From positions 55,166 to 119,165 of the forward strand of contig JAMPEL010000001.1 of NCBI GenBank assembly GCA_023665185.1: 64,000 nucleotides of DNA. Reading direction: 5' to 3'. A program made the translations under genes and the position numbers. The stretch is from Roseburia sp. Its GTDB lineage: Bacteria; Bacteroidota; Bacteroidia; Bacteroidales; Bacteroidaceae. A model generated the notes under the pieces. That model was not told the origin of the DNA and did not search any database. It was given only the letters and a program-made list of their open reading frames with translations. Positions 1 through 64,000 of this stretch are shown here, piece after piece (position 1 is the stretch's first letter; each line of letters starts with the position of its first letter).

Positions 1-526
1 CTGACAATTGTCAGTTTTTACCCCATATTTTGATAGTTTTCGGGTGGTGAGGGGAAGAAAAAACAGAGAAAAACGAAAGGAGAAAAACATTATAAGGACG
101 TTTTTCTGGCGGGAAAAGAGACCGCAAGAGAATGCGGTAGTACTTATTTTAGCATTTAGTGCGGTGGAGAGGAAAAACAAGTGGAGAGGAAACAAATTTC
201 TTGCACATAAGATTCTCAAAAACTCAGTGTGGTTTTTGTAAACCATAGTGTAGTTTTTATAAACCTCATTGCGGTTTTGAGATTTTAGTTGGGTTGAAGT
301 TATTTTAGACAGTCGTTCTGTCGTGTTTGCAGAACCTCCGAACTGTTTCTTGTGGATTGCAGGCATTCCTTATATTCTATGACTGTATCTAACGGGATTT
401 TATTATCCCGAACTTATGTATTAAGATGTTTTCTGGCGGGAAAGGCTGTGAGAGCAGAATGCGTGAGAAGAGCAAGCAAGAATGTGATACATTTGTGAGA
501 AAAGCATAAAAAAGCAATGTCGTTTT
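1..526. other. Intergenic region before rsfS, no convincing gene
   Basis: I find no gene here. A 77-codon open frame (8-241) has a skewed Lys/Arg/Phe composition, no recognisable domain and no promoter or ribosome site, so it is not called. The first 14 bases are a perfect palindrome (ctgacaa/ttgtcag), possibly the tail of a hairpin from the gene to the left. Bases 211-423 hold copy A of the dispersed repeat R2. The rsfS promoter follows immediately. Confidence 0.6.
211..423 (+). repeat. Dispersed intergenic repeat R2, copy A
   Basis: Degenerate intergenic repeat shared with copies near 10.5, 20.8, 27.0 and 30.4 kb. It starts with short imperfect units of the form caaaaccgcactgcggtttt, continues with a block around tagacagtcgttctgtcg and tgcagaacc, and ends with tctaacgggattttattat, which is also found at the end of copy C. 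It has no coding potential. Its role is unknown; a transcribed leader, a remnant mobile element or a structured RNA are all possible. Confidence 0.6.
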
Positions 527-555
527 TTTGTTGTGACGAAAAAGCTGTATCTTTG
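527..555 (+). promoter_or_regulatory. Bacteroidota-type promoter for rsfS-ftsH-cdsA
   Basis: A TATCTTTG -7 box (548-555) matches the Bacteroidota consensus TAnnTTTG. A TTTG at 527-530 is a possible -33 box, with spacing of 17, a little short of the usual 19-21. It lies 23 bases before the rsfS start codon. Confidence 0.6.
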
Positions 556-578
556 CGCAAAATATACAAAAAAGAGAT

Positions 579-938
579 ATGGACGAGAACAAAATATTAG
601 TAAAGAGCATTATTGAAGGTATTCAAGAGAAAAAAGGAAAGAATATCCGTGTGGCAGATTTGACAGGTATTGAAGATACTATCTGCAAGTATATGGTTAT
701 CTGCGAGGGCAATTCGCCAAGTCAGGTTTCTGCCATATATAATTCTATCAGACAGACCGGTATTGACAACATGAGGGTAAAACCGATTGCTGTGGACGGT
801 TTGCAGAATTATTTCTGGGTAGCTATGGACTATGTGGATGTCATAGTGCATATTTTCCTTCCGGACATGCGTGAGTTTTATGACATCGACCATTTGTGGG
901 AAGATGCGGAAATGACGGATGTTCCGAACATCGATTAA
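579..938 (+). CDS. rsfS: Ribosomal silencing factor RsfS (Iojap/DUF143)
   Basis: This 119-residue protein matches the RsfS/Iojap family along its whole length. The family binds ribosomal protein L14 (uL14) and blocks joining of the 30S and 50S subunits when nutrients are short. Visible family features are the AD(L)TGIEDTICKYMVICEGNSP block near residues 25-45, the QV repeat, and the conserved VDVIVHIF strand followed by REFYDIDHLWEDAE at the C-terminus. The start ATG sits 23 bases after a TATCTTTG promoter box, with no strong Shine-Dalgarno site, as is usual in this phylum. ftsH follows after 18 bases, so the two are almost certainly co-transcribed, an order common in Bacteroidota. Confidence 0.95.
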   Translation: MDENKILVKSIIEGIQEKKGKNIRVADLTGIEDTICKYMVICEGNSPSQVSAIYNSIRQTGIDNMRVKPIAVDGLQNYFWVAMDYVDVIVHIFLPDMREFYDIDHLWEDAEMTDVPNID

Positions 939-956
939 TGCTTTTAGACAGTTTGT

Positions 957-3050
957 ATGAACGAAAACACTGAAAATCAGAAAAACAAACAGCCGAGATT
1001 CAATTTCAACTGGTTGTACGTTATGCTCATTGTCGGACTTCTGTTCATGATTTTTACAAGGCATGACGGTAAGTCGACAAAGACAATTGACTATTCCACT
1101 TTCAAGGAATATGTAAATAAAGGATATGCCAATAATATTGTCATAAACAAGGATGACTTGATTCTTGAGATGTTTATAGACAGCCGCTACGACCGTGTGG
1201 TTTTTGGAAACGGAAATAAAAGCGGCAACAACAGGGCAGTCAAGGTTGAATTTGGCTCAATTGAGAAAGTTGAGGAATTTCTTGAAGAGCAAAAAAACGA
1301 GGGGTATTTCTCCGGTAAGGTAGAGTATGAGACACAGGACGATTTGTTCATCAATATTATTTGGCAGATTGCCCCGTTACTAATCATTGTATTCGTCTGG
1401 ATTCTCATCATGCGCCGCATGGGAGGAGGTATGATGAATGGTGGCATATTCAATGTGGGCAAATCGAAAGCGCAACTTTTTGACAAAGGTGCCAAGAATG
1501 CTAAACGAATCACATTCAAGGATGTGGCAGGACAGCAAGGTGCGAAACAGGAAGTGCAGGAAATTGTGGATTTCTTGAAGCGACCGGATAAATATACGAC
1601 TCTGGGAGGCAAAATTCCTAAGGGAGCATTGCTTGTCGGACCTCCGGGTACGGGAAAAACATTATTGGCAAAGGCTGTGGCAGGAGAAGCTGATGTTCCG
1701 TTTTTCTCTCTCTCAGGCTCGGACTTCATGGAAATGTTTGTTGGAGTAGGAGCATCGCGTGTGCGCGATTTGTTTGCACAAGCCAAAGCAAAAGCACCAT
1801 GTATCATTTTCATTGACGAGATTGACGCAATAGGTCGTGCAAGAAGCAAGTCGACGAATATGGGAGGCAACGATGAGCGCGAGAATACGCTCAACCAATT
1901 GCTTACGGAAATGGACGGTTTCGGAACAAACAGTGGTATAATAATATTGGCTGCCACAAACCGTGCTGATATATTGGATAAGGCTTTGTTGCGTGCAGGA
2001 CGTTTCGACCGACAGATACATGTTGATTTGCCGGATTTGAACGAGCGCAAGGAAATATTCAATGTGCATTTGCGTCCGGTGAAGATTGACGAAAGTGTGG
2101 ATGTGGATTTGCTTGCGCGTCAGACACCAGGCTTTTCGGGAGCCGATATAGCCAATGTCTGTAATGAGGCTGCGCTTATTGCGGCGCGTCATAACAGCGA
2201 ATGGGTGACAAAACAGTATTTTTTGGATGCTGTGGACCGTATTATTGGTGGTTTAGAAAAGAAAACAAAACTGCTTACTGCCAGTGAGAAACGTGCGATA
2301 GCCATACATGAGGCTGGGCATGCTACAATTTCTTGGTTCTTGGAATATGCGAACCCGTTAGTGAAAGTGACAATAGTGCCACGTGGACGCGCGCTTGGTG
2401 CTGCATGGTATATGCCGGAAGAACGTCAGATAACCACGAAGGAAGAGATGCTTGACGAGATTTGCGCTACGCTTGGAGGTCGTGCGGCAGAGGAAATATG
2501 TATAGGGCGCATATCGACTGGAGCGATGAATGATTTGGAAACAGTCACCAAGCGTGCCTATGGTATGATTGCCTATGCAGGAATGGGCGAAAGTTTGCCG
2601 AATCTGTGCTATTACAATAATGATGAGTATTCTTTTAGCAAGCCGTACAGCGAGCATACAGCCCAGCTTATCGATGAGGAAGTCAAGAAGTTGATAACTG
2701 TGGAATATGAGCGTGCGAAGAAAATACTGTTGGAACATAAGGAGGGACATGCACAACTTGCTCAAATCCTAATAGACCGTGAAGTAATATTCGCAGAGGA
2801 TGTGGAGCGTATATTCGGCAAGCGTCCGTGGGTATCCCGTACAGAAGAGATTCTGGCAAGTACTTCTGAGGCTTCGGAATCATCAGACAGTGGCAGCGAC
2901 TCTGCGGTGAACTATGTCGATGAGAATGCAGACATTATACGTCAGAAAGCTGTGGGTGCTATTCTTGAAAAAGCAAAGAGAAGAGAGACTGAACAGCAGG
3001 GCGGGAATGGCTCACAGAATACGGAGATGGACAAAAAAGAACAGGCTTGA
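957..3050 (+). CDS. ftsH: ATP-dependent zinc metalloprotease FtsH
   Basis: This 697-residue protein is a membrane-bound AAA+ protease that degrades misassembled membrane proteins and regulatory proteins. Residues 17-34 and about 132-152 are the two membrane segments, flanking a small periplasmic domain. The AAA+ module has Walker A GPPGTGKT at residues 228-235, Walker B IIFIDEIDAIG, and a second region of homology ending in RAGRFDR. The zinc-binding HEAGH motif is at residues 451-455, in the M41 peptidase domain. The C-terminal tail is Ser- and Gln-rich and poorly conserved. It lies between rsfS and cdsA. Length and motifs are normal, and I see no defect. Confidence 0.97.
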   Translation: MNENTENQKNKQPRFNFNWLYVMLIVGLLFMIFTRHDGKSTKTIDYSTFKEYVNKGYANNIVINKDDLILEMFIDSRYDRVVFGNGNKSGNNRAVKVEFGSIEKVEEFLEEQKNEGYFSGKVEYETQDDLFINIIWQIAPLLIIVFVWILIMRRMGGGMMNGGIFNVGKSKAQLFDKGAKNAKRITFKDVAGQQGAKQEVQEIVDFLKRPDKYTTLGGKIPKGALLVGPPGTGKTLLAKAVAGEADVPFFSLSGSDFMEMFVGVGASRVRDLFAQAKAKAPCIIFIDEIDAIGRARSKSTNMGGNDERENTLNQLLTEMDGFGTNSGIIILAATNRADILDKALLRAGRFDRQIHVDLPDLNERKEIFNVHLRPVKIDESVDVDLLARQTPGFSGADIANVCNEAALIAARHNSEWVTKQYFLDAVDRIIGGLEKKTKLLTASEKRAIAIHEAGHATISWFLEYANPLVKVTIVPRGRALGAAWYMPEERQITTKEEMLDEICATLGGRAAEEICIGRISTGAMNDLETVTKRAYGMIAYAGMGESLPNLCYYNNDEYSFSKPYSEHTAQLIDEEVKKLITVEYERAKKILLEHKEGHAQLAQILIDREVIFAEDVERIFGKRPWVSRTEEILASTSEASESSDSGSDSAVNYVDENADIIRQKAVGAILEKAKRRETEQQGGNGSQNTEMDKKEQA

Positions 3051-3199
3051 AATAGGAACGGGGTGCATAAGTTATGGGACTGGCAATGGACCTGAACTTA
3101 TGCCCTCTTTATATAGAGCTTTTGTAATTCTGATAGGTTGAAACTGTAAAAGAATAAAGCTGTAGTGTACGGCACAAGAATATTTTGGAGAGTGTGGCT

Positions 3200-4114
3200 A
3201 TGAAAAGAAATCTAATACTACGCAGTATTACCGGTGTTTTGTTTGTTTTGGTGGTAGTGGGATGTGTGCTATATGGTGTGCAGACCTATTCCCTGTTGTT
3301 TGCGGTGATAACAGCAATGACGACATGGGAATTTTGCACTATTGTCAATAAGAATTTGCAGATGCAGATAAATCGTTTCATCACAACGGTGTCGGCTGTA
3401 TATCTGTACTTTGCTGTGATGGGATTTAATCTGAATATTGCCGGTTCGGAAATATTTATACCTTATCTGATATCAATCATATATCTGTTTGTGTCGGAAC
3501 TATATTTTGACAGGAAGAACTCGATATTCAACTGGGCATTCACCATGATGTCCCAGCTTTATATCGCATTGCCTTTGTCTATGCTGCATGTAATGTCCTT
3601 TTTTGCTGTGCCGGGAATGGTAGGACAGCCGCAAGTGGTGTATAGTCCGATATTAGTGTTGTCTGTGTTCATTTTTCTTTGGTCAAGTGATTCGGGCGCA
3701 TATTGTTTTGGCAGTATGTTTGGCAGGCGCAGGCTGTTTCCGCGCATATCCCCAAAGAAATCATGGGAAGGCTCGATAGGCGGTGCAATAGTGGCAATAC
3801 TTGTTTCTCAGATAGTGGCATCATACAGTATGGATATGAATAGTAGTGATGAACTGCTCAATAGATTGGCATGGGGCGGACTGTCTTTGGTGGTCGTGGT
3901 CTTCGGTACGTGGGGAGACCTTGTGGAATCGTTGTTGAAACGTAAGCTCTTGATAAAGGATTCTGGAAACATATTGCCCGGACATGGAGGGATGCTTGAC
4001 CGCTTCGACAGTTCTTTGTTGGCTATTCCTGCGTCTGTAGTATATATTTACACCGTAAATAGTGGTGTGTTCCAGAATATGTGTGAGAAAATATTCCAGT
4101 TGATGGGCAAATAG
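3200..4114 (+). CDS. cdsA: Phosphatidate cytidylyltransferase CdsA
   Basis: This 304-residue multi-pass membrane enzyme makes CDP-diacylglycerol from phosphatidate and CTP, the branch point of phospholipid synthesis. About eight hydrophobic segments are visible. The CdsA signature is present near the C-terminus: GTWGDLVESLLKR, then KDSGNILPGHGGMLDRFDS at about residues 253-271, with the conserved Asp residues. The ATG at 3200 is preferred because a GGAG lies nine bases before it; an in-frame TTG at 3185 would add five residues and lacks support. It follows ftsH after 149 bases and is probably in the same transcript. Confidence 0.95.
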   Translation: MKRNLILRSITGVLFVLVVVGCVLYGVQTYSLLFAVITAMTTWEFCTIVNKNLQMQINRFITTVSAVYLYFAVMGFNLNIAGSEIFIPYLISIIYLFVSELYFDRKNSIFNWAFTMMSQLYIALPLSMLHVMSFFAVPGMVGQPQVVYSPILVLSVFIFLWSSDSGAYCFGSMFGRRRLFPRISPKKSWEGSIGGAIVAILVSQIVASYSMDMNSSDELLNRLAWGGLSLVVVVFGTWGDLVESLLKRKLLIKDSGNILPGHGGMLDRFDSSLLAIPASVVYIYTVNSGVFQNMCEKIFQLMGK

Positions 4115-4299
4115 GAGAGACAAACTGCGTGCATAGAATAAGAAACTGATTTTTTTCATGCCGGAAACGATACAATTTTTCTTGAAAAATATGAAAAATC
4201 AATTTTAATTCCTAAGTTTGCGGTGCAAACATTGCACAAATGCCTATGGGTATTATTCATGTTTAATTGAAGATTAACAAAAACAAAAATAGTATAGTG

Positions 4300-6186
4300 A
4301 TGACGGACATTCAGAATGCCAATGAAGAGGTTCAGAATGAACCATTGGCAGAAGACTTAAAGGTGGCTGAACCTGTGGTGGAAGTTGCAGCGGAAAATGA
4401 GACATCTGTGGGAAACGAAGCGGATGGAGATGCAATGGAAGAGGTTGTGGCTGATACGGAAGAAAGTAAGAAAACTTTTTCGCCTTTGCAGACAAAGGAG
4501 GATATTATTGAACGTCTGAAGCAACTGGTAGAAGAGGATGAGGAAATTTCAAGACAGGAACTTGATTCTCTTAAAAGCAATTTCTATCGTCTGCTCAAGC
4601 AAGAGGGTGAATTGGAATATAAGACATATATAGAAAACGGTGGAGAACCGGACAATTATATGCCTGCTCCTAATGTGGATGAGGCGGCATTCAAAGAGCA
4701 GATGGCTGTGATAAGAGAGAAACGTGCGGCTATTGCATTGGAGCAGGAACGTCAAAAGGAGGAAAACTATCAGAAGAAAGTGGCTATAATTGAACAAATT
4801 AAGCAACTTTTGGCAAACCCAGATGAAGTCAATCGTGCATATAATGATTTCAAGGCTTTACAGCAGGAGTGGAATGAAATAAAGAATGTTCCGGCTGACA
4901 AGGCTACGGACTTGTGGAAAACATACCAGTTGAATGTAGAGCAGTTCTATGATACTTTGAAACTGAACAATGAATTGCGTGCTTATGATTTCAAGAAGAA
5001 TTTGGAGCTGAAGACGGAGATATGCGAGAAGGCTGAGAAACTGGCTGATGAGGTGGATGTAATTTCTGCATTCCGACAGCTTCAGCAACTGCATCAGGAT
5101 TTTAGGGAAATAGGACCTGTATCGAATGAGTTGCGTGAAGAAATATGGACACGTTTCAAGACTGCGTCTACAGTTGTAAACAAACGTCATCAAGACTATT
5201 TCGAGAAGCGTAAGGAACAGGAACAGGAAAATCTTGATCAGAAGACAGCAATTTGTGAGATTGTGGAAGGAATGGACCTTACTAATCTTAAAACATTTGC
5301 AGACTGGAATGCTGTGTCTGAGCAGATTACGGCTCTTCAGGCAAAATGGAAGACTATTGGTTTTGCTCCACAGAAGATGAATGTGAAGATATTCGAGCGT
5401 TTCCGCGCCGCTTGTGATGCTTTCTTCCAGCAGAAGTCTGAATTTTTCAAATCTGTACGTGACAGTTTGAACAATAACCTGCGTTTGAAGCGTGAGTTGT
5501 GTGAGAAAGCAGAGTCTTTGATGAACAGTACAGATTGGAAAGAGACAACAGACACATTGGTTGCGCTTCAGAAACAGTGGAAAGAAATCGGTACAGTTCC
5601 AAAGAAATATAGTGATACAATATGGCAGAGATTCAATCTCGCATGTGACACTTTCTTTGCGGCTAAAAAGGAGGCTAATTCGTCTCAGCATAATGAGCAG
5701 GCGGAGAATATGGCAAAGAAAAAAGCCATTATCGACCGTTTGGCTGCTATCAATCCGGAAGAGGAAGAAGGGGATTATCGTAGCAAACTTCGTGAGTCAC
5801 AGGATGAGTGGAACTCTATAGGTCATGTTCCATTTAAGGAGAAAGACAAATTGTATAAACTGTTCCGTGAGCAAATGGATCGTCTTTATGGAGCATTGAA
5901 TGAGAATGCTTCACGTAAGCGTATCAACCGCTTTAAAAATGAAGTCAATGATGGTGATGGAAGGGTGCGTGAGCGTCTTCTTAGGCAGCTTGAGATATTG
6001 AAGAATGAAATTAAGACTTACGAGAACAATCTCGGATTCCTGACTCTTTCTTCCAAATCTAAGAAATCCGGTAACAGCCTTGTAGAGGAGTTGAACAGGA
6101 AAATGGACAAGTTGAAGGCTGATATGAATGAGGTGAAGGAAAAAATTGCGGCTCTTGATGAGAAAAAGAAAGAGGATGCAGAATAA
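4300..6186 (+). CDS. DUF349 repeat protein
   Basis: This 628-residue acidic, helical protein carries at least five DUF349 repeats, recognised by the recurring pattern W..IG.VP......W..F...CD.FF (for example KWKTIGFAPQK, QWKEIGTVPKK and EWNSIGHVPFK). The N-terminal 75 residues are Glu/Val-rich and low-complexity; the C-terminal 80 form a probable coiled coil. There is no signal peptide, so it is likely cytoplasmic. Its function is not known to me. The ATG at 4300 is preferred over a TTG at 4267 because the upstream codons are AT-rich and unlike the family. It is followed by a strong bidirectional terminator shared with thyA. Confidence 0.85.
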   Translation: MTDIQNANEEVQNEPLAEDLKVAEPVVEVAAENETSVGNEADGDAMEEVVADTEESKKTFSPLQTKEDIIERLKQLVEEDEEISRQELDSLKSNFYRLLKQEGELEYKTYIENGGEPDNYMPAPNVDEAAFKEQMAVIREKRAAIALEQERQKEENYQKKVAIIEQIKQLLANPDEVNRAYNDFKALQQEWNEIKNVPADKATDLWKTYQLNVEQFYDTLKLNNELRAYDFKKNLELKTEICEKAEKLADEVDVISAFRQLQQLHQDFREIGPVSNELREEIWTRFKTASTVVNKRHQDYFEKRKEQEQENLDQKTAICEIVEGMDLTNLKTFADWNAVSEQITALQAKWKTIGFAPQKMNVKIFERFRAACDAFFQQKSEFFKSVRDSLNNNLRLKRELCEKAESLMNSTDWKETTDTLVALQKQWKEIGTVPKKYSDTIWQRFNLACDTFFAAKKEANSSQHNEQAENMAKKKAIIDRLAAINPEEEEGDYRSKLRESQDEWNSIGHVPFKEKDKLYKLFREQMDRLYGALNENASRKRINRFKNEVNDGDGRVRERLLRQLEILKNEIKTYENNLGFLTLSSKSKKSGNSLVEELNRKMDKLKADMNEVKEKIAALDEKKKEDAE

Positions 6187-6207
6187 GCGTTCATGAAATA
6201 TCATTAG

Positions 6208-6253
6208 AACGAGAAAGAGGAGTGCCGGATGAAGTGCATTCCTCTTTCTCGTT
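6208..6253. terminator. Bidirectional terminator between the DUF349 gene and thyA
   Basis: A perfect 14-bp stem (aacgagaaagagga 6208-6221 with tcctctttctcgtt 6240-6253) closes an 18-base loop, in the gap between two convergent genes. Only short A/T-rich stretches flank the stem. Confidence 0.85.
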
Positions 6254-6270
6254 TATACTTTCAATATTGG

Positions 6271-7065
6271 CTATACTGATACGACTCCTTTTATGTGTGG
6301 CCAAGGATTGTAGTCTTCAAGTATAAAATCTTCATACTTGAAACTGAAAATATTTTTTACATTCGGATTGATGGTCATTTGGGGTAGAGGGCGAGGCTCT
6401 CTTGTCAGCTGTAGTTTTACTTGTTCTATATGGTTTGTATATATGTGTGTGTCAGCTGTCGTATATACAAAGTCTCCGGGCTTTAGTCCTGTCACTTGTG
6501 CTACCATCATCAGCAGGAGCGAATAAGAGGCGATATTGAAAGGCACTCCTAAGAATGTGTCTGCGCTTCTTTGGTATAGTTGCAGGCTTAGCTTCCCATT
6601 GGCGACATAGAACTGGAATAATATATGGCAAGGAGGAAGGTTCATATTCCCGAGGTCTGCCACGTTCCATGCGCTGACAATTAGCCGTCGTGAGTCCGGA
6701 GTGTTTTTTATATCCTCAATTACACGTTGTATTTGGTCAATGTGCTGACCATTGTAATCAGGCCATGAACGCCACTGATAGCCGTAAATGTGTCCAAGAT
6801 TGCCTTCTTCGTCAGCCCATTCATTCCATATTCTTACACCATTGTCTTGCAGATATTTCACATTAGTATCTCCGTTGAGAAACCATAGAAGTTCATGGAT
6901 AATTGATTTCAGATGTAGCTTTTTTGTAGTGAGCAGAGGAAAACCTTCCTCAAGATTAAAGCGCATCTGATGTCCGAAAACACTAATTGTACCAGTTCCT
7001 GTACGGTCGCTTTTTTCTGTACCATCATTTAAGATATGGCTTAATAAATCCAGATATTGTTTCAT
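6271..7065 (-). CDS. thyA: Thymidylate synthase ThyA
   Basis: This 264-residue enzyme converts dUMP to dTMP using methylene-tetrahydrofolate. The length equals that of the E. coli enzyme. The catalytic cysteine is Cys146 in [12 protein letters not shown], and the dUMP-binding [17 protein letters not shown] block follows. The C-terminal Val expected for ThyA is present (GVVSV). It is a single-gene unit on the minus strand, converging with the DUF349 gene. A TACATTTG box lies just upstream on the minus strand. Its usual partner, folA, is not adjacent but lies 11 kb away behind a symporter gene. Confidence 0.97.
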
Positions 7066-7199
7066 GATAGAGTGATTCTATGATTCTTTATATCATGCAA
7101 ATGTAAGAAAAATAAGTCAAACATTCTTCTATATATACTTATCATCTCGGATTTTTGGTATAACTTTGTTTGGTGTATTTATAAAAGTTGAAAGGATAT

Positions 7200-7718
7200 A
7201 TGACAAGGATAGGGTTGTTGTCGGATACTCATTCGTATTGGGACAATAGATATGAGAAATATTTTTCGGAATGTGACGAGATCTGGCATGCCGGAGATAT
7301 AGGTTCTACGGAAATCGCAGACCGGCTTGCGGAGTTGAAACCATTGCGTGCTGTGTACGGTAACTGCGATGGTGGTGATTTGCGTTATCGCTTTTCGGAA
7401 AAATATCGGTTCAAGTGTGAGGATGTGGATGTACTGATGAAGCATATAGGGGGGTACCCCGGACGGTATGATCCTTCTGTACGAGCCACATTGTTTGCCC
7501 GTCCTCCAAAGCTTTTCATAAGTGGGCACTCACATATATTGAAAGTGCTGTATGATAAGACACTGGGATGTCTGCATATCAATCCGGGAGCTGCCGGGCA
7601 GCAGGGATTCCATAAAGTTCGTACTTTGGTCAGGTTTAGTATAGATGGGTGTGAGATAAAAGACCTTGAAGTAATAGAACTGGGAGAGGCTTTGAAACCG
7701 GCAATGTATTTGGGGTAA
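7200..7718 (+). CDS. YfcE/MJ0936-type metallophosphoesterase
   Basis: This 172-residue calcineurin-like phosphoesterase is probably a phosphodiesterase of the YfcE/MJ0936 group. The di-metal site motifs are all visible: LLSDTHSYWD near the N-terminus, HAGDIGS, YGNCDGGD and GHSHILK. The physiological substrate is unknown. An in-frame TTG at 7188 is possible, but the ATG at 7200 has aaagga a few bases before it and is preferred. A TAACTTTG promoter box lies at 7161-7168. The stop codon is one base before the dinB start, so the two genes are translationally linked. Confidence 0.9.
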   Translation: MTRIGLLSDTHSYWDNRYEKYFSECDEIWHAGDIGSTEIADRLAELKPLRAVYGNCDGGDLRYRFSEKYRFKCEDVDVLMKHIGGYPGRYDPSVRATLFARPPKLFISGHSHILKVLYDKTLGCLHINPGAAGQQGFHKVRTLVRFSIDGCEIKDLEVIELGEALKPAMYLG

Positions 7719-7719
7719 G

Positions 7720-8802
7720 ATGACTGGACGTAAGATAATACATATAGATATGGATGCTTTCTTTGCCTCGGTTGAGCAAAGAGACAGACCGGAACTCCGG
7801 GGGAAGGCTATTGCTGTCGGGGGTGGTGGCGAACGTTCTGTAGTTGCAACGGCAAGTTATGAAGCCAGACAGTATGGAATTCATTCGGCTATGTCTATGG
7901 TAAAAGCAAAGGAGTTGTGCCCTCAACTGATTGTGGTAGAACCAAGAAAAGAACGGTATGAGGAAGTGTCTATGCAAATTCATAAGATTTTCAGCCAATG
8001 TACGGATTTGATAGAACCGCTGTCTGTTGATGAGGCTTTTCTTGATGTTACGGAGAACAAGCTTGGAATAGAAAATCCGGTAGATATTGCTTTATATATA
8101 AAAAGAGAAATCTTCAGAATGCTAAGTCTTACAGCCTCTGCCGGGGTGTCATATAATAAGTTGCTGGCTAAAATTGCGTCAGACTATAATAAACCAGATG
8201 GATTGTTTGTGATAACTCCTGAACAAACCGAGATGTTCATATCCAAACTTTCTGTTGAAAAGATATGGGGTGTTGGTCAGGTGACAGCAAAACGTATGCA
8301 CCAGCTGGGGATTTATAGCGGAATGCAACTGCGTGATTGTTCTTTGAGTATGCTGACACGTGAGTTTGGAAAACAAGGCAGGATGTATTATGATTTTGTG
8401 CGTGGGATAGACAATCGTCCGGTGAGCGTCAATAGAATCAGGAAATCAGTTGGGTGTGAGCGTACTTTTGAGAAGGATATAAGCAGGCAATCTGCTGTTA
8501 TCATAGAATTGTATCATCTGACTCAAGAACTTGTGGAACGCATTAAAGAACAGAGGTTTCGGGGATGTACGCTTACACTGAAAGTGAAGTTCAATGACTT
8601 TAAACAGATGACCCGTAGCATTACTAAAGACAAAGATTTTGTCACTCTTGAGGATATTCTTCCGGAAGCTAAAACCTTAATCCTTAATGTGGAATATAGT
8701 TCTCATCCTATACGTCTTTTGGGATTGACGGTATCCGGGCATAAAGAACATGTTCGGCAAAAAGGAATGTGGAGGCAATTGATGATAGAGTTCCCAAAGT
8801 AA
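7720..8802 (+). CDS. dinB: DNA polymerase IV (Y-family)
   Basis: This 360-residue Y-family translesion polymerase has the expected catalytic carboxylates: Asp10 in IHIDMDAFFASVEQ, and Asp104-Glu105 in SVDEAFLDVT. The finger region (VVATASYEARQYGI), the helix-hairpin-helix thumb (GVGQVTAKRMHQLGI) and a little-finger domain ending in LLGLTVSG are present. It lacks an obvious C-terminal beta-clamp tail of the QLxLF kind; the end reads QLMIEFPK. It is translated immediately after the phosphoesterase gene. Confidence 0.95.
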   Translation: MTGRKIIHIDMDAFFASVEQRDRPELRGKAIAVGGGGERSVVATASYEARQYGIHSAMSMVKAKELCPQLIVVEPRKERYEEVSMQIHKIFSQCTDLIEPLSVDEAFLDVTENKLGIENPVDIALYIKREIFRMLSLTASAGVSYNKLLAKIASDYNKPDGLFVITPEQTEMFISKLSVEKIWGVGQVTAKRMHQLGIYSGMQLRDCSLSMLTREFGKQGRMYYDFVRGIDNRPVSVNRIRKSVGCERTFEKDISRQSAVIIELYHLTQELVERIKEQRFRGCTLTLKVKFNDFKQMTRSITKDKDFVTLEDILPEAKTLILNVEYSSHPIRLLGLTVSGHKEHVRQKGMWRQLMIEFPK

Positions 8803-8883
8803 GGTATAAGAATTGTGTTCAATGTCTTTTTGTTCACATAATGCAAACAATAGATTGACAAAAGTCTTTTCTTTGGGTACTAC

Positions 8884-8915
8884 TTTGATTAAATACATAA
8901 AAATCACTATCTTTG
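8884..8915 (+). promoter_or_regulatory. Promoter of rfbB
   Basis: TTTG at 8884-8887 and TATCTTTG at 8908-8915, spaced by 20 bases, match the Bacteroidota housekeeping promoter closely. The start codon lies 23 bases downstream. Confidence 0.85.
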
Positions 8916-8938
8916 CACCATTATTTTAATGTATGTAT

Positions 8939-10078
8939 ATGAAAACTTATCTTGTAACAGGTGCGGCCGGATTTATAGGGGCTAATTATATTAAGTATAT
9001 TCTCGCAAAGCATGATGACATTAAAGTCGTTGTACTTGACGCATTGACTTATGCGGGTAATCTTAAAACTATTTCTAAGGATATAGATGGTGAGAGATGT
9101 GTGTTTGTTCGTGGAAACATCTGTGACGAAGGGTTGGTAAATCAGCTTTTCAAGGATTACCAGTTTGATTTTGTCGTAAACTTTGCAGCAGAAAGTCATG
9201 TAGACCGCAGTATTGAGAATCCTCAATTGTTCCTTCAGACAAATATTCTTGGTACGCAGAATCTGCTTGATGCGGCTCGTAAAGCTTGGGTGACAGGTAA
9301 AGATGCTCAGGGCTATCCGACATGGAGAAGTGATGTGCGCTATCATCAGGTGTCTACTGATGAGGTATACGGCTCGCTTGGAAAGGAAGGATTCTTTACG
9401 GAGAAAACACCGCTTTGTCCTCATAGCCCGTACAGTGCTTCCAAGACAAGTGCTGACATGATTGTAATGGCTTATCGTGATACATACAAAATGCCTGTAA
9501 GTATTACCCGATGCAGCAATAATTATGGACCATATCATTTCCCGGAAAAACTTATTCCGCTGATTATTAACAATATTCTTGAAGGGAAACGTCTTCCTGT
9601 TTATGGAGACGGTTCAAATGTAAGAGACTGGTTGTATGTGGAAGACCATTGTAAAGCCATAGATCTTGTTGTACGTAAAGGACGTGAGGGCGAAGTTTAC
9701 AATGTGGGTGGACACAATGAAAAAACAAATCTTGAGATAGTCAAGTTGACAATAAAGACTATTCATGATCTTATGGAGTCGAATCCTGAGTATCGGAAGG
9801 TATTGAAAAAGCAGGTGAAGGGTGATGATGGTCTGCTTTCTATTGACTGGATTAATGACGACCTTATTACCTTTGTCAAAGACCGTCTTGGTCATGACCA
9901 GCGTTATGCGATTGATCCGACAAAGATAAAGGATGAATTGGGATGGTATCCGGAAACTTGCTTTGCAGAAGGTATTGTAAAGACAATCCGATGGAATCTT
10001 GAAAATCAGGAATGGATTGAGAACGTAACAAGTGGTGATTATCAGAAATATTATGACAATATGTACGGGAAGAAATGA
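8939..10078 (+). CDS. rfbB: dTDP-glucose 4,6-dehydratase
   Basis: This 379-residue short-chain dehydrogenase/reductase makes dTDP-4-keto-6-deoxyglucose for surface sugars such as rhamnose. It has the NAD-binding VTGAAGFIGANY at the N-terminus, the STDEVYGSLG loop, the catalytic YSASK pair, and the substrate-binding NNYGPYHFPEKLIPL and VRDWLYVEDHCKA blocks. An extra segment around residues 270-310 makes it longer than the E. coli enzyme; I believe that is usual in Bacteroidota. An ATG at 8933 is two codons upstream, and the second ATG at 8939 starts directly at the family MKTYLVTG. It stands alone, with its own promoter and terminator, away from other rfb genes. Confidence 0.95.
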   Translation: MKTYLVTGAAGFIGANYIKYILAKHDDIKVVVLDALTYAGNLKTISKDIDGERCVFVRGNICDEGLVNQLFKDYQFDFVVNFAAESHVDRSIENPQLFLQTNILGTQNLLDAARKAWVTGKDAQGYPTWRSDVRYHQVSTDEVYGSLGKEGFFTEKTPLCPHSPYSASKTSADMIVMAYRDTYKMPVSITRCSNNYGPYHFPEKLIPLIINNILEGKRLPVYGDGSNVRDWLYVEDHCKAIDLVVRKGREGEVYNVGGHNEKTNLEIVKLTIKTIHDLMESNPEYRKVLKKQVKGDDGLLSIDWINDDLITFVKDRLGHDQRYAIDPTKIKDELGWYPETCFAEGIVKTIRWNLENQEWIENVTSGDYQKYYDNMYGKK

Positions 10079-10160
10079 CTTTTATTGTACAGTTCTGATA
10101 AATAAACATGGCTTGTTTGCCATATAAAATAAGGTGAAGAATTATCTTTTCTTTGTATTG

Positions 10161-10204
10161 ATGGAATCTTTAGGTCGTAACAGACTTATAGATTCCATTT
10201 TTTT
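10161..10204 (+). terminator. rfbB terminator
   Basis: Perfect 9-bp stem atggaatct (10161-10169) with agattccat (10190-10198), followed by a run of six T (10199-10204). A classical intrinsic terminator on the plus strand. Confidence 0.9.
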
Positions 10205-10462
10205 GAGGAATTCTGGCTATAGGTCTCGTTGAAACGAAACCGCCTGAGTTTAGCAGTCTGGCTGTATTTACGGTTGGTTGCCTCTGTTTGGGATAATCCT
10301 TAGAATCAGGCGGGCTGTTTCTTATTTTCGGCAGTGTGACCTCTAAGTTGTTTTTAAAAGAAGCAATAAACTCCTAATGCTGATACGACATTCATGAATG
10401 TCTGTGTTTCTATTACAGATTTCTTTTTAGTATGTACTATAAAAGTAGGAATGATGTGCAAT

Positions 10463-10607
10463 ATTCTTCAAACCGCATTGTTGTTTTTGTAAACTGCATT
10501 GTTGTTTTGAGTATTTAGTTAGGTAAGAGTGGTTTTCGACAGCCGTCTTATCATATTTGTAGAACTGCATAATTTTTTCTTGCGAGCTGTATGCATTTCT
10601 TAGATTC
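10463..10607 (+). repeat. Dispersed intergenic repeat R2, copy B
   Basis: Shares with the other R2 copies the opening aaaccgcattgttgttttt units, the block cgacagccgtcttatc followed by tgtagaactgc, and the tail ttcttgcgagctgtatgcatt. It has no coding potential. Confidence 0.55.
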
Positions 10608-10680
10608 CATCAAGATGATGGAGCAAACAACGTCCATTCAGGTTGTGTACAGAGGATTTTCTTTAAGATAATGTATAAAA

Positions 10681-10739
10681 CAACCACGGAACTGTAATAT
10701 TGGTGGGATAATTCCACTGATATTACAGTTCCGTGGTTG
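10681..10739 (-). terminator. Strong hairpin terminator downstream of pfkA
   Basis: A perfect 19-bp inverted repeat (10681-10699 with 10721-10739; arms begin caaccacggaactg) with a 21-base loop, 28 bases after the pfkA stop. It is one of the longest stems in the window. It could act in both directions. Confidence 0.85.
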
Positions 10740-10767
10740 AGATTATGTTTTGGTGGTATTTGAAGCC

Positions 10768-11748
10768 TTAAATAGAGATATTGTGCAGAATCTCTATTAA
10801 GTTTCGGTCTATTTGTTTATTGTCGCGTATGGCGCGAGAGAACGGTACATAGACAACCTCCTCGTTGTCTATTCCAATCATTACGTTGCGCAATCCCTTC
10901 ATAAGAGCCTGTATGCTTGCTGCGCCCATACGGCTGGCGATAATGCGGTCATGAGCTGTTGGGTGACCTCCGCGCTGCAAGTGTCCAAGTATTGAAATGC
11001 GTACATCAAGCTCAGGAAACTGATTTTTGACAAGTTCTGCGTAATGCATGGCACCTCCCAATTTCTCGTTGGCTGCAACAAGTACAATGCTGCTTCCTTT
11101 ATTCTTTCGGAAACCGTTTTGTATGAAGTGATTAAGTTGGTCTTCCTCTATCTCTACAGTTGGAACAATCGCCTCTTCACATCCGGAAGCAATAGCACCG
11201 TTCAGTGCGAGAAATCCGGCATCATCACCCATAACCTCAACAAAGAAAAGACGCTCGTGAGATGTAGCGGTGTCACGGATTTTGTCCACTGTTTGCATGA
11301 TTGTATTGAGTGCCGTATCATAACCAATAGTGGTGTCTGTTCCGCAAAGATTATTGTCTATGGTGGCAGGTATGCCTATGCAAGGCACATCATATTCTTG
11401 TGCAAAGATACGTGCCCCGGTGAGAGAGCCGTCACCGCCAATAATAACCAGTGCGTCAATTTCTTCTTTTTGCATGTTCTCAAAAGCGCGTTTACGTCCG
11501 TCTGCTGTGAGGAAATCCTTGCTTGGCGATGATTTCAGTATGGTACCTCCTTGCTGTATTATATTGCTGACGTTCTGTGTCTTGAACTCATGAATCTCGC
11601 CTTCTATAAGTCCCTTATAGCCACGGAAAATAGCCTTTACACGAAGGCCGTTGTATATGGCTGAACGCGTTACAGCACGAATTGCACTATTCATACCCGG
11701 AGCGTCATTGCCGGATGTCACTATTCCTATACATTTGATTTCTGCCAT
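10768..11748 (-). CDS. pfkA: 6-phosphofructokinase
   Basis: This 326-residue enzyme phosphorylates fructose 6-phosphate to the 1,6-bisphosphate in glycolysis. Its features are [17 protein letters not shown] at the N-terminus (family GGDAPGMN, here with Asn), GGDGSLTGA for nucleotide binding, [20 protein letters not shown] with the catalytic Asp, and LGHLQRGG. The glycine in GGDGS points to ATP rather than pyrophosphate as donor. It has its own TAACTTTG promoter box at 11777-11784 and is separated from ispH upstream by a terminator, so it is its own unit. Confidence 0.95.
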
Positions 11749-11776
11749 ATATTTATTGTTTATAGAGTGAACTCTG

Positions 11777-11784
11777 CAAAGTTA
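11777..11784 (-). promoter_or_regulatory. -7 box of the pfkA promoter
   Basis: TAACTTTG on the minus strand, 28 bases before the pfkA start codon. No clear TTG -33 box is visible at the usual spacing. Confidence 0.6.
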
Positions 11785-11793
11785 GAAAAATAA

Positions 11794-11821
11794 ATCCACG
11801 GAACAGGACTGCTCCGTGGAT
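11794..11821 (-). terminator. Terminator between ispH and pfkA
   Basis: Perfect 9-bp stem atccacgga (11794-11802) with tccgtggat (11813-11821) around a 10-base loop. On the minus strand it is followed by a T-rich stretch (ttatttttct). It ends the ispH transcript just before the pfkA promoter. Confidence 0.85.
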
Positions 11822-11852
11822 AAATTGACAATATATGCTGATTTTATATAAT

Positions 11853-12725
11853 TTATCCGATATTGAAATGTTGTTGTATGGCGGTTTTGCAGTCTTCCAT
11901 GAGCCATTTAGGGGTGGAAGTCGCACCGCAGATTCCTACAGAAGATATATCAGTGAACCATGAGAAATCTATTTCCGAAGGGTCGTCTATCATTCGGGTA
12001 TTGCTGTTCACCTTACAGCATTCGCTATATAAAACCTTGCCGTTGGAGCTCTTCTTTCCACATACAAACAATATTAAGTCATGCTTTTCTGCAAAAGTAC
12101 GGATGTTTGGCATACGGTTGGCAACCTGTCTGCATATTGTGTCAAACGATTTGAATGTTGCTCCCAGTTGCATGTTCTCGCTGATATACCTTACAATGTT
12201 CCTGAAACCTTCAAGCGACTTTGTAGTTTGCGAATAAAGGCATATATCACGGGTAAAGTCCAGTTTTCGGGCATCCTCAAGATTTTCAATCACAATGGCA
12301 TGTCCTTCTGTCTGCCCTACCAGTCCTACCACCTCGGCATGACCCAGTTTTCCGTATATGACAATCTGCATTTTGTGTTCTGTGTCAGCGTCATAATCTG
12401 CTTTTATCCGTTTCTGCAAATTCAAAACAACTGGACAAGTAGCATCGATGATGCTTATGTGTTGTTTTGCCGCTATCTGATATGTTTGGGGAGGTTCGCC
12501 GTGGGCACGCAATAGTATCTTGGAATTTCGGATGCTGTCCAAATCACAATGTTCGACAGTGACAAGTCCAAGATTCTTGAGACGTTCACACTCGCGTCCG
12601 TTATGTACAATGTCTCCCAGACAATAGAGCTTTTCGCCGGATGAGAGTTCCTCTTCTGCTTTACGGATTGCCGTGGTTACTCCAAAGCAAAACCCGGAAC
12701 CGTTGTCTATCTCGATGTCAAGCAT
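11853..12725 (-). CDS. ispH: 4-hydroxy-3-methylbut-2-enyl diphosphate reductase (IspH/LytB)
   Basis: This 290-residue iron-sulfur enzyme carries out the last step of the non-mevalonate isoprenoid pathway, giving IPP and DMAPP. The three cluster cysteines are visible: Cys13 in GSGFCFGV, Cys97 in DATCPVV and Cys198 in DTICRQVANR. The substrate His in RAHGEPP and the late GATSTPKW motif (family SxS/T-P) are also present. It is transcribed after cmk, 60 bases apart, at the end of the DUF1573-meaB-porQ-cmk-ispH run. Confidence 0.95.
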   Translation of the reverse strand: MLDIEIDNGSGFCFGVTTAIRKAEEELSSGEKLYCLGDIVHNGRECERLKNLGLVTVEHCDLDSIRNSKILLRAHGEPPQTYQIAAKQHISIIDATCPVVLNLQKRIKADYDADTEHKMQIVIYGKLGHAEVVGLVGQTEGHAIVIENLEDARKLDFTRDICLYSQTTKSLEGFRNIVRYISENMQLGATFKSFDTICRQVANRMPNIRTFAEKHDLILFVCGKKSSNGKVLYSECCKVNSNTRMIDDPSEIDFSWFTDISSVGICGATSTPKWLMEDCKTAIQQHFNIG

Positions 12726-12785
12726 ACAAACATTCTTTTTATATTGTCAAAATCAATAGCCCAAAATCAAAGACTGTTGTGGTTT

Positions 12786-13490
12786 TTATTTATTTTCTGT
12801 TCGTTCCTCAAACTTGTTTATGAGCCATTGCTTCTGTTCCTCGATAGTCATGTGGCTGTTGTCAAGCACCAATGCGTCGTCTGCTTGGCGCAGCGGACTT
12901 ACAGCACGGTGCTGGTCTATATCATCGCGTTCTTTGACATTCTTGATGATGTCATCCATCCTCACGTCCTTTTCTCCTTTGGCAATCAATTCGTCATAAC
13001 GGCGCTTGGCACGAATCTCAGCCGAAGCCTTTACGAAAATCTTTAATTCAGCATCTGGGAATACCGTTGTGCCTATATCACGTCCGTCCATGACAATGCC
13101 CTTCTCTTTGCCCATCTCCTGCTGTTGAAGTGTCAGAGCTTCCCGTACAAATGGCAGTGCGGCAATCGGACTTACGCGTTCTGAGACACGCATCTGTCTT
13201 ATCTCCTTTTCTACAATCTTTCCATTGAGACAAGTCTGCGGGCTTTGTGTCTTCTCGTCAAGAATGAAAGATATTCTAACCTTGCCTTCTTTTACGTCCG
13301 ACTCCAAACGGGCTTCATTAATATGACCGTCACCGGAGATAAGTCCGTTTTCAAGTGCATAGAATGTAACAGCCCTATACATTGCCCCGCTGTCTATATA
13401 AATATAACCGATTGTTTTTGCCAAATCTTTTGCCATCGTACTCTTTCCGCACGATGAGAATCCGTCGATTGCTATGGTAATTCGTTTCAT
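12786..13490 (-). CDS. cmk: Cytidylate kinase
   Basis: This 234-residue kinase phosphorylates CMP and dCMP. It has the P-loop [10 protein letters not shown] at residues 9-18, [15 protein letters not shown] for nucleotide monophosphate binding, [20 protein letters not shown], and the Arg-rich lid KRRYDEL. It is followed by ispH and preceded by porQ on the minus strand. The clustering of cmk and ispH is common in bacteria. Confidence 0.95.
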
Positions 13491-13547
13491 TATTATTCTA
13501 TTTTATATACTTATGTTTTTTCTGACGAGCTAAATATTGTCTTATAT

Positions 13548-14525
13548 TTATAATGAGAAAGAAGCGTTGACCATTACAGAAGATGCCGCGATATGATATT
13601 TTCCATATGCCACACCTATTTTGAATTTCTTTATGGTCAAGCCTCCGCCGAGTGAGAAACCAGCCCAATGGCTGCTGTCATTGACTTTCATTTCATGTGC
13701 TCTGCGAAAATTGTATCCAACGGCGAGCCATGTGGATGAGGAAGGAAATATGTCCGCGCCTAATGATATATGGTTGATAAAACGTTTTCCGAAACTTAAT
13801 TCCTCGCCAGATGAGCTGTAGAAATAGTCATTGCTCCAATGGGTCAGGTCTGACACTGTGATAGAGACCCGTATGGGAGCATTTGCAAAATCTTTGCTTA
13901 TTCCAAAAGCCAGATTGAAAGGCAGGCTCTCAGATTCTTCTTGCAAGGCATCCACCTGACCGCCAAGATTCTGCGCGACCAATCCCAAAGACAATCCTCT
14001 GTCCTCATCGAAATAGTTTATTCCGAGGTCAACCCCCAAACCCACGGAAGAAAAATCCCCGTAGTTGGATAAGAGTATTTTGCCTGTTACAGCTCCTGAC
14101 CATCTGTCGTTGAACAAATAAGCATACGAGCCTTGCAAACCGATGTCGCTTGCTGAAAATGTACCGTATTCCTCGCCTTCGGATGATGTTTCCGTGAAAT
14201 CGCCGTAACTCAAAACCTGTGCGCCTACAGCCCAAGTGCCACGCTCGCCCACTTGTTTGGCAAAGCCCGCGCTCAGTTTACTCGTACTCGAAATGTATGA
14301 CATGTAGTTAAAGTTCAATGTTTTGTCAGTCACATTGGTGAGCAACGCCGGATTTGAAAACATCAGTGTGATGTCGTCTTCTATTATAGACACATTGTTT
14401 CCTCCGAGAGCTGCCGAGTGGGCAGAGGTCGGAATCTTCAGAAATTCGTAAGCCGAACTGCCTTCCTGTGCAATGCCGGCAAGCGAAAACATCAGTACAC
14501 AAAATGTCAATACAGTTTTCTTCAT
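13548..14525 (-). CDS. porQ: PorQ-like outer-membrane beta-barrel protein
   Basis: This 325-residue protein has a signal peptide (residues 1-19, ending GIAQ) and resembles PorQ of the type IX secretion system, a PorV/FadL-like outer-membrane barrel. Family-like features are SAYEFLKIPTSAHSAALGG, FSNPALL, and alternating hydrophobic strands to the C-terminal SFSL. No other type IX secretion genes are in the window. Its position between meaB and cmk suggests that it is kept as a housekeeping gene. I am confident of the family, less so that it works in a type IX system in this organism. Confidence 0.8.
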   Translation of the reverse strand: MKKTVLTFCVLMFSLAGIAQEGSSAYEFLKIPTSAHSAALGGNNVSIIEDDITLMFSNPALLTNVTDKTLNFNYMSYISSTSKLSAGFAKQVGERGTWAVGAQVLSYGDFTETSSEGEEYGTFSASDIGLQGSYAYLFNDRWSGAVTGKILLSNYGDFSSVGLGVDLGINYFDEDRGLSLGLVAQNLGGQVDALQEESESLPFNLAFGISKDFANAPIRVSITVSDLTHWSNDYFYSSSGEELSFGKRFINHISLGADIFPSSSTWLAVGYNFRRAHEMKVNDSSHWAGFSLGGGLTIKKFKIGVAYGKYHIAASSVMVNASFSL

Positions 14526-14589
14526 ATATAAATATTGTAAGGACCGGATGGTTTGTATTTAGCCATAATGGGATTGTCATTTTCCGGCT

Positions 14590-15696
14590 CTATTTCTTTC
14601 TTATCTGTTCATAATAGGCATCCAGCAGATGTTTTGCTGCGACAAAAGAAGTAACCCTTCCGTCCAGTACCTGTTCTGATAAAGTGCCAAGCATGTCCTT
14701 TACCGTTGGATTGTAATAGAAATCATTGCGTAAATGTTCGTTTATGCTTTCATACATCCAATATTTCGACTGTTCGTTTCTGCGGTATTGGAAGTATCCG
14801 TTCTTTTTCACCTCATCGATGTAGTCGAAAATCATTTTCAGCACTTCGTCAATGCCTATCTCGTAGAAACCTGAGTAGCAAAGCACTTTGGGCAACACAC
14901 CACTTTCCGGTTTGGGAAACAGGTGCAATGCGTTGCGGAAATGGGTGGCGGCAAGCTGGGCTTTGTCTATATTGCTGCCATCGGCTTTGTTTATGACAAT
15001 GCCGTCTGCAATTTCCATGATGCCGCGCTTGATTCCCTGAAGCTCATCTCCAGTGCCCGCCAATTGTATGAGCAGGAAAAAGTCCACCATCGAATGACAT
15101 GCCGTTTCGCTCTGTCCGACACCGACTGTCTCTACAAATATATTGTCGTATCCGGCAGCCTCACAAAGAATGATTGTTTCTCTTGTTTTCCGTGCCACAC
15201 CTCCCAAAGAGCCTGCTGTCGGGCTGGGACGGATAAATGATTTGGGATGGACTGCCAGTTTTTCCATTCTTGTTTTGTCACCAAGAATACTGCCTTTTGT
15301 CTTTTCCGAACTTGGGTCAATAGCAAGGACTGCCAGTTTTCCGCCATAATTCTCAAGCAGGTGCATTCCAAATGCGTCAATGGAGGTGCTTTTACCGGCG
15401 CCTGGTACACCGCTGATGCCCACTCGGATGGAATTGCCAGAGTAAGGCAGGCATTTTTCTATAACCTCTTGTGCCAGCACTTGATGCTCAGGCAACACAC
15501 TTTCAACGAGCGTGACAGCCTGACTCAATATTGAAACATCACCTTTGATGATTCCTTCAGCATATTCACCGGCAGAAAGAAGTTTGGCTCTTTTCTTTCT
15601 GAACCTGCTGAGATAAGGATTTACTATTGCCGGTTGAGCCACTCCGCTGTTTACTGTAAGCCCTTTATATTCTTCACTGTTTTCCGGATGTTCCAT
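14590..15696 (-). CDS. meaB: Methylmalonyl-CoA mutase-associated GTPase MeaB (ArgK family)
   Basis: This 368-residue G3E-family GTPase gates B12 cofactor loading and protects methylmalonyl-CoA mutase. It has Walker A GISGVPGAGKST, the Mg-binding DPSS and ETVGVGQSE motifs, and the NKADG base-recognition motif. The C-terminal arm for dimerisation is present. It serves the mutase encoded by mutA-mutB, which lies about 42 kb away in this window. It precedes porQ by 64 bases on the same strand. Confidence 0.93.
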   Translation of the reverse strand: MEHPENSEEYKGLTVNSGVAQPAIVNPYLSRFRKKRAKLLSAGEYAEGIIKGDVSILSQAVTLVESVLPEHQVLAQEVIEKCLPYSGNSIRVGISGVPGAGKSTSIDAFGMHLLENYGGKLAVLAIDPSSEKTKGSILGDKTRMEKLAVHPKSFIRPSPTAGSLGGVARKTRETIILCEAAGYDNIFVETVGVGQSETACHSMVDFFLLIQLAGTGDELQGIKRGIMEIADGIVINKADGSNIDKAQLAATHFRNALHLFPKPESGVLPKVLCYSGFYEIGIDEVLKMIFDYIDEVKKNGYFQYRRNEQSKYWMYESINEHLRNDFYYNPTVKDMLGTLSEQVLDGRVTSFVAAKHLLDAYYEQIRKK

Positions 15697-15856
15697 TTTT
15701 TTTCTGATTTATATTGTACACATTCTTTTGCGAAGATACGTATTTCTTTCTGCTTTTTTAGAAAAGCCTGTCCGAAAACATACTACAATTGCACGCAAAT
15801 GGCAGTTCTGATGGTAGCCTTTGCAATATCAAAGATGTTGCTCCTTTATAGATGCC

Positions 15857-16918
15857 CTATTCGTATTTTATGTTTATCGTGGCTTTAGGGTGTGCAGGAT
15901 CATTGGTTATGATAAGTACGCGAGGTTGGTTCTTGGATACATGGAGATATTTGGCATGAAGTACAACCTTCATGGTAATGCTCTCCCCGCTTACCAGTTC
16001 TCTGCGTGGCAGACTTACGGATAATGCCTGATTGAACACTTGTATGGCATTAAGTTTCAATACTCCTTTGCCATTGTTGGTTATCTTGATTTTTCCTGTC
16101 AGCTTTGACTTGTTACCCAATTTGCCCATGTCGAGTTCTGTTGCTGAAACGGAGAAATCGGGTTTTATTGTTGTATTGTCCGATTGTGAGAACTCCGGCA
16201 GGAGCACAGCCGATACGGCAATCTCGTTGTCGCTTCCTACCTTGTCGCCTGAGAACCGTGACAAATAGATGGAAGTCTGGTTCAGTCCCATATTCACAAG
16301 TTTGTCGCCGTGCAGTATCAATTCTATTGTTCCCCGTCTGCCTCTGGCAAGCATGACGGGCTTTGCCTCGGCTGTGATATAAGGCGGAAGATGCATTAGC
16401 TGTGGGGTATATACCTCTTGACCATCGTTGAGGATTTCAAGACTGAAACGGACTGAATCTCCGGCATTGGCATCTGGAAACTCCACATTGTTTGTATTCA
16501 GGCATATATCTCCTATGCGGAAAGGATATATATCAGTTATAGACACATGGTCTCCGGTAGTGACAAGTCCTTTCATGCGAAGCCTTATCGGCTTTTCCGC
16601 TGCATTTGTATGCACCTCTATTATGCGGTCAAACCGTCCGAGGAGCTTTGCATCGTATGTGACAGATATTTCTCCTTCCTCGCCCTTGTTTATTTCTCCT
16701 TTAGTCCATTCCGGTTGCAAGCATCCGCATCCCGCATCCACTTCGTTGATTATGAGCGGAGTGCGTTCCTTGTTTGTAAACTTGAATGTGGCTGTGACCG
16801 GCTTGTGCCATAGCGTAGACCCTGTTGTTATCGTAGTGTTGGCAAACGATATTTTCTGTGCGCATACATTTGCTCCCATCATAACAAATACAAGCGACAA
16901 TATATATATTCGTATCAT
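15857..16918 (-). CDS. DUF1573-containing exported protein
   Basis: This 353-residue exported protein has a signal peptide (MIRIYILSLVFVMMGANVCAQ, cleaved near residue 21), then a DUF1573 domain (TATFKFTNKERTPLIINEVDAGCGC around residues 35-65). The Cys-Gly-Cys there is typical of the family. A second domain of the same kind is near residues 240-340 (GKIKITNNGKGVLKLNAI). DUF1573 proteins are common in Bacteroidota; their function is unknown, and a periplasmic role is inferred. The open frame extends upstream to 17122, but the signal peptide fixes the start at 16918. A TATCTTTG box (minus strand, 16947-16954) supports this. Confidence 0.85.
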   Translation of the reverse strand: MIRIYILSLVFVMMGANVCAQKISFANTTITTGSTLWHKPVTATFKFTNKERTPLIINEVDAGCGCLQPEWTKGEINKGEEGEISVTYDAKLLGRFDRIIEVHTNAAEKPIRLRMKGLVTTGDHVSITDIYPFRIGDICLNTNNVEFPDANAGDSVRFSLEILNDGQEVYTPQLMHLPPYITAEAKPVMLARGRRGTIELILHGDKLVNMGLNQTSIYLSRFSGDKVGSDNEIAVSAVLLPEFSQSDNTTIKPDFSVSATELDMGKLGNKSKLTGKIKITNNGKGVLKLNAIQVFNQALSVSLPRRELVSGESITMKVVLHAKYLHVSKNQPRVLIITNDPAHPKATINIKYE

Positions 16919-16946
16919 TGTGTGAAGATTTTCGTTGTTGACAAGA

Positions 16947-16975
16947 CAAAGATATGAAGATTTTCTATTACTTTG
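16947..16975. promoter_or_regulatory. Divergent promoter region, DUF1573 gene and symporter gene
   Basis: On the minus strand TATCTTTG (16954 to 16947) is a consensus -7 box 28 bases before the DUF1573 start. On the plus strand TTACTTTG (16968-16975), one mismatch from the consensus, lies 22 bases before the symporter start. Neither has a clear -33 box. Confidence 0.55.
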
Positions 16976-16997
16976 CACATTATTCCCGTAACATTTA

Positions 16998-18458
16998 ATG
17001 ATTATGCCATTACTTTCAGACATTTTGACTAACTCTGCAAGCAAAGCATTGGACATCCTCAATGCTGCCAACGATTTTCTTTGGACATATATTGTCATCA
17101 CATTTCTTGTTGTTTGCGCCATCTACTTCACTTTCCGCACAAAAGGTATGCAGTTCCGTATGCTTGGCGATATGCTCCGGATTATGTGCGGCAGGGATAA
17201 AAAGGCGGACAGTGCCTCTTGTGGACAATCTTCTTGCAGACAGTCGGAGATAGGCTCGTTTCAGGCTTTTGCCGTGTCATTGTCGAGTAGAGTAGGAACA
17301 GGCAATCTTGCAGGTGTGGCTTCTGCCATATTCATAGGCGGCCCTGGTGCCGTGTTCTGGATGTGGGTCATGGCTCTGTTGGGAGCGGCAACGGCCTTTG
17401 TCGAAGCCACTCTTGCACAGCTTTACAAGAAGAAAGGGGAAGATTCCTATTATGGCGGTCCGGCATATTATATGCAGACCGGGCTTCACAAACGTTGGAT
17501 GGGCATTGTGTTTTCCATTCTCATCACTGTCACTTTCGGTATGGCGAACCAAACAGTGCAGAGCACCACGCTTTGCGATGCTTTGTCCGACTCTTTCGGT
17601 ATCGACAAGGCACTGGTGGGCATTGTAATAACTGCTTGCACACTGGTCATTATCTTCGGAGGAATCAAGCGTATTTCCCATTTCGCAAGTATTGTAGTGC
17701 CTTTCATGGCTGTCGGTTATATCCTTCTTGCCGTTTATGTGGTTCTGACAAACGTGGCAGTCATCCCTGAAGTCCTCAAACTCATATTCAGCCATGCTTT
17801 CGGTATGGAACAAGCTGCGGGAGGTATGGTCGGCGCGGCAGTCATGCAAGGTGTGAAACGCGGACTTTTCAGTAATGAGGCGGGAGAAGGCTCTGCGCCC
17901 AATGCCGCCGCGATAGCCGAGACGTCCCATCCTGCCAAGCAAGGACTTTTGCAGGCCCTTGGTGTGTTTACCGATACGCTTGTCATCTGCACCTGCACCG
18001 CTTTCATTGTCATCATATCCGGACTCTATCACAGTGGTGCCGACGGTATCATCCTCACTACTCAGGCAATGGAAAAGGAATTGGGTCCTGTAGGGCGGTA
18101 TTTCATTACGGCTGCCATTTTTCTGTTTGCTTACAGCACCATTATTGCCAATTATTTCTATGGTGAGACCAATATCCGTTTTATCACCCGTAAGCGTTGG
18201 GCTGTCAATGTGTTCCGGGTGATTACTGGCGGTGTGGTGATGCTTGGCTCGTTGGTGGCTTTGCAAACAGCGTGGAGCCTTGTTGATATTGTCATGGGAC
18301 TTATGACCCTTTTCAACCTGACTGCCATACTGTTGCTCTCCAGCAAGGCATTCCGCCTGCTTGAAAATTATATAGAACAGAAAAAGAAAGGCAAAGAGCC
18401 TGTGTTCCGGAAAACGATGATGCCGGATATTGCTGACGACATTGAATGCTGGGACTGA
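16998..18458 (+). CDS. AGCS-family alanine/glycine:sodium symporter
   Basis: This 486-residue inner-membrane transporter has about eleven membrane segments and takes up alanine or glycine with sodium. The AGCS signature is clear: SSRVGTGNLAGVASAI, then GGPGAVFWMWVMALLGAATAFVEATLAQ, and GVKRGLFSNEAGEGSAPNAAAIAET in the middle. The exact substrate cannot be read from sequence. A second ATG two codons in (17004) is an equally possible start. folA follows 51 bases later and may be in the same transcript. Confidence 0.92.
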   Translation: MIMPLLSDILTNSASKALDILNAANDFLWTYIVITFLVVCAIYFTFRTKGMQFRMLGDMLRIMCGRDKKADSASCGQSSCRQSEIGSFQAFAVSLSSRVGTGNLAGVASAIFIGGPGAVFWMWVMALLGAATAFVEATLAQLYKKKGEDSYYGGPAYYMQTGLHKRWMGIVFSILITVTFGMANQTVQSTTLCDALSDSFGIDKALVGIVITACTLVIIFGGIKRISHFASIVVPFMAVGYILLAVYVVLTNVAVIPEVLKLIFSHAFGMEQAAGGMVGAAVMQGVKRGLFSNEAGEGSAPNAAAIAETSHPAKQGLLQALGVFTDTLVICTCTAFIVIISGLYHSGADGIILTTQAMEKELGPVGRYFITAAIFLFAYSTIIANYFYGETNIRFITRKRWAVNVFRVITGGVVMLGSLVALQTAWSLVDIVMGLMTLFNLTAILLLSSKAFRLLENYIEQKKKGKEPVFRKTMMPDIADDIECWD

Positions 18459-18509
18459 ACGGGCGCGTCCTCTGTCTTGCTTTTTTGAAAGAACAAATAC
18501 TCTAATAAT

Positions 18510-19007
18510 ATGCGTTTATCTATTATCGTTGCCATAGCGGGAAACAACGCTATCGGTCTTGACAACAAACTTATCTATTGGCTTCCTAACGACATGAAGC
18601 GTTTCCGTCTGCTTACTACGGGGAACACGATTATCATGGGACGGAAAACTTTTGAGTCGCTTCCGAAGGGCGCGCTGCCCAACAGAAGAAACATTGTCCT
18701 GTCGCGCACCGCAGCAAAGGATGCTTTTCCCGGAGCGGAGTGTTTTGCCACATTGGATGAGGCTCTTGAAGCCTGCCGGAATCAGGAGGAAGTGTTTGTT
18801 ATTGGCGGAGCGTCTGTTTATGGGCAAGCTCTCCCTTTTGCCGACCGTCTGTGCCTGACCCGCATAGATGATGTTCCCTCAGAGGCTGACACTTTTTTCC
18901 CTGAGATTGATGAGGCGCAATGGACGGAAACATTCCGTGAGGAGCATGTGACAGACGAGAAACATGCTTATCGTTATTCTTTCGTCAATCTTGAAAGAAA
19001 GAAATAG
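18510..19007 (+). CDS. folA: Dihydrofolate reductase
   Basis: This 165-residue enzyme reduces dihydrofolate to tetrahydrofolate with NADPH, completing the thymidylate cycle with ThyA. It has LSIIVAIAGNNAIGLDNKLIYWLPNDMKRF at the N-terminus, with the active-site Asp in PNDM, then GRKTFESLPKGALPNR and VIGGASVYGQALPFADRLCLT. The Tyr in IYWLP is where many relatives have Pro (LPWHLP). It sits behind the symporter gene, not next to thyA as is often seen in this phylum. Confidence 0.95.
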   Translation: MRLSIIVAIAGNNAIGLDNKLIYWLPNDMKRFRLLTTGNTIIMGRKTFESLPKGALPNRRNIVLSRTAAKDAFPGAECFATLDEALEACRNQEEVFVIGGASVYGQALPFADRLCLTRIDDVPSEADTFFPEIDEAQWTETFREEHVTDEKHAYRYSFVNLERKK

Positions 19008-19154
19008 AGCCGGAGGTGTCTGTGAGCATCTCTGCATAATCATTTGGTTTAGGAATCTGTGCATACACACAATGCTTGTTTAGGATAAAGGTTGCCACAA
19101 AACGGGCATAGCTGACAGATTGAAATCGTATAATGTTGGTGCTGCCAACGAACC

Positions 19155-19197
19155 AGTCTTCGTGTCATTTGACGTAATGTCGGTTGGCACGAAGACT
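19155..19197 (+). terminator. Possible folA terminator hairpin
   Basis: A 10-bp perfect stem agtcttcgtg (19155-19164) with cacgaagact (19188-19197), about 150 bases after folA. No T-run of note follows (tgtttatt), so termination is only a guess; the hairpin may instead belong to the left edge of R1. Confidence 0.45.
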
Positions 19198-19199
19198 TG

Positions 19200-20262
19200 T
19201 TTATTAATGAAGTCACGCAGACTCGAATCATTCTGCCGCAGCCTGTTTCCGGATTGTTGGATACGGCCAAGTGTTGTTTGACATTATGTTATTTTGGAAA
19301 GAAGGCGAATTTTAACATTTCCGCAGCCTCTTGCTCTTGTCTGATGCTTGAATTTTTAGTGCGTTGCTTATAAGTGCTTGATAATCAGTTGAATATGTTT
19401 TTAGCGGAAAGTACGTAGTTTTAGCCCAAAAACTAAGGGGTTAGGTCAAAATAGGATGTATTGATAATCAGGTAGTTATGAGATTTTGTGCTCAAAACCG
19501 TCTTTTTTCGGGTTCAAAATCCATTTTTGTTTTTCGGGGCATGGAAAAGCCGGTTTCCTTCTTTTTGAAGAAGTGATTTGGAAAAAAGTCCTATTTTTGG
19601 CCGAAAAACGGGCTTTGAAAATTTTGTGCGCCTTGAAAATAAATTTTGTTCACCTTGCGAAAAAAATCAGTGTGCCTTGGAAATAAATTTTCAGCACCTT
19701 GAAAATTTGGGTTTTAGTGGGCTTTTGGGTGGGAAAGGTGTGTTTTGGGTTGATTTTATATGTCTTTTAGTCGTGCGGATTGTTCTATTTGTCTTCTCGG
19801 TTTTCGGGGCGCAAAACCCTCCGTAGAATCGCGTTTTTGCAACCGAGGCAAGGTGCGGTTCATTTTGAGGCGATTCTACGGAGTCGGAGTTTAACATATC
19901 AAATTGTTAGAAAATTCAATATTTTGCTGATATTTTTGACAGACTCCTCCGTCACTTCGTGACACCTCCCCTAACTTAGGGAGGAGCCTGGTTACCATGT
20001 TCGCTGAGAAACTAATGTATTGATTGACAATGTGTATAGTTCCTTCCCTAAGTTAGGGGAGGTGTCACGAAGTGACGGAGGAGTCTGTCTGAACACACAT
20101 AAAAACACACTTACAAAAAGTCAATGAGTCTGTCTGTGTACATCAAAAACATCCGTCAATAGCATATCTACAAAAAGTAAGTATCCAGTCAAACCCGTCA
20201 GCGAAACATCACCAACATCAAAACTCAACTCTATAAACAAAATAACTTACTCGAAATTCAGT
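19200..20262 (-). repeat. R1 long non-coding repeat, copy 1
   Basis: About 1 kb of sequence shared with copies at 35.5-36.7 kb and 54.15-54.85 kb. This copy is in the orientation opposite to the other two. In order along the plus strand it holds: attctgccgca, a tgacattatg block (19279), two ttgataatcag motifs (near 19378 and 19461), four imperfect 22-base units containing ccttgaaaataaatttt (19620-19710), a hairpin with 12-bp arms ccgtagaatcgc (19821-19881), a nested palindromic element (19938-20089), and a distal end at about 20262 (actcgaaat). No protein is encoded. It looks like a non-autonomous mobile element or a large structured RNA. Confidence 0.8.
19938..20089. repeat. Nested 152-bp palindromic element in R1 copy 1
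   Basis: Long inverted repeat: the left arm gacagactcctccgtcac... and the right arm ...gtgacggaggagtctgtc pair over about 45 bases around a loop of about 60 bases. Each arm contains smaller palindromes (gtcacttcgtgac and cctcccctaacttagg). Its position in R1 is the same in copies 1 and 2, while copy 3 lacks it. It looks like a miniature inverted-repeat element. Confidence 0.75.
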
Positions 20263-20317
20263 ATGGGCAAAAGAATTACGGAAAACGCTGCAATGTAAAT
20301 ACATTTCCATTCCCGGC

Positions 20318-20563
20318 TTATTCAATTACCTTTCCTTGTTTTATGAGTTCTTCCCTGATTTTGAATAGATTGCTTATAAAACCGGAAAAATTTGGGTTGT
20401 CGTATTGTGTCAATGCGATATACGTAAACTGTGTCAGACTCTTTTTTAAATCTGTGATGTGTTGTGCCTTGTCTATTTTCAACTCATTCTCATACTTGTG
20501 GCTTTCAAACCACTTTACAAGCTCTTCAGCCTCTTCTTTTGTATAGCGGGACTTATATTCCAT
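20318..20563 (-). CDS. Small helical protein, unknown function (possibly DUF6965-like)
   Basis: This 81-residue charged, helical protein begins MEYKSRYTKEEAEELVKWF and contains LKIDKAQHITDLKKSLTQF, followed by an aromatic helix and a C-terminal REELIKQGK. The pattern (WF, then D.A..I.DL...., then a C-terminal helix ending REEL) is reminiscent of small Bacteroidota proteins grouped as DUF6965; I am not sure. Codon use looks coding and there are no internal breaks. It stands alone, directly after R1 copy 1, so it may be a passenger or an isolated accessory gene. Confidence 0.6.
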   Translation of the reverse strand: MEYKSRYTKEEAEELVKWFESHKYENELKIDKAQHITDLKKSLTQFTYIALTQYDNPNFSGFISNLFKIREELIKQGKVIE

Positions 20564-20735
20564 GACAGTTGATTTTAATTTTTCGCCAAAGTTACGTCAA
20601 AAAAGTGAGAGGCAGGTTATGGAAACCTCTATTCGTTGATTTTTTCCGCATAAGACGAGTGGAGATTGTATATTTGTGTATATGTTGCATAGTGATACCG
20701 GATGTAGACAAAAACAACAGTATGGTTTTATATAT

Positions 20736-20873
20736 TTCAGTGGGTAGAAATGGCTTTAGACAGCCGTCCTGTCGTGTTTGCAGAACCGCCGGACTTTTTC
20801 TTCCGGGCTGCGGGTGTCCTGTTAGATTCAGCTGAAAATCTAACGGGATTTTATTATTTGAACTCACGTATTA
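20736..20873 (+). repeat. Dispersed intergenic repeat R2, copy C
   Basis: Contains the R2 core ttagacagccgtcctgtcg at 20756-20774, followed by tgcagaaccgccggac and the tail tctaacgggattttattat, the latter shared with copy A. The opening ccgcactgcgg units are missing here. An 8-base inverted repeat gttagatt/aatctaac (20821-20828 and 20837-20844) forms a hairpin near the end. Confidence 0.6.
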
Positions 20874-20890
20874 AATGTTCCCTTATTTAA

Positions 20891-20921
20891 TTGTTTCATT
20901 GATTTATAAAGTTTATATTTG
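20891..20921 (+). promoter_or_regulatory. Promoter of the DUF4492-cydAB operon
   Basis: TTG (20891-20893) and TATATTTG (20914-20921), 20 bases apart, fit the Bacteroidota promoter consensus. The leader to the first start codon is about 220 bases. Confidence 0.7.
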
Positions 20922-21141
20922 CAGGCAAAACGACAGCGGATGTACATAGAGTATATCATGTGTATACATGTCTTCCCGTATAGAGAGCCGTTTGTTTGTA
21001 TTGAGATTTAATACTTTGAGTCATAGTCTGTTTCGTGATTCGTAAATTGCCGGTGAGGTCTGACAGTGTGTGGACGTTTGCCATATGAATATCGTTGGAT
21101 ACAGACTTGTGTCATGACAAGAGTAATCATCATATAATTCT

Positions 21142-21372
21142 ATGAAAAAGTGGATAAGCAATATTTGCGGATTCTATATTGACGGTTTCCGTAATATGAC
21201 TATAGGCAGGACATTATGGGCAATTATACTTATCAAGTTGTTTGTGATGTTCTGTATTATCCGGGTGTTTTTTATGCCCGACTTTCTTGATTCTGTAGCC
21301 TCGGACAAGGAAAAGGACGACTATGTGAGTGGCGAGCTGATTCTCAGGGCGCAGGAACAAGCCGATATGTGA
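21142..21372 (+). CDS. DUF4492 protein, cytochrome bd-associated
   Basis: This 76-residue protein has one membrane segment (about residues 24-44, TLWAIILIKLFVMFCIIRVFF) after an amphipathic start (WISNICGFYIDGFRNMTIGR). The family is found in front of cydA in Bacteroidota and may be a small accessory subunit or assembly factor of cytochrome bd oxidase; its function is inferred from context. The stop codon lies 29 bases before the chosen cydA start, and an alternative GTG start of cydA overlaps its end. Confidence 0.85.
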   Translation: MKKWISNICGFYIDGFRNMTIGRTLWAIILIKLFVMFCIIRVFFMPDFLDSVASDKEKDDYVSGELILRAQEQADM

Positions 21373-21401
21373 TTAATTTTCATACTATAAATTTAATTCT
21401 T

Positions 21402-22949
21402 ATGATTGATACTATTGATGTGTCCATGATTGACTGGTCACGCGCGCAGTTTGCGCTGACGGCAATTTGCCACTGGCTTTTTGTGCCGCTCACGTTAGGA
21501 CTTGCGGTTGTCATAGGCATAATGGAAACAATGTATTACCGTACAGGTAATGAGTTTTGGAAAAGAACGGTTAAATTCTGGATGAGGATTTTCGGAATCA
21601 ATTTCGCGGTAGGAGTTGCCACTGGCATTATCATGGAGTTTGAGTTCGGTACAAACTGGAGCAACTACAGCTGGTTTGTCGGCGACATCTTCGGCGCGCC
21701 TCTCGCCATAGAGGGAATACTTGCCTTTTTTATGGAGTCGACATTTGTGGCTGTGATGTTCTTTGGATGGGACAAGGTCAGCAAAGGCTTCCATCTGGCT
21801 TCCACATGGCTGACAGGATTGGGCGCCACCATTTCTGCCTGGTGGATTCTTGTGGCCAATGCGTGGATGCAAAATCCTGTAGGAATGGAGTTCAATCCTG
21901 ATACGGCACGCAATGAGATGGTTGACTTCATTGCGGTAGCCACGTCACCGACGGCTGTGTGCAAGTTCTTTCATACCGTGTTGTCGAGCTGGATTGTGGC
22001 TGCGGTGTTCGTAGTCGGTGTCAGCTGCTGGTATTTTTGGAAGAAAAAGCATCAGGAGTTTGCCCTGGCAAGCATGAAAACCGGAGCTTGGGTCGGGCTT
22101 GCCGGAGCGGTCATTGCCGCATGGACAGGCGATGGCTCCGCCTTTCAGGTAGCTCAACAGCAACCGATGAAATTGGCTGCGATGGAAGGGTATTATGAAG
22201 GAGAGGAGGGAGCCGGACTGGTGGCTTTCGGTATATTGAATCCGGAGAAGAAAGCGGCATCCGATGATGTGGACGCATTTCTGTTCCGTATAGAGATTCC
22301 GAAAATGCTGTCTTTACTTGCCGAGCGCGATGCCGGTGCTTTTGTGCCGGGTATCAATGACTTGCAGAAAGGCGGCTACTTGCAGAAGAACGGTACGGTA
22401 GCCCTTTCTGCTGAAGAGAAGATTGAGCGTGGAAAGACAGCCATAAAAGCGTTCTCGGACTACCGGGCAGCTTGCAAGGCGGGCGACAGCAGGATGGCAG
22501 AGGCTGCTTCCGTTACGTTGAAGGAGAATATGCCTTATTTCGGATATGGCTATATCAGAGATACCGAAGAGCTGGTGCCTTGCGTTCCGCTCACTTTCTA
22601 TATGTTTCGTGTGATGGTCATATTAGGCGGATATTTCATTCTCTTCTTTTCTCTTGTCTTGTTTTTTGTGTACAAGAAGAACCTTGCCACGGTGCGTTGG
22701 ATGCAGTGGGTGGGGATCGGAACCATGCCGCTGGGAATTATTGCATCGCAGGCAGGATGGGTGGTTGCTGAGTGCGGACGCCAACCGTGGGCCATACAGG
22801 ACATGCTGCCAGTGAGTGCTGCCATATCGAAGCTTGACGTAGGTTCGGTGCAGACTACATTCTTCATCTTTGTCGCCCTGTTTGTCGTCATGCTGACCGC
22901 AGAGTTGGGGATAATGTACAAATCGGTGGTCAAAGGACCGGAATTTTGA
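21402..22949 (+). CDS. cydA: Cytochrome bd ubiquinol oxidase subunit I
   Basis: This 515-residue membrane protein is the quinol-oxidising, heme-bearing subunit of cytochrome bd, which reduces oxygen to water. The N-terminal WSRAQFALTAICHWLFVPLTLG has the heme ligand His24 (His19 in E. coli). GFEFGTNW-type (here EFEFGTNWSNYSWFVGDIFG), the GRQPW motif near the C-terminus (ECGRQPWAIQDMLP) and a quinol-binding loop region are visible. The ATG at 21402 is preferred to the GTG at 21369, which overlaps the DUF4492 gene and adds non-family residues. It allows respiration in low oxygen by an otherwise anaerobic lifestyle. Confidence 0.96.
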   Translation: MIDTIDVSMIDWSRAQFALTAICHWLFVPLTLGLAVVIGIMETMYYRTGNEFWKRTVKFWMRIFGINFAVGVATGIIMEFEFGTNWSNYSWFVGDIFGAPLAIEGILAFFMESTFVAVMFFGWDKVSKGFHLASTWLTGLGATISAWWILVANAWMQNPVGMEFNPDTARNEMVDFIAVATSPTAVCKFFHTVLSSWIVAAVFVVGVSCWYFWKKKHQEFALASMKTGAWVGLAGAVIAAWTGDGSAFQVAQQQPMKLAAMEGYYEGEEGAGLVAFGILNPEKKAASDDVDAFLFRIEIPKMLSLLAERDAGAFVPGINDLQKGGYLQKNGTVALSAEEKIERGKTAIKAFSDYRAACKAGDSRMAEAASVTLKENMPYFGYGYIRDTEELVPCVPLTFYMFRVMVILGGYFILFFSLVLFFVYKKNLATVRWMQWVGIGTMPLGIIASQAGWVVAECGRQPWAIQDMLPVSAAISKLDVGSVQTTFFIFVALFVVMLTAELGIMYKSVVKGPEF

Positions 22950-22982
22950 AATTTATAATCAGCAACTTTTTTATTACGCTTT

Positions 22983-24131
22983 ATGGATACATATATTATA
23001 TTACAACAATACTGGTGGTTCTTGGTCTCTCTCTTAGGTGCTATTCTTGTTTTTCTCATGTTTGTGCAAGGAGGGAACACCTTGTTGTTCTGCATAGGCA
23101 AGACTGAGGAACAGAAGAGAATGATTGTCAACTCGACAGGCAGGAAGTGGGAGTTTACCTTCACCACCCTTGTTACGTTTGGAGGCGCTTTCTTTGCCTC
23201 GTTTCCTTTGTTTTACAGCACCTGCTTTGGAGGCGCTTACTGGATTTGGATGATAATCCTGTTTAGTTTTGTGCTACAGGCTGTGAGCTATGAGTTCCAG
23301 TCGAAAATAGGCAATCTGCTTGGCAAGCAGACTTACCGTGTCTTTTTAGTTGTCAACGGAGTGGTGGCTCCGTTGCTGTTGGGAGGAGCGGTTGCCACAT
23401 TCTTTACTGGGTCGGACTTTTTTATAGAGAAGAACAATATCGGAATTACAGAGATGCCGGTGATAAGCTGTTGGGGAAATGGGTGGCATGGACTGGATTT
23501 GCTGTGCAATCCGTGGAATCTCGTATTGGGACTGGCGGTTCTTTTCTTGTCAAGAATATTGGGCGAGCTTTATTTCATCAACAATATAAGCGACACATAT
23601 ATTGCAGACCGTTGTCGGAGGATGATGAAAACAGATGTGCCTGCATTCTTGCTGTTTTTCTTGGCTTTTGTCGTAAGGATACTGGTATCAGAAGGATATG
23701 CGGTATGTCCTGATTCGGGGGAAATATACATGGAGCCTTATAAGTATCTGAATAATTTTATCGAGATGCCGGTTGTGCTGTCGGCCTTTCTGCTGGGAGT
23801 TGTCTTGGTGCTTGCTGGCATTGTGCTCACTTGGGCACGACGGGCTTTCGACAAAGGTATATGGTTCTCTGGCATCGGCACGGTATTGGCCGTTCTTGCG
23901 CTCTTGCTTGTTGCAGGCTATAACAATACGGCATACTATCCTTCAAGCAGCAGCCTGCAAAGTTCATTGACATTGTCAAACAGCAGTTCCAGTCAGTTTA
24001 CCCTGACTGTCATGTCGTTTGTGTCCTTGTTGGTACCTTTTGTCCTTGCATATATCGTTTATGCATGGCGGAGTATTGACAGAAAGAAATTGGATGCGGA
24101 CGAGATGAATGACAGCAGCCATTCATATTGA
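22983..24131 (+). CDS. cydB: Cytochrome bd ubiquinol oxidase subunit II
   Basis: This 382-residue membrane protein has about eight to nine hydrophobic segments. It is the second subunit of cytochrome bd. The N-terminal LQQYWWFLVSLLGAILVFLMFVQGG corresponds to the family WF..I..L......DGFDLG region, and RKWEFTFTTLVTFGGAFFASFP is the conserved WE.. .TWLV.GG...FPxxY block. It follows cydA after 33 bases in the same operon. Confidence 0.95.
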   Translation: MDTYIILQQYWWFLVSLLGAILVFLMFVQGGNTLLFCIGKTEEQKRMIVNSTGRKWEFTFTTLVTFGGAFFASFPLFYSTCFGGAYWIWMIILFSFVLQAVSYEFQSKIGNLLGKQTYRVFLVVNGVVAPLLLGGAVATFFTGSDFFIEKNNIGITEMPVISCWGNGWHGLDLLCNPWNLVLGLAVLFLSRILGELYFINNISDTYIADRCRRMMKTDVPAFLLFFLAFVVRILVSEGYAVCPDSGEIYMEPYKYLNNFIEMPVVLSAFLLGVVLVLAGIVLTWARRAFDKGIWFSGIGTVLAVLALLLVAGYNNTAYYPSSSSLQSSLTLSNSSSSQFTLTVMSFVSLLVPFVLAYIVYAWRSIDRKKLDADEMNDSSHSY

Positions 24132-24182
24132 TTCAGCTCTTTTCTAAGGTGGTGACAGGCATTAAATAATGGTCGGAATATG

Positions 24183-24213
24183 TTTGAGCATATTTCTAAA
24201 AACACTAACTTTG
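24183..24213 (+). promoter_or_regulatory. Promoter of the YidE/AspT-type transporter gene
   Basis: TTTG (24183-24186) and TAACTTTG (24206-24213) with 19-base spacing match the consensus very well. The start codon is 67 bases downstream. Confidence 0.85.
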
Positions 24214-24280
24214 CACCTCCAAAAAATAAGAAACAGATTAAAAACAAAAACATTATTTTCAACTTTTCAAATGAAGCTGT

Positions 24281-26008
24281 ATGCAATGGCTAATTGATTT
24301 ATTTACAAATGGCGGTTCTGTAGCGCATATCATTCTGCTTTATGCGGCGGTAATCTCGGCAGGAGTGCTTTTGGGCAGACTGAAGATTGGCGGAGTGTCG
24401 CTCGGAGTGACATTTGTTTTGTTTGTCGGTATTGTTGCCGGACATTTTTTGCATCAAGGACAAGTTTTGAACGGCAATACTCCTGAGCCGTTGAGTGTGA
24501 TGAACTTTGTCCAGGATTTCGGTCTTATTCTATTTGTTTATTCAATCGGTTTGCAGGTAGGACCTTCTTTTTTCACCTCGTTCAAGCAGGGTGGTGTGAA
24601 GATGAATCTTATAGCCGGAGGAATCATTCTGCTGAATATAGCCGTAATGCTTGTTCTCTATTATGGATTCATGGACACGTCCGACCCTCAGGCTTTGCCT
24701 ATGATGGTGGGTGTGCTTTGTGGAGCCGTTACGAATACACCGGGACTTGGTGCGGCAAATGCGGCGATAGAGCAGATTGCCAATCAGGCTCCGAATGCCT
24801 TTGGAACCAGTGTGCCGGTTATTGCTAACGGATATGCTTGCGCTTATCCGCTTGGTGTGCTTGGTATTATTGGGTCAATCATTGTGTTGCGCTTTATCTT
24901 CAAGGTCAATTTTAAGAAAGAAGAAGAGGATTTTACTGCGCAGAACAGCAACTCGGCAGCCATGAAGCCTCATTTGATGCACCTTGAAGTGGTGAATCCT
25001 TCTATGGACGGAAAAACTATTTTGCAGGTACGCGATTATCTCGGACGCGATTTTGTGTGCTCAAGATGTCTGCATCAGGGACATGTGGTGCTGCCGACAA
25101 AGGATACGCAGCTTTATATTGGCGATATGCTGTATATTGTGTGTGCAGAGGAAGATGCGGAAGCTATTATCGCTTTTATCGGTAAGGAAGTTGAGGTGGC
25201 ATGGGACAAGCAGGATGTGCCTATGGCCTCGAAAAAGATACTTGTCACACAAGAAAAAATCAACGGAAAGAGTCTTGGAAGCTTGCATCCAAGCAGCTTG
25301 TATGGTGTGAACGTGACACGTTTGTTCCGTTCTGGTATAGAGCTGTTCGCTCATCCGAATGTGACATTGCAGGTCGGCGACCGTATTACTGTCGTAGGTC
25401 CTGAAGATGCAGTGGAGCGTTTTGCAAATAAGCTTGGAAACCAGAAGAACCGTTTGGACAAGCCGAATCTGCTTACCATATTCTTTGGTATTTTGGTCGG
25501 AATTATTTTTGGAAGCCTTCCATTCAGCATACCGGGAATGTCTATGCCGGTCAAGCTCGGACTTGCTGGCGGGCCGCTTGTGATTGCCATTCTTGTCGGA
25601 CGTTTCGGATTCAAGTTGAAACTTGTGGCATACACTACGAACAGTGCGTCGATGATGATACGAGACATCGGCCTTGTTTTGTTCCTTGCGAGTGTGGGTA
25701 TAAAAGCCGGAGGAAACTTTATTGAGACGGTTATGAACGGTGGTCTGATGTATGTGCTTTTCGGATTCCTCATTACAATCATTCCTTTGCTTACAATGGG
25801 TATTATTGCCCGGCTCTATTACAAGGAGAATTATTTCTTGCTGATGGGTATTATGGCGGGTTCTACAACTGACCCTCCAGCATTGGCTTATTCTACAGCC
25901 ACAGCAAACAATGATATTCCGTCTGTGGGATATTCAACCGTATATCCGTTGTCAATGTTCTTGCGTATCATTACGGCGCAGATAATCATCTTGCTGCTTT
26001 GCTCTTGA
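24281..26008 (+). CDS. YidE/YbjL/AspT-type transporter with TrkA-C domains
   Basis: This 575-residue protein has the family architecture: five or so membrane segments (residues 1-190), two cytoplasmic TrkA-C (RCK-C) domains (about residues 225-385), then another five membrane segments. The duplicated AspT-type membrane halves show GL.VGPSFF..F and the later [16 protein letters not shown] and [12 protein letters not shown] blocks. Relatives include the aspartate-alanine exchanger AspT and the E. coli YidE and YbjL proteins. The substrate cannot be deduced. It has its own strong promoter and lies after cydB, unrelated in function. Confidence 0.9.
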
Positions 26009-26113
26009 TGAAGACTATGCGGAGGCGGGTGTGGTAAGAACCCGTATTTATTCCTTCGTTGGAAGTATTCTATAAATTAAAGTTCTGAACTTTTTGAAAG
26101 TCATAGAGCAAAA

Positions 26114-26827
26114 ATGACAGAGTATTTGAAACTTGCTATACATGAACTTACGCAGTCAGCAGAGTTGCCTCTGCTGGCTGCTTTGTTACTTGGTGTCTTG
26201 GTGGCAGTCAATCCTTGTCAGCTTGCTATCAATGTGTCTGCATTGACATATATGAGCCGTAAAACAGAAGAGAAAAGTAAGCTTATGCTGAAGGGTGCCG
26301 TATATGTTACAGGACGTATTCTTACATACACATTGCTCGGTTGGGGGCTGATATATGCGACAAGTAAGGGGATGGATGTCGATTTTTTACGCTTGTTGTT
26401 AAGCCGTGGCGAGGATTTTCTTCCATACGTATTGCTTTTAGTCGGAGCATTTTTGCTTTTCAGGGTGTTTTTCCATAGGCACAAGCATGGGAGCGGCTGT
26501 CATCATAGCGGACAGGCGATTCGCCGTAGCGGGCCGTTTGGGGAATTTTTTCTTGGAATGGTGCTTGCTTTGGCTTTTTGTCCGGAAAGTGCTATTTTTT
26601 ATTTTGGAATGATGATTCCGTTGGCGGTATCTTCTCCGGTAGGCTATGCTATACCTTTTCTTTTTGCGATTGCTGCGGCAGTTCCGGTATTGCTTATCTC
26701 ATGGGGCATCTCTTCAGCGGTGACTGGTGCACGCAATCTGGAATATCGTGTGGAACGCGTTCAGCTTGCTCTGAATCTGATAACGGGGATTATTTTTATT
26801 CTAATAGGTATAGGATTTCTTTTTTAG
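26114..26827 (+). CDS. CcdA/DsbD-like membrane protein (ArsG-type annotation)
   Basis: This 237-residue membrane protein has six or so hydrophobic segments. Single cysteines in two of them (NPCQ near residue 35 and FCPES near residue 155) recall the CcdA/DsbD thiol-transport fold. A His-rich loop, FFHRHKHGSGCHHSG, near residues 117-131 could bind metal. Close relatives in Bacteroidota are often labelled aromatic aminobenezylarsenical efflux permease, ArsG family. Whether it moves electrons or a substrate is unknown, and no thioredoxin or ars genes are next to it. It has no obvious promoter box of its own in the 105-base gap. Confidence 0.7.
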   Translation: MTEYLKLAIHELTQSAELPLLAALLLGVLVAVNPCQLAINVSALTYMSRKTEEKSKLMLKGAVYVTGRILTYTLLGWGLIYATSKGMDVDFLRLLLSRGEDFLPYVLLLVGAFLLFRVFFHRHKHGSGCHHSGQAIRRSGPFGEFFLGMVLALAFCPESAIFYFGMMIPLAVSSPVGYAIPFLFAIAAAVPVLLISWGISSAVTGARNLEYRVERVQLALNLITGIIFILIGIGFLF

Positions 26828-27277
26828 CCAGCACCGTAAAAGTCGGAATGCTACATTAAATTCTCAAATCACTACTGCTGATGTGGAATTTTAGTGTGTG
26901 GATTTGAAAAAAACAGGTATGATGAGTTTAAGAATCAGTATGTAAAAAGCTTATTTTTTGCGTATAAAATTCTCAAAACCGCACGGTAGTTTTTGTAAAC
27001 CGCACTGCGGTTCTAAAAATTAGTGTGGTGAAAGTGTTTTTTGACTGCTATCTTATCGTTTTTGTAGAACCGTAGAACGGTTTCTTTATTTCTCAGATTG
27101 TGGCATATCAGTATCATGGTGCTGTCCACGGAACTTATGTCTGTGGCTGTGCATCTTCCGAAAGCGAAAAAACTTGAAAAGGCATACGATGTCCCGGTTC
27201 TATAAATAAAAATGCAGTGATACAAACTCGTTCTGAATTTACTTCTCTGTATTTTTTTGACAAAATATAAGGATATA
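26828..27277. other. Intergenic region with R2 copy D
   Basis: A 450-base gap with no gene. It holds R2 copy D (about 26968-27105), then the tRNA terminator. Nothing else recognised. Confidence 0.6.
26968..27105 (+). repeat. Dispersed intergenic repeat R2, copy D
   Basis: Contains two opening units, caaaaccgcacggtagttttt and taaaccgcactgcggttct, then a tgactgctatcttatcg block and tgtagaaccgtagaacgg. It is most like copy B. Confidence 0.55.
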
Positions 27278-27312
27278 AAAAAGGCAGACATTCATTCAAT
27301 GTCTGCCTTTTT
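27278..27312 (-). terminator. Terminator of the tRNA-Gln pair
   Basis: A perfect 15-bp stem aaaaaggcagacatt (27278-27292) with aatgtctgccttttt (27298-27312), loop of five. On the minus strand it lies immediately after the second tRNA and is a classical intrinsic terminator. Confidence 0.92.
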
Positions 27313-27316
27313 ATGT

Positions 27317-27387
27317 TGGGATACCTGGGCTCGAACCAAGAATAACAGGACCAGAATCTGTTGTGTTGCCAATTACACCATATCCCA
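27317..27387 (-). tRNA. tRNA-Gln (anticodon CTG), downstream copy
   Basis: A 71-base cloverleaf on the minus strand: acceptor stem tgggata/tatccca, D arm gtgtaattggcaacac, anticodon stem acaga/cctgt with loop ttctggt (anticodon ctg), and T arm with ggttcgagccc. The 31-39 pair is an A-C mismatch. CCA is not encoded. Identical in sequence to the upstream copy, from which it is separated by 48 bases. Confidence 0.93.
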
Positions 27388-27435
27388 AAAAATCAGTTTA
27401 TGCGAGCGCCGCTTGCAAAGCCTTGTCTGATGTGT

Positions 27436-27506
27436 TGGGATACCTGGGCTCGAACCAAGAATAACAGGACCAGAATCTGTTGTGTTGCCAATTACACCAT
27501 ATCCCA
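27436..27506 (-). tRNA. tRNA-Gln (anticodon CTG), upstream copy
   Basis: Identical 71-base tRNA gene to the one at 27317-27387. Both should be cut from one precursor, made from the promoter at 27545-27575 and ended at 27278-27312. Confidence 0.93.
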
Positions 27507-27544
27507 ATTATAGGCTTATTATGCACTTCCTCTGAATTGCGGTG

Positions 27545-27575
27545 CAAAGTTATGGCTTTCTTTTGAACCGACAAA
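27545..27575 (-). promoter_or_regulatory. Promoter of the tRNA-Gln pair
   Basis: On the minus strand, TTTG (27575-27572) and TAACTTTG (27552-27545) with 19-base spacing. This is an exact fit to the Bacteroidota consensus, 38 bases before the first tRNA. Confidence 0.88.
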
Positions 27576-27668
27576 TACTTTGTGCGACTTTTTTCTGAAA
27601 AAATGGTGATTTTACGAAAAATGCAGGTGTATAAAGGGGTAGCGAACCTTTTAATGAAATAAATTGTC

Positions 27669-27676
27669 TACTTTTG
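27669..27676 (+). promoter_or_regulatory. -7 box of the surE-lpxB promoter
   Basis: TACTTTTG matches TAnnTTTG and lies 19 bases before the surE start codon. No -33 box is obvious. Confidence 0.6.
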
Positions 27677-27695
27677 CATAAACTTATAAACTTGA

Positions 27696-28466
27696 ATGTA
27701 TATGCAAAAGGAAAGACCGTTGATTTTGATTTCTAACGATGACGGGTATATGGCGAAAGGAGTCAATGACCTTGCGGAGATGGCAAGTCGCTTTGGCGAT
27801 GTAATTGTTGTGGCTCCTGACAAGGGACGCTCCGGCTCGGCTATGGCTATTACCAGTAGTGAACCCGTCAAGGTGGATTTGATACGCAAGGATGACCATA
27901 TTGCGGTTTATCGCTGTACCGGAACTCCGGTTGATTGTGTGAAACTTGCCTTTGAAGCCATTGTGCCAAGAAAACCCGCTCTTATTCTTTCCGGCATAAA
28001 TCATGGTGACAACTCCGCTGTGAATGTACATTATTCCGGTACTATGGGCATTGCTTTGGAGGGAGCAATGAAAGGAATTCCCTCAATTGGTTTCTCAAGT
28101 TGTTACACTCAGCATGATGCATCGTTTGAGAATTTGCGCCCGTATGTGGAGAAATTTATTCGCTTTGCGCTTGATGGGCATATTCCTGATGGGACTTGTT
28201 TGAATATCAATGCTCCTGCGTGTCAGGAGCTTAAGGGAATGAGGCTGTGCCGAATGGGAAAAGGCGAATGGTGTAATGAATGGGAGCGGCGTAATCATCC
28301 GCGTGGATGGACTTATTATTGGCTGACCGGTAGTTTCCGGAGTGCTGATGGTGATGACGAGACAACTGACAAATGGGCTGTCAGTAATGGTTTTGTCGCT
28401 GTGACACCGATACGTTTGGACATGACTGATTATGATTTCGGATTGTCGGATATAGATAAGTATTGA
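27696..28466 (+). CDS. surE: 5'-nucleotidase SurE
   Basis: This 256-residue metal-dependent phosphatase removes phosphate from 5'- and 3'-nucleotides. Visible family features are LILISNDDGYMAKGVNDLAEM at the N-terminus with the metal Asp pair, VVAPDKGRSGSAMAIT, GTPVDCVKLA, and LILSGINHGDNSAVNVHYSGTMGIALEGAM, which is strongly conserved. ATGs at 27696 and 27702 are both possible starts. lpxB follows 35 bases later; the surE-lpxB order is common in Bacteroidota. Confidence 0.95.
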   Translation: MYMQKERPLILISNDDGYMAKGVNDLAEMASRFGDVIVVAPDKGRSGSAMAITSSEPVKVDLIRKDDHIAVYRCTGTPVDCVKLAFEAIVPRKPALILSGINHGDNSAVNVHYSGTMGIALEGAMKGIPSIGFSSCYTQHDASFENLRPYVEKFIRFALDGHIPDGTCLNINAPACQELKGMRLCRMGKGEWCNEWERRNHPRGWTYYWLTGSFRSADGDDETTDKWAVSNGFVAVTPIRLDMTDYDFGLSDIDKY

Positions 28467-28501
28467 TTCTGTTTGACTGTGGATTATAGATATTGGGAAC
28501 G

Positions 28502-29644
28502 ATGAAATATTATCTGATTGCCGGTGAGGCTTCTGGTGATTTACATGCCTCCAACCTGATGAGAGCACTGAAATTGTGCGACACGAATGCTGATTTTCGA
28601 TTTTATGGAGGCGATAAAATGGCTGAAGTGGGAGGAATTCTTGTCAAGCACTACCGTGAACTTGCTTATATGGGGTTTATTCCGGTGCTGTTGCATCTGA
28701 GGACAATCTTGTGCAATATGCGCAAGTGTAAGCAGGATATTTCTTTATGGCGTCCTGATGTGGTCATTCTTGTTGATTATCCGGGCTTTAATCTTGATAT
28801 TGCCCGTTTTGTAAAGTCACATACAGACATACCTGTTTACTATTATATTTCTCCAAAGATATGGGCTTGGAAGGAATATCGGATAAAGAATATCAGACGC
28901 GATGTGGATGAATTGTTCTCCATACTTCCTTTTGAGGTGGATTTTTTCAAGAAACATCATTATTCCATACATTATGTCGGCAATCCGTGTGTGGATGCGG
29001 TGTACTCTTTTATGCGCACATCGGAAGGCCGGGAAGACTTTTCCGTATTCTGCAAGTCAAACGGATTGACTGAAAAGCCCGTGATTGCAGTGCTTGCCGG
29101 TAGCCGGAGGCAAGAGATAAAAGACAATTTGCGCTGTATGCTTGCTGCTGCTGCGCGCTATAAAGATTATCAGGTTGTGATAGCGGGAGCACCCGGACTG
29201 GAACCTGATTTTTATAGGAAATATATTCCGGAAGGATGCGGAGCAGCATTGTTGTTTGGACAGACCTATCGTTTGCTCCGTCATTCAGCGGCTGCCCTTG
29301 TTACCTCCGGTACTGCCACCCTTGAGACGGCAATACTTCGGGTTCCGCAAGTGGTGTGCTATTACACGGCTTGCGGGCGACTTGTCTCGTTGCTGCGCCG
29401 TCTGTTTTTGAAAGTTCCATATATCTCTCTTGTCAATCTGATTGCCGACAAGGAAGTTGTCCCCGAACTTGTGGCCGACCGCATGACACTGGAAAATCTT
29501 GTGAGCCATCTTGGAATTATACTTCCCGGAGGAAAAGATCGTGACATCATGCTTGCGGAATATGACCGGGTGAATGCTATTCTTGGTTCGGCAGGTGCAT
29601 CGGAGAGGGCGGCAAAAGCCATTGTGAATATTCTTACTACTTGA
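28502..29644 (+). CDS. lpxB: Lipid-A-disaccharide synthase
   Basis: This 380-residue glycosyltransferase joins UDP-diacylglucosamine and lipid X to form the lipid A disaccharide. It has YYLIAGEASGDLHASNLMRAL, GGDKM, VILVDYPGFNLDIA, YYISPKIWAWKEYR, LPFEVDFFKK, HYVGNPC and LAGSRRQEI. The ATG at 28502 begins with the family MKYYLIAGE; a TTG at 28493 would add three residues. It follows surE and precedes a histidine phosphatase gene after 23 bases. Confidence 0.96.
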   Translation: MKYYLIAGEASGDLHASNLMRALKLCDTNADFRFYGGDKMAEVGGILVKHYRELAYMGFIPVLLHLRTILCNMRKCKQDISLWRPDVVILVDYPGFNLDIARFVKSHTDIPVYYYISPKIWAWKEYRIKNIRRDVDELFSILPFEVDFFKKHHYSIHYVGNPCVDAVYSFMRTSEGREDFSVFCKSNGLTEKPVIAVLAGSRRQEIKDNLRCMLAAAARYKDYQVVIAGAPGLEPDFYRKYIPEGCGAALLFGQTYRLLRHSAAALVTSGTATLETAILRVPQVVCYYTACGRLVSLLRRLFLKVPYISLVNLIADKEVVPELVADRMTLENLVSHLGIILPGGKDRDIMLAEYDRVNAILGSAGASERAAKAIVNILTT

Positions 29645-29667
29645 TTTTTATCTTTAATCTTTGAATA

Positions 29668-30201
29668 ATGGAAATATATTTCATACGTCATACCTCAGTT
29701 GCCGTTCCAAAAGGAATATGTTATGGTAATACAGACGTTTCTCTAAATCCTACTTTTGAGTCCGAAGCTTCGGACGTGAAGCGAAAACTTTCTGGAATAG
29801 TTTTCGACAAAGTGTACACAAGTCCTCTGACCCGCGCCAAGTTGCTTGCGTCCTATTGCGGATATTCAGATGCGAGGCAGGATAACCGTTTGCTGGAATT
29901 TAATTTCGGGGAATGGGAAATGCAGAGCTACGACAAACTTTATGCCGAAGATGAATGGTTCAAACAATGGTGTGAGGACTATGTCAATTTACATACTCCC
30001 GGCGGAGAGTGTCTGTTGGATTTACAGGCACGTGTAAATAGTTTTATTGACGAGATGGTGGCATCCGGCTGCCAGCGTATTGCGGCATTTTGTCATGGCG
30101 GCATCATTGCGGCAGCCATGTTGCGTAAGGGAATGACCACTTATCAAAATGCTTTTAGCGATGTGCCTTCATACGGCAGTGTCGTGTCTTTCACTTTTTA
30201 A
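29668..30201 (+). CDS. Histidine phosphatase, CobC-like (alpha-ribazole phosphatase type)
   Basis: This 177-residue phosphoglycerate-mutase-like enzyme has the phospho-acceptor motif FIRHTSVAVPKGICYGNTDVSL at the N-terminus (Arg7-His8), SPLTRAK, NFGEWEM and AFCHGGIIAA. The KGICYGNTDV run resembles alpha-ribazole phosphatase CobC, which dephosphorylates alpha-ribazole phosphate in cobalamin nucleotide-loop assembly. The gene is not in a cob cluster, although CobN-like and CobB/CbiA genes lie 7-11 kb further on, so the B12 role is probable rather than certain. It forms the end of the surE-lpxB operon. Confidence 0.8.
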   Translation: MEIYFIRHTSVAVPKGICYGNTDVSLNPTFESEASDVKRKLSGIVFDKVYTSPLTRAKLLASYCGYSDARQDNRLLEFNFGEWEMQSYDKLYAEDEWFKQWCEDYVNLHTPGGECLLDLQARVNSFIDEMVASGCQRIAAFCHGGIIAAAMLRKGMTTYQNAFSDVPSYGSVVSFTF

Positions 30202-30656
30202 TATATTTCTTTGATAATCAGGATTGTGATATTCTGTTGATTGATATGAAAAGAATTATTGTTCTGATTATCCCTTTTTGCTTTTCCACGCTTCGTGTAT
30301 CAATCCGCACTTTTTTCCGTTGGTTTGATATAAACGACTCTGTTGCTCTGCTAATATGAGAGAGTGACTGTCGAAAGCCGATTTTATCCCGCTAAATTCT
30401 ATAAGCCGTACTGCTGTTTATAAGAACATCAGTGCGGTTTTGAGATTTCTGTGTTCCATTCCGGATTTTGCAACACAGACTGTATTTCCTTTTTTCCCGT
30501 ATCAGCCGTTTTTCCTATGCGCCACAACCTTTTTCTTACATCCTCCGAACATTTTGGTCTTTTCTGTCATTTTGTTGATAAAGTTTACTCTTGAACATGG
30601 AAAAGCAAGAAAGCATTTCCTCATTTGATTGTTTTTTGACAGTAAAATTCAAAAAA
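30202..30656. other. Intergenic region before the outer-membrane protein gene
   Basis: No gene is supported. A 29-codon frame from 30246 starts MKRIIVLIIPFCFSTLRV, which resembles a signal peptide, but stops at once and could be a remnant. A partial R2 copy (E) lies at 30362-30455. The 455-base gap contains no clear consensus promoter for the downstream gene. Confidence 0.5.
30362..30455 (+). repeat. Dispersed intergenic repeat R2, copy E (partial)
   Basis: Contains only the opening part: ccgtactgctgtttataag and then agtgcggttttgagattt, matching copy A (cattgcggttttgagattt). The block with gacagccgtc is degraded or in another order. Confidence 0.4.
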
Positions 30657-32777
30657 ATGGAGCATGGATTACTTATTTGTTTGTCGTTCTTTGGGTATGG
30701 ACTCAAGGCACATGGAACACACTCATCGCCGCAAGGTGACAGTGATGGCAGGGATTCGGTTTGTTGTCGTATGGTTGTCGATAATGATTCTATATCTTAT
30801 ATGGCTTTTACAGAAACTTTTGTTGCTGACGCTACTGGATATACTGTCAGTGGTGAGGGCATCCCGTGGTCTGATGGTAAGAATGCAGCCGAAATATTGA
30901 GTCTTCTTCCCGGTGTGGAAAATGAAGGGGAGGGATTTACTGTCAACGGGCTTCCTGTCACTGAGATACAGGTGAATGGTCTTGCCATATTGGGACGGGA
31001 AGAGCTGGAGGTGGTTCCTTCAAGTTATGTGGAAAATATCGATGTCGATTATTTGTCGGGCAGTGACAAGAATGTGAATGTGGCAGGCGGATTGATTCGT
31101 ATCCGTCTTAAAGAACCGGAGAGTCACCAGTGGTATGGCAGTCTGCGCGCTTCCGGAACATTTTCTCCTCATTACAGTACTGCTGATGGAAATGTTGGTG
31201 GCATGATGTTCGGCAAAGGAAGGAAATGGACATTCTACCATCTGATGTGGCTCGACCGTGACAAGACCAAAAGTGAGGAAGAGGAGCAGTATGATTACAC
31301 CCTGTATGGGCAAGGCGGGGGAATTGGGGATTTTCGAAATCATTCATTTACTCGCAATGACGCATACACACTGAAAGACCGTTTTAGTTTGGTGTATAAT
31401 GCAGACAGGCAGAACAGTCTCACAGCCAACATGTATTTTTCTCACACAGGCTTGCGTCCGGAGGTCGTGACGGATGTTTTTGGCAACACGACACCTTCCC
31501 ATACCCTGCTAAAGGATGACATTAAAGGTAATGTGTATCTGGGTACATTGAAATATATATGCTCGCTTGAGGAGAGTGAGGCTGTGTTTGAGGTCAGTGC
31601 CGATTATATGCACATAGATGAGAGGACACATGAGACACTGTCTGATGGACAGCAAGAGGTTGTGGAGATGGAAGATGGGGTGTCTGATGATGAAAAGAGT
31701 ACATGGTTCGGGGTTTTCTGGAAAAAGCGTTCCGACCAATGGAGCTTGGGAACTTCTTTCTCGCGGCGCATCGAAGGTTTGGGAACATTCAAAATTGGAG
31801 CTTCCGCCTCTGTGGTGACATCAGTCGTAAATCCCGGATACGAAACCTCGGCTATTGACCGTACCGAGACAAAAGCCTTCACTCCTTTTGTATATGCCAC
31901 GCTGACAGGAAAATGGAAGTCGGCAGATTATATTTTGGGACTAAATTCGCAGTGGAACAGGATTGAATATCAAAACTATACCAAGCACCATAAGGATGAG
32001 AATCGCCAATGGTGCCTTAATCCCACCTTTCAGTTGGTTTGTCCAATAGACACGAAGAGAGGACATGCGCTGAAGATTGCCTACAAGCATACGATGGACA
32101 ATATCCCTTACGATGCGATAAACACCGAGTTGAGGTATAATAATGTCAATAGCTATATCGTAGGAAATCCCGCTCTGACAGCCGCAAAGTCCGATCTTGC
32201 AATGGCTGTGCTCTCTCTCAACCGGGGAATGCTCCGTTTCTGCATGTTCTATGACAGGGCTGTGGATATAATCCGTTATGCCACTTACCGGGAGGAAGGC
32301 GGCAGCGACTTGTTTTATACAATGCCGGTCAACTGCAAGCGGATAGAGTCGTGGGGATTTTCAGCTGAAACTCGTCTCAGCCCTTTGTTTTTCTGGAATG
32401 TGAAGACCTCCGTGATGGTCCGGATGATGAAAGAAAATGCGCTGGTTGGTGAGCTTGTCTTCAATGGTACACACCCGAGATACAATCTGAACATGGACAA
32501 TGATTTTGTCTTGGGCAGAGACATGGGCGCAAGTGTATGTTTTGGATTTGAGCCGGCATTCCGAAGTCTTGACCGTAAATACCATGCCTTGTGGAACTTG
32601 CAGTGCGGGTTCTACAAGTCGTTCTTGAACAAACGGTTGAATGTGACTGCCCATCTTAATCTGTTGCGCCACACACGGACTTACGATACGGAGTCTTCTG
32701 TGTTCAACCTGTGCCATCGTGACATGACTCATAGGCTCTCAGCCGAAATCTCTGCTGTATGGTGTTTGGGAAAGTAG
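30657..32777 (+). CDS. Outer-membrane beta-barrel protein, TonB-receptor-like
   Basis: This 706-residue protein from the chosen start resembles the outer-membrane beta-barrel family (OMP_b-brl_3-like). MEHGLLICLSFFGYGLKAHG is a weak signal peptide at the N-terminus. It is followed by a plug-like block (AAEILSLLPGVENEGEGFTVNGLPVTEIQVNG, then EVVPSSYVENIDVDYLSGS), and then by alternating barrel strands to the end. The usual N-terminal carboxypeptidase-D-like domain is missing, so the protein is shorter than most relatives. The ligand is unknown. The frame is open upstream to 30591. The C-terminus ends AVWCLGK, without the usual terminal aromatic residue, and a duplicated version of these last codons lies 66 bases downstream. 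Confidence 0.75.
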   Translation: MEHGLLICLSFFGYGLKAHGTHSSPQGDSDGRDSVCCRMVVDNDSISYMAFTETFVADATGYTVSGEGIPWSDGKNAAEILSLLPGVENEGEGFTVNGLPVTEIQVNGLAILGREELEVVPSSYVENIDVDYLSGSDKNVNVAGGLIRIRLKEPESHQWYGSLRASGTFSPHYSTADGNVGGMMFGKGRKWTFYHLMWLDRDKTKSEEEEQYDYTLYGQGGGIGDFRNHSFTRNDAYTLKDRFSLVYNADRQNSLTANMYFSHTGLRPEVVTDVFGNTTPSHTLLKDDIKGNVYLGTLKYICSLEESEAVFEVSADYMHIDERTHETLSDGQQEVVEMEDGVSDDEKSTWFGVFWKKRSDQWSLGTSFSRRIEGLGTFKIGASASVVTSVVNPGYETSAIDRTETKAFTPFVYATLTGKWKSADYILGLNSQWNRIEYQNYTKHHKDENRQWCLNPTFQLVCPIDTKRGHALKIAYKHTMDNIPYDAINTELRYNNVNSYIVGNPALTAAKSDLAMAVLSLNRGMLRFCMFYDRAVDIIRYATYREEGGSDLFYTMPVNCKRIESWGFSAETRLSPLFFWNVKTSVMVRMMKENALVGELVFNGTHPRYNLNMDNDFVLGRDMGASVCFGFEPAFRSLDRKYHALWNLQCGFYKSFLNKRLNVTAHLNLLRHTRTYDTESSVFNLCHRDMTHRLSAEISAVWCLGK

Positions 32778-32855
32778 CGTCTTATAAACCGGCTGTTGAG
32801 GGGCTTCTTGTTCCTGAGAGCTGTATGGAGCTTGGGAAAGTAACGTCCTGTAAAC
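32754..32855 (+). repeat. Duplicated 3' end of the outer-membrane protein gene
   Basis: About 36 bases (from gctgtatgg at 32754, including gggaaagtagcgtc and the stop codon) recur 66 bases later (from 32820; gggaaagtaacgtc). The second copy is in frame with the gene and would encode AVWSLGK and a stop. It looks like an old tandem duplication of the gene end. Confidence 0.6.
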
Positions 32856-32898
32856 GAAAAGAGGAAATACTCCGTATATAGAAGTATTTCCTCTTTTC
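32856..32898. terminator. Terminator between convergent genes
   Basis: A perfect 16-bp stem gaaaagaggaaatact (32856-32871) with agtatttcctcttttc (32883-32898) and an 11-base loop, between the outer-membrane protein gene (+) and the cytidylate-kinase-like gene (-). Confidence 0.88.
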
Positions 32899-32931
32899 TT
32901 CATGTACTGCATGTTCTCATGCAGGTATGTC

Positions 32932-33558
32932 TCAAATGTTCAGAGCCGACTTTGCGTATGCAAGCAAGAACTCAGCGGTTTTTTCAAGTCCGAGAACAGA
33001 ACTGTTTACACAAATGTCGTATGCACGGCTGTCGCCCCAGTTCGTCTCACTGTAAAAATCATGGTACTTGCTGCGCTGGTTGTCAATTTTGTCGATGACT
33101 TCCACAGCCTGCTCGCGGGTCATCACCTCACGGTCACTGACAAACTTTACACGTGCGTCAAAATTAGCGCGGACAAAAATGCTGAGATGACGTGGATGCT
33201 CGCGCAGAATGTAGTCCGCGCATCTGCCTACGATGATACAGTTTTCCGTTTCCGCTTTTTTCAGAATGATTTCTGTCTGAATTTGGAATAGCGACTCATT
33301 GCTGACACTGTTCGTATAAAAGTTACTCAGCGTCTCGAATGGTGAACTGAGGGAGCGCATAGCCGATGACAGTAGTCCTTTGTTCGACACCTCATCCGCT
33401 TTCTTGAACACTTTAGGGGCAAATCCGCTTTCTTCGGCAGCCATTTCAATAAGACGGCTGTCATATACCGGAATGTTAAGTTCTTTAGCCATCATCTGTC
33501 CGATAGCCTTACCGCCGCTGCCTAATTCGCGGCCGATTGTGATTACATAGTTCGACAT
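32932..33558 (-). CDS. Cytidylate kinase-like family protein
   Basis: This 208-residue P-loop protein is of the cytidylate-kinase-like family: ITIGRELGSGGKAIGQMMA gives the nucleotide-binding loop with GSGGK, then VYDSRLIEMAAEESG, and later CIIVGRCADYILREHP. It differs from true Cmk, which is encoded at 12.8 kb. The substrate is unknown. It ends the MATE-YjbR-kinase run on the minus strand, 35 bases after the YjbR-type gene. Confidence 0.85.
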   Translation of the reverse strand: MSNYVITIGRELGSGGKAIGQMMAKELNIPVYDSRLIEMAAEESGFAPKVFKKADEVSNKGLLSSAMRSLSSPFETLSNFYTNSVSNESLFQIQTEIILKKAETENCIIVGRCADYILREHPRHLSIFVRANFDARVKFVSDREVMTREQAVEVIDKIDNQRSKYHDFYSETNWGDSRAYDICVNSSVLGLEKTAEFLLAYAKSALNI

Positions 33559-33593
33559 AAGTGTTAGTATTTAAGTGAAATGATTAATGTGTT

Positions 33594-33986
33594 TCATTCT
33601 AAGGCTTTTTCCTCAGTTTGCAAACAGGATGTACACTGTTGCAGAGTTTCCCGTTCCTTCTTGGGAAGTTTCTTCACCACCTCATTGTATGAATGGTCGA
33701 TGAGGCTGTATATAAACTCGTCCTCAAGCTCATTGGCATGGATATTTATCTGGTTCCAGTGCTTCTTGTTCATGTGGAATGCCGGAGTGATGCTCGAATA
33801 CTTGTCCCGTAATTCTATGGCGCGGTCTGGATTGCATTTCACTACGAACCATTCTGTATTGTCAAGCGAAATCATGGCAAATATCTTTTGGCACACCCGG
33901 AACACAAGTGTGGTCTCATCGAAAGGGAAATCTTCCGAACTTGCTGCTTTGCTCAGGCAATAGTTGCGTATATTTTCAATGTTCAT
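33594..33986 (-). CDS. YjbR/MmcQ family protein
   Basis: This 130-residue small protein has the YjbR/MmcQ (CyaY-like fold) pattern: IRNYCLSKAASSEDFPFDETTLVFRVCQKIFAM, the KCNPDRAIELRDKY block, and HMNKKHWNQINI with the conserved KKHW. Members bind DNA weakly or have unknown roles. It lies between the MATE exporter and the kinase-like gene with short gaps (27 and 35 bases), which suggests one transcript. Confidence 0.9.
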   Translation of the reverse strand: MNIENIRNYCLSKAASSEDFPFDETTLVFRVCQKIFAMISLDNTEWFVVKCNPDRAIELRDKYSSITPAFHMNKKHWNQINIHANELEDEFIYSLIDHSYNEVVKKLPKKERETLQQCTSCLQTEEKALE

Positions 33987-34013
33987 AATCAGAAATCTTG
34001 ATTGTTTCAGTGG

Positions 34014-35387
34014 TTACAAATCCAACTCCGTATTTTTGAACGCTCCATGTTTGTAGAAGTTCCATAACATGAGGGAAGCTACAATTATGGCGATACCGTC
34101 GCTGATGGCAATGCTTATCCATACACCATTAGTGCCGAATATGTCGGGCAGTGTGATAAGCAAAGGTACGAGGAACAGCAGTTGTCTGCTGGCTGACAGG
34201 AAAATGCTGCGTTTCGCCATGCCAATGCTTTGGAAAAAGTTACCTACTACGATATAGAATCCGATGAGCGGGTTGCACAATACAATGATTTTCATGCCGG
34301 CAGTGGCAAGTGCGGTCAGATTGGGGTCTTCTGTGAAAAGCATGACCGGAATGTGTGGGAAAAACTCGCAGACAACGAAGCTGCATGTCATCACCACACT
34401 GGCATATAGTATGGAATATTTGAGCACCAGTGTAACCCTGTCAAATTTCTGTGCTCCGTAGTTGAATCCGGCTATAGGCTGCATTCCCTGAGTGATTCCC
34501 ATGCAAATCATTACGAATATGAATGTGATGCCGTTGATGATACCGAATGCGGCTATCGAGAGATCGCCGCCATGTTTCTGTAATCCTTTGTTGATGAGTA
34601 TGACGACAAGGCAGGCGCACAACTGCATACAAAATGGAGAAAGACCTATGGTCAGCATGTTCTTGACAATGCGCTTCTTCAGTTTGTATATTCCTCGGCG
34701 CAGATGAATTACTTCGTTTTTGTTGCTCAGAATCTTTAATACGAAAATAAGGGCTATGAACTGCGCTATCACAGTTGCGTATGCCGCGCCACGTATTCCA
34801 AGATTGAGTGTGAAGATGAAGAGAGGATCGAGCACAGAATTGACCACCACTGTGGTGATGGTTGCATACATCGCTATGTTCGGATGTCCGGTAGCTCTCA
34901 GCGCGCTGTTCAGTCCGAGGTAAAGGTGGGTGATTACGTTTCCGAGCAATATGATGAACATGTAGTCGCGGGCATATCCGATTGTGTTCTCGCTGGCCCC
35001 GAAAAATAGCAGGATGGGGTCAATGAACAATATGGCTACAAAACCGAGTACGACTCCGATGAGCACATTGAGCGACACAACGTTACCCAGCACATTTTGT
35101 GCCGTGGCATAGTCTCTCTGTCCGAGTTTCACTGAAATCAGTGTGGAGCCTCCTACACCAATCATTGCGCCGAATGCGGCGGAAAGGTTCATAATGGGAA
35201 ATGTGACTGCGAGTCCCGACAATGCCAGTGCGCCTTCAGCTCCGCTGCCGATACGTCCGATGAATATGCGGTCTACCATGTTGTAGAGTGATGAGGCTGT
35301 CATTGCTATTACGGCAGGAATGGCATACATCATCAACAACTTGCTTATCTTCTCCGTTCCTAATTCCTTTGGTGATTTTTGCGTCAT
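34014..35387 (-). CDS. MATE-family multidrug/sodium antiporter
   Basis: This 457-residue inner-membrane protein has twelve hydrophobic segments and belongs to the MATE efflux family. Visible blocks are YAIPAVIAMTASSLYNMVDRIFIGRIGSGA (first segments), GAMIGVGGSTLISVKLGQ, LNSALRATGHPNIAM and GITQGMQPIAGFNYGAQK in the second half. It probably exports cationic drugs or metabolites in exchange for sodium or protons. The frame is open for another 51 codons upstream, but these look non-native; the start MTQKSPKELGTEKISKLL at 35387 fits the family. A TACTTTTG box lies upstream at 35454-35461. Confidence 0.9.
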   Translation of the reverse strand: MTQKSPKELGTEKISKLLMMYAIPAVIAMTASSLYNMVDRIFIGRIGSGAEGALALSGLAVTFPIMNLSAAFGAMIGVGGSTLISVKLGQRDYATAQNVLGNVVSLNVLIGVVLGFVAILFIDPILLFFGASENTIGYARDYMFIILLGNVITHLYLGLNSALRATGHPNIAMYATITTVVVNSVLDPLFIFTLNLGIRGAAYATVIAQFIALIFVLKILSNKNEVIHLRRGIYKLKKRIVKNMLTIGLSPFCMQLCACLVVILINKGLQKHGGDLSIAAFGIINGITFIFVMICMGITQGMQPIAGFNYGAQKFDRVTLVLKYSILYASVVMTCSFVVCEFFPHIPVMLFTEDPNLTALATAGMKIIVLCNPLIGFYIVVGNFFQSIGMAKRSIFLSASRQLLFLVPLLITLPDIFGTNGVWISIAISDGIAIIVASLMLWNFYKHGAFKNTELDL

Positions 35388-35453
35388 CAGTCTGTTCCTT
35401 TCTTTTCTTTCTTGATTGAAAAAACATTGTGCCATCCGGCATTTTTTGTAATG

Positions 35454-35461
35454 CAAAAGTA
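35454..35461 (-). promoter_or_regulatory. -7 box of the MATE promoter
   Basis: TACTTTTG on the minus strand, 66 bases before the MATE start codon. The -33 region has no clear TTG. Confidence 0.55.
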
Positions 35462-35537
35462 CACAAAAATCTCGTGATTGTAGCATAGATTGAAGAAAGA
35501 TTTGGATGTTTTTGGTTGGTTGTTTTGATTTTTTGCT

Positions 35538-36700
35538 CATCCGACATTTCGAGTGATTTGTCTTGTTCTTTATAGAGTTGAGTTTTGATGCAGGTGATGT
35601 TTTGCTGATGGGTTTGACTGGATACTTACTTTTTGTAGATATATTCCTGACGGATGTTTTTGATGTATTCAGACAGACTTATTGACTTTTTGTAAGTTTG
35701 TTTTGACAGACTCCTCCGTCACTTCGTGACACCTTCTCTAATTTAGGGGAGGAGCTGTATACATTGTCAATCAATACATTAGTTTCTCTGCGAACATGGT
35801 AACCAGGCTCCTCCCCTAAGTTAGGGGAGGTGTCACGAAGTGACGGAGGAGTCTGTCAAAAACATCAGCAAAATATTGAATTTTCTAACAATTTGATATG
35901 TTAAACTCCGACTCCGTAGAATCGCCTCAAAATGAACCGCACCTTGCCTCGGTTGCAAAAACGCGATTCTACGGAGGGTTTTGAACTCCGAAAACAGAGC
36001 GGACAAACAGAACAATTCATGCGACTAAAAGATATATAAATTCCCTCCGAAACATGCCTTTCCCACCCAAAAGCCCGCTAAAACCCAAAATTACAAGGTG
36101 CTGAAAATTTATTTCCAAGGCGCACTGATTTTTTTCGCAAGGTGAACAAAATTTATTTTCAAGGTGAACAAAATTTTCAAAGCCCGTTTTTCGGCCCAAA
36201 ATCGGGCATTTTTCCGAATCACTGCCTCAAAAAGAAGAAAATCAACTTTTCTATGCCCCGAAAAACAAAAATGGATTTTGAACCCGAAAAAAGACAATTT
36301 TAAGATAATATTTTCATAACTCTCTGATTATCAATACATCCTATTTTGACTCTAACCATGCGTTTTACGTCAAAAACAGCACACTTTTCGCTAAAAACAC
36401 ATTTAACTGATTATCAGTGACTTATCAATAAAACATTCAAAATCAAGCATTGAGCCAAAGTCGGCAGCCGCCCCAAATGTTAAAATTCGCCCTCCTTTCC
36501 AAAGTGACATAATGTCAAAACTACCCTTGCCCGCATACTGTTGTCCTGCAACATGTGCGGCAGAATGGTTCAGGATTGGGACTTCCGTTTATAAAGCGCA
36601 TACAAGTGGCACAATGGATGCGTGTTGTGTGGAGACGCTGCAATATCTTTGATACAGGCTATGCATATAGTGTGTCGTATCACTCGAATGTCGGATGAAC
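35538..36700 (+). repeat. R1 long non-coding repeat, copy 2, with terminal inverted repeats
   Basis: The longest R1 copy, in the opposite orientation to copy 1 and the same as copy 3. Its ends are inverted repeats: ctcatccgacatttcgagtg at 35538 and cactcgaatgtcggatga at 36681-36698, about 20 bases, with further similarity outward (ttttttg/caaaaat). Inside are the nested palindrome (35705-35857), the ccgtagaatcgc hairpin (35914-35974), caaggtg-type tandem units (36095-36180), two tgattatca motifs (near 36326 and 36408) and tgacataatgtca (36505-36517). It has no gene. Identity to copy 1 is very high near the hairpin and lower toward the edges. Confidence 0.82.
35705..35857. repeat. Nested 153-bp palindromic element in R1 copy 2
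   Basis: Same element as at 19938-20089. The left arm here is slightly degraded (accttctctaatttagg) while the right arm is intact (cctaagttaggggagg), so the pairing is imperfect in the middle. Confidence 0.75.
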
Positions 36701-36907
36701 CTCCAAAAATATGCAGGAGGTATTGCAGGCAGATTCAGCTCTTTCCGTATTTTCCCGGTTCTATATCGACTTTTTTCTGAAAAACTTATTCGTTATACGA
36801 CAAATCTCTGTAATTTTGTCTTTAGCAATCATTGTTTGTGGTTCTTCATTTCTTTGATTGCCAACTGTGGAACACGCTTAAACCATGCAAGGAATTCTGC
36901 ATCTTGC

Positions 36908-36931
36908 ATGAGTCTGTGCTGTCAGACTCAT
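36908..36931 (+). promoter_or_regulatory. Leader hairpin upstream of the cobN-like gene
   Basis: Perfect 9-bp stem atgagtctg/cagactcat with loop tgctgt, ending 39 bases before the start codon. It may affect translation or be chance. No T-run follows. Confidence 0.35.
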
Positions 36932-36970
36932 TTATATATAAAGATAATAGACTGGCATTTTCAATTGGAT

Positions 36971-39900
36971 ATGAACAAGAAAATAATTTGTCTGTCAGCC
37001 GTTGTGCTGACAATCATAGTGTGCGCGGTGGCATACAGATATTGGTTGGCACCGACACGGATACTTATGGTCAATTTCTCATCGGCACAAATAGCCGATA
37101 TAGCTTTGAATAATGATTCGCGCAGCATAAAAGTCGATTTTGCGGATGCGGAGAATGTGGGAGGCTTCGCCGGTTATGATGCTGTGATAATGTATGGCAG
37201 AAGACTGGTGCTGAGTGCGGAACAGCAGGACGAGTTGGAGCTGGCCGCCGATAAGGGAATACCCGTATTCACCAATTCGCCGCGCCGCTCAGAGAGTGCT
37301 TTCAACCGCAATCTCACCCAAGAGGAACGGGCAATGCTGCAAATGTATTTTGACAATGCTTGTCAGAAAAACTATCGCAATATGTTGCGATATATGCGCC
37401 ATATCGCCACTCCGCAGCGTGGGGGAGGGGATGATGTTGAGGCTCCGGTGGAACTGCCGCACAACTTGTTCTATCATCAGGAAGCTGGTCAGTATTTCCG
37501 CAGCCATGAGGAACTGACGGAATATTTAAGGCGGAAGCGGATGTATCATGAGCATGGATGCAATGTGGCGCTAATATCCGGCATCACCTTTCCGGTGGAG
37601 AGCAACCGGGCGCATGTGGATACGCTCATCTCGCGACTGACACAGGGCGGTTTTAATGTGTATCCCCTCACGGCAATGGGGAAGGAGCGTGAGGACATGT
37701 TGCACTCGTTGCATCCCGACGCTATTGTCTATTTTCCTATGGGCAGACTGGGCGATGACGAGCTGGTGAAGTGGGCGCATCGGGAAAATATATTGATATT
37801 CAGTCCGTTTATTGTGTCGCAGCCTCGTAAGGAGTGGCTTGATGTGAGTACTCCTGTCAGTGGTGGGACAATGACTGCGCGTCTGGTGATTCCTGAGATA
37901 GATGGATGCATCTCCCCCTTGTGCATAGCCACACAGGAAGAGGATGAGAACGGCTATTTCTTATGGACTCCGGTGCCGGAACGTGTGGATGCTTTTATGG
38001 ACAATTTCACCCGGCATATTGCCCTGCGCCGTATGCCGAACAAGGATAAACGTATCGCTATATGCTATTTTAAGTCACCGGGAAAGGACGATTTGCAGGC
38101 GAGCGGGATGGAAGTGGTGCCCTCGCTCTATAACTTTCTGAAGCGGCTGCGTGCCGAAGGATATGATGTCGGAGGGCTTCCCGCTGACGTGGAGACTTTC
38201 AGGCAACAGCTTTATAGGGACGGTTCTGTGATGGGCGCGTATGCCAAAGGGGCGCAGAAACGGTTTATGGACACAGCGCATCCGGTGTGGCTGACAAGCC
38301 GGCAGTATGAGGAATGGGCGCGCGAGACGTTGCTTCCCGAGAAATATAAGGAGGTGACAGACCGTTATGGAGACGCTCCGGGAAATTTGTTGGCAAGGGG
38401 CGACAGTATGGCAGTCGCTTGTCTGCAATTCGGCAATGTGTGGCTGTTTCCTCAGCCTCGTCCGGCATTGGGCGAGGACGAGTTCAAACTGGTACACGGA
38501 ATGCCGGTGGCTCCTCCACACAGCTATATCGCCCCATATCTTTATATGCTGAAGGGATTCAAGGCGGATGCGCTGATTCACTTCGGAACACATGGGAATC
38601 TGGAATTTACCCCGGGAAAGAATGTGGGACTGTCGCAAGCTGACTGGGCGGATGTGCTTGTAGGAAACCTGCCTCATTTCTATTTCTATACGACGGGGAA
38701 TGTGGGTGAGTCGGTTATTGCCAAAAGGCGCACACACGCTGTGCTTGTCACTTATCTTACTCCTCCATACGTGGAAAGCGGCATGAGACAACGGTATTCA
38801 GCCTTGCTCAGTGATATTCATAAGGTGTTGGAAAGCGGAGAAGGCAGTAGGGCGAGAGAGATGCGTGTCAAGAAAGAGGTGGTCAGACTGGGGTTGCACC
38901 GCAGTCTCGGACTGGACTCTGTGGCTGACAAGCCTTATACGCATGAGGAACTGGAACGCATCGACTGTTTTACGGAGGAGATTGCCAACGAGAAGATAAC
39001 CGGTGCATGTTATACAATGGGCGAACCGTATTCCGAGCGTGATTTGTGTACAACAGTGCTTGCTATGGCGGCAGATCCGCTTGCATACGAGATGGCGCGG
39101 CGCGATTGTGAAAGGGGTAGGATAAGCAGGGGACAATTGCAGGACTTTGCTTATATCGCTCATCATTATCTGCCGGAAGCGAAATGGCGGTTGGAGCGAT
39201 TGTTGCAGAATCCTCCGTCAGACACAGTCTCGGTGGAGCCTGAGCTTCGTCAGGCTTTGCTGTATTATAGGCAATTGAAAGAATCTACAAGGAATGAGTT
39301 TGATACTATGGTACGTGCCCTGAATGGCGGTAGTGTGTGTCCTGCTCCGGGCGGCGACCCCGTGCTGAATCCGAATGTGCTGCCCACAGGCAGGAACATG
39401 TATAGTGTCAATGCCGAGACATCGCCCAATGCACAAGCTTGGGAAGACGGTAAGCGGCTGGCGGAGACAACTCTGATGCAATATATGAACCGGCATGGAG
39501 AGTATCCGCATAAAGTGAGTTATACGTTCTGGGCTGGAGAGTTTATCGCTACGGAAGGAGCTACGCTGGCACAGGCTTTCTGGATGATTGGGGTGGAGCC
39601 TGTGCGTGACAGTCAGGGACATGTGGTCGATTTGCGTCTTGTTCCGGAAAATGAGTTGTGCCGTCCGCGCATAGATGTGGTGGTGCAAGTGTCGGGACAG
39701 TTGCGCGACATTGCCGCTTCGCGGCTCAAATTGCTGACGAAAGCGGTGGCGCTGGCGGCTGAGGCTGAACATGAGCTTTATCCAAACTTTGTGGCGGAGG
39801 GGACTTTGTCGCAAGAGAAACAACTGGTAGCCAAAGGACTGTCACCGAAAGAAGCAAGAAAAATGGCGGGTATGCGGGTGTTCGGACCTGTAAACAGCGG

Positions 39901-40879
39901 ATACAGCACCGGCATCATGGGCTATGTGGAAAACAGTGGAGCGTGGGATGACGAGAATGAGATTGCGGAAGGATACCTGAACAACATGGGAGCCGTATAT
40001 GGTGATGATGAGAATTGGGGCGACTGTAAGAACGGGGTTTTTGCGGCAGCTCTTGCAAAGACCGATGTCGTGGTGCAGCCCCGTCAGAGCAACACTTGGG
40101 GACCTGTTTCGCTTGACCATGTATATGAGTTTACGGGCGGACTGTCGCTGGCTGTAAGACACGTGACAGGAAAAGAACCGGATGCCTATATGGCTGATTA
40201 CAGGAATCGTATGAGCCGTAGGATGCAGAATGCCAAAGAGGCGGTGGCTGTGGAGACAAGGGCTACGATTCTCAATCCTACGTTTGTGAGGGAACGTATG
40301 AAAGGAGGAGCAGGAACAGCACAGCAGTTTGGAAAGACTTTTCGCAATATATTCGGTTGGCATGTTACCCGTCCTTCTTCGATGGACAAGAATTTGTTCA
40401 ACGACTTGTACGACATGTATATAAAAGATGAGAACGGGCTGGGGATATACGAGTATTTCCGCAAGGTGAATCCGGCGGCATTGCAGACAATCACTTCTGT
40501 CATGCTGGAAAGTGTGCGCAAGGGATATTGGAAGGCTTCTGAAGAACAGTTGAGGACTACTGTGGAGTTGCATACACGGATAACTTGCGAGGCGGGAGCT
40601 GCCTGTACGGAATTTGTGTGTGGAAATGCCAAATTGCAAGAGTTTATTGCCGGACAGCTGGATGAGAAATCGAGGCGGTCATATAATGCAGAAATGAGCG
40701 CGGTGCATGAATTGAGACAGGCGGGAAAGATGGATGTGGTGCTGAAAAAGCAGGAGCTGGTGTCCTTGCAGGATACATCAGAGTTGGTGAAAACCGGATG
40801 GGCTGCCGGAATCGTTGTGGCAGTATTGGTTATAGCAGGAACTATTGTCGTGAAGAAAAGGAAAAGAGAGCAAATATGA
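36971..40879 (+). CDS. Membrane-anchored CobN/HmuS-like chelatase
   Basis: This 1302-residue protein belongs to the CobN/BchH family of large chelatase subunits. Core blocks include GFKADALIHFGTHGNLEFTPGK around residue 530, then LPHFYFYTTGNVGESVIAKRR and LTPPYVESG, and QPRQSNTWGPVSLDHVYEFTGGL in the C-terminal half. Unlike textbook CobN it has an N-terminal membrane segment (residues 5-22) and a C-terminal one (AAGIVVAVLVIAGTIVV) followed by KKRKREQI, so most of it should lie outside the cytoplasm, as in HmuS of Bacteroidota heme-uptake loci. It could insert cobalt or remove iron from heme. The cobB gene 66 bases downstream favours corrinoid work. The frame is open upstream to 36695; the start MNKKIICLSAVVL is at 36971. 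Confidence 0.82.
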   Translation: MNKKIICLSAVVLTIIVCAVAYRYWLAPTRILMVNFSSAQIADIALNNDSRSIKVDFADAENVGGFAGYDAVIMYGRRLVLSAEQQDELELAADKGIPVFTNSPRRSESAFNRNLTQEERAMLQMYFDNACQKNYRNMLRYMRHIATPQRGGGDDVEAPVELPHNLFYHQEAGQYFRSHEELTEYLRRKRMYHEHGCNVALISGITFPVESNRAHVDTLISRLTQGGFNVYPLTAMGKEREDMLHSLHPDAIVYFPMGRLGDDELVKWAHRENILIFSPFIVSQPRKEWLDVSTPVSGGTMTARLVIPEIDGCISPLCIATQEEDENGYFLWTPVPERVDAFMDNFTRHIALRRMPNKDKRIAICYFKSPGKDDLQASGMEVVPSLYNFLKRLRAEGYDVGGLPADVETFRQQLYRDGSVMGAYAKGAQKRFMDTAHPVWLTSRQYEEWARETLLPEKYKEVTDRYGDAPGNLLARGDSMAVACLQFGNVWLFPQPRPALGEDEFKLVHGMPVAPPHSYIAPYLYMLKGFKADALIHFGTHGNLEFTPGKNVGLSQADWADVLVGNLPHFYFYTTGNVGESVIAKRRTHAVLVTYLTPPYVESGMRQRYSALLSDIHKVLESGEGSRAREMRVKKEVVRLGLHRSLGLDSVADKPYTHEELERIDCFTEEIANEKITGACYTMGEPYSERDLCTTVLAMAADPLAYEMARRDCERGRISRGQLQDFAYIAHHYLPEAKWRLERLLQNPPSDTVSVEPELRQALLYYRQLKESTRNEFDTMVRALNGGSVCPAPGGDPVLNPNVLPTGRNMYSVNAETSPNAQAWEDGKRLAETTLMQYMNRHGEYPHKVSYTFWAGEFIATEGATLAQAFWMIGVEPVRDSQGHVVDLRLVPENELCRPRIDVVVQVSGQLRDIAASRLKLLTKAVALAAEAEHELYPNFVAEGTLSQEKQLVAKGLSPKEARKMAGMRVFGPVNSGYSTGIMGYVENSGAWDDENEIAEGYLNNMGAVYGDDENWGDCKNGVFAAALAKTDVVVQPRQSNTWGPVSLDHVYEFTGGLSLAVRHVTGKEPDAYMADYRNRMSRRMQNAKEAVAVETRATILNPTFVRERMKGGAGTAQQFGKTFRNIFGWHVTRPSSMDKNLFNDLYDMYIKDENGLGIYEYFRKVNPAALQTITSVMLESVRKGYWKASEEQLRTTVELHTRITCEAGAACTEFVCGNAKLQEFIAGQLDEKSRRSYNAEMSAVHELRQAGKMDVVLKKQELVSLQDTSELVKTGWAAGIVVAVLVIAGTIVVKKRKREQI

Positions 40880-40945
40880 TGTATCTTCATTTTGTGTCTC
40901 TTGATTTCTTAGCGGATAATAATCATAAGATAAAAATATAATAGA

Positions 40946-42331
40946 ATGAAGTGTGTGTCGAATTTAATGATAGCGGCTGCAAGTTCCGGAAGCGGAAAAA
41001 CCACATTCACAATGGGACTGCTTCGTGCTCTTCGGAACAGGGGACTTGTTGTGCAGCCGTATAAGTGCGGACCAGACTATATTGATACTAAGTGGCATAC
41101 TTTGGCTGCTGGCAGAGAGTCGGTGAACCTTGACATCTGGATGGGTGGGAAAGAACATGTAAGAACTGTGTTCGGGAAATATTCCGAAGGTGCGGAGGTT
41201 TGTGTGACGGAAGGAGCTATGGGTATGTTCGACGGGCATGACAGAGCGCATGGAAGTAGTGCAGAGGTGGCTGGTGTGACGGGTGCGAAAACCATTCTTG
41301 TGGTGAATGCCAAGTCGGCAGCATACAGTGTGGCACCTATAATATACGGCTTCTGCTGTTTCAGCAGGAAGTATGGCACAGAAATAGCAGGTGTCGTATT
41401 CAATCAAATGGCCTCTGAAAGTCATTATGCTTTTTTGAAAGAGGCATGTCAGGATGCTGGAGTCGAATGTTTTGGATATATAAAAAAGGAAAAGGACATA
41501 GAATTGCCCTCGCGCCATCTGGGTCTGACGATAGACGAGCGTTTTCGCGTAGACTCTTTCATTGAGCGCGTGGCAGGAATGGTGGAGCAGACGGTGGAGA
41601 TAGACAAAATTCTTCAGGCTGTTTCTATGCCTTTGGAACATAGGACGGAGTATGCAGATGCGTTCCATGTTGGTGCGGTTGGTAGTGGATTCCTGCCGCA
41701 GGCGCAAAAAAACTGTTTCCCGTTTTTTCCTGAACTGTGCCTGAAGCGTGTGGCTGTGGCAGATGACGAAGGTTTCAATTTTATATACCGTGCTAATATC
41801 GACAGTCTGAAAGCTCTTGGTGCGGAGATAGTTTTTTTCTCTCCGTGTAAAGACAAGGCATTGCCTGAACACGTGGATTTGCTGTATCTGCCTGGCGGTT
41901 ATCCTGAATTTTTTCTGGATGAGCTGGAAGCTAATGTGTCTATGAGACAGTCTGTACGTGAGTATATAGAGCAAGGAGGATATGCCTATGCCGAATGTGG
42001 TGGTATGCTTTATTTGTGCCGGTATATAACAGGAATGGAAGGCAGGTGTCATGAAATGGTCGGTGTACTTGACTTGGCAGCCACTTTCGATGGCATGAGA
42101 CTGCATCTTGGGTATCGAGAACTGAGAGCTTGTGGCGGAACGGACAGTGCGGATTTGCGGATACGAGGACACGAGTTTCATTATTCTGACATATTGGCAG
42201 GTGAATCCGTTATGCCTTCTGTCGGTATCCAATATTCGGCTAAAGGGAAAGAAATGGGAACAACGCTTTTCAGATACAAAAATCTTATTGCCGGATACAC
42301 TCATTTCTATTGGGCGGCAGGTATTTTCTGA
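40946..42331 (+). CDS. cobB: Cobyrinate a,c-diamide synthase
   Basis: This 461-residue enzyme (CobB/CbiA family) amidates the a and c side chains of cobyrinate (or hydrogenobyrinate) using glutamine and ATP. The N-terminal synthetase half has MIAAASSGSGKTTFTMGLLRAL (P-loop) and YKCGPDYIDTKWH, followed by TEGAMGMFDG. The C-terminal class I glutamine amidotransferase half has YLPGGYPEFFLDEL and YAECGGMLYL with the catalytic Cys, and the late RGHEFHYSDI and TH (GYTHFYWA). It is 66 bases downstream of the CobN-like gene and probably in one operon. CbiA (anaerobic) and CobB (aerobic) cannot be told apart by sequence alone. Confidence 0.93.
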   Translation: MKCVSNLMIAAASSGSGKTTFTMGLLRALRNRGLVVQPYKCGPDYIDTKWHTLAAGRESVNLDIWMGGKEHVRTVFGKYSEGAEVCVTEGAMGMFDGHDRAHGSSAEVAGVTGAKTILVVNAKSAAYSVAPIIYGFCCFSRKYGTEIAGVVFNQMASESHYAFLKEACQDAGVECFGYIKKEKDIELPSRHLGLTIDERFRVDSFIERVAGMVEQTVEIDKILQAVSMPLEHRTEYADAFHVGAVGSGFLPQAQKNCFPFFPELCLKRVAVADDEGFNFIYRANIDSLKALGAEIVFFSPCKDKALPEHVDLLYLPGGYPEFFLDELEANVSMRQSVREYIEQGGYAYAECGGMLYLCRYITGMEGRCHEMVGVLDLAATFDGMRLHLGYRELRACGGTDSADLRIRGHEFHYSDILAGESVMPSVGIQYSAKGKEMGTTLFRYKNLIAGYTHFYWAAGIF

Positions 42332-42458
42332 TATGTTTGACGGAAATAGAATGCACTAATCATTATTTAAGTCCCTAAGATGGTGATTTATATACTTGAA
42401 AAATTAGGTGTGCTGAAATAAATTGGCAAAACAATATATCCGTATCACTATATTTTTC

Positions 42459-42466
42459 TAACTTTG
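42459..42466 (+). promoter_or_regulatory. -7 box of the nucleotidyltransferase promoter
   Basis: TAACTTTG matches the consensus, about 133 bases before the start codon. No -33 TTG is visible at the usual distance. Confidence 0.55.
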
Positions 42467-42599
42467 CGAGAAAGAATAGTTCTATATGAGAATGAAAAGA
42501 TAATTATTGATTCTGTAAATCCTGTTTATAGTTTTAATAGTCATTTCATGCAGACTGTTCAAAAACTAAAATGACATTAACTGTATAAAAATTGAAGTT

Positions 42600-43511
42600 A
42601 TGAAACCTACTTTGTTTCTATTGGCAGCCGGTATGGGCAGCCGTTATGGTGGCTTGAAACAGCTTGACGGACTTGGTCCTAATGGCGAGACTATCATGGA
42701 TTATTCAATCTATGATGCAATTCAGGCGGGATTTGGCAAAATCGTATGGGTTATCCGCAAGGATTTTGAAGAGCAGTTCCGTACTCAGATTCTTTCTAAG
42801 TATGAGGACAAGATTCCTTGCGAGCTGGTATTCCAGAGCATCGATTCTCTCCCTGAAGGATTCAAGTGCCCAGAAGGTCGTGTAAAGCCGTGGGGAACAA
42901 ACCATGCCGTTCTTATGGGAAAGGACGCTATCAAAGAGCCTTTCTGTGTAATCAACTGTGACGATTTCTATGGACGTGATGCTTTTGCCACAGTCGGAAA
43001 GTTCCTCAGCGAGCTTCCTGAGGGCAGCAAGAATACGTATGCGATGGTTGGCTTCCGTTGTTGCAATACTTTGAGCGAGAACGGTTCTGTGGCACGTGGT
43101 ATATGCGAATACAACGACAAGCACCATCTGACTGACGTTGTTGAGCGCACTGAAATCATGCGTGTAGACGGTCCTATCTGCTACAAGGATGAGGAAGGCA
43201 AATGGATTCCTGTTGAGGATAATGTGCCTGTAAGTATGAATATGTGGGGCTTCACTCCAGACTATTTTGAGCACAGCGAGGCTTACTTTAAGGAGTTCCT
43301 TTCTGATCCTAAGAATATGGAAAATCTCAAGGCTGAGTTCTTTATTCCGCTTATGGTGAACAAACTCATCAATGATGGTACATCTACAGTTGAGGTTCTT
43401 GACACTACATCTAAGTGGTTTGGTGTGACTTACGCTGCTGACCGTGAGGCTACAGTCGAGCGTATAGCACAGCTTGTGAAGGATGGTGTTTATCCTGAGA
43501 AACTGTTCTAA
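42600..43511 (+). CDS. Sugar-phosphate nucleotidyltransferase
   Basis: This 303-residue protein has the nucleotidyl-transferase fold: LFLLAAGMGSRYGGLKQLDGLGPNGETIMDYSIYDA at the N-terminus carries the NTP-binding loop G-x-G-[ST]-R and the conserved Lys, and FCVINCDDFYGRDAF carries the metal-binding Asp. It probably activates a sugar phosphate for surface polysaccharide. The substrate cannot be assigned. It is a single gene with its own promoter and a strong terminator. Confidence 0.85.
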   Translation: MKPTLFLLAAGMGSRYGGLKQLDGLGPNGETIMDYSIYDAIQAGFGKIVWVIRKDFEEQFRTQILSKYEDKIPCELVFQSIDSLPEGFKCPEGRVKPWGTNHAVLMGKDAIKEPFCVINCDDFYGRDAFATVGKFLSELPEGSKNTYAMVGFRCCNTLSENGSVARGICEYNDKHHLTDVVERTEIMRVDGPICYKDEEGKWIPVEDNVPVSMNMWGFTPDYFEHSEAYFKEFLSDPKNMENLKAEFFIPLMVNKLINDGTSTVEVLDTTSKWFGVTYAADREATVERIAQLVKDGVYPEKLF

Positions 43512-43532
43512 GGCAACGTCTTGAAATAATAT

Positions 43533-43578
43533 AATGACGATTGGGAATCATTTGAAATTTTGATTCTCAATCGTCATT
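43533..43578. terminator. Bidirectional terminator after the nucleotidyltransferase gene
   Basis: An 18-bp stem with one G-T pair (aatgacgattgggaatca 43533-43550 with tgattctcaatcgtcatt 43561-43578), followed by T-rich sequence on the plus strand; the minus strand is preceded by the lipoprotein gene end. Confidence 0.88.
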
Positions 43579-43587
43579 TTTTATTGT

Positions 43588-43956
43588 TTACAGGGTTTCC
43601 ATTTCTTTCTTTATTTTCCGAGTGCCTTCTTGCACATCTTTCTTAGTCTTCTCCAAAGCGTCTTTTGTCTTTTCCGCACCTTTGTCAACAGTTTTGTCCA
43701 CCTTGTCCGCAAAATCCTTTGCTTCCTCTCCAATCCTGCGTGTGTCTCTCTTCATTTCCCTTTGGGTGTCTTTCCACGCTTTCTTGATTTTTCGGGAGGC
43801 ATTGTCTTTTGCGTCATCTGCTGACTGCCTTATACGCTCCATTTTGCAGTCTTCCGAATGACATTTCCTGCATCCGTTTTTACAATTGTTGCTGTTGCAA
43901 GAGGCAAATGTAATGCCTGCGGCACAAACTATTGCCGCCATGATAATTTTTTTCAT
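43588..43956 (-). CDS. Lys/Glu-rich coiled lipoprotein
   Basis: This 122-residue lipoprotein has the signal MKKIIMAAIVCAAGITFASC with Cys20 as the lipid site. A Cys/His-rich start follows (NCKNGCRKCHSEDC, five Cys and one His over 14 residues, possibly binding metal), then a long charged helix of repeated K.T.D/K...K units (YtxH/apolipoprotein-like). The frame is open upstream to 44328, but the lipobox fixes the start. It lies 41 bases after a GlsB-type gene, a common stress-response neighbour. Confidence 0.75.
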   Translation of the reverse strand: MKKIIMAAIVCAAGITFASCNSNNCKNGCRKCHSEDCKMERIRQSADDAKDNASRKIKKAWKDTQREMKRDTRRIGEEAKDFADKVDKTVDKGAEKTKDALEKTKKDVQEGTRKIKKEMETL

Positions 43957-43997
43957 AATCAATAATGTATTAGGTTGATAATAATGGATTTTCTTGT

Positions 43998-44240
43998 TCA
44001 ATGCTTCTTGAACAATGAGGCTATCCATAGCAGAATAATGGCTCCTGTAGTGGAACATGCAAGGCTTCCGAGCAGGCTGTTTGCACTGATGTCGAGCAGA
44101 TTGAACATCCATCCTCCAAGAATGCTTCCGGCAATACCTACCAACAGATTGACGAATATTCCGAAACCGCCTCCTCGCATGACATATCCGGCTATAAATC
44201 CGGCTGTAATCCCAATAATGATAAACCAAAGAAAAAACAT
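43998..44240 (-). CDS. GlsB/YeaQ/YmgE-type membrane protein
   Basis: This 80-residue membrane protein has three hydrophobic segments and the family Gly-rich turn (GFIAGYVMRGGGFGIFVNLLVGIAGSILGG). Relatives such as GlsB (transglycosylase-associated) are linked to the stress response in many bacteria; the exact role is unknown. The start at 44240 (MFFLWFIIIGITAG) is chosen because the upstream codons to 44321 are not membrane-like. It precedes the lipoprotein gene. Confidence 0.85.
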   Translation of the reverse strand: MFFLWFIIIGITAGFIAGYVMRGGGFGIFVNLLVGIAGSILGGWMFNLLDISANSLLGSLACSTTGAIILLWIASLFKKH

Positions 44241-44666
44241 AATACTGCTTCGTTGTTTTAGGGTGAGTAAATGAGTGGAACGAATGCGAGCCGAGTGTAG
44301 TGTGCATTTCTTTGTCCACATACTTCAAGAACAGAATACAACCGGGAATGGTTCACTGGAACCGTAAGGATTCTCTTGCTTTTGGGATATGAAACTTGAC
44401 CGGTTCTATTGAAATCTCTAAGTCGTATGGCTCATCCATACTGACATCTTGGTGATTTTGACATTATGTCAGTTGGCAAAGAAACTTGATTTTAACATTT
44501 TGGGCAATTCTTCATGACCTGTTGATGCCCGATTATTCGAACTTGTATGGATAAACGCTTGATAAATTATGCGTGTTTGGTGAAATTCTTTTTGGTGGAT
44601 TGGACGAAAAAAAACTGTATGTTTTGCTGATATAGTTTCTGCCGGAAATGTCTGTAAAACAGAAAA
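44241..44666. other. Intergenic region with a fragment of R1
   Basis: A 430-base gap between the GlsB-type gene and the mrp terminator. It has no gene. It holds an R1 fragment (44459-44575) and, just before it, a stretch (44431-44456) that partly resembles the terminal repeat of R1 copy 2 (ctcatcc...gacat...tgat). Confidence 0.55.
44459..44575 (-). repeat. R1 fragment (copy 4)
   Basis: About 117 bases corresponding to the tgacattatgtca end of R1: tgacattatgtcagttggca, then gattttaacatttt, and a later gcttgataaatta matching the first ttgataatcag motif. The rest of R1 is absent. Orientation is as in copy 1. Diverged, so probably an old remnant. Confidence 0.6.
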
Positions 44667-44703
44667 ACAGGCTTCTCTGTCATAAATAAATAGAGAAGCC
44701 TGT
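44667..44703 (-). terminator. mrp terminator
   Basis: A perfect 12-bp stem acaggcttctct (44667-44678) with agagaagcctgt (44692-44703) around a 13-base loop, 57 bases after the mrp stop on the minus strand. Confidence 0.85.
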
Positions 44704-44760
44704 AAATATTATATATGCACACTTTTCCAATCCTATACGGAAAAGTTTGTAAGTATGGTT

Positions 44761-45858
44761 TTAGTTTGTTTCAACCCTTTTCGTCTTAGGTGCGGCAAGA
44801 TTGCGTTTGTCTACCTGTGTCACCACTTTGGCTGCAAGGCTCATGAACGCTATGCCCGTAGGTGAGGCCGGGTCGAGAACTGCCGGAATGCCGTTGTCGC
44901 CGGCATCGCAAATGCTTTGTACAAGTGGAATTTGTGCAAGCAAAGGCACATTGAGTTCTTCTGCAAGACTGACGCATCCCTCTTTGCCGAATATATAATA
45001 TTTCTCGTCCGGATGTTCGGCAGGAGTAAACCATGCCATGTTCTCGACAAGTCCGAGAATAGGGACATTGACTTTGTCGTTGAGATACATGTTGATTCCT
45101 TTTCGTGCATCGGCAAGTGCCACTTGCTGTGGGGTGCTTACGATAACGGCACCTGTTATGCCCAATGTCTGGAGCAGTGTGAGATGAATATCACTTGTTC
45201 CAGGAGGTGTGTCAAGTATAAAGTAGTCCAAATCGCCCCACATTGCCTCACCGATAAGCTGTTTCAGCGCATTGGATGCCATGCCTCCGCGCCACAGTGT
45301 GGCTTGTTCGGGACTGACGAAGAAACCGATGGAAAGCAGTTTGACCCCATATTTTTCTATCGGCACTATTAAGTCGCGTCCGTTGACATTCTCCGCATAC
45401 GGACGCTCGTCCTCCACCTGAAACATTTTGGGCATGGACGGACCGAAGATGTCCGTGTCAAGCAGTCCTACACGGTAGCCTAATTTGGCAAGGCCGACGG
45501 CAAGATTGGCTGTGACTGTAGATTTGCCGACACCACCCTTGCCGCTCGATACGGCAATGATATTCTTCACCCCCGGCAGTAGCTTGTCGGGTTCGGGCGG
45601 AAGCTCTGTCTTCGATTTGGCATTCACCGTCACCTCCACTTCTTTGCCAACGTATGTATGGATAGCAGCTTCCGCAGCTTTCAATACCGATTTGCGGAAA
45701 GGGTCGGTCGGTTTGTCGAATATGATGGAGAAGCTCACTTTCATGCCGTCTATGCGCAAGTCATCCTCCAGCATCTCTGCCTCGACAAGATTCTTTCCGT
45801 TGCCCGGATAGCGCACTGTTGCCAATGCGTCCGTGATGAGTTTGGGATATATTGTCAT
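44761..45858 (-). CDS. Iron-sulfur cluster carrier protein Mrp/ApbC
   Basis: This 365-residue ATPase of the Mrp/ApbC/NBP35 family carries Fe-S clusters to apoproteins. An N-terminal MIP18-like domain (residues 1-90) precedes the deviant Walker A IAVSSGKGGVGKST around residue 107, then GLLDTDIFGPSMP and LDTPPGTSD. The expected CxxC for cluster binding in the C-terminal part is not visible; the only clear Cys-containing block near there is KEGCVSL. The frame is open to 45915 but the start at 45858 (MTIYPKLITDAL) matches the family. Confidence 0.9.
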   Translation of the reverse strand: MTIYPKLITDALATVRYPGNGKNLVEAEMLEDDLRIDGMKVSFSIIFDKPTDPFRKSVLKAAEAAIHTYVGKEVEVTVNAKSKTELPPEPDKLLPGVKNIIAVSSGKGGVGKSTVTANLAVGLAKLGYRVGLLDTDIFGPSMPKMFQVEDERPYAENVNGRDLIVPIEKYGVKLLSIGFFVSPEQATLWRGGMASNALKQLIGEAMWGDLDYFILDTPPGTSDIHLTLLQTLGITGAVIVSTPQQVALADARKGINMYLNDKVNVPILGLVENMAWFTPAEHPDEKYYIFGKEGCVSLAEELNVPLLAQIPLVQSICDAGDNGIPAVLDPASPTGIAFMSLAAKVVTQVDKRNLAAPKTKRVETN

Positions 45859-45912
45859 AATATATAGTTTGATTTGATTTTTTATCTGTCTGTAGCCCGC
45901 ATCATTGTACGG

Positions 45913-45950
45913 CAAAGTTACAACTTATAAACAATTTCTTAGTATCTTTG
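45913..45950. promoter_or_regulatory. Divergent promoter region, mrp and dnaX
   Basis: On the minus strand TAACTTTG (45920 to 45913) lies 54 bases before mrp. On the plus strand TATCTTTG (45943-45950) lies 22 bases before dnaX. Both match the -7 consensus; clear -33 boxes are not seen. Confidence 0.6.
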
Positions 45951-45972
45951 TCGGAACAAAAGTGAGATTATA

Positions 45973-47796
45973 ATGGAAAACTACATAGTATCGGCAAGAA
46001 AATACCGTCCTTCCACGTTTGACACTGTGGTGGGACAGGAATCGCTTACTACTACATTGAAGAATGCCATACATTCGGGACATTTGGCGCACGCTTATCT
46101 GTTCTGCGGACCGCGTGGTGTGGGAAAGACAACCTGTGCCCGAATATTTGCAAAGACCATCAACTGCCTCAATCCGACAGCGAATGGTGAGGCATGTAAT
46201 GAGTGTGAGTCGTGCAAGGCTTTCAATGAACAGCGTTCATACAATATACATGAGCTTGATGCGGCATCAAACAATTCTGTGGATGACATACGGCAACTGA
46301 TTGAGCAGGTGCGCATTCCGCCTCAGATTGGAAAATACAAGGTTTTTATTATTGATGAGGTACACATGCTGTCGACAGCTGCGTTCAATGCTTTTCTGAA
46401 AACATTGGAGGAGCCTCCGCATCATGCCATATTTATTCTTGCCACAACGGAAAAGCATAAGTTGCTGCCTACAATCTTGTCGCGCTGCCAAATATACGAC
46501 TTCAACCGTATGAGTGTGAGGAATATTGTGGCACATTTGCGTCATGTGGCGCAGAATGAGGGCATCGAGGCTGAAGAAGAGGCATTGGGGGTCATTGCAC
46601 AAAAGGCGGACGGAGGTATGCGTGACGCTTTGTCAATTTTCGACCAGGTGGCTTCTTTTTGCAGGGGAAACATCACATACAGCAGTACGATTGCCAATCT
46701 GAATGTGCTGGATTATGACTATTACTTCAAACTTACGGATTATTTTCTTGGTGGAAAGATAACAGACATCATGCTTACTTTGGACGAGATTTTGGGTAAG
46801 GGATTTGACGGACAGCACTTTATCACCGGACTTGCTTCGCATTTGCGCGATTTGTTGGTCAGCCGTGACGCACAGACAGTCAGTTTGCTTGAAACGGCTG
46901 AGGATGTGAAGAAACGGTATGCAGAACAGGCGCAGCGATGCTCTCCAAAGTTTCTTTATGCGGCAATGAAACTATGCAACAACTGTGACCTTGCCTACAA
47001 GCAGAGTCATAACAAGAGGTTGCTTGTGGAACTGACACTGATAGAGGTGGCACAGCTGTCGCAGGGTGAAGAGGTTCCTTCTTCCGGGCTTTGCCCTACG
47101 AAGAAGCTTAAACCAATATTCGCGGATGTTGCGGCACAGCCGCAGTCTGCTACGGTCAAACACCAGCAACCAGCGGGTGCAGGTTCCGACAAACCTAATG
47201 TGACTGCAAGCAATGAGGCGGGTGTGAATGTTCAGGCCCAGCAGGAAATGCCCGTCAGGCAGCCAAAACTTGCTCCGGCTGCTCCAAAGGCAACTGCTAC
47301 TCGCAGGGACACCGGATTCTCTATCCGGAAAACGATGGAAAGCGTCATCCAGTCGTCATCAGCTGATTCGGGAGTGAAGCCGGCCGAAGTACAGGCAGTG
47401 CGGCAACAGCCTGCTGTGGCGGCAGACAAGCCGTTTGATAATAATGAGTTGCGCATAGCGTGGCGGGAATTCGCCTCTTCGCTTCCTCAGGACGATATTG
47501 CGATGGCTACCCGAATGAACAATATCGACCCGGAACTTCTTCCCGGTGGATATTCTTTTGAGGTGCTTGCCGACAATCCTACTGTGGAGGGACAATTGCA
47601 GAGGTTTGTTCCAGGCATTGAGCAGTATCTTCGCCGTAGACTTTCCAATAAGTCGGTCAAAATGTTGGTGAGACAGCGGAAAGTGGAGGAAAAGCGCAGG
47701 GCATACAATCGTTTGGAACAGTTTACAATGATGTGCGAGATGAATCCGGCATTGCTCAAGTTGAAAGAAGAATTCGGACTTGAGCTTGGAGGATGA
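45973..47796 (+). CDS. dnaX: DNA polymerase III subunit gamma/tau
   Basis: This 607-residue clamp-loader ATPase has Walker A GPRGVGKT at residues 46-53, the zinc-finger cysteines Cys65, Cys75, Cys78 and Cys81, the DE-box VFIIDEVHMLS, and the sensor/arginine finger TILSRCQIYDF. Residues about 370-490 are a Gln/Ala/Pro-rich linker, and the C-terminal part is the tau domain. No frameshifting A-run signal for a short gamma form is obvious to me. It is divergent from mrp. Confidence 0.95.
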   Translation: MENYIVSARKYRPSTFDTVVGQESLTTTLKNAIHSGHLAHAYLFCGPRGVGKTTCARIFAKTINCLNPTANGEACNECESCKAFNEQRSYNIHELDAASNNSVDDIRQLIEQVRIPPQIGKYKVFIIDEVHMLSTAAFNAFLKTLEEPPHHAIFILATTEKHKLLPTILSRCQIYDFNRMSVRNIVAHLRHVAQNEGIEAEEEALGVIAQKADGGMRDALSIFDQVASFCRGNITYSSTIANLNVLDYDYYFKLTDYFLGGKITDIMLTLDEILGKGFDGQHFITGLASHLRDLLVSRDAQTVSLLETAEDVKKRYAEQAQRCSPKFLYAAMKLCNNCDLAYKQSHNKRLLVELTLIEVAQLSQGEEVPSSGLCPTKKLKPIFADVAAQPQSATVKHQQPAGAGSDKPNVTASNEAGVNVQAQQEMPVRQPKLAPAAPKATATRRDTGFSIRKTMESVIQSSSADSGVKPAEVQAVRQQPAVAADKPFDNNELRIAWREFASSLPQDDIAMATRMNNIDPELLPGGYSFEVLADNPTVEGQLQRFVPGIEQYLRRRLSNKSVKMLVRQRKVEEKRRAYNRLEQFTMMCEMNPALLKLKEEFGLELGG

Positions 47797-47838
47797 CGAC
47801 GGACACGGGATGGTTTGATTGTTTTGTACTTATATAAT

Positions 47839-47882
47839 AAAAAGAGTTGTATCATGTTTGGGAACTTGATACAACTCTTTTT
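47839..47882. terminator. Bidirectional terminator between dnaX and the peptidase gene
   Basis: A 16-bp perfect stem aaaaagagttgtatca (47839-47854) with tgatacaactcttttt (47867-47882) and a 12-base loop, with A/T runs on both sides, between convergent genes. Confidence 0.9.
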
Positions 47883-47997
47883 TCTATTTGGTTCAGATGA
47901 GACAAAGGTATGTCTTTTCTGTTGATATTATCTTGAAAAATCTTTTTGTCCGGACGCAATATGTGCCGGCATTATGATATTCCGTTTATTCTTTATC

Positions 47998-50223
47998 TCA
48001 TTTTACTTCATTCCATGCAGGAGGATTGACATTCAAAAGGTTTTTCACAAAGAAGTCATAGCGTTTGTGCTCTCCGAAGCTCTCGCCCATTGTGTGGTGT
48101 GCGCCCGGAACAACAACAAGCTCAAAGTCTTTGCCGGCTTTGATGAGCGCGTTGACCACTTGCATGGTGGACGCAGGATCGACATTGTCATCGAGTTCAC
48201 CCACAACAATCATCAGTTTGCCTTGAAGATTCTTTGCGTTGTCTACGTTAGACGAAGCAGAGTAAGACTCATCGATAGGATATCCCATCCACTGTTCGTT
48301 CCACCATATTTTATCCATACGGTTATCATGGCATCCACATGCCGCATAGCCGGCTTTGTAAAAGTCTCCGTGGAACAGAAGTGCGCCAAGAGCTTCCTGA
48401 CCTCCGGCAGAGCAGCCGTAGATTCCCATTCTTTCGAGATCCATGTAAGGATATTTCTCTGCCGCAGCTTTTATCCATGCTATACGGTCTGGGAAACCTG
48501 CGTCTTTGAGGTTTTTATAGCATACTTCTTCAAATGATTTTGAACGGAAGGAAGTGGTCATGGCATCGAGTTGTACCACTATAAAGCCAAGTTCGGCAAG
48601 ATCTGCAAGGTTCCACAGCCACGGTGTGAACGATTTCGGCACGTATTGGTCGCCAGGACCAGAGTAGATGTATTCGATGACAGGATATTTCTTGTTCGGA
48701 TCGAAATTGGAAGGACGCTGTATCAGTCCCCACATGTCTGTTTGTCCGTCTCGTCCTTTGGCTACGAACACTTCCGGTGCTTTCCATCCTTCTGCTTCGA
48801 GGCGGGATATGTCCGCTGTTTCGAGGGTGCGGATTATCTTTCCGTCTTTAGCCGAGCGGAGAACTGTTACAGGTGCTTTCAGGACTGTGGAGTAAGTGTC
48901 TATCAGATATGCCATGTCGTCTGTGTACACAGCCTTGTGGTTTCCTTCTTCAGGAGTGAGGCATTTCAGCCCTTTGCCGTTGAGTCCAACCTTATAGTAG
49001 TGTATGAGATAAGGGTCCTCGTTCTTATTCATTCCGTTAGCGGAGAAATACACGATGCCGTTCTTTTCATCAACCTTTTGGATATTGCGCACATAAAACT
49101 CGCCTTTTGTCACTTGGTTGATGACTTTTCCTGTTTCACGGTTGTACAGATACAGATGGCAGTAGTTGTCACGCTCGCTCATCCACAGTATGCGCTTTCC
49201 ATCGGCAAAGTCGTGACGGAACTGGCGCGAATAGTTGATGTATTTGTCGCTCTTCTCTTCGATGATGGTACGTACTTTTCCTGTCTCTGCCGACAATTCC
49301 AATACTCGGTAGTGCTTGTGTCCGCGCTCATTAAACTCGAATGTGGCTGTTTTGTTGTTTTTGTCCCAACGTGGGGATGTAACATAGTATTGGCTTGCGA
49401 ACAACTCCGTGCTTGGTTCTGTTACCTTGCCTGTCGCAGTCTCAATGATGACCGGTACACGGTAGTTGAGAGAGTCTCCCGGTTTAGGATATTCCTGCTT
49501 GTGGAGCTTTGGCTGCAACTGGTCTGTCGGTGATGACTCCACCATGTACACATAGCGTTTTGGCGCAGGCTTTATCTTTACAGTGGCGAAATATTTCCCG
49601 TCGGCAGACCAGCTTCCGTATGAAGAGTAGTAGTTGGTCTCCACTCCGTCATTGGTTAGTGGTGATTCTGCTTTTGTTTCTGTATTGCGCAGATATAGAT
49701 TGTTGTCCTTAAAGAATATTTCCTGTTTGCGGTCGGGCGAGGCGATAACCCCGTCTTTCTCTTCCGGCACTTCCATCCAGTGGTGGTAAGGAGCGTCTAT
49801 TATGGTATCTCCTTTTTGCAGTGTGTTTTGTGTGATGTCGTAAACCCAGTTGTGCCTGCCATAGTTGAAATACAGCTTGTTCTCTTTGTCTACGCGCATT
49901 CTTCCCAATCCGAGATAATGGCGGTTGAATTCTTTTCCGGTTTGCGATTTTAGTGCGTCAGCCAGTTTGCCTGTGTCAAACAAATTTTCCTTTGTGTTGT
50001 TCTTGGCATCTACAACTGTGTATATCGTGCCTTCCGTATCCCTGTCGGAATACCAGAACTTTTGCGTACCCGCAATGGCATGTGCATCGACATTGCCATG
50101 AATCATTTTGTTACTGTACTTTCCACGTATGGCGAAGGCACGCTTGTAGTCTTCAACCGTTCCTTGTGCGAATGTGGCTGCTGTTGTCAGCGTGACCACC
50201 GCAGATAAGATAATTCTTTTCAT
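47998..50223 (-). CDS. DPP-IV-type S9 serine peptidase
   Basis: This 741-residue exported prolyl-dipeptidyl-peptidase-type enzyme has a signal peptide (MKRIILSAVVTLTTAATFAQ), an eight-bladed propeller domain of about 450 residues, and an alpha/beta-hydrolase domain. The catalytic triad is Ser605 in GIYGCSAGGQ, an Asp in GELDDNVDP (679) and a His in PGAHHTMGE (709 or 710). It likely trims X-Pro dipeptides from peptides in the periplasm or at the cell surface. It lies 63 bases downstream of the beta-propeller lipoprotein gene and may be in the same operon. Confidence 0.92.
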   Translation of the reverse strand: MKRIILSAVVTLTTAATFAQGTVEDYKRAFAIRGKYSNKMIHGNVDAHAIAGTQKFWYSDRDTEGTIYTVVDAKNNTKENLFDTGKLADALKSQTGKEFNRHYLGLGRMRVDKENKLYFNYGRHNWVYDITQNTLQKGDTIIDAPYHHWMEVPEEKDGVIASPDRKQEIFFKDNNLYLRNTETKAESPLTNDGVETNYYSSYGSWSADGKYFATVKIKPAPKRYVYMVESSPTDQLQPKLHKQEYPKPGDSLNYRVPVIIETATGKVTEPSTELFASQYYVTSPRWDKNNKTATFEFNERGHKHYRVLELSAETGKVRTIIEEKSDKYINYSRQFRHDFADGKRILWMSERDNYCHLYLYNRETGKVINQVTKGEFYVRNIQKVDEKNGIVYFSANGMNKNEDPYLIHYYKVGLNGKGLKCLTPEEGNHKAVYTDDMAYLIDTYSTVLKAPVTVLRSAKDGKIIRTLETADISRLEAEGWKAPEVFVAKGRDGQTDMWGLIQRPSNFDPNKKYPVIEYIYSGPGDQYVPKSFTPWLWNLADLAELGFIVVQLDAMTTSFRSKSFEEVCYKNLKDAGFPDRIAWIKAAAEKYPYMDLERMGIYGCSAGGQEALGALLFHGDFYKAGYAACGCHDNRMDKIWWNEQWMGYPIDESYSASSNVDNAKNLQGKLMIVVGELDDNVDPASTMQVVNALIKAGKDFELVVVPGAHHTMGESFGEHKRYDFFVKNLLNVNPPAWNEVK

Positions 50224-50286
50224 GATATTCTGTTTGATTGTTATTAGTCAGAGATAGATAGTAGCGGCAGACTTGCTGCCGCTTTT

Positions 50287-51807
50287 TTATTTCCCTTTGT
50301 ATGTGGCTTTGACAGCGTTAGCCTTTGCCGCGCTGGCAAACTCTTGTGGAGTTGTTTTTACCGGCTCAACCATAAATTCCGGTATATTGTAGCTGTAAAG
50401 GAAATAGGTATAGAAGTCAGGGTCCTTTTGTGGCACTTCAAATGCTTTGTGCGCATGTCCTGTCTTGTCAAAGTAGGCGATGAACGGACGGGTGAAGTTG
50501 CCGTCATCCCTTCTGCTGCTGATAATAATCCATCGTCCGTTGCTCGACCATGAGTGATAGCTTTCAGCCTTTGGACTGTTGGCATTCTCCAGCTTGCGTG
50601 TCTTCATTGTCTTCAAGTCGGTAAGATAAATATCCGACTCCGGATGCCAGATATGGAAACATCCGTGGTTGCCCATAGCGAACAGAAGATGGCGGCCGTC
50701 AGGACTGATGCGCGGAAGTGTGGCGCTTTTATTCTGTGAAGATGCTGAGTACACAAGCTCGCGGTTGCCGAATGTCTTTGTGGCAACATCAAAACTCCGG
50801 CGGTAAATGTCGTATTTTACTTCATTGTATCTCTGTATCTGTTCCGTTTCCTCTGCCACAGTGTCTCTGTATTCAAAATGGGCGGATGAGTAGTATAATG
50901 TCTTACCGTCGGGCGACCATGTAGGGAACACTTCAAACTCATCCTCATCAGCACAGATAGTGCTTATCTCGTTCTTCTCGACATCATATAGTATGAGGTC
51001 GCTTTTTGTGTCCTGTACCTCAATTTTTGCAATATCTTTGGTATGGAACGACTGTCCGGTGAGATTGGTAGAATAAGCAATCAGTTTTTCTGTCGGATGC
51101 CATGCGGGATATACTCCGGCACTGAGTGTGGAGTCGCTTTTCATGTCGATTTTTCTCAATTTCCCATCATTGACAATCATTGTGCCGCCATAGCTTTGAC
51201 GCATGTGGAACTGCATGTTGTCCGTTTTATAGTTCTGGTAGGAATGGCAGTTGATACATTGAGCGTCTTTTTCGTTTGACACTATCATGTTCTTGTATAT
51301 CACCCTTTCCTCAAAGTTTGTGAGGTTGCGCTGGTTGATACTGAGCTTTTCGTATGCGACGTATGAAGGCGGTATCAGACGATAGGATATATAAGGGTCA
51401 ATCTCTTCCTCCGCAACATATATGCGGAATGGGCTGTATGCCTGCCATTCGCCGTCTTTTTCAGTAAAAATCTCCACTTCAATGCTTTTGCCTTTTGCAG
51501 CGGCAAGCATTTCTTTCCATTCGTCTTCAGGGATAACAATTTTGTAGTCCTTGCCGTATGTCTGTTGCTTGTCGCCGTATGTGATATGTGCGACACACCT
51601 GTCGGAGTTTTCTTTTACCGCAAAATTCAGTGGAGCGATATTGCATGGAACCGTAACTCCTTTGTAGTCAGGATAAATCTTTGGCTCTCTGTTTGTATTC
51701 CGGGATGTATCCGGTATGGACGGATGTGAGGTGCATCCTGATAAAAAGAGAATGATGCCTGCTATGGCTATTGTTATGATATTCTTTATTTTAATCATCT
51801 GTTCCAT
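50287..51807 (-). CDS. Beta-propeller lipoprotein with a CxxCH motif
   Basis: This 506-residue lipoprotein has the signal MEQMIKIKNIITIAIAGIIL then FLSGC, with Cys25 as the lipid site. It contains PD40/TolB-like propeller repeats (YPAWHPTEKLIAYST, FPTWSPDGKTLYYSS, LPRISPDGRHLLFAM, YHSWSSNGRWIIISS). A single CINCH motif, the c-type heme-binding pattern, lies at residues 184-188 before the propeller. Whether heme is attached is not known from sequence. A met at 51798 is an alternative start. It lies 31 bases after the DUF6057 gene, so the two are certainly co-transcribed. Confidence 0.8.
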   Translation of the reverse strand: MEQMIKIKNIITIAIAGIILFLSGCTSHPSIPDTSRNTNREPKIYPDYKGVTVPCNIAPLNFAVKENSDRCVAHITYGDKQQTYGKDYKIVIPEDEWKEMLAAAKGKSIEVEIFTEKDGEWQAYSPFRIYVAEEEIDPYISYRLIPPSYVAYEKLSINQRNLTNFEERVIYKNMIVSNEKDAQCINCHSYQNYKTDNMQFHMRQSYGGTMIVNDGKLRKIDMKSDSTLSAGVYPAWHPTEKLIAYSTNLTGQSFHTKDIAKIEVQDTKSDLILYDVEKNEISTICADEDEFEVFPTWSPDGKTLYYSSAHFEYRDTVAEETEQIQRYNEVKYDIYRRSFDVATKTFGNRELVYSASSQNKSATLPRISPDGRHLLFAMGNHGCFHIWHPESDIYLTDLKTMKTRKLENANSPKAESYHSWSSNGRWIIISSRRDDGNFTRPFIAYFDKTGHAHKAFEVPQKDPDFYTYFLYSYNIPEFMVEPVKTTPQEFASAAKANAVKATYKGK

Positions 51808-51838
51808 TTATTTTATTCAGTCTTCAATGATGTGTATA

Positions 51839-53815
51839 TTAATATGACTTTATGTCTCTACAGAAGAAATAGAACCACCAGAAAGTGTCTCCATATATAT
51901 CTTTCATTGCCTCGCCGACTTGCTGTGCGTTCATTCCCTGTTTTAGCAGTGACTGCGACATTTGCTGGAACGCGGCATACCTGCTGATGACTCTTTCTTT
52001 GTCGAAAGGCATACTTTTTATGTCCACTCCTTTTTCCAGAGTGCCATACAGGAATGCCGCCTCTTGGTAGTGTATTGGCATTTCCTCGCCCTGATGTAAG
52101 GTGGCATATTGGAAGAAACGCGGCCAAAAGAGTTGGATATTCTTGTTTATCATGGCAAAGTTCAGCGTGACCTCTTGGAATTTAGGGTCTACATTGCTGG
52201 AATTGCTGAAATAGTTGAGCAGATACATCTCGCAGAGTCCGTTGTCTCCGTCAAGTATGTCCTTGTAGCCTCGCAGGGGAAGTATGTTCTCATACTCCTT
52301 GAATTGCGCAATCTTGCCCGGGTCTTTTACCATAGGCAGGAATGTGTCCGCCCATCCGCCTTGAAAAGTTGTGGACTTCAGTATGTTGATGTATTTGTTG
52401 GCAAGTTGGTATTCGCCGTTGAGGATGGCGCAGCGTGTGAGGATTTTCAAGTCGCTGACTTTGAAACCGAACTCCACACAATTCTCTATACACCAACGGT
52501 AGGCGAAATTAGTTTTGCCGTATTGGTAATATATCATTGGCGCGGCAGTTTGCACCATGCGCACACTTAATGAGTCATATACGTATGGAGGTTCGCCGCT
52601 GTTGTCGTAGTGGAACATTTTATGTCCCATTTCTCCTGTATGCATCAGTGCCATGTTCTTGAACATGACAATCTGCCGCGTCGCTTTTCCCGGAAGATTG
52701 GCGGCTTCTTCAAGCACTTTCTGCCAGTCTCCTTCATCGGCGGCACGATACATACGTATTTCAGCATGATAATTGTAATTGTCAAAATTGGCTGTGTTTA
52801 CAGCCGCCACACTGCATATTCCCACAAGGCAAGTGGCTGTCAGTATGATATATGCCTGTTTGCCAGCTATGCCTGTTTGTTGCTCTTTGTTGTTTGCGGT
52901 TCTGAACAATGGGGCAAACAGGGGTATGACTGCCATGACGATGAAAGGCAGTGCAAGTAGCCATGATGTGAAAGCGTCTGACTGGAAAAGCGGAAATCCG
53001 GCTGTCCATGAGTCTTCAATGCGTGTACCTGTGTAGAACTGATACCATATAACTGGTGTTCCGATTATCGCAATCAGGGCTGTCATTGCGTTTGTTTTGG
53101 GATTTGCCAATATCGACTGCGCTCCTGTGCCGTTTTTTGTCAAAAGTCCGTTGATTGCGGAATATATCGTGCCCAACAAGGCATACCATCCGAAAAGCGG
53201 GTAGCCGGCAACAGTCCATATCAGAGTCCATACAGGACGGTATTTAGGAAAAAGTCTGCTTGCTATGAATGCAGACAGTATTGCGGCAAGGAAACCGAGA
53301 CTTTCGGCAAACCAATATCCTTGTATCTTTATGTAGTAAAGCCAATAGCCGATGCTTATCTCAGAGCAGAGTAGGGCAACCAATGGGATTATTCCGACAA
53401 TGCTCCATTCTCTGCGTATTTTGAATGTGCTTAAAAGAAGAAAGTATGTGGCTAACCATATCACTATAAGCAGGATTGAGCCTAACCACGGATAATAGAA
53501 GAACTGTGTCAGGTAGCATCCTGCCCAGTATAACAATCCTGCCGGAGTGCTCATGCACTCATTGAAAAATGACTGTGCGTTGATAAAGAGTGATTTTTCC
53601 TGTACCATATACAGATAGTCGCTGTTTTTCAGAAAAAGCATGATGAAGGCATATATTCCGAAAAGCAATGCGAACAAATATGGGAACAGGTTTGTGAACG
53701 AGGATTTAAGTACGAAACTGCTTCCTGTGGTCTTCTTTTGCTTCTTAGGCTGTGGAGGCGCACTTACAAAGGATGGTTTCGTTGTTGTATTAGCTTTTTT
53801 GTTATTTTGTACCAT
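51839..53815 (-). CDS. DUF6057 polytopic membrane protein
   Basis: This 658-residue membrane protein has a Lys/Thr/Pro-rich cytoplasmic start (residues 1-40), then ten or so hydrophobic segments to about residue 345, and a soluble C-terminal half with helical, TPR-like repeats (for example EYQLANKYINILKSTTF). I recognise it as the DUF6057 type found in Bacteroidota; the function is unknown. It is the first gene of the DUF6057, propeller lipoprotein and DPP run and has a good promoter in front of it. Confidence 0.75.
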   Translation of the reverse strand: MVQNNKKANTTTKPSFVSAPPQPKKQKKTTGSSFVLKSSFTNLFPYLFALLFGIYAFIMLFLKNSDYLYMVQEKSLFINAQSFFNECMSTPAGLLYWAGCYLTQFFYYPWLGSILLIVIWLATYFLLLSTFKIRREWSIVGIIPLVALLCSEISIGYWLYYIKIQGYWFAESLGFLAAILSAFIASRLFPKYRPVWTLIWTVAGYPLFGWYALLGTIYSAINGLLTKNGTGAQSILANPKTNAMTALIAIIGTPVIWYQFYTGTRIEDSWTAGFPLFQSDAFTSWLLALPFIVMAVIPLFAPLFRTANNKEQQTGIAGKQAYIILTATCLVGICSVAAVNTANFDNYNYHAEIRMYRAADEGDWQKVLEEAANLPGKATRQIVMFKNMALMHTGEMGHKMFHYDNSGEPPYVYDSLSVRMVQTAAPMIYYQYGKTNFAYRWCIENCVEFGFKVSDLKILTRCAILNGEYQLANKYINILKSTTFQGGWADTFLPMVKDPGKIAQFKEYENILPLRGYKDILDGDNGLCEMYLLNYFSNSSNVDPKFQEVTLNFAMINKNIQLFWPRFFQYATLHQGEEMPIHYQEAAFLYGTLEKGVDIKSMPFDKERVISRYAAFQQMSQSLLKQGMNAQQVGEAMKDIYGDTFWWFYFFCRDIKSY

Positions 53816-53840
53816 TTATGTATAGTCTTTAATAGTTACG

Positions 53841-53871
53841 CAAAAGTACGGCTTTTTCATTATAAAAGCAA
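53841..53871 (-). promoter_or_regulatory. Promoter of the DUF6057-lipoprotein-peptidase operon
   Basis: On the minus strand, TTG (53871-53869) and TACTTTTG (53848-53841), 20 bases apart, fit the consensus. The start codon is 25 bases downstream. Confidence 0.8.
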
Positions 53872-54839
53872 GATGACTGTGGATTTTTTAGGGTGGCAGG
53901 ACAAATGCTTGATTGTCAGTGCCGGTATATGGTGTGTTGATGAGGCTGTTGGTTTCTGTGGCGGATTTCATCAAGCAGATTGGTTGTGCATTGGTCTTAT
54001 GATGTGGTGGCAGCCAAGCGAGTTTGTATGTGTGCCATTTTTATGATGTGGTGATGAAACAACAGGTTGGCTCTATTTGTCATACATTTTTCAGACCTTT
54101 TTGTGATGGCTTGAAATGATGGATTTCAAGACTTTATAGGCAGGTGTTTGTGGATGTATCTTTTTAATGTATTCCTAAAATACTGTCAATATGTCTGCAA
54201 AATACGCAATTTTCTGACAATTTGAATTGTTAAAACCGAACCCCGTAGAATCGCGTCTTTTCGACCAAACCTTTCCACGGTTCCATTTGAGGCGATTCTA
54301 CGGCGGTTTTTGAACCTCGAAAATCATGTGGACAAATAGGACAATTCACTCGACTAAAAGATATATAAATTCAACCTCAAATGCACCTTTTTCACCCCAA
54401 AGTGCCCAAAAAGTCAAAATTTCAAGGTGAAGTAAATTTATTTACAAGGCACTCTGATTTTCTGCGCAAGGTGAACAAAATTTATTTTCAAGGTGAACGA
54501 ATTTTTTCAAGCCCCATTTTCGGGCTAAAATCGGGTGTTTTCTCGAATTGCGCCTTCAAAAAGACCGCAATCGGTTTTCTGATGCTCCGACAAACAAAAA
54601 TTGATTTTGAACCCGAAAAAAGATCATTTTAAGACAAAATTCTCATAACTTGCTGATTATCAATACATCCTATTTTGACTCCAACCATGCGTTTTTGGTC
54701 TAAAACCGCATATTTTTACGAAAAATGTATTTGTTTGATTATCAGTTGTTTATCAATGAATATCCAAAAAACAAGCATAAAATCAAAGTCAGCATCCGCC
54801 CCAAATGTTAAAATTCGCCTTCCCTGTCCAAGTGACATA
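53872..54839. other. Non-coding island with R1 copy 3
   Basis: A stretch without a gene I can support. Bases 53872-54150 carry no recognised feature (a 102-codon frame beginning at 53738 overlaps the DUF6057 gene in another frame and is rejected). From 54152 on lies R1 copy 3. Confidence 0.6.
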
Positions 54840-54845
54840 ATGTCA
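54152..54845 (+). repeat. R1 long non-coding repeat, copy 3, truncated
   Basis: Same orientation as copy 2. It starts with ggatgtatctttttaatgta (matching ggatgtttttgatgta in copy 2), skips the nested palindrome, and continues with gcaaaatacgcaattttctg, the ccgtagaatcgc hairpin (54243-54303), the caaggtg tandem units and the two tgattatca motifs. It ends at tgacataatgtca (54833-54845). The remaining 180 or so bases of copy 2 up to its terminal repeat are missing; a GLPGLI gene fragment follows directly. It is more diverged than copies 1 and 2. Confidence 0.8.
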
Positions 54846-55373
54846 GCAATACTTGACGGCACACGGCTGTCCGGTAATATTGGCTATCCTGACGAGAAAA
54901 CGCTGACACAAATAGTCAATTTGGATGTGGCGGGAGTATTCCAGTATGCAGAACCTATACCGAATTTAAAGTGGAATGTTTTTCCTGAACACAAAATAAT
55001 TATAGGATATAATTGTCAGCGTGCCACGTGTTCATTCCGTGGATGTGACTATGAAGTCTGGTTTACTTCGGAAATACCTTTGAGTTATGTACCGTGGAAA
55101 CTGCAAGGACTACCCGGACTTATATTGGAAGTTGCAGAAGAGAAAAATGAATACCATTTTATTGCAGTCGGAATAGAACAAGTGAGAGATGAGGAATGCA
55201 TGAAGATATTCGATGAGAAGATACGCCCCATTAAACGTAGCAAAGCTCTGAAGATGGAGGCGATGCTACATAAAGACCACGGAGCTTTTGCGGCTGATTA
55301 TGGTATAAACAATCATTTGGGTGACGGACAGGAACATAAATCACAACCTTATTATCCAATAGAACTAAAATGA
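54840..55373 (+). pseudogene. Truncated GLPGLI-family gene (5' end lost at an R1 edge)
   Basis: Codes for about 177 residues of a GLPGLI-family protein, ending at a normal stop. The signature KLQGLPGLILEVAEEKNEYHF is clear. The family normally starts with a signal peptide and is about 250-280 residues long; here the first 80 or so are missing and the frame instead runs back into R1 copy 3. The frame is open upstream to 54675 only because of that fusion. Its stop overlaps the start of the following broken receptor gene (ATGA). The role of GLPGLI proteins is unknown. They commonly pair with TonB-receptor-like genes. Confidence 0.8.
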
Positions 55374-57114
55374 TAAGACGTTCTGCAATTATTCTTTTCT
55401 ACACGCTTTTCTTCGTTGCTCTGTATGCCCAACAGAGAGATTCTGTGACTGTTTCTGGTCGTGTCACTGATACGGAAGGAACACCTATGGAGGCTCTGAT
55501 CATAACTGTATTGCAGCCTTCGGACTCGTCTGTGATAGCATACGGCATGACAGATGGAGGGGGGATATTATACGATTGGTTTAATGACTGAATGCGATGA
55601 GATTTTGGTTCGTCTGACAGGTTTTAATGTAATGTGTAAGGTAAAGAGGATAAATGCAGTAACCCAAACATTGGATTTCAAAGCGGAAGAGCAAAATATC
55701 ATGTTGCGTGAGGTGCAGATAAAGGCACAGAAGTTGTGGGGAAGCCGTGATACTCTCAATTATCTGGTGGCGGCTTACACCAAAGAACATGACCGTACAA
55801 TAGGCGATGTGCTGAAACAATTGCCCGGAATAACTGTGGAGGGAGGGGTAATAAGATATCAAGGAATCCCCATTAATCATTTCTACATCGAAAACATGGA
55901 TGTGTTGCAAGGTCGCTACAATATTGCAACTAAAGGTATCAGGGCTGAAGATGTGGAAATACGGCTCTCATACGAGAATAATACTGAAAAGAAATACTTG
56001 TGTAATACTCTTGACATCTCCGGTCAATGGTGAAGCAAATGGGACAATCCTTTCCAATGCTAATGAAATTCGACAGTATGCCTACCATCGTAATTTGGGA
56101 GTGGCAAACCACACGCATTGGATACATCGTACTGACGGAGGGGGAGGATTTGATTTTTCCAGCAAGAATACGGTACAATTCAGATTTCCTTTAGTGTTGT
56201 CCTATACTAATGTAATAGATGAAGTCGATGCAGTGAAGGTGCGTTTTTCACCATCATTTGGCTTTTTATGGAAAGCCAATGACAATTGGACTTTTGGATA
56301 TTACGGTATGAGCCAGACCTCATGGGAACAGCTCATTACTGCCTATATCATGCGTGACTACCGTACTACAAGTTGCTATGTGGCGAATCTCACAGGCAGT
56401 TCTTCTGTCAAATTGGATGCAAAAATCAATTACAAGGATATTATGAGCAGTTTTTTTGCTTATCTACAGGGTACTGCTTCCCGTTCATGGAGCGATATAA
56501 TCTACGGAACTGCAATAGACAAAAACAACCATACGGTTATACAAGCCGAGTATATGCCGCATCATAATGACATCTACTCGCTGACGGGTAATATCAGCAA
56601 AGGTTTTGGTTGGAAAGACACAAAAATAGAAGTGAATGTGGGCTATACCCGTAATAACGGTCTCGTTCTGCGTCAGTCTGCACCTACTGATTTTCATAGT
56701 TGTGTCTATCATATACATGGAAATGCCTCCTGCAACATCATCAACAGAATCCGTATCGGCTATGGCTGTGACTATACATACTTGTCTTCCATGTCGCAGG
56801 CATATACACACACTATCCATACGTTCAGCCAGCGTGGTAATTTGGATATTACAATCATACCAAACAGTGTGCTGATGAATATGACAGCATGTCATACGCA
56901 TAATGGTGGCTTTCAAGGAAAGAAGGATTATGCTTTCTTGGATTGTTCACTTACTTACCGTATGAAAAAAAAGCTGGAATTAGTTCTTGAAGTATGTAAT
57001 GTTTTTAATACCCGTACTTTTGTTTCACGTTCCGATGCAGAACTGACCGAGTCTATTACGGAATATCATCTGTTGCCTCGCAGTATGATGTTTACGACAC
57101 GTTTCAATATTTGA
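55370..57114 (+). pseudogene. Broken outer-membrane receptor-like gene (three frames)
   Basis: Remnants of one gene spread over three frames. 55370-55564: a signal peptide (RSAIILFYTLFFVALYAQ) and a carboxypeptidase-D-like domain (VSGRVTDTEGTPMEALIITV). A run of six G (55559-55564) shifts the frame by one base; with five G the reading continues YYTIGLMTECDEILVRL. 55565-56033: the end of that domain, a plug-like region (GDVLKQLPGITVEGG.I.YQGIPI) and, after an apparent in-frame deletion near 55960, a barrel piece (YENNTEKKYLCNTLDISGQW) ending in a stop. From about 56030: another one-base shift, then barrel strands to 57114 (ANGTILSNANEIRQ onward). The protein type is the outer-membrane beta-barrel family that pairs with GLPGLI proteins. 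Not functional as it stands, unless sequence errors explain the shifts. Confidence 0.82.
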
Positions 57115-57183
57115 ATTTATGTATTATCTATCACTTGAAATGTCGTATGAGCCCTTCAAGTGGATGCTGTGATAGTAAAAACA

Positions 57184-57246
57184 AAGGTTATAAGGTTTGC
57201 CAAAAGGACTTTGTGTACAGTCTTTTCGGCAACCTTATAACCTTAT
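57184..57246. terminator. Bidirectional terminator between the broken receptor gene and mutB
   Basis: A long hairpin: aaggttataaggtttgcc (57184-57201) pairs with ggcaaccttataacctt (57228-57244, one-base bulge), with further inner pairing aaaaggact/agtctttt, then a T-run. It ends the mutA-mutB transcript on the minus strand and may act on both strands. Confidence 0.88.
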
Positions 57247-57268
57247 TTTTTAGCGACCGGAATACCGG

Positions 57269-59431
57269 TTAGTCTTCATTCAAAATCTTCATGATTTCGC
57301 AAGCGGCTTTAGCTACGGAAGTACCAGGTCCGAAGATTGCTGCTACTCCTGCCTGATACAAGAAATCATAGTCTTGTGCAGGAATAACACCACCGGCAAT
57401 GACAAGAATGTCTTCGCGTCCGAGTTTCTTCAACTCTTCAATAACCTGTGGTACAAGTGTCTTGTGTCCTGCGGCCAACGAGCTTACACCAAGTACGTTG
57501 ACATCGTTTTCAACTGCCTGACGTGCAGATTCTGCCGGAGTCTGGAACAATGGTCCCATATCTACATCGAATCCGCAGTCTGCATATCCTGTAGCACATA
57601 CTTTTGCACCACGGTCATGTCCGTCCTGTCCCATTTTTGCAATCATGATACGTGGGCGACGACCATTCTTTTGTGCGAATTGTTCTGTCAGCTGACAAGC
57701 CACCTCAAAGTCCTTGTCGCTCTTGCTTTCTGATGAATACACGTTACTGATAGTTCTGATTACTGCTTTATAGCGACCTGCAACAGCCTCGCAAGCGTCT
57801 GAGATTTCACCAAGTGAGCAACGCAGTCCGGCTGCTTTCACAGCAAGGTCAAGAAGATTGTTCTCTGATTTCTTTCCGTTCTTAAACTCTTGAACACACT
57901 TGGTGATTTCAGCAAGTGCCGCTTTGCAAGCTTCTTCATCGCGGTTAGCGCGAAGTTCGGCAAGAGACACTTCCTGCTGTTTACGTACAGCAGTGTTGTC
58001 TACTTCAAGAATATCGATAGGGTCTTCGTGTTCCAGACGGTACTTGTTGATACCGACAATTGTCTGTGCTCCTGAGTCTATACGAGCTTGAGTACGTGCT
58101 GCTGCTTCCTCAATACGCATCTTAGGCAGACCTGTCTCAATAGCTTTTGCCATACCGCCAAGTTTCTCGATTTCCTGTATGTGTTCCCATGCTTTGTGTA
58201 CAATCTCGTTTGTGAGAGTCTCCACATAATAAGAACCTGCCCACGGGTCGATTTGCTTACATACTTTGGTCTCATTCTGTATGTAAATCTGTGTGTTACG
58301 TGCGATACGTGCAGAAAAGTCCGTAGGCAGTGCAATTGCCTCGTCAAGGGCATTTGTATGGAGTGACTGTGTATGTCCGAGTACGGCAGCCATAGCTTCT
58401 ATACATGTACGACCTACATTGTTGAATGGATCTTGCTCTGTAAGCGACCATCCTGAAGTCTGAGAGTGTGTACGGAGAGCCATTGATTTAGGGTTCTTTG
58501 CACCGAAACTTTTTACTATTTTAGCCCAAAGAAGACGTCCTGCACGCATTTTTGCAATCTCCATGAAGTGGTTCATTCCGATAGCCCAGAAGAAAGAAAG
58601 GCGTGGTGCAAAAGCATCAATGTCAATGCCTGCATTTACACCTGCACGAAGATAGTCCATACCGTCTGCGAGGGTATATGCAAGTTCAATATCTGCTGTG
58701 GCACCTGCTTCTTGCATGTGATAGCCGGAAATGGATATAGAGTTGAACTTCGGCATTTTCTGTGAAGTGTACTCGAAAATGTCCGCAATTATTTTCATTG
58801 AGAATGCAGGTGGGTAGATATAAGTATTGCGCACCATGAATTCTTTCAGAATATCGTTCTGTATAGTTCCTGCCATTTCCTCAAGCTTTGCACCCTGTTC
58901 AAGTCCTGCATTGATATAAAAAGCAAGTATTGGAAGTACTGCGCCATTCATTGTCATAGATACAGACATCTTGTTGAGCGGAATACCTGCGAACAACACC
59001 TTCATGTTCTCCAATGAACATATTGACACACCAGCTTTTCCTACATCGCCTACCACTCGCTCGTTATCCGGATCGTATCCTCTGTGAGTTGGAAGGTCGA
59101 ACGCGACGGAAAGACCTTTCTGTCCGCTTGCTAAGTTACGGCGATAGAACGCATTTGATTCTTCTGCCGTAGAAAAGCCTGCATACTGACGGATTGTCCA
59201 GGGACGGAATGGGTACATCATTGAGTATGGACCACGCAAATAAGGAGGAATACCCGCTGTATAGTCAAGGTGTTCCATTCCTTCAAGGTCTTCTTTTGTG
59301 TAAACAGGCTGTATGTCTATCTGCTCTGGAGTTCTCCAGTTAGCGGATATGCTGTTTTCTTTCTGCCATTCTTGACCGTTTTTGGTCTGTATGCCGGCAT
59401 ATATATCTATATCATTAAAATTTTTTCTCAT
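57269..59431 (-). CDS. mutB: Methylmalonyl-CoA mutase, large (catalytic) subunit
   Basis: This 720-residue adenosylcobalamin enzyme interconverts succinyl-CoA and methylmalonyl-CoA in propionate production. The N-terminal TIM barrel has the substrate motif [21 protein letters not shown] and [17 protein letters not shown]; the C-terminal B12-binding domain has [12 protein letters not shown] (DxHxxG, the lower-ligand His) near residue 595, and the GGVIPAQD and [10 protein letters not shown] loops at the end. The length is normal. It follows mutA after 81 bases on the minus strand. Confidence 0.96.
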
Positions 59432-59512
59432 TGTCTTTTTCTATTGGGAACACAGCCGTTTTTCTCTTGTCTTTTTACAAGGGAATTTGTGCTTTGTGTT
59501 CTAAAAAGCAAA

Positions 59513-61375
59513 TTAATTGATACCCAATTTGTTGTTGTAAGCTTTCAGCGTTTCAAGCTGGTTTACACGTACATGGATGAAATTCTCTATACCGGCAGCC
59601 TTTAACTCTTCGCTACATGCAGGAGCACCCGCCACGACAAACATTGCGCGGTTATTGAGTGCCTTGAATGCAGGTATGGCATATTCTGCATATTCGTCAT
59701 CACTTGAACAGATGACAACGATGTCGGCTTGTGCTTTCATTGCAGCTTCAACTCCTTCTTCCACAGTCGGGAATCCGAGGTTGTCAATTACTTTATAGCC
59801 TGCGCATGCAAGGAAGTTACAAGAGAATTGTGCGCGTGCCTGTCTCATGGCGAGATTGCCTATTGTAAGCATAAATGCAACAGGTTGTTTACCTGAATTT
59901 TCAGTAGCAAGGCGAAGATTTTCAAACTCACTTGCCAAACGGCTCTTGTCAAGTGTAACAATGGTTGCTTCTTCTGCATGGTGTCCGCATCCGCACTTAC
60001 ATCCGCTTGTAGGAGTCTTTCCTTCTGATTTTTCTGTGAAGTTAGGGAACTGGTTTGTTCCGAGCATGAATTCCTTGCGTTTTGCCGCATTGGCATGACG
60101 TGTCTTGTTTGATGCGTTTACTGCTTCCTGAATCTTTCCTTCCAGTGAGAGTGCCAAGAATCCTCCGTTGTTCTCCACATCAAGGAATAGTTTCCATGCT
60201 TCTTTTGCTATCGCATCAGTAAGGTGTTCTATATAATATGAGCCACCGGCAACGTCTACAATCTTATCAAAGTGAGCCTCTTCCTTCAACAGCAGTTGCT
60301 GGTTGCGCGCCAGACGCTCTGAGAACTCATCCGGAGTCTTATATGGCTTGTCAAAAGGAGTGACAATGATTGAGTCTACATTTGCTATAGCGGCAGACAT
60401 AGCTTCTGTTTGTGAGCGGAGCAGGTTTACATAGCTGTCATACATTGTCTGGTTATATTCTGTCGTGATGGCACACACATGCATACGACAAGCACAGTCG
60501 CATTTTGGCTCATACTGTTTTACCACCTGCGCCCAAAGCATACGTGCCGCACGGAACTTGGCAATTTCAAGGAAATAATTTTCGCTTACTCCCATATTGA
60601 ACTTTATTCTTTTTGCCACGTCTGTTGCATCCATTCCGGCATCAGTCAGCTGCTGCAAGTACTCGTTGCCCCATGCCAATGCATATCCGAGTTCCTGATA
60701 AATGAAAGCGCCTGCATTGTTGAGTGATACACTGTTGATATTTATGCAGCGGTATTTTGGCAACTCAGCAAGTGCCTCTGCCAAATCCTTACTCTTTGCA
60801 ATAATACCGGAAGTGTTTTTGCCTTTTACCAGAATCTTTTCTATCGGGTCGAAGTTGATACTTCCTTCAAGCTCTTCGAGTTTGACACCCTTGTTCTTGA
60901 AATATTTTACAAGGAGGTTTGCCAACTCCACACAATGGCATTGGCATGTCTTGAAGTTGAGTTCTACACATTCCGGACAGATGTCTTTAAGGAGAGTCTC
61001 CACCATCTCCTCATTGATCATGCTTGAAGGAATTGAGAATCCAAGTGAGTTGACACCCTTGTTCAGGATGTCAAGTGCTTTCTCATTGGCAGATTTTGCA
61101 TCGTCTACCACAATGTCCTGACGAACATACCAAAGGTTGTTGTCTTTTTTGTTTCCGCGGACGAATGGATATTCTCCCGGCATTGAGTCTATAGCCTTGA
61201 GTCCTTCCAAATCTTCTTTACGGTAAAAAGGCTGTACATTGAAGCCTTCGCCGGTTCTCCACACCAGCTTCTTCTCAAAGTCTGCACCTTTCAGGTCAAC
61301 TTGAATTTTGTCAAGCCACTCCTGTGTGGTAGGTGACTGAAACTCCTCGAAGAGTTTTTCTCTACTATTAGCCAT
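59513..61375 (-). CDS. mutA: Methylmalonyl-CoA mutase, small subunit
   Basis: This 620-residue partner of MutB has the same fold but no B12 ligand: the C-terminal domain lacks the DxHxxG motif. It has TRTGEGFNVQPFYRKEDLEGL-like residues (GEGFNVQPFYRKEDLEGLKAID) near the N-terminus. Unusually Cys-rich segments are Cys133-Cys148 (CPECVELNFKTCQCHC), residues 292-301 (CDCACRMHVC) and residues 459-466 (CKCGCGHH). Such Cys clusters occur in relatives from the phylum as I recall; their role is unknown. It is the first gene of the mutA-mutB pair with its own promoter (61417-61448). Confidence 0.93.
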   Translation of the reverse strand: MANSREKLFEEFQSPTTQEWLDKIQVDLKGADFEKKLVWRTGEGFNVQPFYRKEDLEGLKAIDSMPGEYPFVRGNKKDNNLWYVRQDIVVDDAKSANEKALDILNKGVNSLGFSIPSSMINEEMVETLLKDICPECVELNFKTCQCHCVELANLLVKYFKNKGVKLEELEGSINFDPIEKILVKGKNTSGIIAKSKDLAEALAELPKYRCININSVSLNNAGAFIYQELGYALAWGNEYLQQLTDAGMDATDVAKRIKFNMGVSENYFLEIAKFRAARMLWAQVVKQYEPKCDCACRMHVCAITTEYNQTMYDSYVNLLRSQTEAMSAAIANVDSIIVTPFDKPYKTPDEFSERLARNQQLLLKEEAHFDKIVDVAGGSYYIEHLTDAIAKEAWKLFLDVENNGGFLALSLEGKIQEAVNASNKTRHANAAKRKEFMLGTNQFPNFTEKSEGKTPTSGCKCGCGHHAEEATIVTLDKSRLASEFENLRLATENSGKQPVAFMLTIGNLAMRQARAQFSCNFLACAGYKVIDNLGFPTVEEGVEAAMKAQADIVVICSSDDEYAEYAIPAFKALNNRAMFVVAGAPACSEELKAAGIENFIHVRVNQLETLKAYNNKLGIN

Positions 61376-61416
61376 TGTTTTCCATTTAAAGTTTTTCTGT
61401 AGTGTTTACTAACACG

Positions 61417-61448
61417 CAAAGTTATAATTTTTACTTTGTTCCACCCAA
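61417..61448 (-). promoter_or_regulatory. Promoter of mutA-mutB
   Basis: On the minus strand, TTG (61448-61446) and TAACTTTG (61424-61417), 21 bases apart, match the consensus. The mutA start is 41 bases downstream. Confidence 0.8.
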
Positions 61449-61948
61449 TAAGAACTTGTTTTTTTATATTTTCTGCTTAAAAGAATTGGATAAATTATTA
61501 AACTATAATATGATAACCTTGATTATATCGCTAAAACAGTGTCTTTGTAAGTTTTGTCTTTGGGGAAGTTCGTACAAGAGTATTTCTTCTGAGAAGGTAG
61601 TGTGGTGGTGACGGCAACAAATATTGTCCCTGTTGGGTCAAGGCTGAATGAGAATGCAACTTTGTTGGCACAGAATGTGAATGCTGGCGAGAAATATATG
61701 TGAGTAATGTTATGTTTTCCAATGCACAGACAATGCTATTTGATGCTTTTCGGAGTGTCCTGCATATCCAAAATGCAAGATATATAATGCTTCCTTTGAG
61801 AATAAATCCGTAAATGTTGAGGCTGTCTATATATTCGTGAAAATAGGGACTGATTATGATTGGTATATGTTTCTAAATAGAGGAGTATGTATTTTTTTTC
61901 TTCTGTAAATAGTAGGAGGGAGGGGAAGATAGATGAGAAAGACAATCA

Positions 61949-61994
61949 AAAATCCGTGGATTTATGTCTGTTATAGGACATATCCACGGATTTT
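61949..61994 (-). terminator. Terminator of the beta-galactosidase gene
   Basis: A perfect 13-bp stem aaaatccgtggat (61949-61961) with atccacggatttt (61982-61994) and a 20-base loop, 39 bases after the stop codon on the minus strand, with T-rich flanks. Confidence 0.88.
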
Positions 61995-62032
61995 ATTTAT
62001 AACTTATCTGCTGTTTTTTCAGACAGTTGTGC

Positions 62033-64000
<1,968 letters not shown>

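Follow-up and report, generated by a model that had tools for sequence, protein, structure and literature searches.

What is the large CobN-family protein encoded beside a B12 gene in this genome of a gut Bacteroidaceae species, and on which ring does it act? The window, meaning the whole stretch of 64,000 nucleotides that was analyzed, carries a gene that automatic annotation would name as the subunit of an ordinary cytoplasmic CobN cobaltochelatase, directly upstream of cobB. The original prediction instead described a CobN-family core with a membrane helix at each end, placed outside the cytoplasm, akin to HmuS and linked to B12 over ordinary heme uptake. Sequence comparison, phylogeny and the loci of related genes were used to evaluate these claims.

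A membrane-anchored relative of HmuS

The open reading frame at 36971..40879 on the plus strand, as are all features of the gene described below, begins with ATG and encodes 1302 amino acids with zero internal stops. The Pfam family CobN-Mg_chel (PF02514) matches residues 126-1194 with 958 bits. An alternative, longer reading frame starting at 36695 was discarded because orthologues start just ahead of the N-terminal helix. Hydropathy typical of membrane helices (Kyte-Doolittle) was observed in two segments only, residues about 4-22 (36980..37036, maximum 2.43) and residues about 1276-1294, which with the basic tail KKRKREQI occupy 40796..40876 (maximum 2.47); all other segments reach at most 1.15. 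Basic residues flank both helices on the expected cytoplasmic side, so that by the positive-inside rule the core is predicted to lie in the periplasm. A periplasmic core is likewise predicted in the literature for HmuS and BtuS. Both the two-helix architecture and the extracytoplasmic placement that had been proposed are thus borne out by the reading frame, Pfam and hydropathy.

The best solved relative is HmuS (PDB 9d26), matched over nearly the full length with 1226 bits, compared to 391 bits for ChlH and 338 bits for CobN. None of the NCBIfam equivalog cut-offs for CobN or BchH was reached (626 vs 1248 and 451.5 vs 822 for CobN, 603 vs 829 for BchH/ChlH, others likewise). A phylogeny against CobN, HmuS and BchH, which the original prediction had proposed as a check, was built as one FastTree run on a trimmed MAFFT alignment and places the protein inside the HmuS heme-dechelatase family and not with CobN, which supports the suspected kinship with HmuS. 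The HmuS/BtuS-type set comprises 56 sequences, 18 of them in a clade with support 1.0 that includes the window protein and locus L205, and 38 others; L213, a duplicate of L004, was not counted separately. Locus L218 was considered for the clade and excluded, as it falls outside and retains Met79 and His254. Locus L003 gave a weak PF02514 match of 22.5 bits, under the cut-off.

The name CobN does have a basis, since Pfam and NCBIfam CobN models match the protein and the HFGTHG motif is common to both. However, the equivalog scores lie far under their cut-offs, the tree position is within HmuS, the protein is anchored in the membrane at both ends, residues at the site of HmuS His1209 differ in the CobN outgroups, and no CobS or CobT was recognized nearby. 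We regard a cytoplasmic CobN identity as refuted by scores, clade and topology, with next to no probability left to it. The magnesium chelatase subunit ChlH/BchH shares the Pfam family and the fold, but the window protein scores below the cut-off for that family, is membrane-anchored, and has no recognized ChlI or ChlD nearby. Among the window's reading frames (ten scanned by Pfam, the rest read by eye) no gene resembling ChlI, ChlD, CobS or CobT was recognized, in agreement with the prediction; the AAA proteins among the ten are FtsH and DnaX. The missing ATPase partners are to be expected, because HmuS takes iron out of heme without them (PMC12583661).

One more apparently extracytoplasmic CobN occurs outside the Bacteroidota. 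A Diaphorobacter plasmid encodes a CobN (L175, 493-4530) with a signal peptide-like start and a C-terminal helix, flanked by two TonB receptors. A very divergent second CobN-family protein (29% identical) in genome G405 (L153, 7538-11380) groups with this plasmid protein, not with HmuS; the same genome also has a canonical HmuS.

The clade ties the window protein to a known type. BtuS1 and BtuS2 have been described in B. fragilis, with BtuS1 (BF638R_2504/2505) named in 2019 (Rocha et al., PMC6460266), and BtuS2 is HmuS. As summarized there from Rodionov et al. (2003), BtuS is a third CobN-related type with a predicted role in metalloporphyrin salvage; a length of about 1320 residues can be deduced from the btuS1 clone as published, and cbiK lies within the btuS1 operon (PMC6460266). 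The riboswitch at L205 spans 2956033-2956279, compared to 2956033-2956280 published for B. fragilis NCTC 9343 (PMC10100974), which identifies L205 as that strain. Its BtuS1 falls in the window clade, shares 64% identity with the window protein, belongs to the same length class, carries the same residues at all scored sites and both anchors, and likewise has no methionine-rich insertion. Judged by sequence and tree position, the window protein is an orthologue of B. fragilis BtuS1, not a CobN, and we refer to its gene as btuS1.

Residues shared with and lost from HmuS

In the published definition of the HmuS family, domain IV carries a methionine-rich insertion and heme is held at site 1 by Met79 and His254; the catalytic cleft is lined by His538 and His1209, of which His538 is essential for heme turnover (PMC12583661). 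Alignment demonstrated that these cleft residues are conserved in the window protein. The HFGTHG motif (residues 537-542; 38579..38596) contains His541, corresponding to HmuS His538 (PMC12583661), and the SLDHVYEFTGG motif (40109..40141) contains His1050, corresponding to His1209. Equivalents of Glu577, Asp1208, Glu1212, Gln1198, Ser1199 and Trp1202 are also retained, and the catalytic pair is kept in every clade member that is complete at those sites.

Site 1 differs. Arg77 (37199..37201) replaces Met79, Met257 (37739..37741) replaces His254, and at the domain IV junction (39218..39238) the methionine-rich insertion is missing, as indicated by the break in the phmmer alignment (query 752/755 vs chain 750/913) and by region lengths. 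The insertion and both site-1 ligands are absent across the 18 members of the clade, of which truncated L005 is uninformative on the insertion and the C-terminal residues. Clade members have Met, Leu or Val at position 254 and Arg, or in two cases Tyr, at position 79. The 38 sequences outside keep His254, and have Met79 nearly always and His in a few. Altogether 41 highly conserved positions separate the BtuS1 clade from canonical HmuS, and the clade-specific gains include Arg77, Arg105, Arg304 and His589. These gains would fit a ring with more carboxylates, which is only suggestive.

The authors of the HmuS study tie site 1 and the methionine-rich insertion to heme capture and reduction (PMC12583661); their loss makes heme less likely as the substrate of BtuS1. 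The genome also encodes a canonical HmuS of 1478 amino acids with all site-1 features on contig C119 (L039), followed by a membrane protein of HmuT size, so heme iron would already be served. No hmuYRSTUV operon was found around btuS1 among the window's reading frames. Together with the HmuS scores, the separate HmuS indicates that the window gene is a diverged companion of HmuS, with the same fold family, catalytic and partner residues and both anchors as HmuS of B. thetaiotaomicron (9d26) and BtuS2 of B. fragilis, but without Met79, His254 and the insertion, and in a B12 rather than an hmu context.

A second heme dechelatase, freeing heme iron like HmuS and set in a B12 context through shared regulation or metal balance, is therefore a rival to be weighed. 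HmuS is the closest characterized relative and its catalytic residues are retained, the hyp-ExbB-DUF2149 trio known from hmu is retained in several btuS1 operons, and in B. fragilis the loss of both btuS1 and btuS2 impairs growth with heme as sole iron source more than either single loss, which hints at some heme role (PMC6460266). The btuS1 single mutant, by contrast, grew on heme iron without a significant defect (PMC6460266), and this counts, along with the clade-wide loss of site 1 and the insertion, the HmuS already present in the genome and the cobalamin riboswitches described below in place of an iron-type context, against heme and, for the mutant result, in favor of a B12 ring. We consider a heme-iron role rather unlikely.

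B12-regulated operons and the source of the ring

In 12 of the 18 clade members (L004, L005, L041, L042, L205, L206, L207, L208, L209, L211, L214 and L215) the operon lies behind a cobalamin riboswitch; many members are closely related, so that these are not 12 independent events. For the window copy, L040, L212 and L216 the upstream scan found none; L210 is truncated by the end of its contig, and L217 lay outside the scan. The riboswitch contexts span at least four lineages (Bacteroides, a Mediterranea-named MAG, a Prevotellaceae MAG and genus g2). At canonical HmuS loci none was found (0/9, two of the nine loci being short). The usual gene order is TBDR, a BACON lipoprotein or one in the HmuY position, secreted CbiK, sometimes PepSY, BtuS1, a small membrane protein, ExbB and DUF2149. 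Gene content varies between loci, and several continue into cbiH(C), cbiET, cbiGF and cbiJD: TBDR, secreted CbiK and BtuS1 are followed by cbiH/ET/GF/JD in L004 and by cbiHC/ET/GF in L205 and L214. Since orthologues follow cobalamin riboswitches and adjoin corrin genes, the proposed link to B12 over ordinary heme uptake is supported. Every CbiK N-terminus that was read shows a signal peptide or lipobox. Such CbiK-family cobaltochelatases occur in Bacteroidaceae at L092 (4674-5582), L096 (9531-10568), L099, L100, L103 and L205, and mostly adjoin TonB receptors, in B12 operons that start with a riboswitch and that may or may not include BtuS1.

The window locus is arranged differently. The B. 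fragilis operon is riboswitch-headed and reads TBDR-CbiK-TBDR-PepSY-BtuS1-hyp-ExbB-DUF2149-cbiHC-cbiET-cbiGF, whereas the window gene is on its own ahead of cobB, lacking an adjacent TBDR, CbiK or ExbB. The cobB/cbiA gene for cobyrinate a,c-diamide synthase (40946..42331, plus strand, 461 amino acids; NF002204, 449.8 bits vs a cut-off of 254) encodes the only CobB found in the genome. The 66-bp gap between the two genes (40880..40945) holds no terminator-like site, which makes co-transcription plausible. A hidden riboswitch was sought in the 1.4-kb upstream region (35541..36970) by a relaxed Rfam scan and dismissed; the best matches, to two miRNA models and one sRNA model, were far under their cut-offs. 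This region, between a MATE transporter and btuS1, contains no convincing gene or Rfam RNA and may be a rearrangement point. Elsewhere in the window, two tRNA genes with identical scores lie 47 bases apart on the minus strand (27316-27506).

The adjacency to cobB, the main clue of the original prediction, proved peculiar to this genome. Congener G052 has cobB (77% identity) with the same downstream gene (98%) and, upstream, a HemW-like gene (named by eye) with no BtuS1 there. A conserved btuS1-cobB unit was dropped as an explanation, as cobB of G052 is syntenic alone and the other BtuS1 loci examined have no adjacent cobB. The pairing is lineage-specific and may follow a rearrangement. Nor does the expectation of a new arrangement hold, given the B. 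fragilis orthologue (PMC6460266) and the hmu-like operons preceded by cobalamin riboswitches that had already been noted (PMC10100974).

The genome otherwise encodes a corrin pathway: cbiL, a BtuF-like binding protein, cbiP and cobD (L059); cbiHC, cbiET, cobT and cobU (L093); cbiGF and cbiJD (L094); and btuC, btuD and secreted CbiK (L092). HemB was found in none of 10 genomes tested and HemC in none of 12, the window genome included in both (assemblies 72-100% complete where stated, window genome 99%), and the same queries match 11 of 14 control genomes, indicating that the search works. No SUMT was found in the window genome, where all TP-methylase matches are corrin enzymes and none reaches the SUMT cut-off. 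With the usual sirohydrochlorin route missing, the ring is probably imported; that its precursor is salvaged is a probable conclusion independent of BtuS1. Genes for methylmalonyl-CoA mutase subunits (named by eye) and MeaB (Pfam) are present in the window (57269-61375 and 14590-15696), and the organism probably uses B12.

The corrin pathway is present without BtuS1 in congeners G029 and G052, from which it follows that BtuS1 is not an essential step. G029 carries riboswitch-TBDR-CbiK lipoprotein-cbiL (L096, 7133-11428), and in the window genome the riboswitch directly precedes cbiL with no TBDR-CbiK pair (L059, 13660-14364). This single case could reflect a functional exchange of CbiK for BtuS1.

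A candidate step in tetrapyrrole salvage

Our leading reading, held tentatively and at a little short of even confidence, is that BtuS1 is an inner-membrane-anchored, periplasm-facing HmuS relative recruited to B12, which would remove metal from a scavenged non-heme tetrapyrrole and so feed B12 synthesis. An uptake operon under B12 control, in cells that do not make the ring themselves, points to a precursor ring of B12 as the substrate. For this reading we count the clade, the residue losses, the riboswitch frequencies (12/18 vs 0/9), the operons, the missing HemB, HemC and SUMT, the secreted CbiK and the separate HmuS. Against it stand the two congeners without BtuS1 and the window copy without a riboswitch or an adjacent TBDR, CbiK or ExbB, in addition to the double-mutant defect. 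We also know of no activity on non-heme tetrapyrroles in the family, which counts against it as well.

In the proposed mechanism, a salvaged metallo-tetrapyrrole, possibly siroheme or another sirohydrochlorin-level ring, would enter via the TonB receptor and, by analogy with HmuS, be held in the central cleft, flanked by His541 and His1050. Metal exchange there would be reversible and run toward removal as in HmuS, through acid-base action by the two histidines. Secreted CbiK would then re-metallate the freed ring with cobalt, and the cobalt-bearing ring would be imported into the cytoplasmic corrin pathway, where the neighboring cobB acts. We infer the direction of the reaction, its substrate and the order of steps, and removal appears likelier than insertion. 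The more specific form of this scheme, in which BtuS1 is the metal-removing entry step of siroheme or metallo-sirohydrochlorin salvage (TonB receptor, BtuS1, secreted CbiK, import, corrin pathway) and lets Bacteroidota without uroporphyrinogen III synthesis build B12, is possible but doubtful.

The reaction might instead run forward, with BtuS1 inserting cobalt into a scavenged ring in the periplasm before import, alone or with secreted CbiK. CobN and ChlH, which belong to the family, are forward chelatases, corrin genes share the operons, and every CbiK that was read had a secretion signal. Yet the nearest enzyme runs toward removal, CobN and ChlH need AAA+/VWA partners that were not recognized in the operons examined, and CbiK, a dedicated member of the cobaltochelatase family, already has its gene alongside; we judge insertion unlikely. 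Far less probable still is action on corrinoids themselves, such as cobalt removal or exchange in damaged or incomplete corrinoids within corrinoid salvage. The orthologues are B12-regulated and cobB adjoins the window gene, but the operons hold ring-building genes, not just late salvage genes, and cobalt is very hard to strip from corrins.

The BtuS1 type was already known from B. fragilis, and the window protein adds a further orthologue; for Bacteroidota generally, "CobN" annotations are misleading. Many Bacteroidota keep the corrin-ring pathway while missing the early tetrapyrrole steps. The missing precorrin-2 steps have been noted (PMC6461909), and a corrin pathway without early tetrapyrrole steps was described as an enigma in Porphyromonas gingivalis (Roper et al., 2000, as cited in PMC13227078). 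A B12-regulated dechelatase relative, together with a receptor, secreted CbiK and corrin genes, is a concrete candidate for ring acquisition, and it makes an old puzzle of B12 synthesis testable by a substrate test on one purified protein. If the siroheme-salvage scheme is true, BtuS1 would be a dechelatase whose substrate switched from heme to a B12 precursor.
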